DNA of 64,000 nucleotides from the NCBI GenBank assembly GCA_021324295.1, contig JAJPJJ010000126.1, positions 97,670-161,669 of the forward strand, in the 5' to 3' direction. The notes under the pieces are model-generated. The model was not told the origin of the DNA and did not search any database. It was given only the letters and a program-made list of their open reading frames with translations. The number at the start of each line of letters is the position of its first letter. The stretch's first letter is position 1. This DNA comes from Bacillota bacterium. Lineage in GTDB: Bacteria > Sysuimicrobiota > Sysuimicrobiia > Sysuimicrobiales > Segetimicrobiaceae. Of the stretch, positions 1 through 64,000 are shown piece by piece. The position numbers and the translations under genes were made by a program.

Positions 1-695
1 TTCGCCTCCGATGTCGTGAGCGGGAAGAACAGGTCCGTGACCTTGAAGTCGTCCGCGGGCCACGCGCGCGGGCCCTCGATGCGCCAGCGGTCGGCCCCGA
101 GGCGGTCCACGACCAGGAGCCCCTTGGACGAGGTGATCCGCACCTTCTGCACGTCCGCGTTCGCGAAGTCGGCGAGCGTCTTCTGGCGGAGGTCGGTCGC
201 GGACTTGGACAGCGTGTCCTTGATCGAGCTGTCCAGGAGGTACACCGAGGAGCCCGGGACGAGGCGCGCGTAGACCGCGGTGGCCACGGGCGAGGGCTTC
301 CCCACCTGCAGGGTGACCGTGCGGCCGCCGGACGCGCGCAGTGTGACCTGCGCGACCGGCCGGTCGAGGCCATAGCTGGACAGGTCCGAGCCCGCCCCTC
401 CGAGCGTCCGCTGCGGCACGAGGCCGGTCAGAGCGTCGAGCAGGTCGCTCACCGAGAAGGAGGCAGCCGGCACTTGGACCGGCTGCGTGAGCTCCCAGTG
501 GGTCGCGTCCCGCCGGGCGAGCTCCACGCGCCCCTTGGCGCTGTCCAGGGTGACCCCCGTGATCTGGTCCTTCGAGAGCTGGATCAGGTGCTTGGCCTGC
601 TCCGCCCGCTGCGCCATCGGGCGATCCACGGCAAAGATGTAGGCGGCGACGAGCGCGACGATGACGGCGAGCGCCATCGTGATGCGGGGACTCAT
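1..695 (-). CDS. DUF4340 domain-containing protein (C-terminus runs off the window edge)
   Basis: Minus-strand reading from ATG at 695: MSPRITMALAVIVALVAAYIFAVDRPMAQRAEQAKHLIQLSKDQI...; N-terminal TM plus DUF4340-like pattern; adjacent to GldG-like gene. Confidence 0.75.
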   Translation of the reverse strand, partial: MSPRITMALAVIVALVAAYIFAVDRPMAQRAEQAKHLIQLSKDQITGVTLDSAKGRVELARRDATHWELTQPVQVPAASFSVSDLLDALTGLVPQRTLGGAGSDLSSYGLDRPVAQVTLRASGGRTVTLQVGKPSPVATAVYARLVPGSSVYLLDSSIKDTLSKSATDLRQKTLADFANADVQKVRITSSKGLLVVDRLGADRWRIEGPRAWPADDFKVTDLFFPLTTSEA

Positions 696-2117
696 CTACA
701 GGCTGCGCCTCCGCAGGTACACCGATCCGCCGAGCACGAGCAGCGCGACCGGCAGGACGATGACGCCACCCAGGAACAGCATCCGTGCCTGCTGGCCGGT
801 GATGATGAACGGGTCGAACGGGGAGACCCGCGGCGCGATGCTCACGAGGTTGCCGGACTGGGTGAGCCACGCCACCGTGCTCGTGAACAGATCCCGGTTC
901 CCAACCAGGCCGATGTAGGTGTTCCGGACGAAGCCGCTGTTGCCGAAGACCACCGCGGAGCCCTTCGGAGCGGGCGCCGCGGCCGGGGCCGGCTTCTTCG
1001 ACGGGGCCGCCGCCCTGGAGGCCCCCCCCGCGGCCGGCGGCGGCGAGGAGGTGGAGCCGGCGGGCGGGTTGGGGACGACCTCGACCGCGAGCACCGCGGG
1101 TCCCTTGCGGTCGACGCCCGGTTGGAACCGGACGTCCTTGGCGTCGAGGTTGACCTTCACGTAGCTGGCCTCCGAGCTCTTCACGACCGGCGTGATCGTG
1201 ACGCCCTGCGGCTTGGCCTCCGGCTCGAGCGGCGTGCTCACCGGGAACGCCGTCGCGAGCGTGAAGCTCTGCGTGATGTCGTTGTACGGGTACTGCGTGA
1301 CGATCGGAACGGCGAAGTCCCCGCCGAGCAACCGGGACACCGGGTCGATCACGAGCCCGCCGGGCGCCTTCACGTGGAACGCCGAGGCCACCCAGGCCCG
1401 GACGCCGGCCGGCGTCTGGGGGTCGATCATGACGAGCAGCTTCCCGCCGCCCTGGTAGTACCGGGTCAGGACATCCTGCTCCTGGGGCAGCAGATCCTTC
1501 GTCGGCGAGGGGACGATGACCGCAGCGGCGTCCTCGGGCACCCGGCCTTCCTTCACGAGGAACAGCGCCTTGACCTCGAAGCCCTTCCCGGTGAGCGCCT
1601 GCTTGGCCGTGCCCATGCCCGCGCGTGTGAAGTCGTCGAGCGGGATCTCGCCTTCGCCCTGCAGGACGTACACGGTCTTCTTGGCGGTCTGCAGCACGTG
1701 CAACAGGCCGTTGGTCAGCGCGTCCTCGGTCCCGTCGTCCACCGTGTACGACGCCGGACCTCGCTGGAGGACGATCTGGCCGTAGGAGGTGACCTTGTAC
1801 TTCTGGGCCTCCGTGGGGTTCCGGTCGGGGTCCACGATCCGGTACTGAAAGTCCTTGGAGTAGTATTGGTACGTGGCCAGCAGATCCCGGTACCGGGCGC
1901 TGGCGTCGGCGCTGGGGAACGCGATCGCCTGCACGGGCCCCGGCAGCGTCCGCAGGACCTTGATCGTCTGCGGGGCGAGCGAGTGCTCCCGGGTCGCTGT
2001 GAGATCCCAGCGGACGTGGTGCTCCGCCGCGAGGTAGTTGAGCCCCGCGAGCAGCGCCGCGACGAGGGCGGCGGAGATCAACGCGTTGGTCGCGAGCAGC
2101 GTGTTCCGGCGCCTCAT
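696..2117 (-). CDS. GldG-family ABC-type transport auxiliary protein
   Basis: 473-aa ORF with N-terminal TM, GldG-like domain and C-terminal TM (MLFLGGVIVLPVALLVLGGSVYLRRRSL); syntenic with ABC permease and ATPase. Confidence 0.85.
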   Translation of the reverse strand: MRRRNTLLATNALISAALVAALLAGLNYLAAEHHVRWDLTATREHSLAPQTIKVLRTLPGPVQAIAFPSADASARYRDLLATYQYYSKDFQYRIVDPDRNPTEAQKYKVTSYGQIVLQRGPASYTVDDGTEDALTNGLLHVLQTAKKTVYVLQGEGEIPLDDFTRAGMGTAKQALTGKGFEVKALFLVKEGRVPEDAAAVIVPSPTKDLLPQEQDVLTRYYQGGGKLLVMIDPQTPAGVRAWVASAFHVKAPGGLVIDPVSRLLGGDFAVPIVTQYPYNDITQSFTLATAFPVSTPLEPEAKPQGVTITPVVKSSEASYVKVNLDAKDVRFQPGVDRKGPAVLAVEVVPNPPAGSTSSPPPAAGGASRAAAPSKKPAPAAAPAPKGSAVVFGNSGFVRNTYIGLVGNRDLFTSTVAWLTQSGNLVSIAPRVSPFDPFIITGQQARMLFLGGVIVLPVALLVLGGSVYLRRRSL

Positions 2118-2121
2118 CCGC

Positions 2122-2883
2122 CTACCTCCACTTCCGCGACTCGAGGGCGAGCGTGCCCAGGAAGAGGAAGAACCCGGCGAGGCTCAGGAAGAACAGCACG
2201 TCCTGGGTGTCGATCACCCCGCCCGCGAGATTCGTGAAGTGCGTGGAGAACGAGAGCGCCGACAGGACCTGCTGCACGGTGGATCCGGAGGCCTGCTGCG
2301 CAAACCCGAGCACCCAGAACAGCAGGAGCAGCGCGAACCCGATCGCCGCCGAGACGATCTGGTTCTCGTTGAGCGTCGACGCGAAGAGCCCGATCGCGAG
2401 GAAGGCCCCGCCGAGGAGCAGCATCCCGATGTACAGCGACGCGAGGAGGCCCCAGTCGAGCCTCCCGATCACGGCGAGGCTCAGCGGCATGTACACGCTG
2501 ACGGCCAGGAGGACCAGGACCAGGACCAGGGCGGCCAGGTACTTGCCGAGGATGATGCCGGTGCTCGTGACCGGCGAGGTCGCAAGCAGCTCCATCGTGC
2601 GCGTCCGATCTTCCTCGGAGACCAGCCGCATCGTCAGCACCGGCACAAGCAGGATCAGCACGAAGCTCGTGTCCTGGTAGAGGGGGCTGAAGATGATCCG
2701 CGTCGGGTTGAAGTCCGGCGGGGGCGTCCCCTGCAGTTGCAGCACCTGCGTCGTGTACACGCCGACGAGCGAGAAGAACAGGAACCCCGTGACGAGGAAG
2801 AACATCGCCAGCGCCACATAGGCGATCGGTGAGCTGAAGAGTTGCTTGAGCTCCTTGCGGGCGATGATGACGGCGCCGCTCAT
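2122..2883 (-). CDS. ABC transporter permease (GldF-like, ABC-2 family)
   Basis: MSGAVIIARKELKQLFSSPIAYVALAMFFLVTGFLFFSL...; multiple TM segments; start overlaps the end of the ATPase gene. Confidence 0.88.
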   Translation of the reverse strand: MSGAVIIARKELKQLFSSPIAYVALAMFFLVTGFLFFSLVGVYTTQVLQLQGTPPPDFNPTRIIFSPLYQDTSFVLILLVPVLTMRLVSEEDRTRTMELLATSPVTSTGIILGKYLAALVLVLVLLAVSVYMPLSLAVIGRLDWGLLASLYIGMLLLGGAFLAIGLFASTLNENQIVSAAIGFALLLLFWVLGFAQQASGSTVQQVLSALSFSTHFTNLAGGVIDTQDVLFFLSLAGFFLFLGTLALESRKWR

Positions 2884-3872
2884 GCCTGTGTCCCCGTCCC
2901 CGGCGCTCTCCCGCGCGCCGGGATGTCCGCGCCGTCCGCGGCCGCCGGCGGCTCTTCGTGCGTCACAAGCTTGAGGAACACATCCTCCAGGCTCATCGCG
3001 ACCGGCCGCAGCTCGAGCAGGCCGCAGCCGGCCTCGACGACCACGCGCGCGACCTGCTCCCGGACATCCTGCCCGAGCGCCGCCTCGACGACGAGCGCCC
3101 CGTCGCCTGCGGGCGTGACGTGGAGCACGCCGGGGATCCGGCCGAGGCGTCCCGCGAGCTCCCCCGCCGCGCGGGCGATGCGCACCAGCGTCTTCTCGGA
3201 GTTCCGCAGGCGCGCGGCGAGCTGTTCGTAGGTATCGACGGCGACGATCGTGCCGTCGTTGATGATGATGACGCGGTCGCACACCGCCGTGGCCTCCGGC
3301 AGGATATGCGTGCTGAGGATGACGGTGTGGCCGCCGCGCAGGCCCTTGATCACGTTGCGGATCTCCACGATCTGCCTCGGATCCATCGCGGAGGTGGGCT
3401 CGTCGAGGATCAACACCGGCGGGTCGTGGACGATCGCGTGCGCCAGGCCGACGCGCTGGCGGTAGCCCTTGGAGAGGTTGCGGACGAGCCGGTCCGCGAC
3501 GTCGGTCACCCCGCACAGGGTCATCGCCCGGTCCACCGCGTCGGGGATCCGCCGCCGTTCGACCTGCTTCAGGCGCGCGACGAAGGCGAGGTACTCGCGG
3601 GTCGTGAAGTCATCGTAGAGCGGCGCGACCTCGGGCAGGTAGCCGAGATGCCGCTTGGCATCGAGCGGCCGCTCCACGACATCGTAGCCGGCGACGGTCG
3701 CCCGGCCGGAGGTGGGGGCGAGGAACCCTGTGAGGATCCTCATCGTGGTTGTCTTGCCGGCCCCGTTGGGGCCCAGGAACCCGAGGATCTCCCCCTCCCG
3801 GGCTTGGAACGAGACGTCGCGAATGGCCCAGCGCTCTCCGTAGCTGCGGGAGAGCGAGTCGGCCTGGATCAC
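2880..3872 (-). CDS. ABC transporter ATP-binding protein (GldA-like)
   Basis: Walker A GPNGAGKTT, signature LSKGYRQRVGLA, Walker B VLILDEP. Confidence 0.95.
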   Translation of the reverse strand: MIQADSLSRSYGERWAIRDVSFQAREGEILGFLGPNGAGKTTTMRILTGFLAPTSGRATVAGYDVVERPLDAKRHLGYLPEVAPLYDDFTTREYLAFVARLKQVERRRIPDAVDRAMTLCGVTDVADRLVRNLSKGYRQRVGLAHAIVHDPPVLILDEPTSAMDPRQIVEIRNVIKGLRGGHTVILSTHILPEATAVCDRVIIINDGTIVAVDTYEQLAARLRNSEKTLVRIARAAGELAGRLGRIPGVLHVTPAGDGALVVEAALGQDVREQVARVVVEAGCGLLELRPVAMSLEDVFLKLVTHEEPPAAADGADIPARGRAPGTGTQA

Positions 3873-4035
3873 ACGTGACCACTCCCTTCCACGCGGACAG
3901 CCTCTATCCTAATCACTGGCTCGGAGGGGCGCAAGACCGTACCCCGCCGCGGCCGCTCCCGGATTCCGGCGCGATCCTGAAGGGAGTTCCCGCGCAGCCC
4001 GCGAACTGCTTGCGCGACACATCGGACAGCATACG

Positions 4036-5670
4036 ATGCGCCGCAGCCACGCCGGGTCACTCCTGATCGCCGCCGCTCTCGTCCTCTCCGGCCTCGGCCC
4101 CGCCGCCGCCCGCGCCGACGCCGGCAGCGCCGCCTGCTCCCACCGGAAGGCCTCGGGCACGCCCCCCCGGCTGGCCCTGTGGATGGAGCCGGGGGCCAAC
4201 CTCGTGGCCCTCAGCACGCGGGAGGGCGTCCGCAGCGCGCTCGACCGCGCGCGCGCCGCCGGCGTCGATACGGTGATGCCGGAGGCGAAGAACGCGTGGG
4301 GGTTCGTCACATACCCGAGCGCGTTCGCGCCGACGATCGACACCTCGCCGATCCCGCACAGCGCGCCGCCGGCGTACCCGCCGCCATCGCAGTGGTATCC
4401 GCGCGATTACGACATGCTCGGCACGATCGTCGCGGAAGCCCACGCCCGGGGCCTCTGCGTGGATGCCGCCGTGAACACGTTCGGCGAGGGATTCACCCCG
4501 CTCCGCGCCGGCCCCGCGTTCACCCACCCCGAGTGGCAGGCGACGGCGTACCTGGCGACACGCCGCGTGCTGGCCCCTTCCGGAGACTCCTACGCGCTCG
4601 CCGGCGTGGATGTTCCACGCGAGGAGGACGCGCTGGTCCTCTACACCCCGGCGAGCGGGACGGAGGCGCCGACCTCACGGTGGGGCGTCGACGTCGCGGT
4701 CTCGGGCGGCACCGTCGTCGACGTCCGAGACCGCGCCGGGGCCGCCGCCGATCCAGGCCCGGCCGCGATCCCGCGCGGCGGGTACGTCCTGTCAGGCAAC
4801 GGCCAGGCGGGCGCCTGGCTGCTGCGGGCGCTGCCGGCGGGCGCGAGGGTGACGATCGGCCCGGTCGAGACGCGCATGGCGCCATCCTCAGCCCACAGCA
4901 TCTTCGCGTTCGCCAGCCCGGCGGATCCCCGCGTGTGGAACTACGAGCTCGGCGTCGTGTACGAGATCCTCGCGCGTTACGACGTCGACGGGATCATCCT
5001 GGACCGGACACGCTACCAGGACCTCAGCGAGGACTTCTCAGACCTGAGCCGGGCCGCGTTCGAGCGGTTCATCGGCCATCCCGTGGCGCACTGGCCGGAC
5101 GATATCTACACCTATGTCCCCCGGGGGTACTGGGTCGCCCGGCGTCCCGGCCCGCTGTACCGCCAGTGGCTGGGCTACCGGGCACACACGATCATGTCCT
5201 ACACCCGGGCCGTCACGCATCTGGTACGCGCGCTCCGGCCGCGCGTCGCCGTGGCGATGTACGTCGGGGCGTGGTACCCGGTGTACTACGAGGAAGGCTC
5301 CAACTGGGCGAGCCCCGACGTCCACCCGCCGTACGACTGGATCGGGGAGCGGTGGGTGCGCGCCGGCCAGGCGCCGCTGCTTGACTACCTGATGATCGGC
5401 CTGTACTACCGGCCGGTGACGATCTGGGAGGCGATCCGCGGCCACCACCATGCCGAGATCAGCGTCCAGGGCGGGGCCGCACTGGGCCTCTCCCTCGTGC
5501 ACGGGGATACGCCGCTCGTGGGAGCCCTCCTCGTCTCCCTCTACGACGGCGCTCCTGCCAGGCTGACTCGCGCGATCCGCGTGTCGAGCGGCCTCACGCG
5601 CGGCACGATGCTGTTCGACCTGATCTACCTCGACAGCGACCATCTCTGGGGGGCGATCCCGAAGCCGTAG
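4036..5670 (+). CDS. Secreted family-10-like glycosyl hydrolase / putative alpha-amylase-fold protein
   Basis: 544-aa ORF with signal peptide; (beta/alpha)8-like segments (VDGIILDRTRYQDLSEDFSDLSRAAFERF). Confidence 0.65.
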   Translation: MRRSHAGSLLIAAALVLSGLGPAAARADAGSAACSHRKASGTPPRLALWMEPGANLVALSTREGVRSALDRARAAGVDTVMPEAKNAWGFVTYPSAFAPTIDTSPIPHSAPPAYPPPSQWYPRDYDMLGTIVAEAHARGLCVDAAVNTFGEGFTPLRAGPAFTHPEWQATAYLATRRVLAPSGDSYALAGVDVPREEDALVLYTPASGTEAPTSRWGVDVAVSGGTVVDVRDRAGAAADPGPAAIPRGGYVLSGNGQAGAWLLRALPAGARVTIGPVETRMAPSSAHSIFAFASPADPRVWNYELGVVYEILARYDVDGIILDRTRYQDLSEDFSDLSRAAFERFIGHPVAHWPDDIYTYVPRGYWVARRPGPLYRQWLGYRAHTIMSYTRAVTHLVRALRPRVAVAMYVGAWYPVYYEEGSNWASPDVHPPYDWIGERWVRAGQAPLLDYLMIGLYYRPVTIWEAIRGHHHAEISVQGGAALGLSLVHGDTPLVGALLVSLYDGAPARLTRAIRVSSGLTRGTMLFDLIYLDSDHLWGAIPKP

Positions 5671-5706
5671 CGCTGAGGCGCGGCGCCGCCGACGGGACGG
5701 GGCACG

Positions 5707-5740
5707 CGAGGGGCCCCGCGCGAACGCGCGGGGCCCCTCG
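5707..5740 (+). terminator. Intrinsic terminator-like hairpin
   Basis: cgaggggccccgcgc-gaac-gcgcggggcccctcg, about 15 bp perfect stem, followed by tcccttccctt, 37 nt after the hydrolase stop. Confidence 0.75.
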
Positions 5741-6168
5741 TCCCTTCCCTTGTCCTCTATGCCTTCTGTGCGGCGGCTCCCTCGGGACCTGCGAGCGCAA
5801 AGGAAGCCGTACTCGGGATCTCCCGCCGCACCGTCGTCAACCAGCTGGGCCGCAGCCCGATGGCAGACCGGTGCGCGACTGCTACCCGGCTATCACCTCG
5901 GAGCGCGGATACTGGTGGCAGGTCGGACGGTACAGCGCAGAGCGTCTACCATTATAGGCCATCCGCATCACCTCCTTCCGTACTGGCCCCATCATCCCTC
6001 CGGCACCTGCGCGTGTCAAGAGCGTAGTGCGCCGCACGCGACGCTCGTCCGCGGACGGCGCCAGCATCCACCGCAAAAACCTGCGCATCGCCGCCAGCCC
6101 GGCGGCCTTGGGGCAGACATCCGGCGCGAGACGAGCGCGGGGCCGGCTGCCCGGCCCCGCGTGCTCAC

Positions 6169-6594
6169 CTATCGTTTCCCGTTTCGCCGGCCGTTCGTCT
6201 TGCGCTTGGAGCGGCTCCGCAGCCAGGCCGCGATCTCCTCGCGGGTCATCCCCCCGCGCGCCACGGCCGTGATGAACTCCAACACCTCCGGCGGCGGGCT
6301 CAGCACGAGGCGGTAACCCGCGCCCTCGAGGAACAACCGCGTGGCCTCGAGCGCCGTCCGCTTGTTGCCGTCGTGGAAGACCTGATCCCGGACGAGACGA
6401 TCGAGGTAGAACGCGGCCATATCCCAGACGGTCGGCTGCGGGCGCAGGGCGATTCTCGTCTGGACGTAGTTGACCAGCGACTCCAGGCTCGGTGGATAGA
6501 CGACGTTCTGCTCACCGGCCAGGTAGAGCCCTCCGGTGGCGCGGATCATCCGCTGGTTCACAGTCTTGAGCTGGTCCGCGGTCAGGTACTTCAT
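6169..6594 (-). CDS. Fic/Doc-family (death-on-curing) protein, putative toxin
   Basis: MKYLTADQLKTVNQRMI...VRDQVFHDGNKRTALEATRLFLEGAGYRL; Doc-type Fic core DGNKRTA. Confidence 0.88.
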   Translation of the reverse strand: MKYLTADQLKTVNQRMIRATGGLYLAGEQNVVYPPSLESLVNYVQTRIALRPQPTVWDMAAFYLDRLVRDQVFHDGNKRTALEATRLFLEGAGYRLVLSPPPEVLEFITAVARGGMTREEIAAWLRSRSKRKTNGRRNGKR

Positions 6595-6863
6595 CGTCGG
6601 GCCAGCGCCTCCCAGAGCGCGCGGTGATCCCGCAGGCTGCGCTCGAGGCTACCGAGGAACAGCCGTTCGCCGAGGGGCTCCGGCGCGGGCAGAGGACGGG
6701 TCGGCTTCCGCGCTCCCGTTGAGCGGGACCGCACGACCCTCACGCGGCCACGCGCGCGAGGCGATCTCCTGGGCCGTGGGGCGGATTTGGCCCCGGCGAC
6801 CTTCGAACCGGCCATCGTCGCCCTGGTCCGCCGAAGACTCGTGCTCGTGGACCTCCGCGCCAT
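6591..6863 (-). CDS. Hypothetical small basic protein, putative antitoxin partner
   Basis: ORF overlaps the Doc start by 4 nt, typical TA operon layout; N-terminus uncertain (an internal ATG is possible). Confidence 0.45.
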   Translation of the reverse strand: MARRSTSTSLRRTRATMAGSKVAGAKSAPRPRRSPRARGRVRVVRSRSTGARKPTRPLPAPEPLGERLFLGSLERSLRDHRALWEALARR

Positions 6864-7124
6864 CTGTCCGTCGCTCCTCGATTTAATCTAGCATGCATAT
6901 CAAGGGAGGCGCAACACTCCCGAAGCACGGGTCGCGCGCCTGATTTGAGCCGACGACCGTGGGATGCGCGTGCAAGGTCGGAAAGACGTCATTAATGAGT
7001 GAGTATTCATTCGGTGAAGCTCGCTCTCCCGCACTACAGGGGAGTCGGCACAATGAATGGCGCCGGGCCGATCGGCCCGGCGCCCTCGAAACCGGCTATG
7101 GGCTACAGGTATGAGTCGTTCGTC

Positions 7125-7328
7125 CTACCCTACTACCCTCACGTTCTGAGCCTGCGGACCCTTCTGTCCCTGGGTGATCTCGAACTCGACGATTTGCCCT
7201 TCCTCGAGGTTGCGGAATCCCTCGCCGGCGATGCCGGTATAATGAACAAACACGTCCTTGCCTTCCTCCGGGGTAATGAATCCGTAGCCCTTCTCCCGGT
7301 TGAACCACTTCACCGTACCCTTCGGCAT
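7125..7328 (-). CDS. Cold-shock protein (CspA family)
   Basis: [33 protein letters not shown]...; RNP1 KGYGFI and RNP2 VFVHY; GGAGG upstream of ATG. Confidence 0.97.
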
Positions 7329-7384
7329 ACTCTCTTCCTTCCTCCCCTGGGGCAAGCTGCCCACGTCAAGTCGTCCCCCTATTA

Positions 7385-8584
7385 CTACGGGGTCGAACCC
7401 GAATCCTGCCTGCCCCGACCCCCGCCCCCGGGGCCCCCGGGAGGCCTGCCGGGCGTCCCGGCGCGCGGCGTCCTGGTCGCAACGGGCGCGGGGTCCTCGT
7501 CTCCGGGCTGTGAGCCCGGATCGCCTGGATCCCAGGTCTCCCAGCCCGCGGGCAGACGGTCGTTGGCTACGAGCTCGGCTATCGCGTCGCCGACGAGCGG
7601 CGCGAGCGTCACCGCATGGGCCGCTACCGCCGCATAGACCCCGTCCTCCACCCGGCCGACGACCAGCGGACGCCCCGCGGGGAGGAGCCGCACCCCGGCG
7701 ATCGCGCGGATCACGCGCGCTTCGCTCACCGATGGCACCGTGGCGACCGCGCTGCGGGCGAGCTGTTCCATCTCCTCGGGAGACACCCCCGGGCCTGCTC
7801 CCGTATCGCCGGCGTCCGACTCGATGACCACTTCCCCGGTGAGCTGCTGCCACGCTCGCGCGAGCACGTGTCGCAACAGGGGAGGATGCTTCCCCGTGAC
7901 CAGCACGAGCCGACGGATCCGGCGGAGGGGCAGCACAACGCCGAGCTGGCGGCCGACGTCGGCCACGCCGTGCCCGGAGGCGAGCACGAGGCGCCGGACC
8001 TGCGTCTCTCCGCGGGCGGTCCGCACAAGGAAGCCGCCGCCGCGGGGCTCCACCACGAAGTGCCGGCAGTAGAGGACCAGCCCGCTCCCGAGCCGTCGCG
8101 AGGTCGAGAGGAGCCGCCGGATCAGGAGGAACGGGTTGACGGACCCATCGTGAGGCGAGTAGACGGCGCCCAACACCGCAGGCGAGAGCGCCGGCTCCCG
8201 CCGCAGGGCCTCCTCACGCGAGAGCCAGCGCACCGGCAGGCCCATCGCCGCGTGGCGTTCGACCACCTGCGAGCCGGCCGCGACCTGGTCCTCCGTCAAG
8301 GCCGGGGCGAGCCCGCCGGCCCTGAGGTACTCGACCGGACCGATCTCCTCCTGGAGGGCGGGGAAGCGGTCGGCGCCGCGCCGGCACAGCGCTGCGTACT
8401 GGGCCGGGGCGTCCACGTGCGCGCGCACCGGCGCGGAGATCGTATCGGGCGCCTCGCCCCCAACCCCGCTCTCGTCGAGCACCACGCTCGCAATCCGCCG
8501 CTTGGCCAGAGCGTAGGCGATCGCGGACCCCAGGATGCCAGCGCCGACGATCCCGACCTCGTATCCGCCCGGCCGATCAGGCAT
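7385..8584 (-). CDS. FAD-dependent oxidoreductase, DAO family (HcnC/OoxB-like)
   Basis: N-terminal [32 protein letters not shown]-like C-terminus. Confidence 0.88.
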
Positions 8585-9851
8585 GACCCGCTGGGGCCGG
8601 CGCGCCAGAGTGGGCGAGCGCCGAGATGGGGACCGGCCGCACCGGCGGCGTCACCGACGGCAGCGGCAGCCGGCCGATCGGCACGCCGAGCGCGCCGCCC
8701 AGCCACCTGAGCACCGGCTCCCCGCATCGGCGCCACCGGCAGACGCCCATCCCGCAACGCGTCCATCGGGCGAGGTCGTCGGGGGCCCTCGCGTCCTCGG
8801 CCACGGCGGCCGCAAGCGCGGAGACCGTCACGCCCTCGCAGGGACAGATCACCGTCTCGCCGGGCACGTCCAGCGTCTCCATGACGTCGAGGGGCACGGC
8901 GCCGAGCATCAGGGCCTCCCGCGCGCGCCCGGGCATCGGATACGAGGCGGCGGCCAGCCGGCGCCTGGACTCTTCGATCTTTGCCTGGGCATCGGCCAGC
9001 AGCCCGAGCGCCTGCAACGCGTAGCGCGCGGCGAGACGGCCCGTCTCGGCCGCCGCGCGGGGACTGTCCACGCCCGCTGCGTCGCCGGCGACGTAGAGCT
9101 GCGGCGTCGGACCGTGCAGCGCGAACCGCGGGTCGTAGCGCGGCACGGTCCCCCCGAGGCGCGGCTCGTAGGTACAGGGGCAGCCCGCGAGGCGCGCCAG
9201 CTCGACGAGCGGGACCCGCGGAGACTCCACGCAGAGCATCCGGCACTCGTGCACGGCGCCGTCCGTCAGCACGATGCGCTCGAGCACCTCACCGCCCTCG
9301 GCTGCGGCGAGGGCCCCGGCGTGGTGCGGGATACCCTCCGACGCTCCGGAGGGCCGGGCGGGGCCGACGGTCGCGACGGCGACCCCTCGGTCGGCGAGGC
9401 GGGTCGCGAGCCCACCGGCCTCGGCGCCCCCGGTGACGATCACCGGGCCGGTGCCGGACCCAATGCGGCCGCCCCGGACGGCCTCCCACCCGGCTTCAAC
9501 CGTCATCACCCCGTCGAGCGTCCAGCCCGGGAACGGCAGCATCGTCTCCCGGGCGCCGGTCGCGAGGATCACCGCGTCGGCGGTGACGATCTCCGTGCGG
9601 TCGCCGCGCAGCACCGCGAGCGCGCGGCCGAACAGCCCCCAGACCGGGCTGCTGCGCCAGACGTCGACGCCACCGAGGTCGCGCATCAGCCCTTCGGTGA
9701 GGCCGCGGGCGCCGGGCACGATCATGGCGCGCCCCCCCAGTGCCGGGCGCTCCTCGATCAGCAGGGCGCGGGCTCCGGCCGCGTGCGCCTCCCCCGCCGC
9801 GGCGAGCCCGGCGGGGCCGGCCCCGACGATCGCCACCTGATACCGGCTCAT
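8577..9851 (-). CDS. FAD/NAD(P)-binding oxidoreductase with C-terminal BFD-like [2Fe-2S] domain (HcnB/OoxA-like)
   Basis: MSRYQVAIVGAGPAGLAAAGEA...; C-terminal CPCEGVT...RCGMGVCRWRRCG; overlaps both neighbours. Confidence 0.87.
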   Translation of the reverse strand: MSRYQVAIVGAGPAGLAAAGEAHAAGARALLIEERPALGGRAMIVPGARGLTEGLMRDLGGVDVWRSSPVWGLFGRALAVLRGDRTEIVTADAVILATGARETMLPFPGWTLDGVMTVEAGWEAVRGGRIGSGTGPVIVTGGAEAGGLATRLADRGVAVATVGPARPSGASEGIPHHAGALAAAEGGEVLERIVLTDGAVHECRMLCVESPRVPLVELARLAGCPCTYEPRLGGTVPRYDPRFALHGPTPQLYVAGDAAGVDSPRAAAETGRLAARYALQALGLLADAQAKIEESRRRLAAASYPMPGRAREALMLGAVPLDVMETLDVPGETVICPCEGVTVSALAAAVAEDARAPDDLARWTRCGMGVCRWRRCGEPVLRWLGGALGVPIGRLPLPSVTPPVRPVPISALAHSGAPAPAGHA

Positions 9852-12151
9852 CCGCCGCGCTGTGCAAGCGCGCGCAGGACGACCTCGGGGGTCATCGGCA
9901 GTTGCGTCGGGCGCGCGCCGCTCGCGGCCGCGATCCCGCTGGCGACGGCCGCTGCGACCGGGACCACCGGCGGCTCGCCCACGCCCTTGGCGCCGTACGG
10001 ACCTCGCTCCGACGGCACCTCGACGAGCGTCACGCGAATCGGCGGCACGTCCCGGGGCCGGGGGACGGCGTAGTCGAGGAAGCTGCCGGTGACGAGCGTC
10101 CCCGCTTCGTCGAACTCCATCCGCTCCAGCAGCGCCCAACCGATACCCTGCGCGACGCCGCCGTGGATCTGTGCGCGCACTGCCGCGGGGTTGATCGCCC
10201 GCCCGACGTCCTGCGCGACTGCGTACTCACACACCTGCACGTGGCCCGACTCGCGATCGACCCGCACCCGCGCCGCGTGCGCCCCGAACGCGGGGGCGCG
10301 CTGGGTGATCGCATCCGATGCCACCCCGAAGACCGGGGGCCAGCCCGCCCCGAAGCCCGAGGTGAGGCGGGCGAGCTCGGAGACGGCCACGGCGCGGACC
10401 GGCGCACCCCTGACCTGCACCTTTCCGTCCACGATCTCCAGATCCGCCTGCGCCGCCTCGAGCCGGGACGCGGCGATGGCCAGGAGCTGGCGGCGCGCGT
10501 CCTCTGCGGCCCGCTGCACCGCGGCGCCGACGGTGTAGGTGATCTTGCTGCCCCCGGACATCCCGGCGGCCGGCGCGCTGTCGCTGTCCACGCCGGCGAT
10601 CTGCACGCGGTCGACGGGCATGCCCATCGCCTCGGCGGCGATCTGCGCGAGGCCGGTAGCCGTCCCGCTGATGTCCACGGAGCCGACGAGGATCTGCACG
10701 GTCCCGTCGGTGTTCAGCCGGACGCACGCGCTCGCGGGCTCGAGGCCGCCGAGCCAGCCCCCGACGGCCACCCCGACGCCCTCCAGCGTCGTGTCGCGGC
10801 CTCCGCGGGCGGACGCGGCACCGACCCGGCGCGCGAGCGGGTCCTCGCGCAGGGCGAGCAGCGCCTCGCGGAGGCCGATGCGGGGCCACGGCTCGCCGGT
10901 CGGCATCGGGTCGCCTCCCTGGCACACGTTGCGGAGGCGAAACTCGATCGGGTCCAGGTCGAGTGCCCGGCTCAACTCGTCCACGATCGACTCCACCGCG
11001 AACGTCGCCTGGGGCGCGCCGGGCGCCCGGTATGCGCCGATCGGCGGCTTATGGGTCAGGACCTCCCGCCCGCGGACATCGAGGTGCGGGATGCGATAGG
11101 CGCCGCTGAGCAGCAGGGCGGCGATGTTGACGGGCGCCCCGGGAAGGGCGCCGGCATCGAACAAGAGCCGCGCCCGCAGCGCGGTCAGCGTCCCATCGCG
11201 GCGCGCGCCCATCGTCACCTCGATCGTCGATCGCGGAGCCGGCGTCCCGGTCCGGAACTCGTCGGCGCGCGTGAGGACGATCCGCACGGGGCGCCGCAGC
11301 GCCCTCGCGGCCGCGGCCGCGAGGGGCTCCAGCAGCAGGATCTTCGCCCCGAACCCCCCGCCGACGGTCATCGGGACGACGCGGACGGAGGACTCCGGCA
11401 GCCCGAGGACGGCCGCGACGTGCTCGCGGACGTAGAACAGCCCCTGGGTGGAGGTCCACAGGGTCACCCGGCGCCGCGCGGGGTCGTACTCCGCGATCGT
11501 GGCGTGGGGCTCGATGTAGGCCTGGTGCACGATCGACGTGTGGAACCGCCGGCTGACGACGACCGCCGCGTCCCGGAGCCCCCGCTCGACGTCGCCGCGG
11601 ACGAACCGCACGCGGCTCGCGACGTTGCTCGGACCGGGCTCCTCGGGCTCCTCTGCGGTGGCGAGCGCCGCGTGAAGCTGCGCCTCGGCGCTCCTGCCCG
11701 ACAGGTGCGGCTGCACCGGCGGCGCGGCCGGATCTTCTGCGTCCTCCGGGTCCACGAGGGCCGGCAGCGGCTCGTACTCGCAGGCAGCCGCGAGCCTGTC
11801 CAGGCCGTCCTGCGCCGCGGCCTCGGACTCGGCCACGACGAGCGCGACCGGCTCGCCGGCGAAGCGCACCTCGCCGCGGGCCAGCAGCGCGCGCCCTCGC
11901 TGCGCGGGCACCGCATCCCCCGGAGGGAGGTCCTCGGCGGTCAGCACGGCGACCACCCCGGGGCACGCGAGCGCCGCCGCCTTCGGCACGCGCCGGAGGC
12001 GCGCGTGCGCGTGGGGGCTCAGCAGGATACGCCCGTGCAGCAGCCCGCGCATCTCGAGGTCTGCGGCGAACTGCGCGCGCCCGGTGACCTTCTCCTCGCC
12101 GTCGACGCGGCGCAGCGAGCGTCCGATCGCAGAATTCCCCATCCCAGGCAC
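9848..12151 (-). CDS. Xanthine dehydrogenase / aldehyde oxidase family, molybdopterin-binding subunit
   Basis: 767 aa; IGRSLRRVDGEEKVTGRAQFAADLEMRGLLHGRILLSPHAHARL; GGGFGAK motif. Confidence 0.93.
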   Translation of the reverse strand: MPGMGNSAIGRSLRRVDGEEKVTGRAQFAADLEMRGLLHGRILLSPHAHARLRRVPKAAALACPGVVAVLTAEDLPPGDAVPAQRGRALLARGEVRFAGEPVALVVAESEAAAQDGLDRLAAACEYEPLPALVDPEDAEDPAAPPVQPHLSGRSAEAQLHAALATAEEPEEPGPSNVASRVRFVRGDVERGLRDAAVVVSRRFHTSIVHQAYIEPHATIAEYDPARRRVTLWTSTQGLFYVREHVAAVLGLPESSVRVVPMTVGGGFGAKILLLEPLAAAAARALRRPVRIVLTRADEFRTGTPAPRSTIEVTMGARRDGTLTALRARLLFDAGALPGAPVNIAALLLSGAYRIPHLDVRGREVLTHKPPIGAYRAPGAPQATFAVESIVDELSRALDLDPIEFRLRNVCQGGDPMPTGEPWPRIGLREALLALREDPLARRVGAASARGGRDTTLEGVGVAVGGWLGGLEPASACVRLNTDGTVQILVGSVDISGTATGLAQIAAEAMGMPVDRVQIAGVDSDSAPAAGMSGGSKITYTVGAAVQRAAEDARRQLLAIAASRLEAAQADLEIVDGKVQVRGAPVRAVAVSELARLTSGFGAGWPPVFGVASDAITQRAPAFGAHAARVRVDRESGHVQVCEYAVAQDVGRAINPAAVRAQIHGGVAQGIGWALLERMEFDEAGTLVTGSFLDYAVPRPRDVPPIRVTLVEVPSERGPYGAKGVGEPPVVPVAAAVASGIAAASGARPTQLPMTPEVVLRALAQRGG

Positions 12152-12457
12152 CTCGCAACCGTCACAGGTGTCGCGACGCGGCCAAACGCCTTCGGAGCTG
12201 GCGTGAACCGTCTCGGTCCAGGGGGGCCGGCTTTTGGATCCGGCCTCCGGGCCTTCTTCCGGGAGACTGTCTCCGGCTATGCTCCTACGGCTTCCAGCCG
12301 CGCCGGGACCGATCCTGCAGCCCGCTGGCAGGACCGGCCGTCGTCAACGCGAAGGGTAGCATGGCCTGGATCCGGGGCGCGGCCGCTCCACGCCGCAGCG
12401 CCGCCTCTGCTCCCCCGGCTGCGATGGCCCCAGACGATCCGGACGGGAGCCACCGTC

Positions 12458-13402
12458 GTGCCTATCCGTCGGCTCGCGCAGCGCCTTCTGCGGGGTGTCG
12501 TCGTCCTCGCCGTGCTGGCCCTCGCCGCCCTGCCGCGGCCTGCCCCCGGCCCACCGGCCGCGCAGCGCACGGCGCCCTCCGGCGCCCGGCCCGCGTCCGG
12601 GGAGCGGGCCCTGCCGAACCCTGCCGTGCCGCCGGGGGATGTCCGGTTCCTCGTGGTCGGCCTAACCCAAGACCGGCACCGCACCGACACGATCATGGTG
12701 GTGCAGTGGGACGATGCGCGGCGCGCCGCGCGGATCCTCGGCGTCCCGCGCGACATCGGGGTGACGCTCGCGGGGATCGGGACCACGAAGATCGTCCACG
12801 CGTACGCCACCGGCGGCATCGGCCGTGCCCGTGCCGCGGTCGTCAAGCTGCTGGGCATCCCGATCGCGCACTACGTCGTCTTCAGCCTTCCGGCGATGCG
12901 GCACCTCGTCGACCTCATCGGCGGCGTGCCGATCGCGGTCGAGGAGCGGATGGTCTACACGGACCGCCAGCAGGGGCTGATCATCAACCTGAGCCCCGGA
13001 CCGCAGGTCCTGGACGGCGCGCGGGCCGAACAGTACCTGCGGTTCCGCAACGACCCGGAGGGCGACATCGGCCGCATCCGGCGGCAGCAACACTTCCTCC
13101 GCGCGGCCCTCGCCGCGGTGCGCCGCCCCGGGGTGTGGATTCGCCTCCCGCAGATCGTCGAGACGGCGCGGGGCGAGGTGGAGACCGACCTGACGGGCTC
13201 ACAGATCCTGGGGTGGGCCCGGCGGGTTCAGGGTCTCGCCCCGGAGTCGATCTCCGCGTACACGATCGAGGGGCGGCCCCTCGTGCGGTGGGACGCCCTC
13301 GCGCGGATGAGGCTGGACTTCTGGCAGCCGGATCCGGACGACCTGCGCGCAAAGGTGCGGTGGTTGCTCAGCGGCACCGTCCCGCCGGTCACCAAGCCGT
13401 AG
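12458..13402 (+). CDS. LytR-CpsA-Psr (LCP) family protein
   Basis: GTG start; DTIMVVQWDDARRAARILGVPRDIGVTL and LIINLSPGPQVLDGARAEQYLRFRNDPEGDIGRIRRQQ are LCP hallmarks. Confidence 0.92.
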   Translation: MPIRRLAQRLLRGVVVLAVLALAALPRPAPGPPAAQRTAPSGARPASGERALPNPAVPPGDVRFLVVGLTQDRHRTDTIMVVQWDDARRAARILGVPRDIGVTLAGIGTTKIVHAYATGGIGRARAAVVKLLGIPIAHYVVFSLPAMRHLVDLIGGVPIAVEERMVYTDRQQGLIINLSPGPQVLDGARAEQYLRFRNDPEGDIGRIRRQQHFLRAALAAVRRPGVWIRLPQIVETARGEVETDLTGSQILGWARRVQGLAPESISAYTIEGRPLVRWDALARMRLDFWQPDPDDLRAKVRWLLSGTVPPVTKP

Positions 13403-13449
13403 CCCGGCGCGATGCGGCGGTCGACCAGGCGCGGGCCTCGTCCCGGGTG

Positions 13450-13626
13450 CTACTCGGCTGCCTTCGGCTCGACGGCCGGCGTGAGGGGCGCGCCCTCGCT
13501 CATCGGCCCGGTCCCGGCTTGCTGCTCGGCCTTCCGCGCGTGCTTCCGGGCGAGCTTCGCCTCCCGCTTGGCTTTCCGCCTGAGCTCCCTCGCCCGCTTT
13601 GCAGCGTTATAGTTGGGGCGGGCCAT
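13450..13626 (-). CDS. Small basic conserved protein (58 aa, MARPNY... type)
   Basis: Below the length cut of the ORF track: MARPNYNAAKRARELRRKAKREAKLARKHARKAEQQAGTGPMSEGAPLTPAVEPKAAE*. Confidence 0.75.
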   Translation of the reverse strand: MARPNYNAAKRARELRRKAKREAKLARKHARKAEQQAGTGPMSEGAPLTPAVEPKAAE

Positions 13627-13800
13627 CGGTCACGCTCCCTTCATGGTCTGCTGCGCGTTGCTTCCATTAAAGCACCTCGCGACCGCCGTGGCCATACCGC
13701 AATGGGGCCACCCGCGGCGATTCGCGTCGCCGGAGCCGGCTCTGCCGGGGTCCCCGCCGGCGCGTTACCCCACCGATCTGCTGGCGTGGGGACGGGTGGG

Positions 13801-14223
13801 CTACGTCGGGTTCTCGTCCGACTCCGGCGTCCGGGTCCACTGCGACCCCGGCTCCGCGGGCGATAGCTCGACCGCCAGCGCGTTCCAGGACGCGGCGAGA
13901 TCTGCGCCGTCCCGGAACGATTGGACGGAGATGCTCCCGTCGGAGTTTCGCGTGACGATCACGCCGGCCGCCGACTCGAGTTGCGCCCAGGCCTCGTCAT
14001 CGATCTCGTCCGGCCGCACGTCCACCGTGTCGGAGTGGACGAGGTCGCGTGCGCGATCGGCGATGTCCCGGCCGTCCCTCAGCAGCGCGGCCCACAGCTC
14101 ATCGGCTACCTCCCCGAGCTCCTCGTCGGCGCCATCCTGCGCGAGGCTATAGATCAGCGTCGCGAGCGGGAGGGGAAGTGGCCGGGCATCGGGATTGACA
14201 AACCTGCTCGCCGCCATCGGCAT
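13801..14223 (-). CDS. Hypothetical protein (140 aa)
   Basis: MPMAASRFVNPDARPLPLPLATLIYSLAQDGADEELGEVADELWAALL...; acidic C-terminal region with coding-like composition. Confidence 0.65.
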   Translation of the reverse strand: MPMAASRFVNPDARPLPLPLATLIYSLAQDGADEELGEVADELWAALLRDGRDIADRARDLVHSDTVDVRPDEIDDEAWAQLESAAGVIVTRNSDGSISVQSFRDGADLAASWNALAVELSPAEPGSQWTRTPESDENPT

Positions 14224-14294
14224 CCCTCCTTGCCCGTCTACGGCAGCGTCTTCGGCCCGGCGACGGATGCGGCGCCGGGTCTGGCCCCGGGCAC

Positions 14295-15320
14295 TCACGC
14301 GGGCCGGTCGCGGCCGGCGCGCGAGGAGAGCCGCTGCACCGACGCCGCGGCCAGCCCCGCCGCCCCCACGCCCAGCGCGATCCATCCGCGGCGCGTCGCG
14401 GCCCACCACTGGGCGTCCCCCGGGCGCGCGCGGTCGTCGAAGTCGCCATGGGCCCCGCGGTCGCCGGGCAGGGGCTCCCACAGGTTGTCCGGGCGGTTGG
14501 GGTCGACCGGCCCGTCGGTCTGCTGGGCATCGTAGCCCCTCCGGGCCAGGTACCGGTCGAGGAGGCCCGGGACGATCTTGTTCGCGAGGAGGATCACCGC
14601 GGTCGGAAGGCCGACGTACACCTCCCGGCACTCGTGGCGCGTGGCCCAGACGATCGCCTCCGCGGCAAGTTCCGGCTGGTAGATCGGGGGCACCGGCTGC
14701 GGCTGCCGGGGCAGCCGGGTCCTGACCCATCCGAACTGCGGCGTGTTGAGGGCCGGCAGCTGGACCATCGTCACGCGGATCCTGCTGCCGTCGTGCAGCA
14801 GCTCGCAGCGCAGCGACTCGGTGAACCCCTGGATCGCGTGCTTGGCGCCGCAGTACGCTGCCTGGAGCGGGATGCCGCGGTAGGCGAGCGCGGATCCGAC
14901 CTGCACGATCGTCCCGTGATCGCGCGGGAGCATCCGGCGGAGCGCCGCGAGCGTCCCGTGCACCGTGCCGAGGTAGGTGACCTCGGTCACCCGCCGGAAC
15001 TCCTCGGGGGTTGCCTCCTTGACGGGCGAGAACACCGAGGTCATAGCGTTGTTCACCCACACGTCGATCGGCCCGAGCGACTCCTCCACGGCCGCGGCCG
15101 CTTCCTCCACCTGCTCGGGGTCGGCCACATCGGTCGGCACGATGAGGGCCCTGCCGCCTTCGCCCTCCACCTCGCGCTGCGCCCCCTCGAGGCCGTCCCG
15201 CCCACGGGCCAGCAGGCCGATATGGGCACCCCGGCGCGCGAACGCCCGGACGGTCGCCCGGCCCACGCCCGCCGATGCTCCTGTGATCACGACCACCTGA
15301 GGGCTCTGGCTGCGGCTCAT
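14295..15320 (-). CDS. SDR family oxidoreductase with C-terminal extension
   Basis: VVITGASAGVGRATVRAFARRG; active site YRGIPLQAAYCGAKHA; NNAMT. Confidence 0.92.
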   Translation of the reverse strand: MSRSQSPQVVVITGASAGVGRATVRAFARRGAHIGLLARGRDGLEGAQREVEGEGGRALIVPTDVADPEQVEEAAAAVEESLGPIDVWVNNAMTSVFSPVKEATPEEFRRVTEVTYLGTVHGTLAALRRMLPRDHGTIVQVGSALAYRGIPLQAAYCGAKHAIQGFTESLRCELLHDGSRIRVTMVQLPALNTPQFGWVRTRLPRQPQPVPPIYQPELAAEAIVWATRHECREVYVGLPTAVILLANKIVPGLLDRYLARRGYDAQQTDGPVDPNRPDNLWEPLPGDRGAHGDFDDRARPGDAQWWAATRRGWIALGVGAAGLAAASVQRLSSRAGRDRPA

Positions 15321-15530
15321 CGACACGGCTCCTGTCAGGCTCGGCGCATCCGTGGAAGACGCCGGCGGCGGCCCGGCGCGGTGCACGGGAACGGAGTCTG
15401 GCTTCCCTGACAAGGGTCTCCCACAGCGCCCGGCGCGCCAAACCCGATTCCTGGCTCGCCCGGGGCGGGCCGCCGCGTTTCGGAGCGGCCCCGCGCGGGT
15501 AGACACAGTAGTACGAGGTGGAGGGCCCCG

Positions 15531-15971
15531 ATGCAGTTCCAGCGGTTCGGCACCCACTACGTCATCAAGCTGGACCCCGGCGAAGAGGTGATGGCGAGCC
15601 TGCGGAGCTTCGCTCTGCACGAGGACATCCGTGGAGCGTACTTCCTCGCCATCGGCGCGCTCAGCCGCGTGCGCCTGCGCTACTTCGACGTGGCACAGAA
15701 GCGGTACCTCGATCGCGAGCTCGACGAGCAGGTCGAGGTCGTGAGCCTCCTCGGCAGCATCGCCCGGGACGGGGGCGGCCAGCCGGTCCTCCACGTGCAC
15801 GTCTCGGTCAGCGATGCGCAGACGCGCGCGCACAACGGGCACCTGAGCGAGGCGGTGGTGCGGCCGACGCTGGAGGTGTTCCTGACGAAGCTCGACGGCG
15901 AGATCCGGCGCGAGCGGGACCCCGAGACGGGGCTCGAGCTGCTCGCGCTGCCGCAGGCGCTGCCACGCTAG
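15531..15971 (+). CDS. PPC/DUF296 domain-containing protein
   Basis: MQFQRFGTHYVIKLDPGEEVMASLRSFALHEDIRGAYFLAIGAL...PVLHVHVSVSDA...GHL, AT-hook-associated PPC fold. Confidence 0.9.
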   Translation: MQFQRFGTHYVIKLDPGEEVMASLRSFALHEDIRGAYFLAIGALSRVRLRYFDVAQKRYLDRELDEQVEVVSLLGSIARDGGGQPVLHVHVSVSDAQTRAHNGHLSEAVVRPTLEVFLTKLDGEIRRERDPETGLELLALPQALPR

Positions 15972-16158
15972 CGGCGTCGGTCAGGGAGGGCCACGCGGGG
16001 TCTGCGCGTCGCTTCCTATCGGAGGAACGGAGTCGAACGCGCGCTCGGGGCAGACCCCCGCGGGCCCCTCGCCGGACCGACGAGGGACCGCGCCGGCACG
16101 CCGAACCGGGTGCGCATGATCCCGCAGCTCGGCCCGATCGGCCGGGAGGAGGACGCTC

Positions 16159-17916
16159 ATGACGGTGACCGCGGCGGATGTGCTCATCGAGACGATCCAC
16201 GACTGGGGCGTCGACGTCGTGTTCGGCCTTCCGGGCGACGGCATCAACGGCATCATGGAAGCGCTCCGCAAGCGGCGGGACACGGTCCGGTTCGTCCACG
16301 TGCGGCACGAAGAGGGAGCCGCGTTCATGGCGTGCGGGTACGCCAAGGTCACCGGCAAGCTGGGCTGCTGCCTCGGCACCTCGGGCCCCGGAGGCATCCA
16401 CCTGCTCAACGGCCTCTACGACGCCAAGATGGACGGGCAGCCCGTCCTGGCGCTCACAGGGATGCCGTACCATGATCTGATCTCGACGTACACGCAGCAG
16501 GACGTCGAGCTGGACAAGCTGTTCATGGACGCCTGCGTCTACAACGCCCGCGTGATGGGGCCGAGCCACGTGGAGAACGTCGCCGGGCTCGCCTGCCGCA
16601 CCGCGCTCGCGTATCGCGGGCCGGCGCACGTGTCGATGCCGGTCGATATCCAGGAGCACGAAGTGCGGCTCACGGGCGACCGGTCCCGGCGCAACATCCC
16701 GCACCACGCGTCGCTGACGTACGCGCACGGCGCCCCCCTGCCGTCGGAGGAGGACCTCCGCCGCGCGGCCGACGTGCTGAACGCCGGCACGCGCGTGGCG
16801 ATCCTCGCCGGCCAGGGCGCGATCCACGCCACCGAGGAGCTGGAGCAGGTGGCGGATCGCCTCGCCGCCCCGATCGTCAAAGCCCTGCTCGGCAAGGCGG
16901 CCGTGCCGGACGACAGCCCGTACAGCGTCGGCACGATCGGCCTCCTCGGCACGCGGCCGGCTCAGGAAGCGCTGGAGGATTGCGACACCCTGCTGATGGT
17001 CGGCACGTCGTTTCCCTACATCGAGTTTCTGCCCAAGCCGGGCCAGGCGCGCGGGGTGCAGATCGACGTGAACCCCACGCGCATCGGCCTGCGCTATCCG
17101 GTGGACGTCGGCCTCGTCGGCGACAGCCGCCAGGCGCTCCGTGCGCTCGTCCCACTGCTCCAGCGCAAGGACGACCGGCGGTTCCTGGAGCGCGCCCAGA
17201 AGGGCATGCGCGAGTGGTGGGGGATGATCGAAGAGAGCGGCACGCGGCGGGACAAGCCGATGAAGCCGCAGGTCGTGGCCTGGGAGCTCGGCAAGCGGCT
17301 CCGCAACGACGCGATCGTGATCTCCGACAGCGGCACGATCGCGACGTGGTTCGCGCGGCAGATCCCGGCCAAGCGGGGGCAGTATCACACCCTGTCCGGC
17401 ACGCTGGCGACGATGGCGAACGGCCTGTCCTACGGCGTCGGCGCCCAGATCGCGCACCCCGACCGGCAGGTCGTCGTCTTCCAGGGCGACGGCGGGTTTA
17501 CGATGCTCATGGGCGAGTTCGCCACGGCCGTCAAGTACAAGCTTCCCGTCAAGGTCATCATCGTCAAGAACAACACGCTCGGGCAGATCAAGTGGGAGCA
17601 GATGGTCTTTCTCGGCAATCCCGAGTACGGGGTCGACCTCAACCCGATCGACTTCGCCGCCTTCGCCCGGGCCTGTGGCGGCACGGGGTTCACGGTCGAG
17701 GACCCCGCGGACTGCGGGCGGATCCTCGATCAGGCGCTCGCCACGGAAGGACCGGTCATCGTGGAGGCCGTGGTCGATCCGTTCGAGCCGCCGCTGCCCC
17801 CCAAGGTCACGCGGGACCAGGCGCTGAAGTTCGCGAAGTCGCTGGCGCGCGGGGAGCCGAACCGGGAGAAGATCGCGCTCACGGCGCTCTCGGACACGGT
17901 CCGGCAGCTCGTGTAG
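16159..17916 (+). CDS. Thiamine-pyrophosphate-dependent enzyme (pyruvate oxidase / acetolactate synthase-like)
   Basis: VFGLPGDGINGIMEAL...RHEEGAAFMACGYAK; TPP motif VVFQGDGGFTMLMGEFATAVKYKLPVKVIIVKNN. Confidence 0.95.
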   Translation: MTVTAADVLIETIHDWGVDVVFGLPGDGINGIMEALRKRRDTVRFVHVRHEEGAAFMACGYAKVTGKLGCCLGTSGPGGIHLLNGLYDAKMDGQPVLALTGMPYHDLISTYTQQDVELDKLFMDACVYNARVMGPSHVENVAGLACRTALAYRGPAHVSMPVDIQEHEVRLTGDRSRRNIPHHASLTYAHGAPLPSEEDLRRAADVLNAGTRVAILAGQGAIHATEELEQVADRLAAPIVKALLGKAAVPDDSPYSVGTIGLLGTRPAQEALEDCDTLLMVGTSFPYIEFLPKPGQARGVQIDVNPTRIGLRYPVDVGLVGDSRQALRALVPLLQRKDDRRFLERAQKGMREWWGMIEESGTRRDKPMKPQVVAWELGKRLRNDAIVISDSGTIATWFARQIPAKRGQYHTLSGTLATMANGLSYGVGAQIAHPDRQVVVFQGDGGFTMLMGEFATAVKYKLPVKVIIVKNNTLGQIKWEQMVFLGNPEYGVDLNPIDFAAFARACGGTGFTVEDPADCGRILDQALATEGPVIVEAVVDPFEPPLPPKVTRDQALKFAKSLARGEPNREKIALTALSDTVRQLV

Positions 17917-17931
17917 GAGCCCGGGCCGCCC

Positions 17932-20900
17932 TCACCGCGCCTCCCGGCGGCGGGCGCTCGTCCACGCCGCGGCGGCGCCGGCGGCCGCCAGCCCGGCGCC
18001 GATCGCCACAAGCCACGCCGCCGGGAGGCGCGCCGCGGGGGCGCCCGCCGGCGCCACGTAGCCTGCCTCGGGATACCCACCCCGTGGTCCGGCCGGCCCC
18101 TCGCGCATCGCCATCTGGATCACCTGCGCAAGGTGGAGGGCCCGCCGCTGCGTCGCCTGGGCGATCTGCTCCTGGCAGCTGAACCCGTTCGCGACGATCA
18201 GCGCATCCGGGGCCGCCCGCCGGACCGCGGGCAGCAGGCGCCGCTCCCCGCACCGCATCGACACATCGTAGTGCGACTTCTCGAAACCGAACCCGCCGGC
18301 CATCCCGCAGCACCCCGAGTCGAGCACCTCGACGTCGAGCCCCATCGCGCCGAGCACCTGCCTGTCGCTGTCCATCTTCATCAGCGCCTGCTGGTGGCAG
18401 TGTCCGTGCACGATCGCCGTCCGGCGCAAGGCCGGCGGCCGGTAGCCCGGCATCCGCCGGGCGAGGAGTTCGCTCAGCAGGTACGTCTGCCGGCTCAGAC
18501 GCCTGGCGTCCTCGTCGAACGGAAAGAGGTTGACGAGCTCGTCCCGGAAGACCGCCACGCAACTGGGCTCCAGGCCGACGACGGGGGTCCCCTCGGCGAT
18601 CTCCGACCGCAGCGCCTCCATCGTCCGGGCGAGCAGCCCGCGGGCCAGCCCGAGCATCCCGTAGTCATAGAGCGGGCGGCCGCAGCACAGCGTCTGCCGC
18701 GGCACGATCACCCGGCAGCCGGCCGCCTCCAGCACCTCGACCGCGGCCTTCGCGACCTCGGGATGGAAGTAGTTGTTGAAGGTGTCCGGCCACAGGACCA
18801 CCGGGAGGCCGCCGTGATCGCGCGACGGGCGCCGGCGGAACCACTCGACGAAGGGCTCCGGCGCGAGCGCGGGGATGCGCCGCGCGGCCGCGATGCCCGC
18901 GAGCGCCTTGGCCGCGTCGGCGAGCCCCGGGGCCTGGGTGACGAAGTTCACGAGGGCCGGCACCCGGGCGGCCAGGGGCGCCCAGAACGGGATCAGGCCG
19001 AACGCGTACGCCGAGGCGGGCCGCAGGCGCCCCGCGTAGTAGTGGGCCAGGAACTCGGCCTTGTACGTGGCCATGTCGACGTGCACCGGGCACTCGCCCT
19101 TGCACCCCTTGCACGAGAGGCACAGGTCCAGGGCCTCCTTGACGTGCTCGTCCCGCCACCCGCCGGCCACCGGGGCGCCCTGGAGCATCTCGAACAGCAT
19201 GCGCGCACGCCCCCGTGTGGAGTGCATCTCCTCGCGCGTCGCCATGTAGCTCGGGCACATCGTGCCGCTGTCGGTCTTGCGGCAGTTGCCGACGCCGACG
19301 CAGCGGAGGGCGGCCCGGGCGAAGCTGCCCGCGTCCTCCGGGTAGGCGAAGTGGGTCATGGGCTGCGGGGGCCGGTAGCCCGTGCCGAGCCGGAGATTCT
19401 CGTCGATGCGGTACGGGTCCACGAGCTTGCCGGGGTTCATCTTGCCCCCGGGATCCCAGATTGCCTTGAACTCGCGGAACGCCTGGACGAGCTCCGGGCC
19501 GAACATCTTGGGCAGCAGCTCCGCGCGCGATTGCCCGTCGCCGTGTTCGCCGGACAGCGAGCCGCCGTGCCGGACGACCAGGTCGGCGGCGTCGTGCACG
19601 AACGCGCGGAACGCCGCGATACCATCGTGTGTGGCCAAGTCGAAGTCGATGCGCGTGTGGATGCACCCCTGACCAAAGTGCCCGTACAGCGCGCAGGCAT
19701 AGTGGTAGCGATCGAGCAGTCCGCGGAGGTCCCGCAGGTAGGCCCCCACCTTGTCGGGGGGGACGGCCGAGTCCTCCCACCCTTCCCACGTGTCCTTCGC
19801 GCCGGGCACGTGCGCCGTGGCGCCCAGTCCGGACTCCCGTACGAGCCAGACCGCGCGCTCCTCGTCGGGATCGTCGAAGAGCTTCATGCTCGGGGCGCCG
19901 GCCTGCCCCGTGAGCCGCTCCATCAGGCGCCGCGCGTGGCCGTCGGCCTCCTCGCGCGTATCGCCGCCGAACTCCACGAGAAGCCACCCGCCCCCGTCCG
20001 GCAGCAGCGTGATGTTCTCCGGGTGGATCCCGGTCTTCTTCATGTCCTCGACGAGCCGGTCGTCGAGGCCCTCCAGGCCGATCGGCTTGTGCTCCAGGAT
20101 CTCCGGCACGTGGTCCGCGGCGGTGTAGACGTCCGCGTACCCGAGCACCAGCAGCGAGCGCGCACGCGGCCAAGGGAGCAGGCGCAGCGTCGCCTCGAGG
20201 GTGATGGCGCAGGTGCCCTCCGAGCCGACGAGCGCCCGGGCGACGTGGAAGCCGTGTTCGGGCAGCAACTGGTCCAGGTTGTAGCCGGAGACCCGGCGCG
20301 GGATCCGGGGATAGCGGCGTCGGATCACGTCGGCGTACCGGTCCCGCAGGGCGCGGAGCCGGGCGTAGATCTCCCCGCGCCGGCCGCCCTCGCGAATGAT
20401 CCGCTGGAGCTCTTCCTCGCTGGTGGCGCCGACGCGCATCCGCGTGCCGTCGTACGTCAGGATCTCCAGCTCCTCGACGTTGTCGTCGGTCTTGCCGCCC
20501 ATCACCGAGTGCACGCCGCACGAGTTGTTGCCGATCATCCCGCCCAGCGTGCACTGGCGGTGGGTCGATGGGTCGGGGGCAAACGTGAGATGGTGCCGCC
20601 ACGCCTCGCGCCGGAGGTCGTCCAGGACCACGCCGGGCTGCACGCGCGCCCGCCGGCGGTCGGGGTCCAGCTCGAGGATACGGTGCAGGTACTTCGACAC
20701 GTCGAGCACAACGGCGACGTTGCAGCACTGTCCGGCGAGGCTGGTCCCCCCGCCGCGCGGCAGCACGGGCGCGCCGTGTCGCCGGCAGATCTCCACGGCC
20801 TGCGGGACGTCGTCGATGTCCCGCGGCACCACGACGCCGATCGGCACCTGGCGGTAGTTGGAGCCATCGGTCGCGTACAGCCCGCGGCTGCCGTCGTCGA

Positions 20901-21048
20901 AGCGCACCTCGCCGCGAATGCTCCGGCGCAGGTCGGTGGCCAGCGCTTCCGCCTGCGGGAAGACCGGGCCGACCGCCCGGCGCTCCTCCCCGGGCCGCCG
21001 CCGCGCCCGCTCGGCACGGATCCGGGCAACGCTCAGCATGTTCCTCAT
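17932..21048 (-). CDS. FAD-linked oxidase / Fe-S oxidoreductase fusion (GlcD + GlpC-like domains) with C-terminal TM segment
   Basis: 1038 aa; PRGGGTSLAGQCCN FAD-binding; CLSCKGCKGECPVHVD Fe-S; CCGMAGGFG CCG domain; terminal AAWLVAIGAGLAAAGAAAAW. Confidence 0.93.
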   Translation of the reverse strand: MRNMLSVARIRAERARRRPGEERRAVGPVFPQAEALATDLRRSIRGEVRFDDGSRGLYATDGSNYRQVPIGVVVPRDIDDVPQAVEICRRHGAPVLPRGGGTSLAGQCCNVAVVLDVSKYLHRILELDPDRRRARVQPGVVLDDLRREAWRHHLTFAPDPSTHRQCTLGGMIGNNSCGVHSVMGGKTDDNVEELEILTYDGTRMRVGATSEEELQRIIREGGRRGEIYARLRALRDRYADVIRRRYPRIPRRVSGYNLDQLLPEHGFHVARALVGSEGTCAITLEATLRLLPWPRARSLLVLGYADVYTAADHVPEILEHKPIGLEGLDDRLVEDMKKTGIHPENITLLPDGGGWLLVEFGGDTREEADGHARRLMERLTGQAGAPSMKLFDDPDEERAVWLVRESGLGATAHVPGAKDTWEGWEDSAVPPDKVGAYLRDLRGLLDRYHYACALYGHFGQGCIHTRIDFDLATHDGIAAFRAFVHDAADLVVRHGGSLSGEHGDGQSRAELLPKMFGPELVQAFREFKAIWDPGGKMNPGKLVDPYRIDENLRLGTGYRPPQPMTHFAYPEDAGSFARAALRCVGVGNCRKTDSGTMCPSYMATREEMHSTRGRARMLFEMLQGAPVAGGWRDEHVKEALDLCLSCKGCKGECPVHVDMATYKAEFLAHYYAGRLRPASAYAFGLIPFWAPLAARVPALVNFVTQAPGLADAAKALAGIAAARRIPALAPEPFVEWFRRRPSRDHGGLPVVLWPDTFNNYFHPEVAKAAVEVLEAAGCRVIVPRQTLCCGRPLYDYGMLGLARGLLARTMEALRSEIAEGTPVVGLEPSCVAVFRDELVNLFPFDEDARRLSRQTYLLSELLARRMPGYRPPALRRTAIVHGHCHQQALMKMDSDRQVLGAMGLDVEVLDSGCCGMAGGFGFEKSHYDVSMRCGERRLLPAVRRAAPDALIVANGFSCQEQIAQATQRRALHLAQVIQMAMREGPAGPRGGYPEAGYVAPAGAPAARLPAAWLVAIGAGLAAAGAAAAWTSARRREAR

Positions 21049-21170
21049 CGCTCAGCCGTCCTTTCGCCAGCGCTTGCGGTAGGGATCACGCGCCGCTCTC
21101 GAGGCCGGTGCGGTGGGGCCCGCCTCGGCAGCGCTGGGGCGGCCCGCGGCGTCCCGCATCGGTTGTCGGC

Positions 21171-22328
21171 TCAACCCGGCGGCGTGTGCTCCGCCGCGTA
21201 CACCGCGTAGGGGGCCGCGTCCGCCCGGCGCAGCTCCACCCCCGTCCCGGGCCGCGACCTGTCGGGGGAGAGCGCGCCGCGGACCGGCGTGAGGGCACCG
21301 TCCAAGAGCGTCCGTTCGATGCGCGCGTGATCGTGGAAGTACTCGACGTGGCGGACGCACGAGAGGGCGCAGCACGGGTGGGCGTGCAGCGACGGGGCGG
21401 TGTGCGCCGACAGCGGCACGCCGAAGGCCTCGCAGAGCGCGCCGGCGCGGAGGAACCCGGTGATCCCGCCGCACCGCGTTGCGTCCGCCTGCAGGACGTC
21501 GACGGCCCCGGCGTCCAGCATCCGCCGGAAGTAGGGCAGATCGTACCCGTACTCCCCGGCCGCGATGTCCATCCCGGCCGGCGCGCGGTCACGGAGCAAC
21601 CGGAGCCCCTCCAGATCGTCCGAGGAGACCGGCTCCTCGAACCAGCTCACGCCGTACGCCGCGAGCGCCTCGGCCTGCGCCAGCGCCCGCTTCCGGCTGT
21701 ATGCGCCGTTGGCATCGACGAACAGCTCGGCGTCCGGGCCGATCGCTTCGCGGGCGATGCGCACGCGCTCACGGTCGGCCGCCGGATCCCGGCCGATCTT
21801 CATCTTCACGCGGGGGATCCCGGCCTGCCGCCACCCGCTGAGTTGCCGCGCGAGCTGCGCGGGCGAGTACGAGGTGAAGCCGCCGCTGCCGTAGACCGGG
21901 ACGGCCGCACGGGCCTCCCCGAGCAGCGCAAGTAGCGGCAGGCCCAGGAGCCGCGCCTTGAGGTCCCACAGCGCGGCGTCGACCGCGGCGACCGCCATCG
22001 AGGCGACGCCGGGGCGCCCGAGGTTCCGGATCGAGCGGACCATCGCCGCCCACAGGCCCGGCGTCGCCATCGCGTCCTGCCCCAAGACGATCCCCGCGAG
22101 CCGGTCGCTGATGAGCCGCGCCGTAGCCACGTCCGCGTACGTGTAGCCGAAGCCGCGCATCCCCGCGGCCGCCGGCTCGACCGTTACGATCGTCGTCGCA
22201 CCCCACTCGAGGGTGCCGTCGGACTCGGGCGCGTCGGTCGGGATGGTGTACGCGGACACGACCACCCGCTCAACGGCGGCCTCGGCGCGCGTGGCACGGA
22301 GCACGGCCCTGTCCTCCGAGGCGACCAC
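21171..22328 (-). CDS. Mandelate racemase/muconate lactonizing enzyme family (enolase superfamily)
   Basis: VKMKIGRDP (KxK), ELFVDANGAY, WFEEPV, IAAGEYGY metal-ligand pattern; GTG start inferred. Confidence 0.9.
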   Translation of the reverse strand: MVASEDRAVLRATRAEAAVERVVVSAYTIPTDAPESDGTLEWGATTIVTVEPAAAGMRGFGYTYADVATARLISDRLAGIVLGQDAMATPGLWAAMVRSIRNLGRPGVASMAVAAVDAALWDLKARLLGLPLLALLGEARAAVPVYGSGGFTSYSPAQLARQLSGWRQAGIPRVKMKIGRDPAADRERVRIAREAIGPDAELFVDANGAYSRKRALAQAEALAAYGVSWFEEPVSSDDLEGLRLLRDRAPAGMDIAAGEYGYDLPYFRRMLDAGAVDVLQADATRCGGITGFLRAGALCEAFGVPLSAHTAPSLHAHPCCALSCVRHVEYFHDHARIERTLLDGALTPVRGALSPDRSRPGTGVELRRADAAPYAVYAAEHTPPG

Positions 22329-22413
22329 ACCCGCCCGCGCGCACGGCGCCGCGGCGCGGCGGGCGCGGTGCTGCTCTATCCTTGATGTGCCCGGCGGCAG
22401 AGGACTCGAAACG

Positions 22414-22692
22414 TCAGGTGCGGGCCCGCTCGATGCCGAGCACGAGGTGCGCCTTGCGCCGCAGCACCTCGGGGAGGAGCTCCCACGCCGCCCGCATCCG
22501 GGCGAGCTGCAGGGAGACGGCCGGTCTCGCTTGGCGTGACAGTCCGACCTCGACCCCGCGGGCCACGCGGTCCGGACGATCGAGGACGGGGACGAACGGC
22601 AGGCCGAGATCTGCCTCGCGCCGGTCGGCCCGCCGGAGCGCCAGATAGGCGGCCTGCAGCTCCGCCAGCGCCGGTCCGGCATCGTGCATCAT
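22414..22692 (-). CDS. Hypothetical protein (92 aa)
   Basis: MMHDAGPALAELQAAYLALRRADRREADLGLPFVPVLDRPDRVARG...; GGAGAGAG upstream of ATG. Confidence 0.5.
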   Translation of the reverse strand: MMHDAGPALAELQAAYLALRRADRREADLGLPFVPVLDRPDRVARGVEVGLSRQARPAVSLQLARMRAAWELLPEVLRRKAHLVLGIERART

Positions 22693-22925
22693 CGCTCTCT
22701 CCGTGGACGCGCGTCGGAGGGTCGGCATCGTCCCTCACACCCGATGAGACGTGACGGGAAGTCGAGCAATCCGACCCTGAGCATTGCCGCCGCGGCGGTC
22801 GGGTCCCTTCCCTCGAACGGCGAATGGCCCTCCGCCGAAGGGACGAAGCGCCTCTCGGGCGGAGAACGAAAGCGCGTTCGCGCGGACGTTTACCGGCCCG
22901 GGGGCTGGGCATCCTTCTCTATGGC

Positions 22926-23903
22926 ATGCGTGTCTCGGTCGTCGTCCCCACCCACGGCCGTCCCCGGCGCCTCGCGCGATGCCTGGCCGCGCTCGGCGCG
23001 CAGGCGTTCGACCGGTCTGCGTACGAGGTGATCGTCGTCGACGACGGCGGCGATCCGGCGACGCGGGACGCCGTCGCCGCATGGATCCGGACGCACGGAG
23101 TGGGCCGCGGCGGGCCGGCCGTGCGTTATCTCCGGCTGTGTCCGGCCCGCGGCCCGGCCGCCGCCCGCAACGCGGGATGGCGGGCCGCCCGCGGGGAGAT
23201 CATCGCGTTTACCGACGACGACTGCGTCCCGACCCGGACATGGCTCCGCTGGGGCGTCGCCGCGATCGAGCGCGGCGCGGCGGGCGCGTCCGGTCGGATC
23301 ATCGTGCCGCTGCGCGCGGCGCCCACCGATTACGAGAAGGACGCGGCCCGGCTGAGCGGCGCGGAGTTCGCCACGGCGAGCTGCTTCTACCGGCGCACCG
23401 CGCTCGAGTCGGCGGGCGGGTTCGACGAGCGGTTCACCATCGCGTGGCGGGAGGACTGCGACCTCTTCCTGACGCTCCTGGAACGGGGATGGCCGCTCGC
23501 GTGGGCGCGCGATGCCGCGGTGCTCCACCCCGTGGGGCCGGGGCCGTGGGGCATCGGAGTCCGGATGCAGCGCAAGGCCTTCTTCAATGCGCTGCTCTAC
23601 AAGAAACACCCGGCCCTGTATCGCGACCGCGTCCAGCGCACGCCGCCGTGGCTCTACTATGCGATCACCGGGTGCCTCGGGGCGTGCGCCGGTGCGGGGG
23701 CCCTGCGCCGGGGACGGGACGCCCTCGTCGCCGCGGCCGCCTGGACCGTCCTCACGGGCCTGTTCTGCGCGCGACGGCTCAACGGGACATCGCGCGCCTG
23801 CGGGCATATCGCCGAGATGATCGTGACGTCGGCCGCGATTCCTCCCCTGGCCGTGTTCTGGCGGCTCGCCGGCGCCGTGCGGTACCGGGTGCTCTTCCTC
23901 TGA
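22926..23903 (+). CDS. Glycosyltransferase family 2
   Basis: MRVSVVVPTHGRPRRLARCLAAL...VIVVDDGGD...AARNAGWRAARGEIIAFTDDDC. Confidence 0.95.
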   Translation: MRVSVVVPTHGRPRRLARCLAALGAQAFDRSAYEVIVVDDGGDPATRDAVAAWIRTHGVGRGGPAVRYLRLCPARGPAAARNAGWRAARGEIIAFTDDDCVPTRTWLRWGVAAIERGAAGASGRIIVPLRAAPTDYEKDAARLSGAEFATASCFYRRTALESAGGFDERFTIAWREDCDLFLTLLERGWPLAWARDAAVLHPVGPGPWGIGVRMQRKAFFNALLYKKHPALYRDRVQRTPPWLYYAITGCLGACAGAGALRRGRDALVAAAAWTVLTGLFCARRLNGTSRACGHIAEMIVTSAAIPPLAVFWRLAGAVRYRVLFL

Positions 23904-23908
23904 GCGCG

Positions 23909-24964
23909 ATGGGCGCCTGCGAGCCGGCCGACCGGCTGGGACGCCCGGCCCCGGCACGTGTAGCGATCCTCCGAGCGCTCGGGCTGGGCGACCTCCTGTG
24001 CGCGGTGCCGGCGTGGCGCGCGCTGCGCGCAGCCCTGCCCGGCGCGCACGTCACGCTGCTCGGCCTCCCCTGGGCGCGAGCGTTCGCTGCCCGCTACCGC
24101 CGGTACATCGACGGCGTGCTGGAGTTCCCCGGGTACCCGGGCCTGCCCGAGCGGGCGCCGGCGCTCGAGGAAATCCCCGGGTTCGTACGGGAGGCACAGC
24201 GGCGCCGCTTCGACCTGCTGCTGCAGATGCACGGCGACGGGCGCATTACCAATCCCCTGGCGGCGACGCTGGGCGCGCGGCGGATCGCCGGCTTCTATCG
24301 CCCCGGTGACTACTGCCCCGACCCGGCCCGCTTCCTTCCCTATCCGTCGGGGGGGCACGAGATCCATCGCCACCTGCACCTCATGGCGTTCCTCGGGATC
24401 CCACCGCGCGGCGATGGCCTGGAGTTCCCGCTCGGGGAAGCGGACGCGCGCGCGCTCCGCCGGACGCCCGGGGTCGCGGGCCTCGCCGCAGACGCGTATG
24501 TGTGCGTCCACCCCGGAGGCCGCAGCGCCCGCCGCTGGCCTCCGGACGGGTTCGCGGCCGTGGCCGACGCCCTGGCCGCCAGAGGCCTGCGGATCGTCCT
24601 GACCGGCGTCGCCGGAGAGCGGGATGCGACGCGCGCCGTCGCGCGGGCGATGCGGGCCAGGCCTGTCGACCTGGCCGGCAAGACGACGCTCGGCGCGCTC
24701 GGGGCGCTGCTGGCGCGCTGCCGGCTGCTCGTGTGCAACGACACCGGCGTCTCGCACCTCGCGGCGGCCCTCCGCGTCCCCAGCGTGGTCGTCGTTACCT
24801 CGTCGGACCCCGAGCGCTGGGCGCCGCTGGACCGCGTCCGCCACCGTCTCGCCGGCGGGCCTGCGGGGCCCGCCACGCCGGCGCACGTTCTGGCGCACGC
24901 CGACGACCTGTTGCGCACGGGATCGGCGCGCGGCCCGGGCGCGGCCGGGCCGCCGGCAGCATGA
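23909..24964 (+). CDS. Glycosyltransferase family 9 (heptosyltransferase-like)
   Basis: ILRALGLGDLLCAVPAWRALRAALPGAHVTLLG; VCVHPGGRSARRWP; CRLLVCNDTGVSHLAAAL. Confidence 0.94.
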   Translation: MGACEPADRLGRPAPARVAILRALGLGDLLCAVPAWRALRAALPGAHVTLLGLPWARAFAARYRRYIDGVLEFPGYPGLPERAPALEEIPGFVREAQRRRFDLLLQMHGDGRITNPLAATLGARRIAGFYRPGDYCPDPARFLPYPSGGHEIHRHLHLMAFLGIPPRGDGLEFPLGEADARALRRTPGVAGLAADAYVCVHPGGRSARRWPPDGFAAVADALAARGLRIVLTGVAGERDATRAVARAMRARPVDLAGKTTLGALGALLARCRLLVCNDTGVSHLAAALRVPSVVVVTSSDPERWAPLDRVRHRLAGGPAGPATPAHVLAHADDLLRTGSARGPGAAGPPAA

Positions 24965-24998
24965 CGCACCTCGCGGAGGGTCCCCCGGGACCGGCCGC

Positions 24999-25871
24999 TC
25001 ACGCGCCGATCAACCGGAGCCCCCGCTCGACGTCTGGCGGCACGACCCGGCGGCGCCTCAGGACCCACGGCAGCCCGCACAGCGCCTCGATGAGCGCGGG
25101 CAGGAGCGACGCGTCGCAGCAGGCGTCGCGGACTATGCGCAGGCTCTCCCGTAGAGCGCACGGGGCGGGCCGGCGCAGCCAGGCGAACCACAACGCGTTG
25201 CGGGCGCACACCCGCGCCCGGAGCCGTGCGTCCCTCAGCCGCGACGGGTGGTGGTAGACGACGATCTCCGGCACGTACGCGAGCGCCCATCCGGCCGCCG
25301 CGAGGTCGACCGCGAGCAGCATCTCCTCCCCGCCGAGGAAGAAACGCGGCTCGAACCCGCCGGCCGCCAGGAACGCCGACCGCCGCACCACCGATGCGCC
25401 GGCCATGAACCCGAGGATCGGGATCCCGGGCACCGCGGCGGACCGCGGCAGCGGGCTGGCCGCCATCCGGACGCACGTCGCATCGAGGGACTCTTCCGGT
25501 CCCACGAGGATGCGCGCCACCACGACGGCGAGACGCGGGTGCGCGTCCAGCAGGTCCGCCGCGCGCGACATCGCCCCCGGCGCCCACCACGTATCGTCGT
25601 CGCACAGCGCCACGTAGGGCGTGCGCGCCCGCTCGACGCCGGCGTTGCGGCCGGACGCGCCCACGTTCGTCGGGAGGGTCACGACCTCGATCTCGGGGAC
25701 GCACGCGGCCAGATGCTCCGCGGTCCCGTCCGTGGAGCCGCTGTCGATCACGATCACAGACGCCGGCCGCGAGAGGCGGAGCACCCGCTCGGCGGTCTGG
25801 GCCACGCCGGCAGCCCGATTGTGCGTCAGGATCACGGCGGTGACGCGGGGATCGGACGGGGCGGGCGTCAC
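24999..25871 (-). CDS. Glycosyltransferase family 2
   Basis: VTAVILTHNRAAGVAQTAERVL...VIVIDSGSTDGTAEHL...NVGASGRNAGVERARTPYVALCDDDTWW. Confidence 0.95.
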   Translation of the reverse strand: MTPAPSDPRVTAVILTHNRAAGVAQTAERVLRLSRPASVIVIDSGSTDGTAEHLAACVPEIEVVTLPTNVGASGRNAGVERARTPYVALCDDDTWWAPGAMSRAADLLDAHPRLAVVVARILVGPEESLDATCVRMAASPLPRSAAVPGIPILGFMAGASVVRRSAFLAAGGFEPRFFLGGEEMLLAVDLAAAGWALAYVPEIVVYHHPSRLRDARLRARVCARNALWFAWLRRPAPCALRESLRIVRDACCDASLLPALIEALCGLPWVLRRRRVVPPDVERGLRLIGA

Positions 25872-26620
25872 GGGGCGAGCTTCCAATACGTCTCCGCCGC
25901 GAACGCATCCTCGATGCCCGGCCGCCCCGGCGTCCGGAGCGCCCGAAGCTGGGATCGGTAGCACAGGACGGCGCGCCGCTTCGGACCCCGCCCGCGGCCC
26001 GAGGTGATGCGGATGGAGACCGCGCGCACCCCGGCGCGCGCGAGCGCATCGATGCGCGCGTCGACCAGGCCGGCGAGGCCCCGGTAGAGCGCATCGCCGT
26101 AGAGGAACCACGCGGGGCCGCCTTCGCCGACGGCGGGGCACGCGGGCCCGCCTCCGGCGCCCGCCTCCACGCGCGGCCGGCGGGACAGGCGCCGCCAGGC
26201 CGCGAGCCCCGCCTCGTGGGTGAGCGCGTGGTCGCTGTGGAAGAGCCCGAGCGGGACGAACACCGCGGTCGGCCGGGCCGCCCGCACGGCCCCCTCGAGG
26301 GCCGCCGACAGCCGACCCGGGTCCGGCGGCCGCCCGTACTGGCTGTCGCAGAAGTCGAGCCACACCGGGGTGGCCCCCAGGATCCGCAGCGCCTCCCGGT
26401 CCTCCTCGCGGCGCGCGCCGACGACGTCGTCTCCCGCGCGGAAGCCGGCCGCGGCATCCCACTCCGTGAGGCCAACCGCGGCGGGCGGGCGGCCCGCGAG
26501 CGTGGTGATCACGACGGCGCCGGGGTGCTCGGCAAGCAGCTCCCCGCAGGAGAACACGCCATCGTCGAGGTGGGGCGAGACGACCACCACGCGTCTCGGC
26601 GCCGCCTCCGCCGCGCTCAT
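25868..26620 (-). CDS. PIG-L family deacetylase
   Basis: VVVSPHLDDGVFSCGELLAEHPGAVVITTLAGRP...SDHALTHEAGLAAW. Confidence 0.93.
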   Translation of the reverse strand: MSAAEAAPRRVVVVSPHLDDGVFSCGELLAEHPGAVVITTLAGRPPAAVGLTEWDAAAGFRAGDDVVGARREEDREALRILGATPVWLDFCDSQYGRPPDPGRLSAALEGAVRAARPTAVFVPLGLFHSDHALTHEAGLAAWRRLSRRPRVEAGAGGGPACPAVGEGGPAWFLYGDALYRGLAGLVDARIDALARAGVRAVSIRITSGRGRGPKRRAVLCYRSQLRALRTPGRPGIEDAFAAETYWKLAP

Positions 26621-27168
26621 TTCACGGCCTCCACGAACAGGCTCTCGCGCTCGCGATTGTCGAGCTCGACGATCTCGGGATACGGGCTCCGGGTCTCCCG
26701 GTGGCCGCATCGCGCGACGTCCCGGAAGCCCGCGCGGCGCAGCATCTCCTCGATGCAGTCGTAGGTGAAGGGCGTCCGGGTCGATCCGTACCAGGTGATC
26801 TGCGCAACGAGCTTGCCGCCGAGGGTCCGGGCGTCGGCATCCGGGATATAGAAGTACGCGCGATCCCCGCGCACGTACGCCCGGATCGCGCGGTCGAGGT
26901 CGGGCAGGACCAGGCGCAGCACGCCGCCCGGCTTGAGCACACGCCGCAGCTCGCGCAGCACAGGCACCACATCCAGGTAGGGGATATCCTGCAGCGCATG
27001 GACGCCGACGGCGTAGTCGATGCTCTCGTCCGGGAGCGGCAGGCCGTCGCGGATGTCGCACCGCAGGTCGATGCCCGGGGCCTCGATGCGATCGGAGTTG
27101 ATCCACCCGGGGGCGGGCCGCGGCCCACACCCCCAGTTCAGGCGCGTGACCGGGGTACCCATCGGCAT
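26617..27168 (-). CDS. Class I SAM-dependent methyltransferase
   Basis: RLNWGCGPRPAPGWINSDR...DIPYLDVVPVLRELRRVLKPGGVLRLVLPDLD. Confidence 0.9.
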   Translation of the reverse strand: MPMGTPVTRLNWGCGPRPAPGWINSDRIEAPGIDLRCDIRDGLPLPDESIDYAVGVHALQDIPYLDVVPVLRELRRVLKPGGVLRLVLPDLDRAIRAYVRGDRAYFYIPDADARTLGGKLVAQITWYGSTRTPFTYDCIEEMLRRAGFRDVARCGHRETRSPYPEIVELDNRERESLFVEAVK

Positions 27169-27357
27169 CCGAGCGGGCGGAGCGCGCGTCGCAGCGCGGC
27201 GCCCGTCCACATAGCGATATACCCACGAGGCGTGCTCACACACACCGGTGCCCTCGCGGGCCGGTGCGCCGGGGGCCGCCGCCGCGCGGGCCCGGCGGCG
27301 ACGCCGTTTCGGGCCACGGGCCCGCGGGTACATACGCGCCGGGAGACACAGACAGCC

Positions 27358-28914
27358 ATGGTCATCGTCCAGGCCGTGATCGCCGTCGCCCTCCGCTCCC
27401 TCGGGCGGATCGCCAACATGGCGCTGGGGTGGGCGACGGTGATGCTGTTCGGACGGGTGCCCCAGGAGCGGCAGCTCTACCTGTCGGGGATCGCGTTCCT
27501 CTCGGTGATCTGGATGATCGTCGTGGTGGGCGTCGCGTTTCCGTCCGTCGGGACGTTCCTCCTGACGTTCGTGACGCTCCCCCGGTGGATCAGCCACGAG
27601 ATCGTGCGCCTGGCCATGCTGGGCGCGGCCGTCGTGCTGCCCCCCGTCGTCGGTGCCGCCTCGCTCCTGCTCACGCCGCCCGCGTCGCGGCCCCGGGGGG
27701 CGGCCCGGGCGGCCGCGCTGTTCAGGGGCTACCGCTACACGGTGGGGATCGCGATCGCGCTCCTGATGCTGAGCGTAATCGCCCCCGGCATCCAGGTCTG
27801 GAACACGCTGCGCCGGCGCACGACCCGCCACGTCCCCGTCATCGTCCACGGGCCGGACTACGCGGAGGTGGTCGACAACGTGCAGCGTGCGCTCGCCGCG
27901 GGCGGCATCCCGACGACCCCGCGGCCGGTCAGCCGATTGCTCCGGCTTCCGTCCAAGATCCTCGCGGTGATCGCCGGGGAGGCGACGGGGAGGCTCGTGG
28001 CGCGCCAGCTGACGCAGCTCACCAGCGATACGGTCGACGTCCTCGTGTACCCGTTCGACCTGATGATCGGCGGGCCGGCGCAGGAGGTGGCGCACGCGCA
28101 GGCGATGCTCGCCGAGCACCTCACGTTCACGAAGGCGTACCTGACGTGGAGCGACGACGCCAACCGCGTGGAAGACCGGCTGCGGGCGCTGTGGCTCGAC
28201 CTCCGGCACCGCCCCGACGAGCCCACCGCACGGCGGTGCCGCGAACGGCTGCGCACGCTCGAGCGCGAGCTGCAGGTGATGAAGATCCCGTATGAAGAAT
28301 GGGAAGTGCTGTTTCGGGGCAAACTTCTACTTGAACGCCAACTGTGCTGTCAACCGGTGTCGGAGGGTGTCACGATGGCTCAGCGACCGCGGGGCTCCCC
28401 GGACGGAGGCCACGAGACGGATGCCGCGTGGGCGACCGGAGGGTACCGTTCGCGAACGGAAGACGCGGCGGCGCGCCTGAGGCAGTCGCTCTCGGAGCTG
28501 CTCGCCGTCGCCCAGGACTACGCCAACCGCCGGATGCGGCAGGCGCAAGCGACCGTACGGACGGCGGTCAGGGAGATCCTGCTCGGAGCCGCCATGCTCA
28601 TCGCCGCCGCCGCGATCGGCGGGCTGGCCGTGGGCCTCGCGCTGGCAGCCGGCGTCCTGGCCCTCGCGCTCGTCGTGCCCGCGTGGGCCGCGGCGCTGAT
28701 CGCGTGCGGTGTGCTGCTCCTGACCGCGGTCATCCTGGGCATCATGGGCATGAGGCGAATCCGCACGCGCCGTCTCGCGGCGCTCCGGCAGACGCTGCGC
28801 GAGGATCTGGCCCGTGTCCGGGACGCCATCTTCGCGCCCGTGGGAAACGGGGCCGGCCCGCGACCGCGCACGGTGTCGGACCCCGAACGCAGCCAGCCGC
28901 GAACACCGGGGTAG
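27358..28914 (+). CDS. Membrane protein of unknown function reading in frame into a phage-holin-superfamily (YqjD/DUF1469-like) domain; possibly two products
   Basis: Open from ATG 27358 to TAG 28914 with no stop; second domain starts at internal ATG 28375 (MAQRPRGSPDGG...) preceded by GGAGG. Confidence 0.7.
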   Translation: MVIVQAVIAVALRSLGRIANMALGWATVMLFGRVPQERQLYLSGIAFLSVIWMIVVVGVAFPSVGTFLLTFVTLPRWISHEIVRLAMLGAAVVLPPVVGAASLLLTPPASRPRGAARAAALFRGYRYTVGIAIALLMLSVIAPGIQVWNTLRRRTTRHVPVIVHGPDYAEVVDNVQRALAAGGIPTTPRPVSRLLRLPSKILAVIAGEATGRLVARQLTQLTSDTVDVLVYPFDLMIGGPAQEVAHAQAMLAEHLTFTKAYLTWSDDANRVEDRLRALWLDLRHRPDEPTARRCRERLRTLERELQVMKIPYEEWEVLFRGKLLLERQLCCQPVSEGVTMAQRPRGSPDGGHETDAAWATGGYRSRTEDAAARLRQSLSELLAVAQDYANRRMRQAQATVRTAVREILLGAAMLIAAAAIGGLAVGLALAAGVLALALVVPAWAAALIACGVLLLTAVILGIMGMRRIRTRRLAALRQTLREDLARVRDAIFAPVGNGAGPRPRTVSDPERSQPRTPG

Positions 28915-28996
28915 CACGGCTCCGCAGACGCGCGGTGGCAGGAAGAGGGAGAGCGGAGAGCGGGCCCGTCCTGGACTCTCTGTGGCCCGGCTTAGG

Positions 28997-30268
28997 TCAG
29001 CCGCGGCCGGGGGACGGCAGGATCAGGCGCACCGCGCGCTCGTAGAAGAGGTAGTCCCACGCCCAGTTGACGAGGACGAGCAGCCGGTTCCGAAACCCGA
29101 TGAGGTTGACGAGGTGGACCCCGAGCCAGAGCACCCAGGCGGGGAAGCCCGTCATCTGCTTCCCCCAGACGTGCGCGACCGCGGCTCCCCGCCCGATCGT
29201 CGCGAGCATCCCGGGATCCTGGTAACGAAACGGCACGGCGGCCTTCCCAGCGAGCTGCCGGCGAATGTTCCTCGCAGCGCAGCGGGCCTGCTGGATCGCG
29301 ACCGGCGCGATCATCGGCAGCGGACGGCCCCCCTCTTCCAGGTACGCGAGGTCGCCGGCGACGTAGACGTCCGGATGGCCCGGGACCTGAAGGGTCGGGA
29401 GCACCGGCACCCGGCCGCCGCGGCCGACCGGCAGCCCCCAGCGCCCGGCGGCGGGAGCCCCGCGGACCCCGGCGGTCCAGACAACCGTCTCCGCCGCGAG
29501 CGGCTCCCCGCCCCGCACCCGCACGGCCTCCGCCGTCACCTCGCTCACCGGCGCGCCGAGCCGCACGTCGATCCCCATCCCGCGCAGGCGGGCGAGGGCG
29601 TACGCGCCGAGGCGGTCCGGCAGGCCCGGGAGCAGGCGGTCCGTCGCCTCGAGGAGGACGACGCGCACGTCGCCGGCACGCACCATGGGATAGTCCGCGG
29701 CCACGGGGCCGCGCAGCAGCTCGGCAAGGGCGCCGGCGAACTCGACGCCCGTCGGGCCGCCCCCGATGATCACAAAGGTGAGCCGGCGGTGCCGCGCCTC
29801 CTGCGGCTCCCGGGCAGCACGCTCGAAGCACCAGAGCACATGGTTGCGCAGCCGGACGGCGTCCTCCAGGCTCTTGAGCGGGAACGCGTGCTCCGCCGCC
29901 CCGGGGATGTCGAAGAAGTGCGGGGCGCTACCCGCGGCCAGGACGAGGTAGTCGTAGGGGAGCGTCAGCCCGTCCCCGGTGACGCGCCGGGCCTCCAGGT
30001 CGACGGCCTGGACCTCCGCCATGACGAACCGCGCCCGGGGCAGCCGGCGGACGATGCTGCGGATGGGATAGGCGATCTCCTCCGGCTCGAGCTCGGCGGT
30101 GGCGACCTGGTAGAGCAGGGGCAGGAAGGTGTGATGATTTTGGCGGTCCACGAGGACGACCTCGGCCGGGCCGCGGCCCAGCTCGCGCGCGGCCCATAGG
30201 CCCGCGAAGCCGGCCCCGACGATCACGACCCGGGGGACGCGCTGCTCGCGATCGGCCGCCATATCCAT
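28997..30268 (-). CDS. NAD(P)/FAD-dependent oxidoreductase (type II NADH dehydrogenase-like)
   Basis: RVVIVGAGFAGLWAARELG...NHHTFLPLLYQVATAELEPEEIAYPIRSI; C-terminal amphipathic region. Confidence 0.95.
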   Translation of the reverse strand: MDMAADREQRVPRVVIVGAGFAGLWAARELGRGPAEVVLVDRQNHHTFLPLLYQVATAELEPEEIAYPIRSIVRRLPRARFVMAEVQAVDLEARRVTGDGLTLPYDYLVLAAGSAPHFFDIPGAAEHAFPLKSLEDAVRLRNHVLWCFERAAREPQEARHRRLTFVIIGGGPTGVEFAGALAELLRGPVAADYPMVRAGDVRVVLLEATDRLLPGLPDRLGAYALARLRGMGIDVRLGAPVSEVTAEAVRVRGGEPLAAETVVWTAGVRGAPAAGRWGLPVGRGGRVPVLPTLQVPGHPDVYVAGDLAYLEEGGRPLPMIAPVAIQQARCAARNIRRQLAGKAAVPFRYQDPGMLATIGRGAAVAHVWGKQMTGFPAWVLWLGVHLVNLIGFRNRLLVLVNWAWDYLFYERAVRLILPSPGRG

Positions 30269-30377
30269 CGCCCCCGCCCGCTTCTGGTCTCTCCCCGCCC
30301 ACCGGCGCCAAACCCTCTGGGGGCCCGCAGGTGGGCGGGCGCAGCTTCAGGGAATCATCCTACTCAGGGAGCAGCCC

Positions 30378-31283
30378 ATGGACGCCGGCACGTGGTCGCC
30401 CCGAACGCGTGAGACCGCGGACGCACGCGCGCCCTGCCCCGGATGCTCCTCCCGGACCGGCAGGCTGCGCTTCCGGAGGTTTGGCTACCGGATCGTCGAG
30501 TGCTGCGCGTGCGGCCTCGTCTACTGCGATCACATGCCGCCGACGCGCGCGCTCGTGGAGCTCTACTCGGACGGATACTTCACCGGCCGCCCGGATCTGC
30601 GCGGCTACCACGACTATCGGGCCGACGAAGGCGTGATCAAGGCTTCGTTCCTGGACAAGCTCGATCGCCTCACCGGGGCCGCGCCGCGCGTCGGACGCCT
30701 CCTCGATATCGGCTGCGCGCTCGGGTACTTCATGGAGATCGCGGCCGGCCGCGGGTGGGACGCCTACGGCCTCGAGATCTCCGGCTTCGCGGCGGGGATG
30801 GCGCGGCGGCGGGGACTCCGCGTCGTGCAGGGATGCTCGCCGGCGGTGTTCCGGCCCGGCACGTTTGACGCGGTGACGATGTGGGACGTGATCGAGCACC
30901 TGCCGGATCCGCTGGCCTCCCTCCGGGAAATCCACCGCGTCCTCAGACCCGACGGCGTGCTCGGGCTGTGCACCGGGCGCATCGACGCTCCGCTGGCGAG
31001 GGTGCTGGGCCGGTGGTCCCGCATCTTCAACCCGCCGCAGCACCTCGTGTTCTTCAGCCGCCGCACCCTCGCGCAGGTCCTCGCCGCCGCAGGGTTCCGG
31101 ATGTGGCAGGTGTGGGCGGACCGGAAGATCGTCTCGCTGCGCTACCTCGTGCACCTCTGCCTCAGTCTCTATGGGCCGAGACCGCTGGCCGCCGCGCTGC
31201 GGGCAGTCCTGCGGACCCCGATCAACCCGGCGATCCCGCTCTGGATCCCGGACAACATGGTCGTCCTCGCGACGAAGACCTAG
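30378..31283 (+). CDS. Class I SAM-dependent methyltransferase with N-terminal zinc-ribbon-like Cys cluster
   Basis: CPGCSSRTGRLRFRRFGYRIVECCACGLVYCD; LLDIGCALGYFMEIA; DVIEHLPDPLASLREIHRVLRPDG. Confidence 0.93.
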   Translation: MDAGTWSPRTRETADARAPCPGCSSRTGRLRFRRFGYRIVECCACGLVYCDHMPPTRALVELYSDGYFTGRPDLRGYHDYRADEGVIKASFLDKLDRLTGAAPRVGRLLDIGCALGYFMEIAAGRGWDAYGLEISGFAAGMARRRGLRVVQGCSPAVFRPGTFDAVTMWDVIEHLPDPLASLREIHRVLRPDGVLGLCTGRIDAPLARVLGRWSRIFNPPQHLVFFSRRTLAQVLAAAGFRMWQVWADRKIVSLRYLVHLCLSLYGPRPLAAALRAVLRTPINPAIPLWIPDNMVVLATKT

Positions 31284-33727
31284 TGCCGCGAACCGCCCGT
31301 GCGCCTGCACCTGCCGGCGCGAGCCGGGATGCGGCCGCGGTGGCCGTCCTGGTGGCGCTCGCGGTCGCCTCCTTCCACCGCGTCGTCGTTGGCGGGCTCG
31401 TCCCGATTTGGGACGACCTGCTGCGGTACTTCTACCCCGTCGCCCATCTGGCAACCGGTCCGCGCGACGCGCCGCTCGTCTGGTGGAACCCGTATGTGTT
31501 TTCCGGCGCGCCGCTCGCCGCCAATCCGCAGACGTTCACGTTCTACCCTCCACGGCTCCTCTTCTACGTCCTCCCGCTGGATCGCGCGATGGCGTACCTG
31601 CTGGTGAGCCACGTCGCGGCTGCCGGCGTCTTCATGTACGCGTTCCTGAGGCGCCAGCCCGTGCCCGTCGGCCCGCTGCCCGCGCTGTTCGGGAGCCTCG
31701 TGTTCATGCTGAGCAGCTACGTGATCAGCCACTTCTTCCACGTGACCATGACGCTGGCCGTGGCGTGGACCCCGCTCGTCCTCCTCGGGGCGAACGCCGC
31801 GCTCCGGGCCGGGGCCGCGCCGGCGGTCTGGGCAGGGCTGGCCTCGGGGATGCAGATCCTCGCCGGCCACATCCAGACCTGGTTCTTCACGCTGCTCCTC
31901 TGCGGCGTCTATGCCGTCGGCCTGCTGGCGATCGGGCCCCGGCGACACGATGCCCGCGCCTGGGGCCGGGCGATCGCCCGGCTGGCCCTGCTGCTGGCCA
32001 CCGCCCTCGCCGCCGCCAGCGTCCAGCTCCTGCCGATGGTCGACGTGGTTGACCGGATGGAGCGTCCGAGAGACCCGTACGCGTTCGCTACGCAGTATTC
32101 GCTCCCCGCCTCCGGCCTCGTGCGGCTCATCGCGCCCGAGTATTTTGGGGCGCCCCAGTTCAACGACTACTGGGGCGAGTGGAACTACTGGGAGCTCGCG
32201 GGCTACATCGGCATCGCCCCGCTCGTCGTCGCGGCCGTCGGCGCGGTCGGGTCGCCGCGGCGGGATCGGTACGTCATGGCGGGCGTCCTGGGCCTCGGCC
32301 TCGCGCTGGCGATCGGCGGAGCCTCGCCGGCCTACCGGGCCGCGTACGCTATCGTCCCCTTCCTGGGCGTGTTCCGCGCCCCGGCCCGGTTCCTCCTCTG
32401 GTTCACGGTCGCGGCGGCAACGCTTGGAGCGTTCGGCCTGGAGGCGCTGGCCGGCGGCGCGGCCAGGCCGCCGCGGCACGCGCCGTGGATCGTGGCCGGT
32501 CTGCTCGGCGTACTCGGGGTGCTCTGGTGGAACACGCTGGCGATGCCGCGCGCCCTCGCGGCGTTCGACCCGCGCGGCGCCCTTGTGCACCTGCCGGGCC
32601 GCACACCACAGGAGACCGTCGCCCACCTGGTCGCCCGCGCGCAGGGCAGCGTGATGCGGTCCGCCGCGTGGGCTGGCGTGGTGGCCGCGTCGGCATCGCT
32701 CTGCGCCGTGCCTCGAATCGGCCGGTCTGCGGCCGCCGCCGTCATGCTCGCGGCCGCCGCCGCAGATCTCTTCGCCGTCGGCGGCCGCTTCACCATCGGG
32801 ATCCCCGCGAACGAGGTCTCTCGTCCCCCGGCCATCGCCGCGGAGCTCGGGCGACGGCGGGATGGGCGCCTCTACCTGACGCGGTCGTATCTGCGCCGGA
32901 TGAGCCAGACCTACCTGAGCTCGTCGGGATTCGGCCGCGCCCCGGACCACTTCGCGGGCGTGACGTCGGGCTTGCTCCCGAACGTCAACATGCTCTACGG
33001 CATCCGCAGCATCGTGGGCTACGACCCTCTGCGCAACCGCGCATACACCCCCTTGCTGGACATCATCGAGGCGCAGATGGCGGAGGGAGGACGATCGAGG
33101 CTCCTCGACTTCCTCGGCGGTCGCTACATCGTCGCGGACCGACCGCTGCGCGCGTCCGGGCTGCGGCCGCTCGCCGCGATGCGGCACGGAGTGCTCTACG
33201 AGAACACACGCGCGATGCCCGAGTTCACGGTCGTGCCTGCGTACCGCGTGGTCCCGAGGGATGCCTCCATCTACCGGACGCTCGCCTCGCCCACCTTCGA
33301 CTTCCGGGCCTGTGTGCTGCTCTACGAGGACCCGTTCTCCCGCGGCCACGCGCCCGCAGGGCCGGTCTCGGCCAGCGTGCTCGCGTCCGTCGACGGGCCG
33401 GACCGGGCCGCCGTCGACGTGTTCGTCGCGCGTCCGGCGCTGCTCGTGGCCAACGATGTCTTCTATCCGGGCTGGCGGGCCGCCGTCGACGGGCGTCCCG
33501 TCCCGCTCCTCGAGGCGGACGCCGCCTTTCGCGCCGTCGTCGTGCCCGCGGGCCGACACCACGTCTCGTTCACATACGCCCCCCGGTGGCTCGCACCAGG
33601 AGCCGTCCTCTCCGCGCTCGCGTTTCTCGGCGGGCTCGCCCTGTACCTGGGATCCCGTCGACCGCCGCTCCCGCCGGAACCGGCAACGCTGCCCCAAAGC
33701 TCCCGGAGGGCGCTGGTCAATATCTGA
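31283..33727 (+). CDS. YfhO-family multi-TM membrane protein
   Basis: GTG start overlapping upstream stop; PIWDDLLRYFYP...WWNPYVFSGAPLAANPQTFTFYPPRLLFY; many TMs; C-terminal VANDVFYPGWRAAVDG. Confidence 0.88.
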   Translation: MPRTARAPAPAGASRDAAAVAVLVALAVASFHRVVVGGLVPIWDDLLRYFYPVAHLATGPRDAPLVWWNPYVFSGAPLAANPQTFTFYPPRLLFYVLPLDRAMAYLLVSHVAAAGVFMYAFLRRQPVPVGPLPALFGSLVFMLSSYVISHFFHVTMTLAVAWTPLVLLGANAALRAGAAPAVWAGLASGMQILAGHIQTWFFTLLLCGVYAVGLLAIGPRRHDARAWGRAIARLALLLATALAAASVQLLPMVDVVDRMERPRDPYAFATQYSLPASGLVRLIAPEYFGAPQFNDYWGEWNYWELAGYIGIAPLVVAAVGAVGSPRRDRYVMAGVLGLGLALAIGGASPAYRAAYAIVPFLGVFRAPARFLLWFTVAAATLGAFGLEALAGGAARPPRHAPWIVAGLLGVLGVLWWNTLAMPRALAAFDPRGALVHLPGRTPQETVAHLVARAQGSVMRSAAWAGVVAASASLCAVPRIGRSAAAAVMLAAAAADLFAVGGRFTIGIPANEVSRPPAIAAELGRRRDGRLYLTRSYLRRMSQTYLSSSGFGRAPDHFAGVTSGLLPNVNMLYGIRSIVGYDPLRNRAYTPLLDIIEAQMAEGGRSRLLDFLGGRYIVADRPLRASGLRPLAAMRHGVLYENTRAMPEFTVVPAYRVVPRDASIYRTLASPTFDFRACVLLYEDPFSRGHAPAGPVSASVLASVDGPDRAAVDVFVARPALLVANDVFYPGWRAAVDGRPVPLLEADAAFRAVVVPAGRHHVSFTYAPRWLAPGAVLSALAFLGGLALYLGSRRPPLPPEPATLPQSSRRALVNI

Positions 33728-33737
33728 GGAGTTTGCA

Positions 33738-33767
33738 TTGACACCGGACGCGCGGCGAGGGTATAGT
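33738..33767 (+). promoter_or_regulatory. Sigma70-type promoter for the c-di-GMP riboswitch transcript
   Basis: TTGACA (33738-33743), 18-nt spacer, TATAGT (33762-33767). Confidence 0.75.
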
Positions 33768-33825
33768 GGGCCAGCATCACCATCGCGCTCGAGACGGCGG
33801 CGAGCGGCACATCATCGTCGCCTGC

Positions 33826-33912
33826 GGCCGATAAAGGCAAACCTGCGGCAACGCAGGGGCGCAAAGCCACGTGACCCTCTGCAGGAGCAGAGGGCCGGAC
33901 GGGCTGCCGAAG
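33826..33912 (+). ncRNA. c-di-GMP-I (GEMM-I) riboswitch aptamer
   Basis: ccgataaaGGCAAACCtgcgGCAAcgcaggGGCGCAAAGCCACG...ccctctgcaggagcagaggg...cGGGCTGCCGAA matches the GEMM-I core with GNRA loop. Confidence 0.92.
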
Positions 33913-33948
33913 CCGGACGACCCAGGGTCCGTCCGGCTTGTTCTTTGG
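33909..33948 (+). terminator. Intrinsic-terminator-like hairpin of the riboswitch expression platform
   Basis: AAGCCGGACG-acccagggtc-CGTCCGGCTT followed by gttcttt; upstream copy of GCCGGAC (33892-33898) offers alternative pairing. Confidence 0.75.
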
Positions 33949-34025
33949 GCGTTCAGTCGCAGACGCGATACGCTGCCGCCGGGCGAGGGTGGAAGTGTCC
34001 GGCCTGCGGGGAGGAGGGACTCGAG

Positions 34026-34244
34026 ATGACATCTGCGCAGACCGCAGCGTCCGTCTTTCTGAAAGCCTATCGATCTCTCCGGCAGGTCTCCGATGGCACA
34101 TGGTTCGGCGCGCCGGGGGCGACGGCCTGGCCGTCCATGCTCCTGAGCCAGAGGCTTGAGCAACTGGGGGCCGCCCACGAGCTGCTCCCGTCGCAGCTCC
34201 GGACGAGGGCCTGGGTGCTGACGAGCGTGCAGCGCGGCACCTGA
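34026..34244 (+). CDS. Orphan small protein (72 aa) downstream of the c-di-GMP riboswitch
   Basis: ggaggagggactcgagATG; MTSAQTAASVFLKAYRSLRQVSDGTWFGAPGATAWPSMLLSQRLEQLGAAHELLPSQLRTRAWVLTSVQRGT. Confidence 0.6.
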   Translation: MTSAQTAASVFLKAYRSLRQVSDGTWFGAPGATAWPSMLLSQRLEQLGAAHELLPSQLRTRAWVLTSVQRGT

Positions 34245-34504
34245 ACCGCCGGGCGACGCCCGCGCCGCGGGGCGGCACCGGCCGGGCGCGCTCACCTGCC
34301 GCCAGCCCGACGCGGTCGCGTGCCGGCGCACGATCTCCGGAGTCTACGGGGGTTGCAGCGAGACGGATCGGCCGCGGGGGCCCGCGCCTCCGGTATGGAC
34401 GGCGTCCCGCCCCGATGAATCGCGGGAGCACGGCGATCCGTTGGGGCCCCGGGAGGCCGCGGAGCGCACGCCGCGTCCCCCAGTCGACAGTGCGCGACGC
34501 GGCG

Positions 34505-34921
34505 CTAGCCGTGCCGCCGGTGAGCCTCCCCCGCCGGCACCGCGCCATCGCCTCGCTGGCCCCGCTGGAGCCGCTTGCGCAGGCGCTCGAACTCTTCCTG
34601 GAGCTCTCGTAGCTCCGCGTCCGAGAGCTCTTCCAGGTTGACGAGCCGGGTGCGCGCGCCCTTCACGCCTCGAAGCAGCTCGTCCAGCTTGAGCTGGATC
34701 GCCTTTGCGTCGCGGTTCTGTGTGTTCTGGAGAATGAAGACCATCAGGAAGGTGATGATCGTCGTCCCCGTGTTGATCACCAGTTGCCACGAGTCCGAGT
34801 AGTGAAAGACCGGACCGGTCGTGGCCCAGAGCACCACGATCAGCGCGGCGAGGGCAAAGGCCCAGGGCGACCCCAGCGCCTCGGCGCACCTGGCTGAGAA
34901 CCGTCGAAAGAACTCGCTCAC
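34505..34921 (-). CDS. Low-affinity iron permease family protein
   Basis: ALIVVLWATTGPVFHYSDSWQLVINTGTTIITFLMVFILQNTQNRDAKAIQLKLDELL. Confidence 0.93.
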   Translation of the reverse strand: MSEFFRRFSARCAEALGSPWAFALAALIVVLWATTGPVFHYSDSWQLVINTGTTIITFLMVFILQNTQNRDAKAIQLKLDELLRGVKGARTRLVNLEELSDAELRELQEEFERLRKRLQRGQRGDGAVPAGEAHRRHG

Positions 34922-35158
34922 CGCGATCCCCCTACGTCTGCTGTTTCCCTCCGGCGGCCGGCGTCAAACACACGCCGGCGCGTAGCGCAGCGCGGAAGCC
35001 GCAGGGACCGCGCCTCCCATCGAACGCGAGGCACGAGCGCGCGAGTCCCGCGCCCTGCGGGCAGGGAACGATCGCGGCAACAGTGAAGCCCTCCCCCCAA
35101 CACACCGGTGTCGCACCGGCGCTCCCAGCAGAGGGCGCTGCCGTGCTCGTGAGGCGGA

Positions 35159-35719
35159 ATGCGGTCGGGATTCGCCGAGAACCTACTGTTCGGGCTCACG
35201 CTCGCCTTCGTCCTGAGCCTCGGGGCGATCTTTGCGATCGACCCCCCTCCACCACACCCATCGCAACCCTGGTGGCTGCGCTCGTGGATCCTCTCCCGCC
35301 ATACGCCTCCTCCCGACCATGCCGCGGCGTCTCCCACCGTGGCCCCCCCGCCCGCAGGCGGCACCTCGCCTCCCTCTCCCGGTCGAGCCGCGGCGCCGGA
35401 CCGGTCGCCGGTCCCCGCACCGGCCGCGCCTGCCCCGGCGCCGAAGCCGTCACCGCAGGCGTCTCCCGCGACGCCGCCGGCCCCGCCGAGGAGCGCACGG
35501 GCGCCTCGGTACACCGTCCAGGTGGGGGCCTTCAGGTACCGGGAGAACGCCGACGAGCTGGTGCAGCGGCTTCGGGCGCATGGGGTGACCCCAGCGGTCA
35601 CCCGCGACGGGCTCTATCGGGTGCGCGTTGGCCGGGACCTCGACCGGGCAGCGGCGGACCGGCTCGCCGCTGAGCTCCAGGCAGCCGGGTTCGAGACGTA
35701 CGTAGCGGCGCAACGATAG
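35159..35719 (+). CDS. SPOR domain-containing membrane protein
   Basis: N-terminal TM, Pro/Ala-rich linker, C-terminal YTVQVGAFRYRENADELVQRLRAHG...YRVRVGRDLDRAAADRLAAEL. Confidence 0.92.
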   Translation: MRSGFAENLLFGLTLAFVLSLGAIFAIDPPPPHPSQPWWLRSWILSRHTPPPDHAAASPTVAPPPAGGTSPPSPGRAAAPDRSPVPAPAAPAPAPKPSPQASPATPPAPPRSARAPRYTVQVGAFRYRENADELVQRLRAHGVTPAVTRDGLYRVRVGRDLDRAAADRLAAELQAAGFETYVAAQR

Positions 35720-36066
35720 CCCGCCGCCGTCGTCCGGCGGCGCCTCGAGCCGCGCCTGTGCGCCAGCCCGCGGAGGCCACCGCCGGCGCCCGGATCGTCC
35801 GCGACGGCCGCCTCGGCGAGATCCCGGACCCGCGTCCGATTCCCCCCATAGGGTGGTGAGCGGGCCGGGCATGCAGCCGATGGCTCGTGCACCGAAAGAG
35901 CGGTTCCGCGTCCGGACGAACGGGCGCCGCCCTCCGGCACGCGGGCCCCTCGCAGCGATCGGAGCGCCCGCCGGCGCGCCTCCAGACCCTCCGTGACGGG
36001 CGGCCACGTTTAGCATTTCGGTGGGGGGGCATGCTGTCTATAGCGAGGTGTCAGGGAGGGCGCGAC

Positions 36067-37794
36067 GTGTACACGCTCGGCATCAACGCGGCCTTTCACG
36101 ACTCCGCGGCCTGCCTCGTCTGCGACGGCCGCGTGCTCGCCGCCGCCGAGGAAGAGCGGTTCACGCGCATCAAGCACGGGAAGCGGCCGATCCCGTTCTC
36201 GACGTACGAGCTGCCGTTCCATGCGATCGACTACTGCCTCCGGGAAGCCGGGATCTCGCTCGCGGACGTCGATCACGTCGCCTACTCCTTCGATCCCTTC
36301 ATCCTGCTCGGACAGCGAGGGGGCCGGGAGACGATCGCGCTCCCGCTGGAGCCCAGCGCCCATCCCGTGCCCGAGGGGTGGGAGTCCGCGTGGGACCCGC
36401 TGTTCCTCTCATCGATCGTCAATGCGCCGCGCCACCTGAGCGGCGGTGTCCCGCATCATCTGGAGGCGCGGCTCCGCGGCGGGCGTGCCGGGGGATACCG
36501 CTGGCACTTCGTCGAGCACCACGTCGCCCACGCCGTCAGCGCCTTCCACGTCTCGCCGTTCTCCCACGCCGCCGTGATGACGCTCGACGGCCGCGGGGAG
36601 CGCGCCACGACGACGTACAGTCTCGGGGACGGCACGCATCTCGAGCGGCTCGGGCAGGTCGAGCTACCACACTCGCTCGGCCTCCTGTACGAGCGCGTGA
36701 CCGAATACCTCGGGTTCCAGCACGCCTCGGACGAGTACAAGGTGATGGCGCTGGCCTCGTTCGGCCAGCCGCGGTACCGCGCGGAGTTTCGCGAGATCAT
36801 CGAGCTCGCACCGGGCGGCCGGTACCTGACGCACCCGCCGCGACTCGACGAGCGGTTCGGCCCGGCGCGCCGCCGCGGCCAGCCGTTGCTCCAGCGGCAT
36901 CGCGATATCGCCCGCTCGCTGCAGGAGGTGCTCGAGGAGACGGTGCTCGAGCTGGCGCGGTGGCTGCACGGGGCGACCGGGACCGAGCACCTCTGCGTGG
37001 CCGGCGGCGTCGGTCTCAACTGCGTCGTGAACGCGCGCGTGCGGCGGGACGGGCCGTTCCGCGAGATCTGGGTCCAGCCCGCCGCCGGGGACGCCGGCAC
37101 GGCCCTCGGGGCGGCGCTGTGGATCGATGCGCAGGAGCGGAAGACGGCGGCGCGCGCGTTCCGTATGGACCACGCGTACCTCGGCCCGGCGTTCCCCGAC
37201 GCCGAGATCGAGGCCCTGCTGCGCTGGACCGGACTCCCCTATCGCCGGCCCGGCGACCTCGTCGAGGAGACGGCGGACCTGCTGGCACAGGGCAAGGTCG
37301 TGGGGTGGTTTCAGGGACGCATGGAGTTCGGCCCCCGGGCGCTCGGAAGCCGGTCGATCCTGGCCTCCCCGCTGCGTGCGGAGATGCAGGACCGGCTGAA
37401 CGAGATCAAGGGCCGCGAGGAGTTCCGACCGGTCGCGCCCGTCGTCCTCGAGGAGGAGGCCGGACGCTGGTTCGCCGGCGCCGGGGTCTCGCCGTTCATG
37501 CTGTTCGTCTATCCTGTGCGCGCCGAGGTGGCCGACCGCATCCCGGCCGTGCGGCACGTCGACGGCACGGCCCGGATCCAGACGATCAACCGCACCCAGA
37601 ACCCGCGCTACTACGACCTGATCCGGGCCTTCGCGGCCCGGACCGGCGTGCCGGTGCTGATCAACACCTCGCTCAACACGCACAGCGAGCCGATCGTGTG
37701 CACCCCGCGCGACGCGCTCGCGTGCTTCTTCACCTCACCGCTGGACGCCCTCGCGATCGGCTCCTTCCTGCTCGAGAAGTCGCCTCTGCCCTGA
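36067..37794 (+). CDS. Carbamoyltransferase (NodU/TobZ family)
   Basis: MYTLGINAAFHDSAACLVCDGRVLAAAEEERFTRIKH...; MEFGPRALGSRSILASP; YDLIRAF...VLINTSLN. Confidence 0.95.
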   Translation: MYTLGINAAFHDSAACLVCDGRVLAAAEEERFTRIKHGKRPIPFSTYELPFHAIDYCLREAGISLADVDHVAYSFDPFILLGQRGGRETIALPLEPSAHPVPEGWESAWDPLFLSSIVNAPRHLSGGVPHHLEARLRGGRAGGYRWHFVEHHVAHAVSAFHVSPFSHAAVMTLDGRGERATTTYSLGDGTHLERLGQVELPHSLGLLYERVTEYLGFQHASDEYKVMALASFGQPRYRAEFREIIELAPGGRYLTHPPRLDERFGPARRRGQPLLQRHRDIARSLQEVLEETVLELARWLHGATGTEHLCVAGGVGLNCVVNARVRRDGPFREIWVQPAAGDAGTALGAALWIDAQERKTAARAFRMDHAYLGPAFPDAEIEALLRWTGLPYRRPGDLVEETADLLAQGKVVGWFQGRMEFGPRALGSRSILASPLRAEMQDRLNEIKGREEFRPVAPVVLEEEAGRWFAGAGVSPFMLFVYPVRAEVADRIPAVRHVDGTARIQTINRTQNPRYYDLIRAFAARTGVPVLINTSLNTHSEPIVCTPRDALACFFTSPLDALAIGSFLLEKSPLP

Positions 37795-37970
37795 GCCCGG
37801 CCCCGCCGCGGCGGGCGGCCCGGCACGCCGCCCGGAACCGCCGTCCTGGCCGTCGATCGTTCGGACGAGGCTGCGGCCGTCGTCCGGGGGGTGCCCGTGC
37901 GGTCGGACGAGAGGCGCTGTTTGGGCGGCAAACGGAGCAGGGTATAACGCTTCTCGCGAGAGGTGACGTA

Positions 37971-38999
37971 ATGCGCCGCCTGCGGATCCTTACCTGGCAC
38001 GTGCACGGCAGCTACCTGTATTACCTGTCGCGCGCCCCGCACGACTTCTATCTCCCTGTGAAGCCGGACCGTCCCGCAGGCTACAACGGACGCCGCGGTC
38101 CGTTCCCGTGGCCCGCAAACGTGCACGAGGTGCCGGCCGAGGAGGTGCGCCGCCTCGACGTGGATTGCGTGCTGTTCCAATCGGCCACGCACTATCTCGA
38201 GGATCAGCACGAGATCCTGTCCCCGGCGCAGCGCCGCGGGCCTCGCATCTACCTCGAGCACGATCCTCCCCGCCAGCACCCGACGGACACGCGCCACGTC
38301 GTCGACGATCCGGACGTCCTGCTCGTGCACGTGACGGCCTTCAACGCGCTGATGTGGGACAGCGGGCGGACCCCCACGTGCGTCATCGAGCACGGCGTGG
38401 CGATCCCCGAGGGCGTGCGGTACACGGGCGAGCTCGCGCGGGGCCTCGTCGTCGTGAACGGCCTGTCCTGGCGGGGCCGGCGGGTGGGCGCCGACCTGCT
38501 CGATCGGGTCCGGAAGGATGTCCCACTCGACATCGTGGGCATGGCATCGGAGGCGGTGGGGGGGCTCGGCGAGGTCCCGCACGATCGGCTGCCGGCGTTC
38601 ATGGCGCGCTACCGCTTCTTCTTCCACCCGGTCCGCTACACGAGCCTGGGGCTCGCCGTGTGCGAGGCGATGATGGCCGGCATGCCGATCGTCGGCCTCG
38701 CGACGACCGCGCTGCCCACGGTCGTCCAGAACGGGGTATCGGGCTATATCGACACGGCGCCCCCGCGGCTGGTGGCCATGATGCGCGCGCTCCTGGCCGA
38801 TCCCGCCCTCGCCCGGCGACTCGGCGAGGGCGCCAGGCGTGTCGCGCTCGCGCGCTTCGGGATCGCCCGCTTCGTCGACGACTGGAACGCTGCCTTCGCC
38901 CGGGCGACGGGCGGCCCGTCCCCGGCCCGCCTGCCCTCCACGGCGCACGACCGCCCCACCGCCTCCGCCGGCGTCGCGGCCCACGGGGATGCCCGATGA
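37971..38999 (+). CDS. Glycosyltransferase family 4/1
   Basis: GAGAGGTGA before ATG; MRRLRILTWHVHGSYLYYLSRAPHDFYLPVKP...SLGLAVCEAMMAGMPIVGLATTALPTVVQNGVSGYID. Confidence 0.92.
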   Translation: MRRLRILTWHVHGSYLYYLSRAPHDFYLPVKPDRPAGYNGRRGPFPWPANVHEVPAEEVRRLDVDCVLFQSATHYLEDQHEILSPAQRRGPRIYLEHDPPRQHPTDTRHVVDDPDVLLVHVTAFNALMWDSGRTPTCVIEHGVAIPEGVRYTGELARGLVVVNGLSWRGRRVGADLLDRVRKDVPLDIVGMASEAVGGLGEVPHDRLPAFMARYRFFFHPVRYTSLGLAVCEAMMAGMPIVGLATTALPTVVQNGVSGYIDTAPPRLVAMMRALLADPALARRLGEGARRVALARFGIARFVDDWNAAFARATGGPSPARLPSTAHDRPTASAGVAAHGDAR

Positions 39000-40939
39000 G
39001 GAAGCGGATCGCGATCATCAGCGAGCACGCCTCGCCCCTCGCGATGCCGGGGAGCGTCGACTCCGGCGGCCAGAACGTCTACGTCGGCCAGATCGCGAAG
39101 AACCTGGCGCTGCGCTACGACGTCGATGTCTTCACGCGCAAGGACAGCGAGCTGCTCCCCGAGACCGCCGAATGGGTCAACGGCACCCGGATCGTCTACG
39201 TCCCGGCCGGGCCGCCCCGGCACGTGCCCAAGGAAGAGCTCCTCCCGTACATGGACGAGTTCACCGCGTACGTGACACGGTTCGTGAAGCGCCAGCGCAG
39301 GGGGTACGACCTCGCCCATGCCAACTTCTGGATGTCCGGTCTCGTGGCCGCCGGGCTCAAGCAGGCGCTCGCGACCCCGTTCGTCATCACGTTCCACGCG
39401 CTCGGGCGCGTGCGCCGCTTCCACCAGGGCGAGGCCGACCGGTTCCCCGACGAGCGGTTCGCGGTCGAGGACCGCCTGATCGCCGAGTGCGACCACATCA
39501 TCGCCGAGTGCCCGCAGGACGAGGAGGACCTGATCCGCCACTACAACGCCGACCCCGCCAAGGTGACGATCATCCCGTGCGGCTTCGATCCGAACGAGTT
39601 CTTCCCGATCAGCAAGCCGCTGGCGCGCGCGCTCCTCGGGCTCAACCCGGACGAGCGCATCATCCTCCACGTCGGCCGTCTCGTGCCGCGCAAGGGGATC
39701 GATACGATCGTGCGCGCGCTCCCGCGGCTGCAGCGCGACCACCGCACCCCGGCGCGCGTGCTGATCGTCGGCGGAGAATCGGAGGATCCCGACCCGGCCC
39801 GGACCCCCGAGATCGGCCGCCTGCAGGCGATCGCCCGGGAGGAGGGGGTGGCGGACCGCGTGACGTTCGTGGGCCGCCGCGGCCGTGACGTGCTGACGTA
39901 CTACTACAGCGCGGCCGACCTGTTCGTCACGACGCCGTGGTACGAGCCGTTCGGGATGACCCCGCTCGAGGCGATGGCGTGCGGCACGCCGGTGATCGGG
40001 TCCTCCGTCGGGGGAATCAAGTTCACGGTGCGGGACGGGGAAACCGGATATCTCGTGCCGCCCAGCGACCCCGCGGCGCTCGCGGAGCGGATCGCCCACC
40101 TCTACCGCAACCCCAAGCTGATGAGCGTCTTCCGCCGGCAGGCCCTCCGGCGCGTGAACGACCTGTTCACGTGGCCGCACGTCGTCGCGGCGATGGCGAC
40201 GCTCTACGAGGACGTCCTCACGGCGCTGCGGCTCGGGGGGGCGCGCACGGAAGACCGGCTGGGGCTCATCGGGCGCAACTTCGACGCGGCGCAGGACGCG
40301 CTGCGCGAGGCGCACCGCGTGCTGAGCCGCCCCCTGCTCGAGGCCGCGGATGCCCTCGGCACCTGCTTCACCCGGCAGGGCAAGGCGCTGATCTGCGGCA
40401 ACGGCGGCAGCGCCGCGGAATCGCAGCACTTCGCCGCCGAGCTGGTCGGACGGTTCAAGCGGCCCGATCGTGGCGGCATCCCGGCCCTCGCCCTCACCGC
40501 CGATTCGTCGGTCCTGACCGCGTGGTCGAACGACTGCGGCTACGAGCAGGTGTTTGCGCGCCAGGTCGAGGCGTTCGGCCGGCCGGGGGACGTGCTCGTC
40601 GGCATCAGCACGAGCGGCAGGTCGCTCAACGTCGTTCGTGCGTTCGAAGCGGCCCGCCAGCACGGGCTGCGGTCGATCGGCATCCTCGGCGGGGACGGCG
40701 GGCGGCTGCGCGAGCTGTCCGACATCGCGATCGTCGTGCCGTCGTCGGACGCGCAGCGGGTCCAGGAGGTGCAGACCCTCCTCGTGCACACGCTGTGCGA
40801 GCTGGTCGAGGAACAGCTCTACGGCCGGGGCAGCGAGGCGGGCGCGGCCGCGGCGGCGGGCTCCCTCGGCCGGGCCGGCGCGCAGGCCGACCGCACGACG
40901 TGGAAGCGCGACGCGGGCATCGCCCAGGCGAGCGGGTAG
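38996..40939 (+). CDS. Fusion: GT4 glycosyltransferase + SIS-domain D-sedoheptulose-7-phosphate isomerase (GmhA-like)
   Basis: N-terminal SEHASPLAMPGSVDSGGQNVYV...EPFGMTPLEAMACGTPVIGSSVGG; C-terminal GKALICGNGGSAAESQHFAAELVGRFK...DVLVGISTSGRSLNVVRAFEAAR. Confidence 0.94.
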   Translation: MRKRIAIISEHASPLAMPGSVDSGGQNVYVGQIAKNLALRYDVDVFTRKDSELLPETAEWVNGTRIVYVPAGPPRHVPKEELLPYMDEFTAYVTRFVKRQRRGYDLAHANFWMSGLVAAGLKQALATPFVITFHALGRVRRFHQGEADRFPDERFAVEDRLIAECDHIIAECPQDEEDLIRHYNADPAKVTIIPCGFDPNEFFPISKPLARALLGLNPDERIILHVGRLVPRKGIDTIVRALPRLQRDHRTPARVLIVGGESEDPDPARTPEIGRLQAIAREEGVADRVTFVGRRGRDVLTYYYSAADLFVTTPWYEPFGMTPLEAMACGTPVIGSSVGGIKFTVRDGETGYLVPPSDPAALAERIAHLYRNPKLMSVFRRQALRRVNDLFTWPHVVAAMATLYEDVLTALRLGGARTEDRLGLIGRNFDAAQDALREAHRVLSRPLLEAADALGTCFTRQGKALICGNGGSAAESQHFAAELVGRFKRPDRGGIPALALTADSSVLTAWSNDCGYEQVFARQVEAFGRPGDVLVGISTSGRSLNVVRAFEAARQHGLRSIGILGGDGGRLRELSDIAIVVPSSDAQRVQEVQTLLVHTLCELVEEQLYGRGSEAGAAAAAGSLGRAGAQADRTTWKRDAGIAQASG

Positions 40940-40964
40940 CGGCGGGCCCAGGGGAGGGCACGGG

Positions 40965-41726
40965 ATGCAGCAGATCATCGGGACACCCCAGGCGCCCCTC
41001 ACCGCCCCCCTCGCGGGACAGGTCGCGCTCGTGACGGGCGGAGGCCGCGGGCTGGGCGAGGCGACGTGTCGCGTGCTCGGGGAGGCGGGGGCCGTCGTCG
41101 TCGCCGCGGACATCGACGCCGAGGCGGCCGCGCGCACGGCGCGCGCCGTCGAGGCGCACGGGGGCGCCGCCCGGTCGATCCCGCTCGACGTCCGCGACGC
41201 GCGGCAGGTCGAGGAGGCGGTCCGGGGCATCGCCGCCGCGTGTGGTCGCCTCGATGTGCTGGTCAACAACGCCGGGGTGGATACCACGTGTCCCCTCGAG
41301 GAGCTCTCCGTGGACGAGTGGGACCGCATCCTCGACACCAACCTGCGCGGCCCGTTCGTGGCGGCGCGGTGCGCGTTTCCGCTGATGCGGGCGCAGGGCG
41401 GCGGCTGTATCGTCAACGTCGTCTCCACGGCCGCGCGCCGGGCGTGGGCCAACGCCTCCGCGTACCACGCGAGCAAGTGGGGCCTCCTGGGGCTGAGCCA
41501 TGCCCTCCACGTCGAAGGGCGCCCGTATCGGATCAAGGTCACCGCGGTGCTCAGCGGCGGCATGCGCACGCCCTTCCTCCTGGAGCGGTTCCCGGAGCTC
41601 GATCCCACCGGGCTGCAGGCCCCGCAGAACGTCGCGGCGGTCGTGCGCTTCGTGGTGACGCAGCCGCCGGAGACGGTGATCCCGGAGGTGATGGTGCTGC
41701 CTGTGCGGGAGACCTCCTGGCCGTAG
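40965..41726 (+). CDS. SDR family NAD(P)-dependent oxidoreductase
   Basis: ALVTGGGRGLGEATCRVLGEAGAVVVAADID; NNAGV; ASAYHASKWGLLGL. Confidence 0.94.
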   Translation: MQQIIGTPQAPLTAPLAGQVALVTGGGRGLGEATCRVLGEAGAVVVAADIDAEAAARTARAVEAHGGAARSIPLDVRDARQVEEAVRGIAAACGRLDVLVNNAGVDTTCPLEELSVDEWDRILDTNLRGPFVAARCAFPLMRAQGGGCIVNVVSTAARRAWANASAYHASKWGLLGLSHALHVEGRPYRIKVTAVLSGGMRTPFLLERFPELDPTGLQAPQNVAAVVRFVVTQPPETVIPEVMVLPVRETSWP

Positions 41727-41742
41727 CCACAAGGAGCCTGCG

Positions 41743-43290
41743 GTGAGCCCGTCGCTGTCCCACGTCATCGACACGTTTCCGCGGTCGCGCGTTGCGGTGC
41801 TCGGCGACACGATGCTCGACACGTACCTGCGCGGCGAGACACACCGCCTCTGCCCCGAGGCGCCGGTCCCGGTCGTGACCGTGTCGGGGCGCACCCACGC
41901 CGCCGGGGGCGCCGGCAATACCGCCGTGAACGTGTGTCGACTGGGCGGACACGCCGCGTTGTTCTCGGTGATCGGCGACGATGCGTCCGGGCGCCGCCTC
42001 CTGCGCGTCCTGCGCGAGGCCGGCGTGTCGACGGAGCACGTGCTGCGCCGGCCGTCCCGGCGGACCCTCCTCAAGCAGCGCGTGCTCGCCGCGTCCCAGA
42101 TGCTCCTGCGGATCGACGACGGCAGCGCGCAGGCGCTGGCGGCCGGGGACGAGGCCGTGCTCCTCGAGCACCTGGGCGCCGCGCTCGATGGGTTCGACGC
42201 CGTTGTCGTCTCGGACTACGGGTACGGGGCGCTGACCGCGAACGTCCTCCGGCTCCTGGCCGACCGCCAGGCCCGTGCGCCCGGGCTGCTGCTCGTCGAC
42301 GCGAAGGACCTCGAGGCGTACCGTGCGGTCGGCGCGACCGCGGTCAAGCCCAACTACGCGCAGGCGATCCACCTGCTCGGGGAACGTGAGGCCGGGCGGC
42401 CGGGCGACCGGGCCGCCCAGATCCAGGCACACCAGGAGCGGCTGCTCCGCCTGACCGGTGCCCAGGTCGCCGCGGTCACGCTGGACAGCGACGGCGCGCT
42501 CATCCTGGAGCGCGGCCGGCCGCCGTACCGGACGTACGCCCGCCCCGCCCGGCACGCACAGCCGGCGGGGGCGGGCGATACGTTCCTAAGCGCGCTCGCG
42601 CTGGCGCTGGCCGCCGGCTGCTCCACCCCCGCCGCGGCGGAGCTTGCGTCGGCGGCCGCGGCGGTCGTCGTGGAGATGGACGGGACCGCGTCGTGCACCG
42701 CCGCGCAGCTCCGGGCGTATCTCGGCGCACACCTCGGCGGGGATGCCAAGCACGTCCCGGACCCGGCACGCCTGGCCGCCCTCGTCGAGGCTCACCGGAG
42801 GGCCGGCCGGCGGATCGTCTTCACGAACGGCTGCTTCGATCTCCTCCACCGGGGACACGTCGCGTACCTCGGCGGGGCCAAGGCGCTCGGCGATGTCCTC
42901 ATCGTCGGCCTCAACGGCGACGAGAGCATCCGGCGCCTCAAAGGCCCCGGGCGCCCGATCAACACGGTGGCGGACCGCGTGCAGGTGCTCGCCGCCCTCA
43001 GCTGCGTCGACCACATCGCCGTCTTCGAGGACGAGACGCCGTGCGACCTGATCCGGACCATCCGGCCCGACGTGTACGTGAAGGGCGGCGACTACACGCG
43101 GGCGATGCTGCGCGAGGCGCCGCTCGTCGAGGCGCTGGGCGGCACCGTGCGGATCCTGCCCTACGTCGAGGACTGCTCGACCAGCGGCATCATCGAGCGC
43201 ATCCGGCGCCCCGGCGCCGCCGCGACGCATGCGCAGACGGGCCGGGCGCACCCGAGGCCGCCCGGACCGAGGAACACCGCGGAGACCTGA
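41743..43290 (+). CDS. hldE: Bifunctional D-glycero-beta-D-manno-heptose-7-phosphate kinase / heptose-1-phosphate adenylyltransferase
   Basis: PfkB-type kinase (LGDTMLDTYLRGETHRLCPEAPVPVV; AGAGDTF) plus nucleotidyltransferase (VFTNGCFDLLHRGHVAYLGGAKALGD). Confidence 0.96.
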   Translation: MSPSLSHVIDTFPRSRVAVLGDTMLDTYLRGETHRLCPEAPVPVVTVSGRTHAAGGAGNTAVNVCRLGGHAALFSVIGDDASGRRLLRVLREAGVSTEHVLRRPSRRTLLKQRVLAASQMLLRIDDGSAQALAAGDEAVLLEHLGAALDGFDAVVVSDYGYGALTANVLRLLADRQARAPGLLLVDAKDLEAYRAVGATAVKPNYAQAIHLLGEREAGRPGDRAAQIQAHQERLLRLTGAQVAAVTLDSDGALILERGRPPYRTYARPARHAQPAGAGDTFLSALALALAAGCSTPAAAELASAAAAVVVEMDGTASCTAAQLRAYLGAHLGGDAKHVPDPARLAALVEAHRRAGRRIVFTNGCFDLLHRGHVAYLGGAKALGDVLIVGLNGDESIRRLKGPGRPINTVADRVQVLAALSCVDHIAVFEDETPCDLIRTIRPDVYVKGGDYTRAMLREAPLVEALGGTVRILPYVEDCSTSGIIERIRRPGAAATHAQTGRAHPRPPGPRNTAET

Positions 43291-44510
43291 TGCCGGTGCA
43301 GCACGCCGCCCGCCCGCCGGACGGGCCGTGGGCCCGTGCCCGCCGGGTGCTCTGCGTGCGCCTGGACGCGATCGGCGACGTCCTGATGACGACGCCGGCG
43401 ATCCGAGCGCTGCGTGCGGCGTGCCCCGGACGGCGCATCACGCTGCTGACGTCCCCGGGGGGCGCGGAGATCGCGCGCCTCGTGCCGGAGATCGACGGGG
43501 TGATCGTCTACGAGGCGCCCTGGGTCAAGGCCACACCGCCGCGCAGCGACAGCGATGCCGAGCACGCCATGGCCGGCCGGTTGCGTGCGGAGGGCTTCGA
43601 CGGTGCGGTCGTCTTCACCGTCTACAGCCAGAACCCGCTGCCGGCCGCGTTCCTCTGCTATCTCGCCGGCATCCCGCTCCGCCTCGCGTACTGCCGCGAG
43701 AACCCGTACCAGATGCTGACCCCCTGGGTCCCCGAGCCGGAGCCGCAGCACCGGGTGCGCCACGAGGTCAGGCGGCAGCTCGATCTCGTAGCGGCCGTCG
43801 GCGCCCACACGGACGACGAGCGGCTGTCGCTTCGCGTCCCGGACGAGGCGCGGCAGCGCGTCGCCGACGCCCTCTCCGACCTGGGGGTGGACCGCGACGC
43901 GCCCTGGGCCGTCGTGCACCCGGGGGCCACGGCGCCCTCCCGCCGGTATCCGGAGGACGGGTTCGCGCGCGCCGTCCGGGGGCTCGTGCGCGATCTCGGG
44001 TGGCAGGTCGTGTTCAGCGGAACCGCGCCCGAGCGCGCGCTGATCGACCGCATCCGGGACGCCGCGGACGTGCCGGCGTGCTCGCTCGCCGGCCGCCTCG
44101 ACCTGGGCGAGCTCGCCGCGCTGTTGTCGTTCGCGCCGATCCTCGTCGCCAACAACACCGGGCCGGTGCACATCGCCGCCGCGGTGGGAGCGCCCGTGGT
44201 CGTCCTCTACGCGCTCACGAATCCGCAGCACACCCCGTGGCGCGTCCCCGCGCGCGTGCTGTTCCACGATGTCCCGTGCCGGTTCTGCTACCAGAGCATC
44301 TGCCCCGAGGGCCACCACGACTGTCTTCGGCTCCTCCCGCCCGAAGACGTCGTGCGGGCCGCCGAGGAGCTGTACCGGGAGACGCGGGTCGCCAGGGAGC
44401 GCCCCGCCCCGCCGGATCGATCGGCCCCCGCTGCGCCGGACGACTCGTTCGAGGCACTGGTGCACAGGCGTCCCGGAGATGGGTTCGCCGCGCGTCGTCC
44501 GCCTCGATAG
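43290..44510 (+). CDS. Glycosyltransferase family 9 (ADP-heptose:LPS heptosyltransferase-like)
   Basis: VLCVRLDAIGDVLMTTPAIRALRAACPGRRITLLTSPGG; VVHPGATAPSRRYP; ILVANNTGPVHIAAAVGAPVV. Confidence 0.95.
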   Translation: MPVQHAARPPDGPWARARRVLCVRLDAIGDVLMTTPAIRALRAACPGRRITLLTSPGGAEIARLVPEIDGVIVYEAPWVKATPPRSDSDAEHAMAGRLRAEGFDGAVVFTVYSQNPLPAAFLCYLAGIPLRLAYCRENPYQMLTPWVPEPEPQHRVRHEVRRQLDLVAAVGAHTDDERLSLRVPDEARQRVADALSDLGVDRDAPWAVVHPGATAPSRRYPEDGFARAVRGLVRDLGWQVVFSGTAPERALIDRIRDAADVPACSLAGRLDLGELAALLSFAPILVANNTGPVHIAAAVGAPVVVLYALTNPQHTPWRVPARVLFHDVPCRFCYQSICPEGHHDCLRLLPPEDVVRAAEELYRETRVARERPAPPDRSAPAAPDDSFEALVHRRPGDGFAARRPPR

Positions 44511-44552
44511 GGCCGGCGCGATCGTCGAGGGCGTCCCGCACAACAGCGCCCC

Positions 44553-44999
44553 CTACTGCTGCACCTGCACTTTGACCGATGTCGCCCGGGCCTGCTCCGA
44601 CTTCGGCACCCTCACCTCGAGCACACCGTCCTTGTACGTCGCCCGGGCCTCCGTGCTCTTCACCTCGGCCATCAGCGGGATCGTCCGGATGAAGGCGCCG
44701 TACCGGAGCTCCCGCTGGTAGTAGTTCCGCGCCTGCCGCTCCTCCTCGTGCTTGCTCTCACCCCGCAGGGTGATCGTGTCGCGGCTCACCGAGATATCGA
44801 GCTGCTTGGGGTCGATGTTGGGCAGCTCCGCCCGCACCACCACCTCGTTGTCGGCTTCGAACACGTCGACCGGGGGCACCCATTCTGCCTGGGCGGCTTC
44901 CCGCTGCGGCCGCCGCGCGAAGAACTCGTCCAGCATCCGATCCATCTGGCGGCGCAGGGTCGCCAGGTCGCCAAGCGGATCCCATCGCATGATGCTCAT
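44553..44999 (-). CDS. Hsp20/alpha-crystallin family small heat-shock protein
   Basis: MSIMRWDPLGDLATLRRQMDRMLDEFF...VDVFEADNEVVVRAELPNIDPKQLDISVSRDTITLRGE. Confidence 0.97.
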   Translation of the reverse strand: MSIMRWDPLGDLATLRRQMDRMLDEFFARRPQREAAQAEWVPPVDVFEADNEVVVRAELPNIDPKQLDISVSRDTITLRGESKHEEERQARNYYQRELRYGAFIRTIPLMAEVKSTEARATYKDGVLEVRVPKSEQARATSVKVQVQQ

Positions 45000-45072
45000 G
45001 CTCCCATCCCCCTTTCGCGCTGTGGTGCTCGTCAGGATGCCGCTTCCGATGCGGGCGCGCTGCCGGGCGCGG

Positions 45073-46209
45073 CTACGACCCCTCCGCGGGCCGCGGCTCC
45101 CGGCCCGTTTCGATGAACGTCTTCATCATCGCGAGGTCCTGGTCCATCCGCGTCTTGGGATCGGCGCCCAGCAGTTCCGCGATGGCGTGGCCGAGCGCCC
45201 CGGCCCCCGGGTTGTACGACATCCGGATCGTGACGCGGGTCCCGCCGTCCTCGTCGTCGAAGCGCACGATCCCGCTGTGCTGGATGACGGACCCGGGCAC
45301 CGTCTTCCAGGCGAGGATCTTGTTGGGGATGAACTCGGTGATCTCGGCGTCCCACTCGATGGGAACGCCGGCCGGCCCGGCCACGACCCAGTGCGACCAG
45401 TCCGGGCCGATCTGCCTCACCTCCCGCACGTGCGACATGAAGCGCGGGAAGTTCTCGTACGCGCTCCACAGCTCGAACACCCGATCCACCGGCGCGTCGA
45501 TGTGGATCGCCTTCTGGATGTCCACGGCCTTCCGTCCCGCGCCCCATCCGACGAGCCGTCTCAGCGGCAGGTTCGTCGCGCTGCGGGCCAGCAGGCCCAG
45601 GCCCGCCAGGCCGGCCGCGACGGCCGGGAGCGTGCGACGCCGGGCCCCCTGCGCGACGAGCGCGGCGCCCGCCGTGCCCGCCGCGACGCGCATCGCGGGG
45701 GGCCACACCTCTTGGAAGACGCCGCCCCCTCGCGCGCGCCGGGCCGGCTGCCCCTGCAGCCCGGGGATGTCGGCCCTGTGCTCGTGGATCTCCATCCGGT
45801 TGTCGACGCGCCGCACGCCGGGGATCGCGGAGAGGGCCGCGATCAGCGGGTCCACCTCGTGGCGCAGGATCGGCCCGGAGAGGGTCGCAACACCGTCCTC
45901 GAGCGAGACCTCCACGGAACGGGGGTGCGACACCGTGCGCGCGACGCGCTCGCGGACCCGCTGCAGCAGCGCCTCCTGCGTCTCGGGCATCCGCCGGGTG
46001 ATGCGGGAGCGCGCCTCACGCGCCAGCCCGCGCGTGCGGTTCGTAAGATCGCGCCGCGCAGCGTCGATCGCCCGCCCCGCCCTGCGGGTCCAGTGCACGA
46101 TCCGGTCCCGGATGAGCGCCCTCCGGCGCCGGCCGGCGATCGGATCGAGCACGTACATCGCGCCGGCACCGAGGCCCGCGGCACCGAGCCATGCTGCTCG
46201 CCGATCCAT
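45073..46209 (-). CDS. BON-domain + SRPBCC/polyketide-cyclase domain protein
   Basis: BON-like VRERVARTVSHPRSVEVSLEDGVATLSGPIL; cyclase-like IQKAIHIDAPVDRVFELWSAYENFPRFMSHVREVRQIG. Confidence 0.9.
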   Translation of the reverse strand: MDRRAAWLGAAGLGAGAMYVLDPIAGRRRRALIRDRIVHWTRRAGRAIDAARRDLTNRTRGLAREARSRITRRMPETQEALLQRVRERVARTVSHPRSVEVSLEDGVATLSGPILRHEVDPLIAALSAIPGVRRVDNRMEIHEHRADIPGLQGQPARRARGGGVFQEVWPPAMRVAAGTAGAALVAQGARRRTLPAVAAGLAGLGLLARSATNLPLRRLVGWGAGRKAVDIQKAIHIDAPVDRVFELWSAYENFPRFMSHVREVRQIGPDWSHWVVAGPAGVPIEWDAEITEFIPNKILAWKTVPGSVIQHSGIVRFDDEDGGTRVTIRMSYNPGAGALGHAIAELLGADPKTRMDQDLAMMKTFIETGREPRPAEGS

Positions 46210-46237
46210 GCCTCACCTCCGACCTCTCGCTCGCCGC

Positions 46238-46489
46238 TCAGTCGTACTTCGCCGCTCCCTGGTGGGCCAGATCGCTGTCCTCGAAGCGCAGCTCCGGCAC
46301 GGCCCCGAGGAGCACGGAGGTCGATTCGGCCACCCGCGCAAGACGCGAGACCTTCTCCTCGAGGCGGCGGTACCGGCGCAGCTCGATCCAGAACAGCGCG
46401 GACACGAGCGAGAGCAGGTAGAGAAGGCCCAGGCGGCTGAGCACTTCCTTCCACGGCGTGCGTGCCTTCCGAGGCAGCGATCCGACCAT
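46238..46489 (-). CDS. Small membrane protein, unknown function
   Basis: MVGSLPRKARTPWKEVLSRLGLLYLLSLVSALFWIELRRYRRLEEKVSRLARVAES...; one TM plus coiled-coil-like segment. Confidence 0.6.
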   Translation of the reverse strand: MVGSLPRKARTPWKEVLSRLGLLYLLSLVSALFWIELRRYRRLEEKVSRLARVAESTSVLLGAVPELRFEDSDLAHQGAAKYD

Positions 46490-46630
46490 GGGACTCCAGT
46501 CGCCCACCGCACCGCGTGTCCGGGATAGCTCCGCCCGGACCGCGTCCGTAGACGTGCACCCGATAGGTATTTCCCCCCGGCGGACGGGGCCCGGCACCTC
46601 ATTTTCCCGGGACCGCCACCCCGGTCTCGC

Positions 46631-46668
46631 CTCGCCGCCGGCGCGGATGCGACCGCGCCGGCGGCGAG
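46631..46668. repeat. Perfect 16-bp inverted repeat (hairpin)
   Basis: CTCGCCGCCGGCGCGG-atgcga-CCGCGCCGGCGGCGAG. Confidence 0.8.
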
Positions 46669-46999
46669 GGAGGGGATAGCCGGGGCCCTCGTGGCGCCGC
46701 CGACCTGGAGCCCGCGGGGCGCCACGCCGGGCACCCGCCCGGGCAGCGGGGGATCGACGCAGGGGGCGGCCTCCCGGCGCGCCCGCCTGCGGACCGGGGT
46801 GGTCGTGCCTCGCCGTCGCCGCGGAAGACGAGGCCGAGCGCGGTCGTTATGCCACGCAAACGGGTGTGCCGTGCTCTCTTCCGGGAACCCCCACAGAGAC
46901 GGCACGGTCCTGCCTCGAACCAGCCGCGGTATCCGGTACCTCACTACGTCCAGCGCCTGACGCCTCCACGTCGGGGTCTGGTGAAAGCGGGTGGAACCG

Positions 47000-48370
47000 A
47001 TGGAGCCTCGTACACGAGCGGGGGCGCGACGAGCGACACGAGGTCGCGCCTTCCGCCGGATCGCCGCGGCTGCCTTGGGAGGGCTCTGCCTTGCGCTGGT
47101 CGCGTGGATGGCCTCCCGCGGCGGCACGCAGAAGCCGCAGGCGGCGTCCGTCCCTCCGCCGCCCGCCGTGGTGGTCACCCAAGCGATCCAGCACACCGTG
47201 CCCGTCTATGACGAGAGCGTCGCGCAGACCGTCGCCGCCCAGACGGTGGACCTGCGCGCGCAGGTCGGCGGCACGCTCGAGCAGGTGCTCTTCACGCAGG
47301 GCAGCGAGGTCAGGCGGGGGCAGCTGCTCTTCGTGATCGATCAGCGCCCGTACGTCGCGGCGCTCCAGTCCGCCCGGGCCCAGCTCGCCGGCGCCCAGGC
47401 CGCCCTCAGGCAGGCCCTCGGGCAGGTGCAGTTGAGGCAGGCCGAAGCCCAGCTCGCGGCTCTGCGGGCGACCCTGGTCAACGCTCAACGGCAGGTGGCC
47501 CGGGATCGCTACCTGGTGGCGCAGCAGGCGATCGCGCAGCAGCAGCTGGACAACGATACGGCGGCGGAGCAGGCCGCGGCCGCCAACGTGGCGGCCCAGC
47601 AGGCCGTGGTCAAGAACACGGCCCTGTCCACGCAGATCGGAATCGTGCAGGCCCGCGCCGCGGTGCAACAGGCGCAGGCCGCGGTCACGCAGGCGGGGCT
47701 CAACCTGACCTACACGACCGTGCGGGCCCCGATCGACGGCGTCGTGGGTCTCCTCAACGTCGACCAGGGCAACCTCGTCGCCGCGAACCAGATCCTCGCG
47801 ACGATGTCGTCTCTGGATCCGATCGTTGCCCAGTTCAACGTGAGCGAGCTCCGCCTGCGCGAGCTGCTGGCCCTCCGCCGCGCCGGCGGAGCCGACCCGC
47901 GGGCCATCGGGACGGGCGCGCCGACGTTCCAGCTCCTCCTCCCGGACGGGAGCGTCTATCCCCATCCGGGCACCTTCCGGGCCCTCAACCGCGCCGTGGA
48001 CCCCAACTCCGGGACGATCCTCGTGCAGGCGCTGTTCCCCAATCCCGAGCGGCGCCTGCGGCCGGGCATGTACGCGCGCGTGCGCGCGAAGCTCCAGGAC
48101 CAGCCGAACACGGTGCTCATCCCTCAGGCCGCCGTCCAGGAGGTGCAGGGGGTGCGGACGATCTTCGTGGTCGGGCCGGACGGCACCGTCTCGGTGCGGG
48201 CGATCACGACCGGCGGCCCGTACGGGGCCTTCTTCACCGTCCTCCAGGGGCTTCGCGCCGGCGAGCGCGTGATCGTGGAAGGCCTGCAGAAGGTCCGGCC
48301 CGGCATGCGCGTCGCCCCGATCCCGCGGCCCGCCCCCCCGCTGCCGCCGGCAGCGGGCGCCACAAAGTAG
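47000..48370 (+). CDS. RND efflux periplasmic adaptor (membrane fusion protein)
   Basis: VDLRAQVGGTLEQVLFTQGSEVRRGQLLFVIDQRPYVAALQSARAQLAGAQA...LTYTTVRAPIDGVVG. Confidence 0.95.
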   Translation: MEPRTRAGARRATRGRAFRRIAAAALGGLCLALVAWMASRGGTQKPQAASVPPPPAVVVTQAIQHTVPVYDESVAQTVAAQTVDLRAQVGGTLEQVLFTQGSEVRRGQLLFVIDQRPYVAALQSARAQLAGAQAALRQALGQVQLRQAEAQLAALRATLVNAQRQVARDRYLVAQQAIAQQQLDNDTAAEQAAAANVAAQQAVVKNTALSTQIGIVQARAAVQQAQAAVTQAGLNLTYTTVRAPIDGVVGLLNVDQGNLVAANQILATMSSLDPIVAQFNVSELRLRELLALRRAGGADPRAIGTGAPTFQLLLPDGSVYPHPGTFRALNRAVDPNSGTILVQALFPNPERRLRPGMYARVRAKLQDQPNTVLIPQAAVQEVQGVRTIFVVGPDGTVSVRAITTGGPYGAFFTVLQGLRAGERVIVEGLQKVRPGMRVAPIPRPAPPLPPAAGATK

Positions 48371-48384
48371 GCAGGGGACCGGCC

Positions 48385-51300
48385 GTGCTGAGCCAGTTCT
48401 TCATTCATCGCCCGAACTTCGCGATCGCGATCTCGGTGCTGATCGTCCTGCTCGGCGCGCTGTCGTACGCCTCGCTGCCGCGGGAGCAGTACCCGAATAT
48501 CGCCCTCCCCACGGTCACCGTGTCCACGACGTACGTCGGCGCGAGCGCCGAGGTCGTCGCGCAGAACGTCGCCGTGCCGATCGAAGAGGCGATGAGCGGC
48601 GCCTCGAACATGCTCTACATGCAGTCGCGGAGCACGTCCGCGGGACAGTACGCGCTCACGGTCACGTTCGCGCTGGGCACGGACCCGGACATCGACGCGG
48701 TGCAGGTGCAGAACCGCGTGAGCGCCGCCGCCGGCAACCTCCCCGCCGCCGTGAACAACTTCGGCATCACGGTGCGCAAGGCGTCCCCCAACTTCTTGAT
48801 GGGCGTCGCGCTCTACTCTCCGCAGGACAGCTACGATCCCACGTTCCTCGCCAACTACGCGCTCATCCACGTCGTGGACCCCCTCCTGCGCGTGCCGGGG
48901 ATCGGCGACGATCTCGTGTTCCCCAACCGGAGCTACGCGATCCGGGCGTGGCTGCGCCCGGACGCGCTGGCGGCCCTCCACCTGACGGCGGGCGACGTCG
49001 CCAACGCCATCGGCGCGCAGAACCTGGTGGCCCCGACGGGGACCCTGGGCCAGCCTCCCGCGAGCCCGCACACGCCGTTCCAGTACACCGTCACCGCCCG
49101 GGGGCAGCTCACCGATCCCAGCCAGTTCAATCGGATCGTCGTCCGGACGCTCCCGGACGGGAGCGTGGTCCGGCTCCAGGATGTCGCGCGCACCGAGCTG
49201 GGGGCGCAGGACTACGGCACGTACGGCGTTCGCAACGGCCACCCCGCGGCCGTGATCGTCTTGCTCCAGGCCCCCGGGTCGAACGCGCTCCAGGCGTCGC
49301 GGGCCGTGCGGGCGACGATGGCGGGCTTGGCCCAATCCTTCCCGCCCGGCCTCACCTACGACATCGTGTTCGACACCACGCTCTTCATCAACGCCGCGCT
49401 GACGGAAGTGACGAGGACGTTGGGGATCGCGTTCCTGCTGGTCCTCCTGGTTGTGTTCGTCTTCCTGGGCAGCGCCCGGGCCACCCTCATCCCGTTGCTC
49501 GCGATTCCCGTGTCCCTCATCGGCACGTTCGCAGCCTTCCAGGCGCTCGGCTTCACGATCAACATCCTCACCATGTTCGCGATGGTCCTGGCGATCGGCC
49601 TCGTGGTGGACGACGCGATCGTCGTGGTCGAGGCGGTCGAACGCCACATCGAGGACGGCCTGAGCCCGGTGGCCGCCGCGGAGGCGGCGATGCGCCAGGT
49701 GCAGGGACCGGTCATCGCGATCGCGCTGGTCCTCGACGCGGTCTTCGTCCCCACCGCCTTCATCGGGGGCATCAGCGGTCAGCTCTACCGGCAGTTTGCG
49801 TTGACCCTCGCCGCCTCCGTGACCATCTCGGCCCTCGTCGCGCTCACCCTCACGCCGGCGCTGTGCGGTTTGCTGCTCGGGTCGCGCACCGGCCGGCGGG
49901 GCGTGCTCGCCCCGCTGCTCGGGGGGTTCGACACCGCGTTCAGGCGGACCACGGACGCCTACATCCGGGGCCTGGTGCGCTGCCTCCGGGCGCGCTGGCT
50001 CATGCTCGGCGGGCTCGCGGCGATCGCGCTGATCGCGTTTCAGCTCCTGAGAGTCATCCCGTCGACGTTCGTACCGCTCGAGGACCAGGGGTTCTTCGTG
50101 GCGGCGTTCCGGCTACCCGATGGGGCGTCGCAGGAACGTGCCCAGGCGGTGGAGGCCAAGGCCACCCGGTTCCTGCTTCGCCTCCCCGGCGTGGCGGGCG
50201 TCACCACGGTCGGAGGGTACGACATCCTCACCCAATCGATCAACTCGAACACGTTCGCCATGTTCGTCGTCTTACGGCCGTGGGACGAGCGGAGGTCGCA
50301 CGAGACGCAGCTCTTCGCGCTCCTGGGGCGTGCCAACCGCGAGTTCGCCGGCTACCCCGAGGCCCTCGGCTTCGCGTTTCCCCTGCCGGCGCTCCCGGGC
50401 GTGGGCGCCGTCAACGGGTTCCAACTCATGATCGAAGATCGGAACGGCACAGGACAGGCCGACGCGCTCGCGCGGGTCGTGCAGGAGGTGATGGGCGCGG
50501 CCAGCACGCATCGCGAGGTGGCCGGCCTCTCGACCGGGTTCAGCACATCGGTCCCCCAGTTCAACGTGGTCCTGAACCGGGACAAGGCCGGGACCCTCGG
50601 GGTGCCGGTGGACAGCATCTTCCAAAACCTGTCGGCCTACCTCGGCGGCCTGCCGGTCAACAACGTCACCCTCTTCGGCCGGGTGTACAAGGCGATGATC
50701 CAGGCCGAGCCCCAGTACCGGATGACCCCCGCCAGCATCGGCGGGATCTTCGTCCGGAGCAGCGGCGGCGCGATGGTGCCCCTGAGCACGCTGGCCTCGG
50801 TCGTCCCCGCCACGGGGCCGTCGCTCATCCCCCGCTACAACGGCTACTACGCGGCCGAGGTGGATGGGCAGGCCCCGTTCGGCGCCAGCTCGAGGACCGC
50901 CATCAGCGCGATGGAGCAGGTGGCCAAGGCCACGCTCCCGGCCGGGTACGGATATGAGTGGACCGGGCTCGCGCTGCAGGAGAAGGAGGCCGGCGCGGCG
51001 CAATCCCTGGTCTTCGCGCTCGCCCTCGCGCTGGTCTTTCTGCTGCTGGTCGCCCTCTACGAGAGCTGGACGATCCCCCTCAGCGTCGTCCTGGGGGTGC
51101 CGCTCGCGGCGTTCGGCTCGCTGCTGGCCGTCTTCCTGCGCGGGATGCTCCTCCGCGACGTCCTGAGCGACGTGTACGTGCAGATCGGCCTCGTGACGCT
51201 CGTCGGGCTCGCGGCCAAGAACGCGATCCTGATCGTGGAGTTCGCCAAGGCGCAGCACGAGCGCGAGGGGCTGCCGGTCGTGGACGCCGCCCTCGCCGGG

Positions 51301-51522
51301 GCGAGGCTGCGCTTCCGCCCGATTCTCATGACGTCGCTCGCGTTCATCTTCGGGACCCTCCCGCTCGCGTTCGCCGCGGGGGCGGGGGCCAACTCCCGGC
51401 ACTCCCTCGGCACGGGAGTGGTGGGCGGGATGACCGTCGCCACCGCGCTGGGCGTCTTCTTCATCCCCGTCCTCTACGTGAGCCTCGCCGGACGGCGGGG
51501 GGCGCGCGGGGACACGAGATAG
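48385..51522 (+). CDS. RND efflux permease (HAE1/AcrB-like)
   Basis: 1045 aa; MLSQFFIHRPNFAIAISVLIVLLGALSYASLPREQYPNIALPTVTVSTTYVGASAEVV; VLAIGLVVDDAIVVVEAVERH. Confidence 0.97.
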   Translation: MLSQFFIHRPNFAIAISVLIVLLGALSYASLPREQYPNIALPTVTVSTTYVGASAEVVAQNVAVPIEEAMSGASNMLYMQSRSTSAGQYALTVTFALGTDPDIDAVQVQNRVSAAAGNLPAAVNNFGITVRKASPNFLMGVALYSPQDSYDPTFLANYALIHVVDPLLRVPGIGDDLVFPNRSYAIRAWLRPDALAALHLTAGDVANAIGAQNLVAPTGTLGQPPASPHTPFQYTVTARGQLTDPSQFNRIVVRTLPDGSVVRLQDVARTELGAQDYGTYGVRNGHPAAVIVLLQAPGSNALQASRAVRATMAGLAQSFPPGLTYDIVFDTTLFINAALTEVTRTLGIAFLLVLLVVFVFLGSARATLIPLLAIPVSLIGTFAAFQALGFTINILTMFAMVLAIGLVVDDAIVVVEAVERHIEDGLSPVAAAEAAMRQVQGPVIAIALVLDAVFVPTAFIGGISGQLYRQFALTLAASVTISALVALTLTPALCGLLLGSRTGRRGVLAPLLGGFDTAFRRTTDAYIRGLVRCLRARWLMLGGLAAIALIAFQLLRVIPSTFVPLEDQGFFVAAFRLPDGASQERAQAVEAKATRFLLRLPGVAGVTTVGGYDILTQSINSNTFAMFVVLRPWDERRSHETQLFALLGRANREFAGYPEALGFAFPLPALPGVGAVNGFQLMIEDRNGTGQADALARVVQEVMGAASTHREVAGLSTGFSTSVPQFNVVLNRDKAGTLGVPVDSIFQNLSAYLGGLPVNNVTLFGRVYKAMIQAEPQYRMTPASIGGIFVRSSGGAMVPLSTLASVVPATGPSLIPRYNGYYAAEVDGQAPFGASSRTAISAMEQVAKATLPAGYGYEWTGLALQEKEAGAAQSLVFALALALVFLLLVALYESWTIPLSVVLGVPLAAFGSLLAVFLRGMLLRDVLSDVYVQIGLVTLVGLAAKNAILIVEFAKAQHEREGLPVVDAALAGARLRFRPILMTSLAFIFGTLPLAFAAGAGANSRHSLGTGVVGGMTVATALGVFFIPVLYVSLAGRRGARGDTR

Positions 51523-51579
51523 CGACCGCTCTGTGGAGGCCCAGCGCCCGTCGCGTGGTGCGTATCGCCTGAACTCGAG

Positions 51580-51830
51580 ATGCACCCGGAATCGATCCGG
51601 GTCGCACGCCGGCTCGCTCGGAACGCCGCAGAGCTGGCGGGCGCTTCGCGGGACGCCGCGCGGCGGGGGAGCAGCCTGTGCTGCTGGACCTCACCGGGGT
51701 TGCGTATCTGGATGCGAGCGGCACCCACGCGCTCGAGGGCTTCCAGGCGCGGCGCGCCGGCAGGCTCGTGATCGCGGGATCACGACGGACGGCCCATCGG
51801 GTGCTGGAGATCGTCCCGCCTTGCGCATCT
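51580..51830 (+). pseudogene. Collapsed paralogue of the neighbouring anti-sigma-kinase/STAS gene pair
   Basis: PESIRVARRLARNAAELAGAS (cf. PESIRAARRLVRAAAELAGAP at 52784 CDS), then in another frame PVLLDLTGVAYLDASGTHALEGFQARRAGRLVIAGSRRTAHRVLEIV (cf. the 53225 CDS). Confidence 0.85.
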
Positions 51831-51947
51831 CGACGTAGACGTGGAGGTTCGTCGGGGGCAGGATCCCGAGGCCCTGGACGGTCATCACGGCCACGATCGC
51901 CGGCGCCGGGGGGGTTGGCCAGCCCCGGGGTGCACCCGTTGATGTCG

Positions 51948-52210
51948 CTACAGCCGCCGGTACACCTGGCCGCGCGGACCGATGTCCCTCGGGTTCACCA
52001 CCTGCGCCGCGTCATCGATGGTGAAGACCAGCCGGTAGCCGCCGACTCAGGCCGCGCGGCGCCCGGGCAGGTTCGCGAGCGGCTTCGTGTGCGGCCATAC
52101 GGGTCCACGAAGATCTGGTCGATCCGTCTGGCAATTCGTTTCTGGTCATCGCGTGCGCGCCGCTTCACGTAGTGCGCCGCCTGCCTGCTCAGCTCGATGC
52201 GATACGTCAC
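51948..52210 (-). pseudogene. RelE/ParE-family toxin, frameshifted and with an in-frame TGA
   Basis: MTYRIELSRQAAHYVKRRARDDQKRIARRIDQIFVDPYG, then shifted frame TKPLANLPGRRAA*VGGYRLVFTIDDAAQVVNPRDIGPRGQVYRRL*. Confidence 0.85.
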
Positions 52211-52425
52211 AGGTCGAGGTCGCGCCGCAACTCATCCCAGGGCACAGTGTCGCCACGCCGGATCTCCTCCTCCCCTTGGAGGACAAGGTTGCGCTCTTCA
52301 TCGGTGAGCGTCTCGCTCTCCTGCTGGAGCCAGCGGGCATACTCCAACAGCTCGGCGGCCGCATCGTCGCTCAACGTGTCCACCAGCCTTCGCAGTTCTT
52401 CCTTTGTCGTCGTGTCATCCCCCTC
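52207..52425 (-). CDS. Putative antitoxin of the decayed RelE/ParE module (start uncertain)
   Basis: TTKEELRRLVDTLSDDAAAELLEYARWLQQESETLTDEERNLVLQGEEEIRRGDTVPWDELRRDLDL*; overlaps toxin start by 4 nt; no in-frame ATG near the GAGGGG. Confidence 0.6.
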   Translation of the reverse strand, partial: EGDDTTTKEELRRLVDTLSDDAAAELLEYARWLQQESETLTDEERNLVLQGEEEIRRGDTVPWDELRRDLDL

Positions 52426-52783
52426 GCCCGTACCGGTGCCGGCGCGCTGGAAGCGCTCGCAAGACAACTGTTCCCTGTGCGGTCTTAGCACGACGCAGGT
52501 TGCCGTGGACGGGGTCCTTGGACGCGTTACGCCCGCCTCTGTTCGAGGCTCGGCATGCCCCGTCCCCGAGCCGGCCTGCCAACCTCCCGATCGAGCGGAT
52601 CTCGGCCCGCGGCGATCCAGCATGCAGGTGGCCGCGTTCGCGCGTCCCATCCGCCGCGCGGGGCGCCGGCGACCTCAGGGGCGCGCTGAGCGCGTCTGAT
52701 CCTCACGCCACCCGTTTGAGGCGGCGCGGTGGGTAAAACGGCCGTGTGGAGCGGAGCATTGGGGAGCGGAGGCCGACGGCGCC

Positions 52784-53200
52784 GTGACCTGGTCGGTATC
52801 GCTGGAGCTGGAGATCGAGCCGGAATCGATCCGGGCCGCGCGGCGGCTCGTTCGGGCCGCGGCCGAGCTGGCGGGCGCTCCGGCGGACGAGGCGGGGGAG
52901 ATCGAGATAGCGGCGGGCGAGGGGCTCGCGCACGCCTACCGCCGCGCGTGCCACACCGGTGCCCGCCCCGTCCAGGTGCAGATGGAGTTCGACGGGGTCG
53001 ACTTCTCGATCACGATCCACGATCAGGACGTTGGCCCGGCCCCTCCCGCTCCGCCCGCCACGCCGCCGCCGAGGACCGATCCCCAGGGACTCGGCCTGTA
53101 CGTCATGAGCCGGATGATGGACGCGTTCGAGGTGCTGATGGACGCTCACGGACGCGGAGCCGCCGTGCGCATGGTGAAGCGCGTCCATGCGGCACCGTAA
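52784..53200 (+). CDS. ATP-binding anti-sigma regulatory factor (RsbW/SpoIIAB-like serine kinase)
   Basis: EPESIRAARRLVRAAAELAGAPADEAGEIEIAAGEGLAHAYRRACH...ITIHDQDVG...GLGLYVMSRMMDAFE. Confidence 0.88.
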   Translation: MTWSVSLELEIEPESIRAARRLVRAAAELAGAPADEAGEIEIAAGEGLAHAYRRACHTGARPVQVQMEFDGVDFSITIHDQDVGPAPPAPPATPPPRTDPQGLGLYVMSRMMDAFEVLMDAHGRGAAVRMVKRVHAAP

Positions 53201-53224
53201 GTGCCCCACAGGAGGAGCGAGACG

Positions 53225-53677
53225 ATGACGCGGAGCTGGTCCACCGCTCACGTTGCGCCGCCATCGCTGCACGTGGCCGAGGGTCTGCGCGCCGCGGGCG
53301 GCGGCGGATCGATGGTCCTGCAGGGTCCGGCATCGGGCCTGCCGCTCGACTGTGCCGTAGAGCGGTTGCCGGACGCCGCGCTGGTGCGCGTCCGCGGCGA
53401 GGTGGACCTCCTGACCGCTCCCATCCTCCGCAGATGCCTCGACGAGGCGGCGCGCCACGACGAGCCGGTGTTGCTCGATCTCACTGCGGTCGAGTATCTG
53501 GATGCCAGCGGCATCCACGTCCTCGAAGGCTTTCACGCGCGGCACACCGGGCGGTTCGTCATCGCCGGATCACGGCGGCCGGTCCACCGGGTCCTGGAGA
53601 TCGTCAAGCTCCACGAGGTGGTCCCCATGTTCCCGACGGTCGAGCTGGCGCTGGAGTACATCCGGGCCCACGGCTGA
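53225..53677 (+). CDS. STAS-domain anti-sigma factor antagonist
   Basis: GGAGGAGC before ATG; RVRGEVDLLTAPILRRCLDEAARHDEPVLLDLTAVEYLDASGIHVLEGFHAR. Confidence 0.92.
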   Translation: MTRSWSTAHVAPPSLHVAEGLRAAGGGGSMVLQGPASGLPLDCAVERLPDAALVRVRGEVDLLTAPILRRCLDEAARHDEPVLLDLTAVEYLDASGIHVLEGFHARHTGRFVIAGSRRPVHRVLEIVKLHEVVPMFPTVELALEYIRAHG

Positions 53678-53769
53678 CGGGGGATCGGCCGCTCGCGGCG
53701 CCGCCTGTCCTCCGCCCGCAGTCGGCACCTTGGCACCGTCCGGACCGAGCGCGCCGGCCGTCTGTGGAT

Positions 53770-53935
53770 GAGGGTTCCGGCCGGCTCGGCGGCCGCGGTG
53801 GGACGTTCTTGTCCGTCCGGAACGGGTTCGAGGGATCCCACCGCGTCTTGGCCTCGACGAGCCGGGCGTAGTTCTCCCGTAGGCGGCCCGGACGCGCTCG
53901 TCGCCCTCCTCCTCGGTGAGGAAGTTCATCTACGT
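53770..53935 (-). pseudogene. C-terminal (BBE) remnant of an FAD-linked oxidase
   Basis: NFLTEEEGDERVRAAYG then, in another frame, ENYARLVEAKTRWDPSNPFRTDKNVPP. Confidence 0.8.
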
Positions 53936-54075
53936 GCCTCCCGTCGAGAGGCGGCGGCGGCCGCTCCCGCCGCGCGGCGCGGGCCCATTGGCTGGAGGCG
54001 AGCAGGAGTCCAGACGGCGCTCGCGTCACGGCCCGCATCCTGACCGCGGTGGCCGCGACGGGAGCGTGCGACCCG

Positions 54076-54576
54076 CTACTCCTGTCCTCCCTTCCGGTGT
54101 TCTCGGCGAGACAGGAAGAGGGTGGCGCGGCGGTGCTCCCCGGTCTGCGGATGCGCATCGGCCAGTCTGCGCAGATCGGTGACGATCGAGCGGTCGAGGG
54201 CGGCCGCGTCGGGCCAGTCCACTTCCACCAGGTTGCCGGCCGGATCGCGGAGGTACATCTGCACGCAGCCACCGGGCAACTCGTATACGTGGTGGCGGAA
54301 CCTCGTGGCGTCGAAGATCCCGAGCGCCTTGGCCTTGAGGTAGACGGCGTGGAAGTCGTCGACGGTGAGCGCGAAGTGATGGTACGGCGGCGCCGGGACG
54401 TCGCGCTTGAAGAGGTGGAGCTGGAGGTCGCCGACCCGGAGCCACTGCACCGGGAAGCCGAAGTTCGGGGTCGGGATCGGCTCCATCCCAAACACCTCGG
54501 TGTAGAAGCGCACCGACTCCTCCATGTCACGCACGACGATGCTGACGTGGTTCAGGCCGGTCGCTCGCATGGCCAT
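54076..54576 (-). CDS. VOC family (glyoxalase/dioxygenase-fold) protein
   Basis: MRATGLNHVSIVVRDMEESVRFYTEVFGMEPI...ALTVDDFHAVYLKAKALGI...MYLRDPAGNLVEVDWPDA. Confidence 0.94.
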   Translation of the reverse strand: MAMRATGLNHVSIVVRDMEESVRFYTEVFGMEPIPTPNFGFPVQWLRVGDLQLHLFKRDVPAPPYHHFALTVDDFHAVYLKAKALGIFDATRFRHHVYELPGGCVQMYLRDPAGNLVEVDWPDAAALDRSIVTDLRRLADAHPQTGEHRRATLFLSRREHRKGGQE

Positions 54577-54869
54577 CCTCCTCCTGCACCCCGTGCTCGC
54601 CGGGCGGCACACCTCTCGAAGACCCCTGTCCCTGACCCGGCGGCGCGCTCGAGGCGCGTGAGACTAGCCCCCGGGGGCCGCGGCGTCTTCGGAAGACAGG
54701 AGCTTCATGCGCCGGACGAAATGGCCGGCATCACCCACGGGGAGCCTGCGGAGACGTCGAGCACGTGCAGGGCCCGTAGCCGAGGCGTCGCCTGCGCGAC
54801 GGAACCTCGCAGGCCCTGCTCCGCCGCGCGCCGCCGGGCCCCGATCCTCGCCGGCGCGGGCGCGAGGCA

Positions 54870-55235
54870 TCAGAAGCTCAGGACTCGGTCCGCTCCCATC
54901 GTGAGCCGGACGAGGTCGGCCGGGCTGATGAACTCCCACGTGAACCCCTCCAGGTGCTGGGCCGAGACCCCCCGGGCCTCCGCGCAGCCCTTTCAACCGT
55001 AGAAGCGGACGCGCTTCTGCGCGCAGCCGGCGAGCAGGTCCGCGAGCGCGGGCAGCCCCACGCCGCGGACCCCTCCGGCGATCTCCTTCTTCAGGAGATC
55101 GGCCGCGTCACCGGCGAGCGCGATGCCGCACTCCTGCTCAACGGCGGCCGCCCCGTTCACGGCGATGTGGAACGGGATGCTCGCCCGCGTGGGGTCCCGG
55201 GGTCCGGTGCTCGTGACGATCAGCAACGTGGCCAT
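54870..55235 (-). CDS. DsrE-like protein, candidate selenoprotein (in-frame TGA at 54993-54995)
   Basis: MATLLIVTSTGPRDPTRASIPFHIAVNGAAAVEQECGIALAGDAADLLKKEIAGGVRGVGLPALADLLAGCAQKRVRFYG-[TGA]-KGCAEARGVSAQHLEGFTWEFISPADLVRLTMGADRVLSF*; frame stays open for 40 codons after TGA. Confidence 0.7.
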
Positions 55236-55509
55236 GTCCATCCCCTCCGCTCCCTTGACGCAGGTCGTCTCCCCCCGTCGTTCGCCGTGCACCGCTCCCC
55301 CTCCCGCCGCATCACGTGGCGGCGCGGCGGCCGCGGGGCCTCCTTGCCCGACGAATCCCGGCGGGACCGCCGCCCGCGCCACGAAGGACGGCAGGCAGAG
55401 AGGCGGGCGCCCAGGGCCATCATCCTGAAGCCTCTTCAGGCTCCCGACGGCGCCCCGCACATGCCGGGCGCCCCGTGGGTGCGGCCGGGGCGGTCGAACG
55501 CACCCGCCG

Positions 55510-55665
55510 ACGCCGAACAGGAGGGACTCGTGCCGCTCTGCCCGGGCGCGCCGTTCGAGGTCGCCCCGAAGAGCGACAGGCGTGAGGACCTCCAGCGGAA
55601 GATACGCGCCTGCCTCGCCAACGGCGCGCAGATCGCGGCCCTCACCGATCCGGACGAGTGCCCGC
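55510..55665 (+). pseudogene. Uma2-family (DUF820) endonuclease remnant
   Basis: EQEGLVPLCPGAPFEVAPKSDRREDLQRKIRACLANGAQIAALTDPDE resembles the Uma2 core; no coherent N- or C-terminus. Confidence 0.6.
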
Positions 55666-55779
55666 CGATGGGGCCCGTTCGCCGGACGCGTCAGCGGATG
55701 AGGAGCCGCACGAGTTCTGTAGGCAGATCCAGCACACGTCGAGCGCTACGTCGTGCGCCCGGCGGTCCTCCCGTGCGAG

Positions 55780-56820
55780 TCACGCGGGCGGGAAGAAACT
55801 CGAATCGAGGTACTTGTTGGGATCGGCCAGGATCTTGCGCGGCGTGGCGTACCGGCTGCGAAGCGCCATGACTGTGCGAATCCCTTCAATGTCTAGAGCG
55901 CCCGTGGGGAAGAAGCCCCCTGCCGGGTTCACCATGATGCTGTAGGCCTGAGCGGCGAGCTCGGTGGGCATCGAGGCGTTCCGGGCCAGGAGCCGGATGG
56001 CTTCCTCGCGATTCCCCGGAGCGTAGAGCCAGCCGAGCGCGTTGCGATACGCTCGGATGAAGCCCACGAGCTCGTCCCGGTGGGCGGCCGCCCAGCTTCT
56101 CCGCGCCGCCCCCACGAGCCCCTGGTAACGGTGCAGGGTGTCGATGGCGCTCCCGAGGAGGGTCAGTCCCCGGGACCGGGCGAGGATCTCGAAGGGGGTG
56201 ACGAGGAGGGTGCCGGCATGCTCGCCCCTGAGCAGCGCCTCCCAGCGCTGCAGGACACCGCCGGCCGGGACGAGCGTGTAGTCGCCCCGCCCCAGCCCGT
56301 TCACCTCGAGCATCTTGCGCAGCACGAAGGCATACCCTGTCGTCGGCGCATCCACCGAGAGCGTCTTGCCCTTCAGATCCGCGTACGTCCGGACACCGGG
56401 TTGGACGATCAATCGCAGGAACCCGTTGTCGCCGCCCAGGAAGGCGAAGAGATCGGGCCGGCCCTCGACCGGGACCTCGCCCTGTCCTTCGTCGTAGGCA
56501 ATGAGATTGTCCATGGCGGTCATCGCGATGTCGAAGTCCCCTGCGATCAGATGCGTAAGCTGGTACACGGAGCTGGGGGTCGGGGTCAGCGCCACGGCCA
56601 GGTGTTGCGCGGCGAAGAACGCCTGCTCCTGCGCCACCCAGATCGGCCAGTTGAACCCCCCGGGGAAGACGATGACTTTGAGTGACGTGGTCCCGGGCGC
56701 CGCCCGCACCTCGGCCTGCCGGGGGGACACCGACCGCTCGGCGCCGGCGCCCAGGGCCATCGCCGCGGCGGTCGTGAGCAGCCGGCGTCGCGTGACACCC
56801 ACCTCCGGTCTCGGTCGCAC
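55780..56820 (-). CDS. ABC transporter substrate-binding protein (NMT1/THI5-like)
   Basis: N-terminal signal RRRLLTTAAAMALGA; LKVIVFPGGFNWPIWVAQEQAFFAAQHLAVALTPTPSS...DLKGKTLSVDAPTTGYAFVLRKML. Confidence 0.9.
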   Translation of the reverse strand: MRPRPEVGVTRRRLLTTAAAMALGAGAERSVSPRQAEVRAAPGTTSLKVIVFPGGFNWPIWVAQEQAFFAAQHLAVALTPTPSSVYQLTHLIAGDFDIAMTAMDNLIAYDEGQGEVPVEGRPDLFAFLGGDNGFLRLIVQPGVRTYADLKGKTLSVDAPTTGYAFVLRKMLEVNGLGRGDYTLVPAGGVLQRWEALLRGEHAGTLLVTPFEILARSRGLTLLGSAIDTLHRYQGLVGAARRSWAAAHRDELVGFIRAYRNALGWLYAPGNREEAIRLLARNASMPTELAAQAYSIMVNPAGGFFPTGALDIEGIRTVMALRSRYATPRKILADPNKYLDSSFFPPA

Positions 56821-57077
56821 GCGACGAGTCCCTCCCAGAGCTCGTCGTTGCCGCGCCGTGGCGCTTGGAGCAGACAGGACCCGCCTTCCGGGCGTGCTGC
56901 CAGGGTTTGGGTGACGAAGACGATGGTCGTCCCCCCGGCCGCGGGGTGCGCACGCCTTGCCCGCGCTCCGGGCGGCGCGCTGAATGCGCCTGCAGGAGCA
57001 CCTGGTTCTTCGTCGGCGGCGCAGCTCGAATGCGGTTCTTCAGGTCGCGCGCCCGGTCCTGCCGGCGCATGTGCCCG

Positions 57078-59423
57078 TCAGGATGCGACGCCGCGGCCGG
57101 CACCCACCGTCCGCTCGGACGGATCGTCCAGGGCTACCCTGAGGCGCGGAGGCGCATCCACCCACGCCGCGATCATCGCGAGCCAGCGGTGCACCTCGCC
57201 GGGGTCGCGCGCCCGGTAGCGGGCCGCCGTGGGCGACATATCCAAGCCCACCCGAACGGTGACCGCCGCCCCCGCCAGCGCGCGAAACGCGTCCTCGTCC
57301 GTCTGATCGTCCCCGATGTACACGACCGCGGCGCGCGATCGCCACGCGTCCCCGAGGCGCCGCGCCAGCAGCCAGCGCACCGCGTCGCCCTTGTCCCACC
57401 CCACGTTCGGGCGGAGCTCCAGGACGTCTCTGCCCGTGCACACCCGCACCGCCGTGCCGGCCACGGCGTCGCGGACCGCGTCCCGCACCAGCGGCACGTC
57501 GCCGGCGGGCACCCGGCGAAGGTGCACGCTGGCCGTCAGGCCCTTGTTCTCGATCCACACCCCGGGGACGCCGCGCACGCTGTGCTCCAGACGGCTGCAG
57601 CACGCCGCGATCAGCCGGGCGGCGGGCGCGGCGTCCGGGAGCGTCCAGGTCCAGCCCGGCCCGGCCATTTCCAGCCCATGGTTGCCGGCGTAGAACAGGC
57701 CCGGAATCGCCAGCCGCGCGCGGATGTCCCGGAGCGATCGCCCGGTGACGACCGCGAGCATCACGCGCGGGTTCCGTGCGAGGCGAGACAGCACCTCCTC
57801 CACGGGCGCCGGGACGCACACGCGGTCCGGATCGTCACCGAGCGGGGCCAGCGTGCCGTCGAAGTCGAGCAGGAGCGCGAGCGTCCGGCCCCCTTCGAGG
57901 ACCGCCGCGCGCACCTCCTCCGAGGCGCCGGCGAGGGGCAACGCCGCCCGGCGCCCGTCCAGGATGGCCGCGGCGCAGTCCAGATGCCGGGACACCCACC
58001 GGTAGACATCGTGCTCCGCGACGTGCGCGCGCAGGGCGTGCATCCGCCGGCGACGCGCCTCCGGGGACATCTCGAGCGCGCGTCGCAGCCGCTCGGCGCA
58101 CCCCTCGATATCGTAGGGGTTCATGGGCACAGCCCCGGCGAGCTCCTCGCAGGCGCCCGCCAGCTCGCTCAGCAGCAGCACGCCGCGGCCATCCACCTGG
58201 CAGGCGACGAACTCCTTGGCCACCAGGTTCATGCCGTCCCGCAGCGAGCTCACCATGCACACATCCGCGATCCGGTACAGGGCCGCGAGGGCCGCCCGCG
58301 GGAGCGGTTTGGCGAGGTAGAGCACGGGCGTCCAGTCCGCGGTCCGATATGCAGCGTTGATGCGCGCGATCCGGGCCTCGACGTCCTGCTGCAGCTGCCG
58401 GTATGCCTCGACCCGCGTCCGGCTCGGCGCGGCCTTCTGGATGAACACGACCCGTCCGCGATACGCCGGCCACCGGTCCAGGAAGGCCTCGATGGCGCGG
58501 AGGCGGTGGAGGATCCCCTTCGTGTAGTCCACGCGGTCGACGCTCAGCACCACGGCGCGGCCGGCGAGCCGGAAGTGGCGGGTGAGCCGCTCCACCCACC
58601 GCCGGCAGTCGGAGGAGCGCGCCTGCGCGCTCAGCGCCGCGGCGTCGATGCTGATCGGCAGCGCGCGCACCTCGATCCGGCGCCCCGCGTGCTCGACGTG
58701 GTCCCCCGCGCCGGCGCGCGCCCCCAGCGCGCGCGCCGCGGCGTCCCGGAACTGCTCGGCGTCCCGCGCGCACTGGAAGACGACGAGATCGTTGGCCAGG
58801 AGCCCCTCGAGGAGCTCCTCGCGCTGGGGGCAGATCCGGAACACCTCCCAGGCGGGCCACGGGATGTGCCAGAAGTGCATCAGGAACAGATCCTCCCGCA
58901 TCTGGCGCAGCGCCCGCGGGCACAGCGCGAGGTGGTAGTCGTGCATCCACACGATCGCCCCGGGCGCGGCCTCCTGGCACACCCCGTCCGCGAACCGCCG
59001 GTTGGCGGCCTCGTAGGCGGCCCAGTCCGAGGCGGAGAAGCGAACGTGGTCGAGAGCCATGTGGCACAACGGCCACAGCGCTTGGTTGGCGTACCCGCAG
59101 TAGTATCCTTCGACCTCGCGGCCGGGAAGCGCGATCCGCCGCAGCGTGTACCGCGGTGCGTCCGGAGGCACCCCGATCCGGCCGGACGCGTCGGTGACGA
59201 GGAAGTCCGCCTCCCCGCTGCCCCACGCGATCCAGGTGCCTCCGGTCACCCGCATCACGGCGTCGAGGGCGGCGGCGAGACCCCCGGCGCCCGAGGACGC
59301 GGCGGGCCCCCGCGCGGTCATCCGGTGCTCGTACGGCTCGCGATTGCTGACCACGATCAACTGCCGGCCCGCGAGCTGCTCCCGCATCCGCTCGATCACG
59401 CGGTCCGTCCCGTGCATCGGCAT
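57078..59423 (-). CDS. Bifunctional trehalose-6-phosphate synthase / trehalose-6-phosphate phosphatase (OtsA-OtsB fusion)
   Basis: Ots[53 protein letters not shown]; Ots[32 protein letters not shown]. Confidence 0.96.
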
Positions 59424-59521
59424 GGGTCCCCCTCCAGAAGGTACGATGTCCTCTCCGGCCGGGCCGGCGGTGCGCCCAGCCATCGCCGTCGGCGGGATCG
59501 GGCGGTGGATCCGCTGCGCAG

Positions 59522-59555
59522 AAAACGACACGGCCCGGAGACGACCTCCGGGCCG
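59522..59555 (-). terminator. Intrinsic terminator of the c-di-AMP riboswitch expression platform
   Basis: Minus strand: CGGCCCGGAG-gtcgt-CTCCGGGCCG-tgtcgTTTTC. Confidence 0.88.
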
Positions 59556-59571
59556 CGACCCTGGGTGCCGT

Positions 59572-59700
59572 CTCTCACCGCCGACGGGGTTAGCTGACGG
59601 GCTCGGGTCGAGAGACTACCCTACTCGCGCACACACGCGCGAGATACGCCCCACGTTCTGGGTCCCCCGCTCCCTGCGGTTCGCAGGGATTAGGCGTACA
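59572..59700 (-). ncRNA. c-di-AMP riboswitch (ydaO/yuaA motif)
   Basis: Minus strand: ACGCCTAATCCCTGCG...GCGGGGGACCCAgaacgTGGGGCGTATCTC...GTAGGGTAGTCTCTCGACCCGAGCCCGTCAGCTAACCCCGTCGGCG, near-consensus core. Confidence 0.96.
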
Positions 59701-59731
59701 TCCGCGCTCTGGCTCTTGAACGTCCGAGGTG

Positions 59732-59760
59732 ATTATAGTACGCGCGACGACAGACAGCAA
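59732..59760 (-). promoter_or_regulatory. Sigma70-type promoter of the riboswitch-otsAB transcript
   Basis: Minus strand: TTGCTG - 17 nt - TATAAT. Confidence 0.85.
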
Positions 59761-59792
59761 GCCTCCCGCAGCGCGGCCGCCACGCTGAGGTC

Positions 59793-60317
59793 TCAGTCCT
59801 GTCCTCGGCTCCTCACAAACACCTGATACGTGACGGCGTCCCAGGCGTTATGGATACCGATGAGGAGCAGCAACAGCGCCGCCGCTCCAACGCCGAACAA
59901 GGCCTCGCGCGGGTGGGTACGAGCCGCGTATGCCGACACCGCCAGCGTGGTGTACGCGGCGAAGGGCAGCACAGCGTGAAACGACCAATCCTCCAAATCG
60001 GGCCGGTATGCAGCTTGTCCTCGCATGCGCCGGGCCACGATGGCGGCGTACACTACCCCACCGAGGCCCACCAAGCCCCAAAGAACGGCGGCGGTGCCGA
60101 CACTGTGCCACGGAGCGCTCAGAAGCGCTGACAGCAGCAGCACGGCGACGAAATGCACGATGGTCGGCGTCGCGAACGCGCTGGCGGCCTGCGCCGTACC
60201 TCGCGTGATCGGGGCGCTGGCGATGAGCGTTATAACGACGAACTGTAATCCCACCAAGGCGCCGGCAGACGACCCGACGATGACGTAGAAGTTCTCCCAT
60301 CCGGCGAGCGCTGTCAT
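59793..60317 (-). CDS. Multi-TM membrane protein of unknown function
   Basis: MTALAGWENFYVIVGSSAGALVGLQFVVITLIASAP...; about 5 TM segments. Confidence 0.85.
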   Translation of the reverse strand: MTALAGWENFYVIVGSSAGALVGLQFVVITLIASAPITRGTAQAASAFATPTIVHFVAVLLLSALLSAPWHSVGTAAVLWGLVGLGGVVYAAIVARRMRGQAAYRPDLEDWSFHAVLPFAAYTTLAVSAYAARTHPREALFGVGAAALLLLLIGIHNAWDAVTYQVFVRSRGQD

Positions 60318-60892
60318 CGCATCACCCGTCTCATTGGCCGCTCGCTGCGACCACCGTGAGGGGCAGAGGCGCACATCGAGCGTCCCGGCGTGGTCGTATC
60401 CGGCCCGCGTGGGCCCGCCGCGTTGCGCGCTCGCGGTGGAGGCGCATCTTGTCGCGAATGCTCACGGTCTCGGGCACCGTTCCTTTGCGGCCACGATGGC
60501 GCCCACCGCGTCGGCGCAGCCCGGGTATCGCGCCGGATGCGCGCCGACGCGGTCGATTCCGGCCTCTTACGTCGAGAGCGACGCGGACCGCGCCGGTAAG
60601 ACACTCGGCCGGTCCCTTGCCATTACTATAGGGACGCGGATCGGGTGTCTCAATCTGGCGGACACCGCCGGCACGGGATGGATCTGCCGGCGGCACACCA
60701 GCCCCGGGCCAGCGCCCGGCCCGCGCGTGATCGGCAGGGCCTGAGGTCTTGGCGAACGCATGGGGGGATTCTGGCGTGGCCGCGACTCGGCCGGAGTCGC
60801 GTATTTCACCCTCCGTGAAACCCGCAGGTCGACGGGGAAAAAGTATACGACGTTGGCGGAATGCCAATCGCGCATGCTGCGGGGAGGCGATC

Positions 60893-61417
60893 ATGGCGCA
60901 AGAGGCGCGCAGCGGCGGGCGTGTGGTCAAGGATCTTGTCTACGGGATCGTGGGAGGCGCGCTCGGGACGATCGTCATCGAACGAATCGGAACGCTGCTG
61001 TACAACGCGGAGGGCGAACGCCGCAGGAAGCAGGAAGAGGAGCTCGAGCGGCGCTACGGGTCGGAGCCGTCCTACGAGGTGATGGCGAGACGTCTCGCCG
61101 GCGCGCTGGGCGTTTCGCTAACCTCTCCGGCGCGCGCGACGGCCGGCCGCGCGCTCCACTGGGCCTACGGGCTGGCGTGGGGCGCGCTGTACGGCCTCCT
61201 GCACGACCGCGTCCCGGCGCTCTCGAAGGCGGCGGGATTGCCGTTCGGGATCGCGTTTGCGCTCTTCGGCGATGAGGCGCTGAGCGCCGTCCTCAAGCTC
61301 ACACCGCCACCGCAGGCCTTTCCATGGTGCGTGCACGCGCGGGGTGTAGCCGGCCACGTGGCCTACGCGGCGACCGCCGACGCGGTCTACCGAGGGTTGC
61401 GGCGTGCCGCCGGCTAG
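60893..61417 (+). CDS. Membrane protein, possibly YagU/DUF1440-like
   Basis: GGGGAGG before ATG; MAQEARSGGRVVKDLVYGIVGGALGTIVIERIGTLLYNAEGERRRKQEEELERRYG...GRALHWAYGLAWGALYGLLHDRVP. Confidence 0.82.
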   Translation: MAQEARSGGRVVKDLVYGIVGGALGTIVIERIGTLLYNAEGERRRKQEEELERRYGSEPSYEVMARRLAGALGVSLTSPARATAGRALHWAYGLAWGALYGLLHDRVPALSKAAGLPFGIAFALFGDEALSAVLKLTPPPQAFPWCVHARGVAGHVAYAATADAVYRGLRRAAG

Positions 61418-61542
61418 TACGACCTCTGCCATGCTGAGCCGATGTCGTAAGACGTAGGTTCCGTGAAGGAGGGAGCGCGCGTTCGGACGAGTGGCCGGCA
61501 GCGGACGGCTGAGGATTGGCGTGCCGGCACGCCAACGACCGA

Positions 61543-62157
61543 TCATCGCGCCCCTCTGGCAAAGGCCACGATCTGCGGGATCGCGGTGCTCGGCGCGCCG
61601 CTGATCGCGCGGACGATCCCCTGACGGTCGATGAGGAAGTAGATGTCCGGGTACCCCTTCGGATCGTAGGTATAGCTGAGCGCCTTGGAGGCGTCGCCCC
61701 ACAGCCAGGCGGGCGACCCCTGACCCGGGCGCACGTACGCCCGGGCGAACTCCCGGATGGACGGCCCCGGATAGCCCAGGTCGTCGTACAGCTTGAGCTG
61801 GATGATCTGCAGGCCCGCGAGCTCGGCCAGGTGATCGGCCACCGCCGCCGTCCCCGCCTGGCAGCTCGGGCACCAGGTGGCGAACAACCAGAGCATCACC
61901 GGCCGGCCCCGGAACTCCGCGAGCCGGTGCACCTTCCCATCGATGGTCGTGAACGTCAGATCGGGCGCCGGCGCGCCGATCTTGACCTCCGCCGTTGCGG
62001 CGCGCGAGCCGAGGAAGCCGTACGCGGCGAAGGCGGCCAGGACGGCCGCCACGAGCGCCGCGCCGTAGGACACGGCGCGCGACCGCGACGCGCGCCCCCC
62101 ACGGCCACGGCGGCCGGCCCGATCCCTGGGCTCATCGGGTTTGGACATCGCACACAC
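61543..62157 (-). CDS. TlpA/redoxin-family thioredoxin-like protein
   Basis: KIGAPAPDLTFTTIDGKVHRLAEFRGRPVMLWLFATWCPSCQAGTAAV (WCPSC). Confidence 0.95.
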   Translation of the reverse strand: MCAMSKPDEPRDRAGRRGRGGRASRSRAVSYGAALVAAVLAAFAAYGFLGSRAATAEVKIGAPAPDLTFTTIDGKVHRLAEFRGRPVMLWLFATWCPSCQAGTAAVADHLAELAGLQIIQLKLYDDLGYPGPSIREFARAYVRPGQGSPAWLWGDASKALSYTYDPKGYPDIYFLIDRQGIVRAISGAPSTAIPQIVAFARGAR

Positions 62158-62674
62158 CCCCTTCGGGCGACCCGCAGGATCCCACCACGCTGCGCGCCGC
62201 GAGGTCGAGCGACCCGAGCAGCAGTAGCAGGGCCGCGACCAGGAACAGGGCCTCGTACCTCGCCACGGTGCCCTGGATGCGGCCGGCCAGCCCGAAGATC
62301 TGCGGCGTGGACGCCCCGAGGGCGGCCAGGAGCGAAGGCACGAGCGAGGTGCAGCAGAGGCTGCTCGGCACCACGCTGGCCAGCACCGCGGCGGCGCCCA
62401 GCCCGGCGCCGCGGTGGCGCATCGAGGCGCGGAGCGCGTAGACGTTCAGCGTGAGCGTCAGGCTCAGCAGCAGCGCGAGGGCCACCGCGAAGAACGCCAG
62501 CTCGGCGTTGAGGTAGCGCAGCGCGCGGGGCCCGATCGTGCCGCCCGTGTACGCCGCCGGCAGCGTGAGGAGGTACGCCGCCAGGGCCAGCGCGAACAAC
62601 ACGGCGGCGCACCAGCGGTACGACCGCGGTCGAAGGACCAGCGCGCAGGCATCGAGAATCGCCCGCGCCGGCAC
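62132..62674 (-). CDS. Multi-TM membrane protein with Cys-Cys motif in a TM region
   Basis: VVPSSLCCTSLVPSLLAALGASTPQIFGLAGRIQGT; overlaps the TlpA-like start; GTG start inferred. Confidence 0.75.
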   Translation of the reverse strand: MPARAILDACALVLRPRSYRWCAAVLFALALAAYLLTLPAAYTGGTIGPRALRYLNAELAFFAVALALLLSLTLTLNVYALRASMRHRGAGLGAAAVLASVVPSSLCCTSLVPSLLAALGASTPQIFGLAGRIQGTVARYEALFLVAALLLLLGSLDLAARSVVGSCGSPEGGVCDVQTR

Positions 62675-62715
62675 GGCCGCCGTCCGCCCCTGAGCTGCCG
62701 CCCGTGCCCCGAGGC

Positions 62716-63833
62716 TCACTCCGCGCAGCACGACAGCTTGGTCACGTCCTTGAAGAACGACAGCGCGACGATCTTGAGCGCCTCGGCCATCGTCGGGTAG
62801 ACGTGCACGAGGTCGATGAAGTCGTGCACGGTCGCCCGAAACCGCAGCGCCATCGCCGCTTCGTGGACGACCTCCCCCGCATTCAGCCCGAGCATCGAGA
62901 CGCCCAGCACCTCCTCGCTGTCGGCGTCCAGCACCATCTTGATCACGCCCCGCGGGTCCCGCACCGCCCCCGCCCGCGGCACCGCGCTCATCGGGACGAC
63001 GGTGCACCGGCACCGGTGGCCGGCGGCGTGCGCCTGGGCCTCGGTCAGGCCGACCACCGCGACCTGGGGGTCCGTGAAGATCGTCCGCGGGATCACCCGG
63101 TGGTCGACGCGCCGGCCGTCGCCCCGGAGCGCGTTCGAGGCGGCGATCACGCCGTCGTGCGCTCCGACCGGCGTCGCCGGCTGGTTGGCGATCTGGCGCC
63201 CGATCACGTCCCCGGCGGCCCACACGTGCGGCGCCGTCGTCCGCAGCGTGTCGTCCACCGCGACGAACCCGTGCGCGTCCAGGTGCACCCCCGGCCGCTC
63301 CAGCCCCAGCCCCTCGGTGTTGGGCACGCGCCCGGCCGCCACGAGCAGACGCGCCGCCCGGAACTCGCGCAGGCGGCCGCCGACCGCGGCGACCACGACC
63401 ACATCGGGTCCGTCCTGCCTCACCCGCTGCGCGGCGGCGTCCGTGACCAGCGTCAGGCCTTCGTCCCGGAGGATCGCCGCGAGCGTCGTCCCGATTTCCG
63501 GCTCGTACCCGGGGAGGATCCGGCCGCTGCGCTCCAGGATCGTCACCCGGGTGCCGAACCGCTGGAACATCTGCCCCAGCTCGAGCGCGATGTAGCCCCC
63601 GCCGAGGATCACGAGCGACGCCGGAAGCTCCGTGAGCTCGAGCCCCTCGTCGCTCGTCAGCAGGTCGCTCGTCAGGTACGGCACGTCGGAGAGCCCCTCG
63701 ATCGGCGGGATCGCCGGCCGGGAGCCCGTGGCCACGAGGAAGGCGTCGCCCTCGAGGACCTCGCCGTCGACGGCGACCGCGTGGCTGTCCGTGAAGGCCG
63801 CGCGCCCGTAGAACACCTTGATCCGGTCTGAGT
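62716..63833 (-). pseudogene. 5'-truncated mercuric reductase-like flavoprotein disulfide reductase (lacks FAD/redox-Cys N-terminus)
   Basis: IKVFYGRAAFTDSHAVAVDGEVLEGDAFLVATGSRPAIPPIEGL...terminal TKLSCCAE (MerA-type C-terminal Cys pair); frame closed by TAG in the adjacent repeat. Confidence 0.8.
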
Positions 63834-63835
63834 CC

Positions 63836-63953
63836 CACCGCCGCTAAGATAATTTGACCCGCGCGTCGAAATAGCCCCCTGACACACTCAGAATCACCGC
63901 CGCTAAGATAATTTGACCCGCGCGTCGAAATAGCCCCCTGACACACTCAGAAT
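63836..63953. repeat. Two tandem copies of a 59-bp direct repeat, possible IS/transposon end
   Basis: caccgccgctaagataatttgacccgcgcgtcgaaatagccccctgacacactcagaat at 63836-63894 and 63895-63953, essentially identical. Confidence 0.95.
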
Positions 63954-64000
63954 CGGACTACCAGTTGCGCCCATCGTCGCAGCAACGAGGTGAGCTGTCA

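Follow-up and report, generated by a model that had tools for sequence, protein, structure and literature searches.

A candidate DsrE-like selenoprotein gene with a conserved in-frame UGA in an uncultured high-GC bacterial lineage

Results

The window analyzed here, i.e., the whole stretch of 64,000 nucleotides, carries on its minus strand a DsrE-like gene whose start codon and frame are intact (Table 1). As the preliminary description of this DNA had stated, the frame meets a TGA and continues for 40 codons to a terminal TGA. The full readthrough product is a single-domain protein of 121 residues (MATLLIV...VLSF), with the in-frame TGA as codon 81, and the protein around it reads VRFYG-TGA-KGCAEARGV, the FYG-U-K-G-C context announced beforehand. 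The Pfam DsrE domain PF02635 spans the TGA (E = 3e-11; 44 bits against a curated cut-off of 22.7; residues 4 to 121 of 122 with the TGA translated as a residue), and the U-x-x-C motif of published DsrE-like selenoproteins is found within this domain as UKGC, residues 81 to 84. No NCBIfam model matched the protein. In a blind scan of the window, which covered all 237 pairs of frames joined by an in-frame TGA, this TGA ranked first for coding-like composition on its two sides, measured as third-position G+C over that of positions 1 and 2. Elsewhere in the window, we observed a c-di-AMP riboswitch (ydaO/yuaA, 83.2 bits, 59565 to 59706, minus strand), upstream of a minus-strand gene (57078 to 59531) for a fused trehalose-6-phosphate synthase/phosphatase, and a c-di-GMP-I-GGC riboswitch aptamer (33827 to 33912, plus strand, 60.6 bits against a gathering score of 59).

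Table 1. Features of the DsrE-like locus (window positions)
Feature	Position	Strand	Basis or remark
DsrE-like selenoprotein gene (candidate)	54870..55235	-	PF02635 match; six TGA-bearing relatives
In-frame UGA, probably read as Sec81 of the UKGC motif	54993..54995	-	Same-codon TGA in six relatives; Cys in Nocardioides/Haladaptatus homologues
Cys84 codon TGC, second residue of U-x-x-C	54984..54986	-	Invariant in seven TGA-bearing sequences
bSECIS-like hairpin GAGGCCC-GGG-GGGUCUC	54964..54980	-	7 bp; GGG loop 54971-54973, 19 nt past UGA
GGAGG ribosome-binding-like motif	55244..55248	-	Sequence; 8 nt upstream of ATG 55235
Terminal TGA of the DsrE-like gene	54870-54872	-

The alignment of homologues, proposed earlier as a check on the TGA, gave a clear answer. 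Within the same family, four genomes (G023, G029, G030, and G031; 71 to 74% identity) have their TGA exactly at codon 81, as do two diverged homologues (G027, 38%; G024, 35%). All seven TGA-bearing sequences agree at position 81, at Cys84, and throughout A87-R88-G89-V90. In Nocardioides sp. JS614 (CGAC; WP_011751596.1) and Haladaptatus halobius (CEPC; WP_227380051.1), a C-x-x-C motif lies exactly at the place of U-x-x-C, with its first Cys opposite Sec81, although these homologues differ in having Cys in place of Sec and share only 29 to 31% identity. The DsrE-like gene thus has what identifies a bacterial selenoprotein, a UGA that is conserved or aligned with Cys. The Nocardioides gene adjoins a gene for a TusA-family sulfurtransferase, a neighborhood that hints at a sulfur relay. 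At position 81, Ser is found in Deinococcus deserti, Microvirga lotononidis, and a distant copy in the genome G004. These proteins carry Ser-x-x-Ser (SGGS, SGMS) instead of U-x-x-C (M. lotononidis plasmid, L055, 1501 to 1863, plus strand; D. deserti plasmid, L054, 601 to 963, plus strand; G004 likewise) and, judging from their motifs, could form a non-thiol branch of the family. Besides that of the window, the same bacterial family has two DsrE-like genes with the in-frame TGA at 35 to 38% identity to it (L028, 1501 to 1860, plus strand; L029, 1474 to 1830, minus strand), so the diverged DsrE types with a UGA number at least three in this family.

The predicted fold places residue 81 at the active site. 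The AlphaFold model (pLDDT 88.7) has a strand at residues 77 to 81 followed by a helix at 82 to 87, with residue 81 at the strand end, where the DsrE fold has its active-site residue, behind the strand of the second half, and its top PDB matches are DsrE proteins. The nearest solved structures, YchN (1jx7), the SSO protein 3mc3, and Swol_2425 (3pnx), all belong to the DsrE family and have the fold in common with the model (TM-score of 0.76 to 0.81, normalized to the query), but none is recorded as a Sec protein. A Cys stands opposite Sec81 in 3pnx, which is named a putative DsrE sulfurtransferase, and the second Cys of the motif is absent from the aligned stretch. Position 81 is the catalytic position of the DsrE family. 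A PDB sequence match to 8pjx was discarded as spurious, being weak and confined to repeats.

The genome, a 4.02-Mb draft (96% complete, 4.7% contamination), holds the tRNA-Sec, selA, selB, and selD that the preliminary description had singled out for verification. Contig C106 carries tRNA-Sec (72.6 bits; called tRNA-SeC with anticodon tca by ARAGORN), a full-length selB (357 bits), and a selA in two frames, while an intact selA lies on contig C42. The selD gene on contig C90 (393 bits) has one in-frame TGA of its own in a CAG-U context, which we take to be the usual SelD active site; it is followed by a hairpin of the same build as that of the DsrE-like gene (GGACCUG-GCG-CAGGUCC), with its loop 27 nt downstream. 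Across the phylum, selA scored above the cut-off in 34 of the 43 genomes examined, and among 14 controls in Escherichia coli only. Five of the six TGA-bearing relatives have it; none was found in G031, which is 68% complete.

A frameshift near residue 293, within the conserved stretch that follows DKLLGGP, splits the C106 selA (L017, G000:C106:124414-125774); this is probably an assembly error, although the gene may truly have been lost and replaced in its function by the C42 copy. The latter belongs to a second, diverged selA-selB pair (L016, G000:C42:36000-43546, minus strand; selA at 5749 to 7131, selB-like at 3207 to 5393), whose SelB is 38% identical to that of C106 and which has, by eye, a MazF/PemK-like open reading frame between its two genes; the 7.5 kb of this locus yielded no tRNA gene. 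G029 likewise has two selA-selB pairs, and the SelB of its C11 pair is 68.6% identical to that of the C106 pair. These second pairs may stem from contamination, as the genomes are drafts. The window genome thus has two diverged selA-selB pairs against a single tRNA-Sec with anticodon UCA. That one pair serves a private set of SECIS elements including the DsrE hairpin, giving two parallel SelB/SECIS specificities per cell, is a speculative and quite unlikely scenario.

Under the published rule for bSECIS elements, the loop has 3 to 9 nt, the stem 4 to 16 bp, the distance from the UGA is 16 to 37 nt, and the minimum free energy (MFE) is at most -7.5, with a G in the first two loop positions and G followed by G or U allowed (PMC13188914). 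The hairpin just past codon 81 has these properties (loop GGG, 7 bp, 19 nt, -18.8 kcal/mol for 39 nt). As cautioned beforehand for GC-rich DNA, a hairpin of this type arises easily, since, when the peptide is recoded synonymously with the codon usage of the window, 53% of the resulting sequences also conform to a bSECIS-type rule and 17% reach the MFE of the hairpin. Hairpin energy was therefore rejected as stand-alone proof, synonymous resampling showing that its presence is not beyond chance. The conservation of the hairpin is more informative. Its codons 86 to 91 are synonymously invariant in 5 of 6 cases versus 13 of 65 elsewhere (P = 0.0033, in a codon-window test whose center was set on the hairpin once this was known), and no other stretch of 18 nt in the gene varies so little, the sole change being GGG to GUG in the loop. 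In the diverged homologues, A-U has become U-A and G-C has become C-G with the stem maintained and 98% of cells paired; these two compensatory pairs yield a covariation score matched in 0 of 500 shuffles, a score with few independent evolutionary events behind it. Synonymous constraint and covariation go beyond the mere presence of a hairpin, and the bSECIS fit suggested at the outset is borne out to this extent. From the longer hairpin first drawn, the upper stem exists and is conserved, with the loop at the distance given above, whereas the lower stem GGGCUG/CGGCCC, which the window sequence can form as an alternative fold, is not conserved in the relatives. A search of the window with Rfam (gathering threshold) and ARAGORN returned no SECIS family and no tRNA.

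A selenium-free readthrough of the UGA, either by near-cognate insertion of Trp or Cys or with truncated and extended forms both in use, is very unlikely, as the TGA aligns with the Cys of the family, a full Sec system is present in the genome together with a selD bearing its own in-frame TGA, and the silent sites of the hairpin are conserved. Moreover, the truncated form of 80 residues would miss Cys84 and the final third of the domain, and UGA is not globally reassigned, because the gene itself terminates with UGA, both in the window genome and in five of six relatives.

The alternative of a decaying pseudogene, in which the TGA is an ordinary nonsense mutation, draws on a neighborhood called decay-rich in the preliminary description and on a surrounding gene order that is not conserved among relatives; a conserved operon was looked for around the orthologues and none was seen, the neighbors differing in L024 to L027. 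Yet the start and reading frame are intact, the same TGA is present in six relatives, some at a synonymous divergence near 1, and the downstream part, with its invariant Cys84 and ARGV, is under purifying selection. Pairwise among the five close sequences, pN/pS was 0.12 to 0.41 after the TGA versus 0.16 to 0.37 before it (Nei-Gojobori counts, synonymous divergence mostly 0.7 to 2), so purifying selection acts on the 40 codons past the TGA to a degree comparable with that on the codons before, settling another check proposed earlier. The TGA common to the relatives and the downstream constraint refute the pseudogene reading, to which we leave a minimal probability, and a dead tail is ruled out, as is a sequencing error, by the conserved codon-81 TGA and the constrained downstream pN/pS. 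A sequencing or assembly error, conceivable in a draft genome with at least one frameshifted gene (the C106 selA), is refuted because independent assemblies, six others, carry the TGA at the same codon, and its probability is practically nil.

Discussion

Altogether, the Sec machinery, the Sec/Cys pair, the shared TGA, the selection downstream, and the constraint on the hairpin support the candidate selenoprotein proposed in the preliminary description, and we consider, from these comparisons of sequences, that the in-frame UGA of the DsrE-like gene is very probably decoded as selenocysteine (probability of about 0.92).

We propose the following model. When the ribosome meets the UGA at codon 81, SelB would deliver Sec-tRNA-Sec (anticodon UCA) under the guidance of the hairpin that lies immediately downstream, resulting in the insertion of selenocysteine. 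At the terminal UGA, which has no such hairpin context, translation would stop, and UGA would thus have two meanings in one message. Sec81, at the end of the beta-strand and at the active-site position of the DsrE fold, would pair with Cys84 as U-x-x-C and, by analogy with the family, would most likely be the nucleophile in thiol/selenol redox chemistry or in a persulfide-type sulfur transfer. A redox or sulfur-transfer role of the Sec81-x-x-Cys84 pair is, on this analogy, somewhat favored.

DsrE-like selenoproteins with U-x-x-C were described in the Sargasso Sea set in 2005 (PMC1088965), in Desulfovibrio vulgaris (PMC1794560), as "DsrE 1" and "DsrE 2" in the GOS set in 2008 (PMC2398784), and, with WP_014524487.1, in a 2026 review (PMC13188914). 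PF02635, U-x-x-C, and a UGA with a bSECIS-type hairpin are common to these proteins and to the window gene, a likeness drawn from their descriptions. As such proteins have been catalogued since 2005, the window gene would therefore be a further member of an established kind; it differs in its host, an uncultured high-GC lineage.

Standard gene calling would cut the product to 80 residues, with loss of the redox motif. With the present gene, the range of DsrE-like selenoproteins would come to include an uncultured, high-GC lineage where selA is close to universal. In the literature on DsrE selenoproteins, we found no function established for any of them. This compact protein, whose Cys counterpart is encoded beside TusA, may offer a route to testing the function of DsrE selenoproteins.

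What the first reader, a model, noticed from the sequence alone, without database searches (positions are those of the whole stretch)
59423..59760. c-di-AMP riboswitch controlling a fused trehalose synthase/phosphatase gene
Seen: on the minus strand, a clear promoter (TTGCTG-17-TATAAT), a near-consensus ydaO/yuaA aptamer, a strong intrinsic terminator with U-run, then the OtsA-OtsB fusion ORF about 100 nt downstream. Known: ydaO-class RNAs sense c-di-AMP and often control osmolyte, K+ or wall genes. Inference: trehalose osmolyte synthesis is directly under c-di-AMP control here, with a transcription-termination OFF switch likely.
Basis: partly seen in the sequence, partly recalled or inferred. 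Interest (0 to 1): 0.72.

Follow-up and report, generated by a model that had tools for sequence, protein, structure and literature searches.

The report
c-di-AMP riboswitch before trehalose gene
A known type of RNA sensor for the signalling molecule c-di-AMP sits in front of the gene that makes the protective sugar trehalose in an uncultured bacterial lineage, and relatives keep the arrangement, so this lineage probably couples osmoprotectant synthesis to c-di-AMP through a transcription-stop switch.

Summary
On the minus strand, 59706-59565 is a full-length ydaO/yuaA c-di-AMP aptamer (RF00379, 83.2 bits, cut-off 38). It follows a perfect -10 box and precedes a strong terminator. A complete bifunctional OtsA-OtsB gene (59423-57078) lies downstream. 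It is the genome's only RF00379 match, and the genome encodes a CdaA diadenylate cyclase.

Relatives strengthen the functional link. In the same order, 17 of 43 genomes carry the aptamer. In 12 the next gene is otsAB. In 4 otsAB lies in the same operon behind a BrkB/YihY gene, a TreT trehalose synthase or an MscS channel; one locus is cut by a contig end. Every family-f1 genome with otsAB has it.

The switch itself can be read. The aptamer's 3' strand can pair either with an aptamer loop (pseudoknot) or with the terminator's loop and 3' arm (antiterminator). Both pairings covary (0/500 shuffles). This predicts an OFF switch: c-di-AMP frees the terminator. One paralogue lacks the terminator and looks translational.

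It is a new member of a known riboswitch class with a lineage-specific trehalose regulon. Ligand binding is inferred, not shown; this copy has U/C at a P1 site where most relatives have G/A.

The parts
59732..59760 (-). promoter: TTGCTG (3/6) - 17 nt - TATAAT (6/6); predicted start of transcription near 59725
   Evidence: sequence; TATAAT rare in the window; TATAAT-like -10 boxes upstream of most relatives' aptamers
59565..59706 (-). c-di-AMP (ydaO/yuaA) aptamer, RF00379
   Evidence: cmscan 83.2 bits, E 7.2e-18, full length
59609..59616 (-). pseudoknot strand 1 in an aptamer loop (GUCUCUCG)
   Evidence: pairs with 59577-59570; covariation in 14 distinct relatives' rows, 0/500 shuffles
59570..59577 (-). 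pseudoknot strand 2 (UGAGAGAC) in the aptamer 3' tail
59567..59574 (-). antiterminator strand 1 (GAGACGGC), overlapping the pseudoknot strand
   Evidence: 8 of 8 pairs with 59545-59538; covariation 0/500 shuffles; MFE of truncated transcript
59538..59545 (-). antiterminator strand 2 (GUCGUCUC) = terminator loop plus start of its 3' arm
59521..59557 (-). intrinsic terminator hairpin (59557-59529) and interrupted U-run (UCGUUUUC)
   Evidence: dG -25.6, z -6.9
57078..59423 (-). bifunctional trehalose-6-phosphate synthase / trehalose phosphatase (OtsA-OtsB fusion), 781 aa, RBS GGAGGGGG
   Evidence: PF00982, PF02358; NF011071 above cut-off; OtsA and TPP structures in the PDB

Best explanation
This is a c-di-AMP riboswitch of the ydaO/yuaA class that acts as a transcription-terminating OFF switch for trehalose synthesis. 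After the aptamer is transcribed, c-di-AMP made by the cell's CdaA stabilises the folded aptamer, whose 3' strand (UGAGAGAC) is held in a pseudoknot with an aptamer loop. That leaves the GC-rich terminator free to form, and RNA polymerase stops before otsAB. When c-di-AMP is low (in other bacteria, when K+ or turgor is low), the same 3' strand instead pairs with the terminator's loop and 3' arm. A second inner helix, between the linker and the terminator's 5' arm, completes the antiterminator, transcription reads through, and OtsA-OtsB makes trehalose. Shown here by sequence: aptamer, terminator, two mutually exclusive covarying pairings, gene identity, cyclase, conserved linkage. Inferred: ligand binding by this copy, direction of the response, physiological trigger.
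For: RF00379 at 83.2 bits. CdaA in the same genome and a DAC domain in 39 of 43 genomes of the order. Aptamer directly before otsAB in 12 genomes and in the otsAB operon in 4 more, including operons with TreT trehalose synthase and an MscS mechanosensitive channel. Terminators in 18 of 19 aptamer leaders of the order; own tail/terminator pairing beats swapped partners, permutation p 0.003. Antiterminator: 86.5% of cells paired, 5 pairs changed on both sides, covariation 0/500 shuffles, collapses when slid by 1-3. Pseudoknot: covariation 0/500. Transcripts cut before the terminator is complete fold into the antiterminator. Experimental precedents for termination OFF switches: B. subtilis kimA/ydaO as cited in PMC9960051 and B. 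thuringiensis kdpFABC, PMC6488665.
Against: No ligand binding or termination has been measured. This copy has U/C (59692/59583) at a P1 site that is G/A in most relatives. In single sequences the antiterminator duplex is mostly no better than shuffled tails, so its support rests on covariation. The related sequences are not independent and were anchored by hand, so the 0/500 counts are not probabilities. About a dozen other otsAB genes in the order lack a recognisable aptamer. The -35 box is weak and the U-run is interrupted.
Confidence: 0.85

Rival explanations
1. The riboswitch works as an ON switch or mainly at translation: c-di-AMP binding raises otsAB expression (antitermination) or controls access to the ribosome-binding site.
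For: A G037 copy (L023) lacks a terminator and its aptamer tail GAGAGAGGGG sits right before the AUG, a translational layout. A translational c-di-AMP riboswitch is reported in C. glutamicum (PMC9960051).
Against: In the window the RBS lies about 90 nt beyond a strong terminator. The strand that would open the terminator is the one locked by the folded aptamer, which predicts OFF.
Confidence: 0.08
2. The aptamer has drifted and no longer senses c-di-AMP, or senses another ligand, because a P1-internal G/A pair has become U/C.
For: U at 59692 and C at 59583, both changed together; only one other copy of those listed (G057, L020) has the same pair.
Against: The site tolerates U/A, A/A and U/C in other copies; the rest of the core matches and scores 83 bits; expression platform and gene linkage are intact.
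Confidence: 0.06
3. The gene product is not a trehalose enzyme but a related osmolyte enzyme (for example glucosylglycerol-phosphate synthase).
For: TIGR02398 (glucosylglycerol-phosphate synthase) scores 315 bits.
Against: TIGR02398 is far below its cut-off of 569; NF011071 OtsAB is above its cut-off; the C-terminal half is a trehalose phosphatase (TIGR00685 155 against 68) with DFDGT and GDDxTDED motifs.
Confidence: 0.03

Closest known systems
ydaO/kimA c-di-AMP riboswitch, Bacillus subtilis
   Same: aptamer class, reported transcription-termination OFF logic (as cited in PMC9960051)
   Different: controls a K+ importer instead of an osmolyte-making enzyme; different phylum
kdpFABC c-di-AMP riboswitch, Bacillus thuringiensis (PMC6488665)
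   Same: aptamer + intrinsic terminator + gene about 100-140 nt further on; termination promoted by c-di-AMP in vitro
   Different: K+ uptake operon
nlpC c-di-AMP riboswitch, Corynebacterium glutamicum (PMC9960051)
   Same: aptamer class; its translational mode resembles the layout of the G037 copy (L023)
   Different: cell-wall peptidase; no terminator, unlike the window
OtsAB fusion (NF011071/PRK14501)
   Same: domain order, both domains' signatures, above the curated cut-off
   Different: here headed by a c-di-AMP aptamer; no such control of otsA found in the held literature

Membership tests
c-di-AMP riboswitch (RF00379) | match to the covariance model over the gathering score | tested here: met
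   83.2 against 38 bits, positions 1-134
c-di-AMP riboswitch (RF00379) | pseudoknot between aptamer loop and 3' GAGAG strand | tested here: met
   8 of 8 pairs in the window, covariation 0/500 shuffles; that this pseudoknot belongs to the class is from general knowledge
c-di-AMP riboswitch (RF00379) | conserved core residues of the binding sites | tested here: inconclusive
   core matches, but U/C replaces the usual G/A pair in P1 (59692/59583); same change in one other copy; exact mapping to solved pockets not done
c-di-AMP riboswitch (RF00379) | binds c-di-AMP | not testable with these tools
   needs in-line probing or ITC
c-di-AMP riboswitch (RF00379) | host makes c-di-AMP | tested here: met
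   CdaA: TIGR00159 253 bits, PF02457 + PF19293 at G000:C93
transcription-terminating OFF riboswitch | intrinsic terminator before the gene | tested here: met
   dG -25.6, z -6.9; 18 of 19 leaders of the order
transcription-terminating OFF riboswitch | antiterminator mutually exclusive with the folded aptamer | tested here: met
   strand 59574-59567 overlaps the pseudoknot strand 59577-59570; covariation
transcription-terminating OFF riboswitch | ligand raises termination | not testable with these tools
   needs single-round transcription
OtsAB fusion (NF011071) | score over curated cut-off, both domains | tested here: met
   667 against 634 bits; PF00982 and PF02358

The most novel reading that the evidence does not exclude
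In this uncultured lineage (apparently Sysuimicrobiota/CSP1-3) c-di-AMP directly runs a compact osmotic regulon by RNA alone: trehalose synthesis (OtsAB, TreT), a mechanosensitive channel and a sugar ABC importer all under ydaO aptamers, with the readout switched from termination to translation in one copy.
Probability: 0.5. Interest if true: 0.55.

Novelty: new member of a known kind. Interest (0 to 1): 0.42.

Why it matters
c-di-AMP is best known for controlling uptake of K+ and osmolytes and, in actinobacteria, cell-wall enzymes. Direct RNA control of the synthesis of a compatible solute, conserved across an uncultured group, extends the regulon to osmolyte production. It offers short, testable leaders with a clear antiterminator. 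It also gives a physiological clue (osmotic or desiccation response through CdaA) for a group without well-studied isolates.

Tried and rejected
The idea that the gene is a glucosylglycerol-phosphate synthase was rejected on curated cut-offs. The idea that otsAB loci without a listed aptamer have a weak one was tested by a permissive cmscan of 15 loci: none found. A single-origin reading of aptamer-otsAB was tested on an OtsAB tree: 4 gains or losses needed, at least 3 forced, clustered versus 10.2 in shuffles. Single-sequence duplex energies against shuffled tails were mostly not significant, so they are not used as evidence. A second trehalose route by TreT was looked for in the window's own genome: absent. 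The founding papers (Block 2010, Nelson 2013) are not held, so whether they list a trehalose gene could not be checked.

Full report
OBSERVATION. The minus strand at 59706-59565 matches RF00379 over its full length with 83.2 bits (gathering score 38, E 7.2e-18). It is the only RF00379 match in the 4.02 Mb genome. Upstream is TTGCTG-17-TATAAT; the -10 is perfect and the -35 poor (3/6), which is why the consensus scan does not list it. Exact TATAAT is rare here (3 in 64 kb, 0.45 expected), and a TATAAT-like box lies at a similar distance before most relatives' aptamers. Downstream is a hairpin at 59557-59529 (dG -25.6 kcal/mol, z -6.9) followed by UCGUUUUC, then the ATG of a 781-aa ORF at 59423 behind GGAGGGGG.

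THE GENE. The ORF has an N-terminal glycosyltransferase family 20 domain and a C-terminal trehalose-phosphatase domain. It passes the curated cut-off of the bifunctional OtsAB model (NF011071, 667 against 634 bits), while the glucosylglycerol-phosphate synthase model is far below its cut-off. Its best solved relatives are OtsA and trehalose-6-phosphate phosphatase structures. The HAD motifs DFDGT and GDDxTDED are present. No TreT was found in this genome; other trehalose routes were not tested.

THE LIGAND'S SOURCE. The genome has one DAC-domain protein. It is a CdaA: TIGR00159 253 bits against a cut-off of 189, DAC plus CdaA_N domains. DAC domains occur in 39 of 43 genomes of the order. TrkA_C (RCK_C) domains, frequent protein targets of c-di-AMP elsewhere, are also present.

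RELATIVES. The genome belongs to an order whose NCBI records are titled Armatimonadetes or Armatimonadota MAGs. Contig lengths and coordinates identify three relatives: G023 is JAVHMA010000006.1, G033 is MENB01000039.1 and G040 is JAIBHM010000169.1. I take the group to be CSP1-3/Sysuimicrobiota (PMC11604079); this is inference. Seventeen of 43 genomes of the order carry 20 RF00379 aptamers. The next gene is otsAB in G000, G001, G002, G004, G005, G008, G017, G020, G026, G037, G039 and G041. In G021 and G040 a BrkB/YihY membrane protein lies between. In G033 the order is TreT - YihY - OtsAB. In G023 it is TreT - MscS - YihY - OtsAB. G027 has the same sequence as G040 and is cut by the contig end. 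TreT makes trehalose by another route and MscS is an osmotic safety valve, so the shared theme is osmotic control by trehalose. The three further aptamers head a sugar-type ABC transporter (G020: solute-binding protein, then two permease-like ORFs and an ATPase-like ORF), a G8-domain protein (G041) and a region with a short ORF that reads like a glycogen-binding protein (G017, not tested by profile).

All six otsAB-bearing genomes of family f1 have the aptamer. Outside it, about a dozen otsAB genes lack one even in a permissive search. On an OtsAB tree the label needs 4 changes (10.2 in shuffles), so the leader has been gained or lost a few times.

THE SWITCH. In the window the 3' strand of the aptamer, UGAGAGACGGC (59577-59567), has two possible partners. 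As UGAGAGAC it pairs 8 of 8 with GUCUCUCG in an aptamer loop (59616-59609). As GAGACGGC it pairs 8 of 8 with GUCGUCUC (59545-59538), which is the terminator's loop and the start of its 3' arm. Across relatives both pairings covary. Antiterminator: 86.5% of cells paired, 10 double changes, covariation 0.367 against 0.198 in shuffles, none of 500 as high, and the signal collapses on sliding. Pseudoknot: 15 double changes, 0.482 against 0.278, none of 500. The rows are related and I anchored them by hand, so these counts are not probabilities. G017 was left out of the antiterminator table because its 8 pairs lie in another register. Examples of changed antiterminators are GAGACGGC/GUCGUCUC (window), GAGAAGGU/ACCUUCUC (G023) and GAGAGC/GCUCUC (G040). 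Swapping tails and terminators between genomes weakens pairing (p 0.003). Transcripts cut before the terminator's 3' arm is complete fold into a two-helix antiterminator; G004 uses another register.

A terminator is present in 18 of 19 leaders examined. The exception, in G037 (L023), has GAGAGAGGGG directly before its AUG, a layout for control of translation. Because the strand that opens the terminator is the strand locked in the folded aptamer, ligand binding should favour termination. This agrees with measured c-di-AMP OFF switches: kdpFABC of B. thuringiensis (PMC6488665) and ydaO/kimA as cited in PMC9960051.

A CAUTION. The window's copy has U at 59692 and C at 59583, where most relatives have G and A; one unrelated copy (G057) has the same U/C pair, and U/A and A/A also occur. 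I could not map this to the solved binding pockets, so c-di-AMP specificity of this copy is likely, not shown.

NOVELTY. Reviews say ydaO RNAs stand near genes for synthesis and transport of osmoprotectants (PMC7288161), ion, osmoprotectant and amino-acid transporters in Firmicutes and cell-wall genes in actinobacteria (PMC9960051). No held paper found describes a c-di-AMP riboswitch on otsA, but the founding papers are not held. I file it as a new member of a known class, with a lineage-specific trehalose regulon.

Noticed in passing
window 33827-33912 (+): A c-di-GMP-I-GGC riboswitch (RF03167, 60.6 bits) with a promoter-like TTGACA/TATAGT upstream and a terminator-like hairpin at about 33912-33950, followed by a 72-aa ORF (from about 34027) that I did not identify.
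   Followed up: partly
genome G000 and its whole order: RF03167 is very abundant in this lineage: 13 matches in G000 and at least one in all 43 genomes of the order, none in 14 control genomes. Which cyclic dinucleotide these sense, and what they control, is open.
   Followed up: partly
L023 (G037:C174): Aptamer before otsAB without a terminator; the aptamer's GAGAGAGGGG tail sits where a Shine-Dalgarno sequence would be, so the same riboswitch seems to have moved from transcriptional to translational control.
   Followed up: partly
L079 (G020:C35:7000-12791): A second c-di-AMP aptamer heads what reads as a complete sugar ABC importer (binding protein, two permease-like ORFs, ATPase-like ORF), perhaps an osmolyte importer.
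   Followed up: partly
L016 and L017 (G040:C126, G027:C62): Identical aptamer-leader sequence in genomes of two different genera; may be recent transfer or contamination of one assembly.
   Followed up: no
window 62719-63816 (-): Mercuric reductase-like flavoprotein (TIGR02053 405.7 bits, below the cut-off of 454) lacking its N-terminal part in this ORF call.
   Followed up: no
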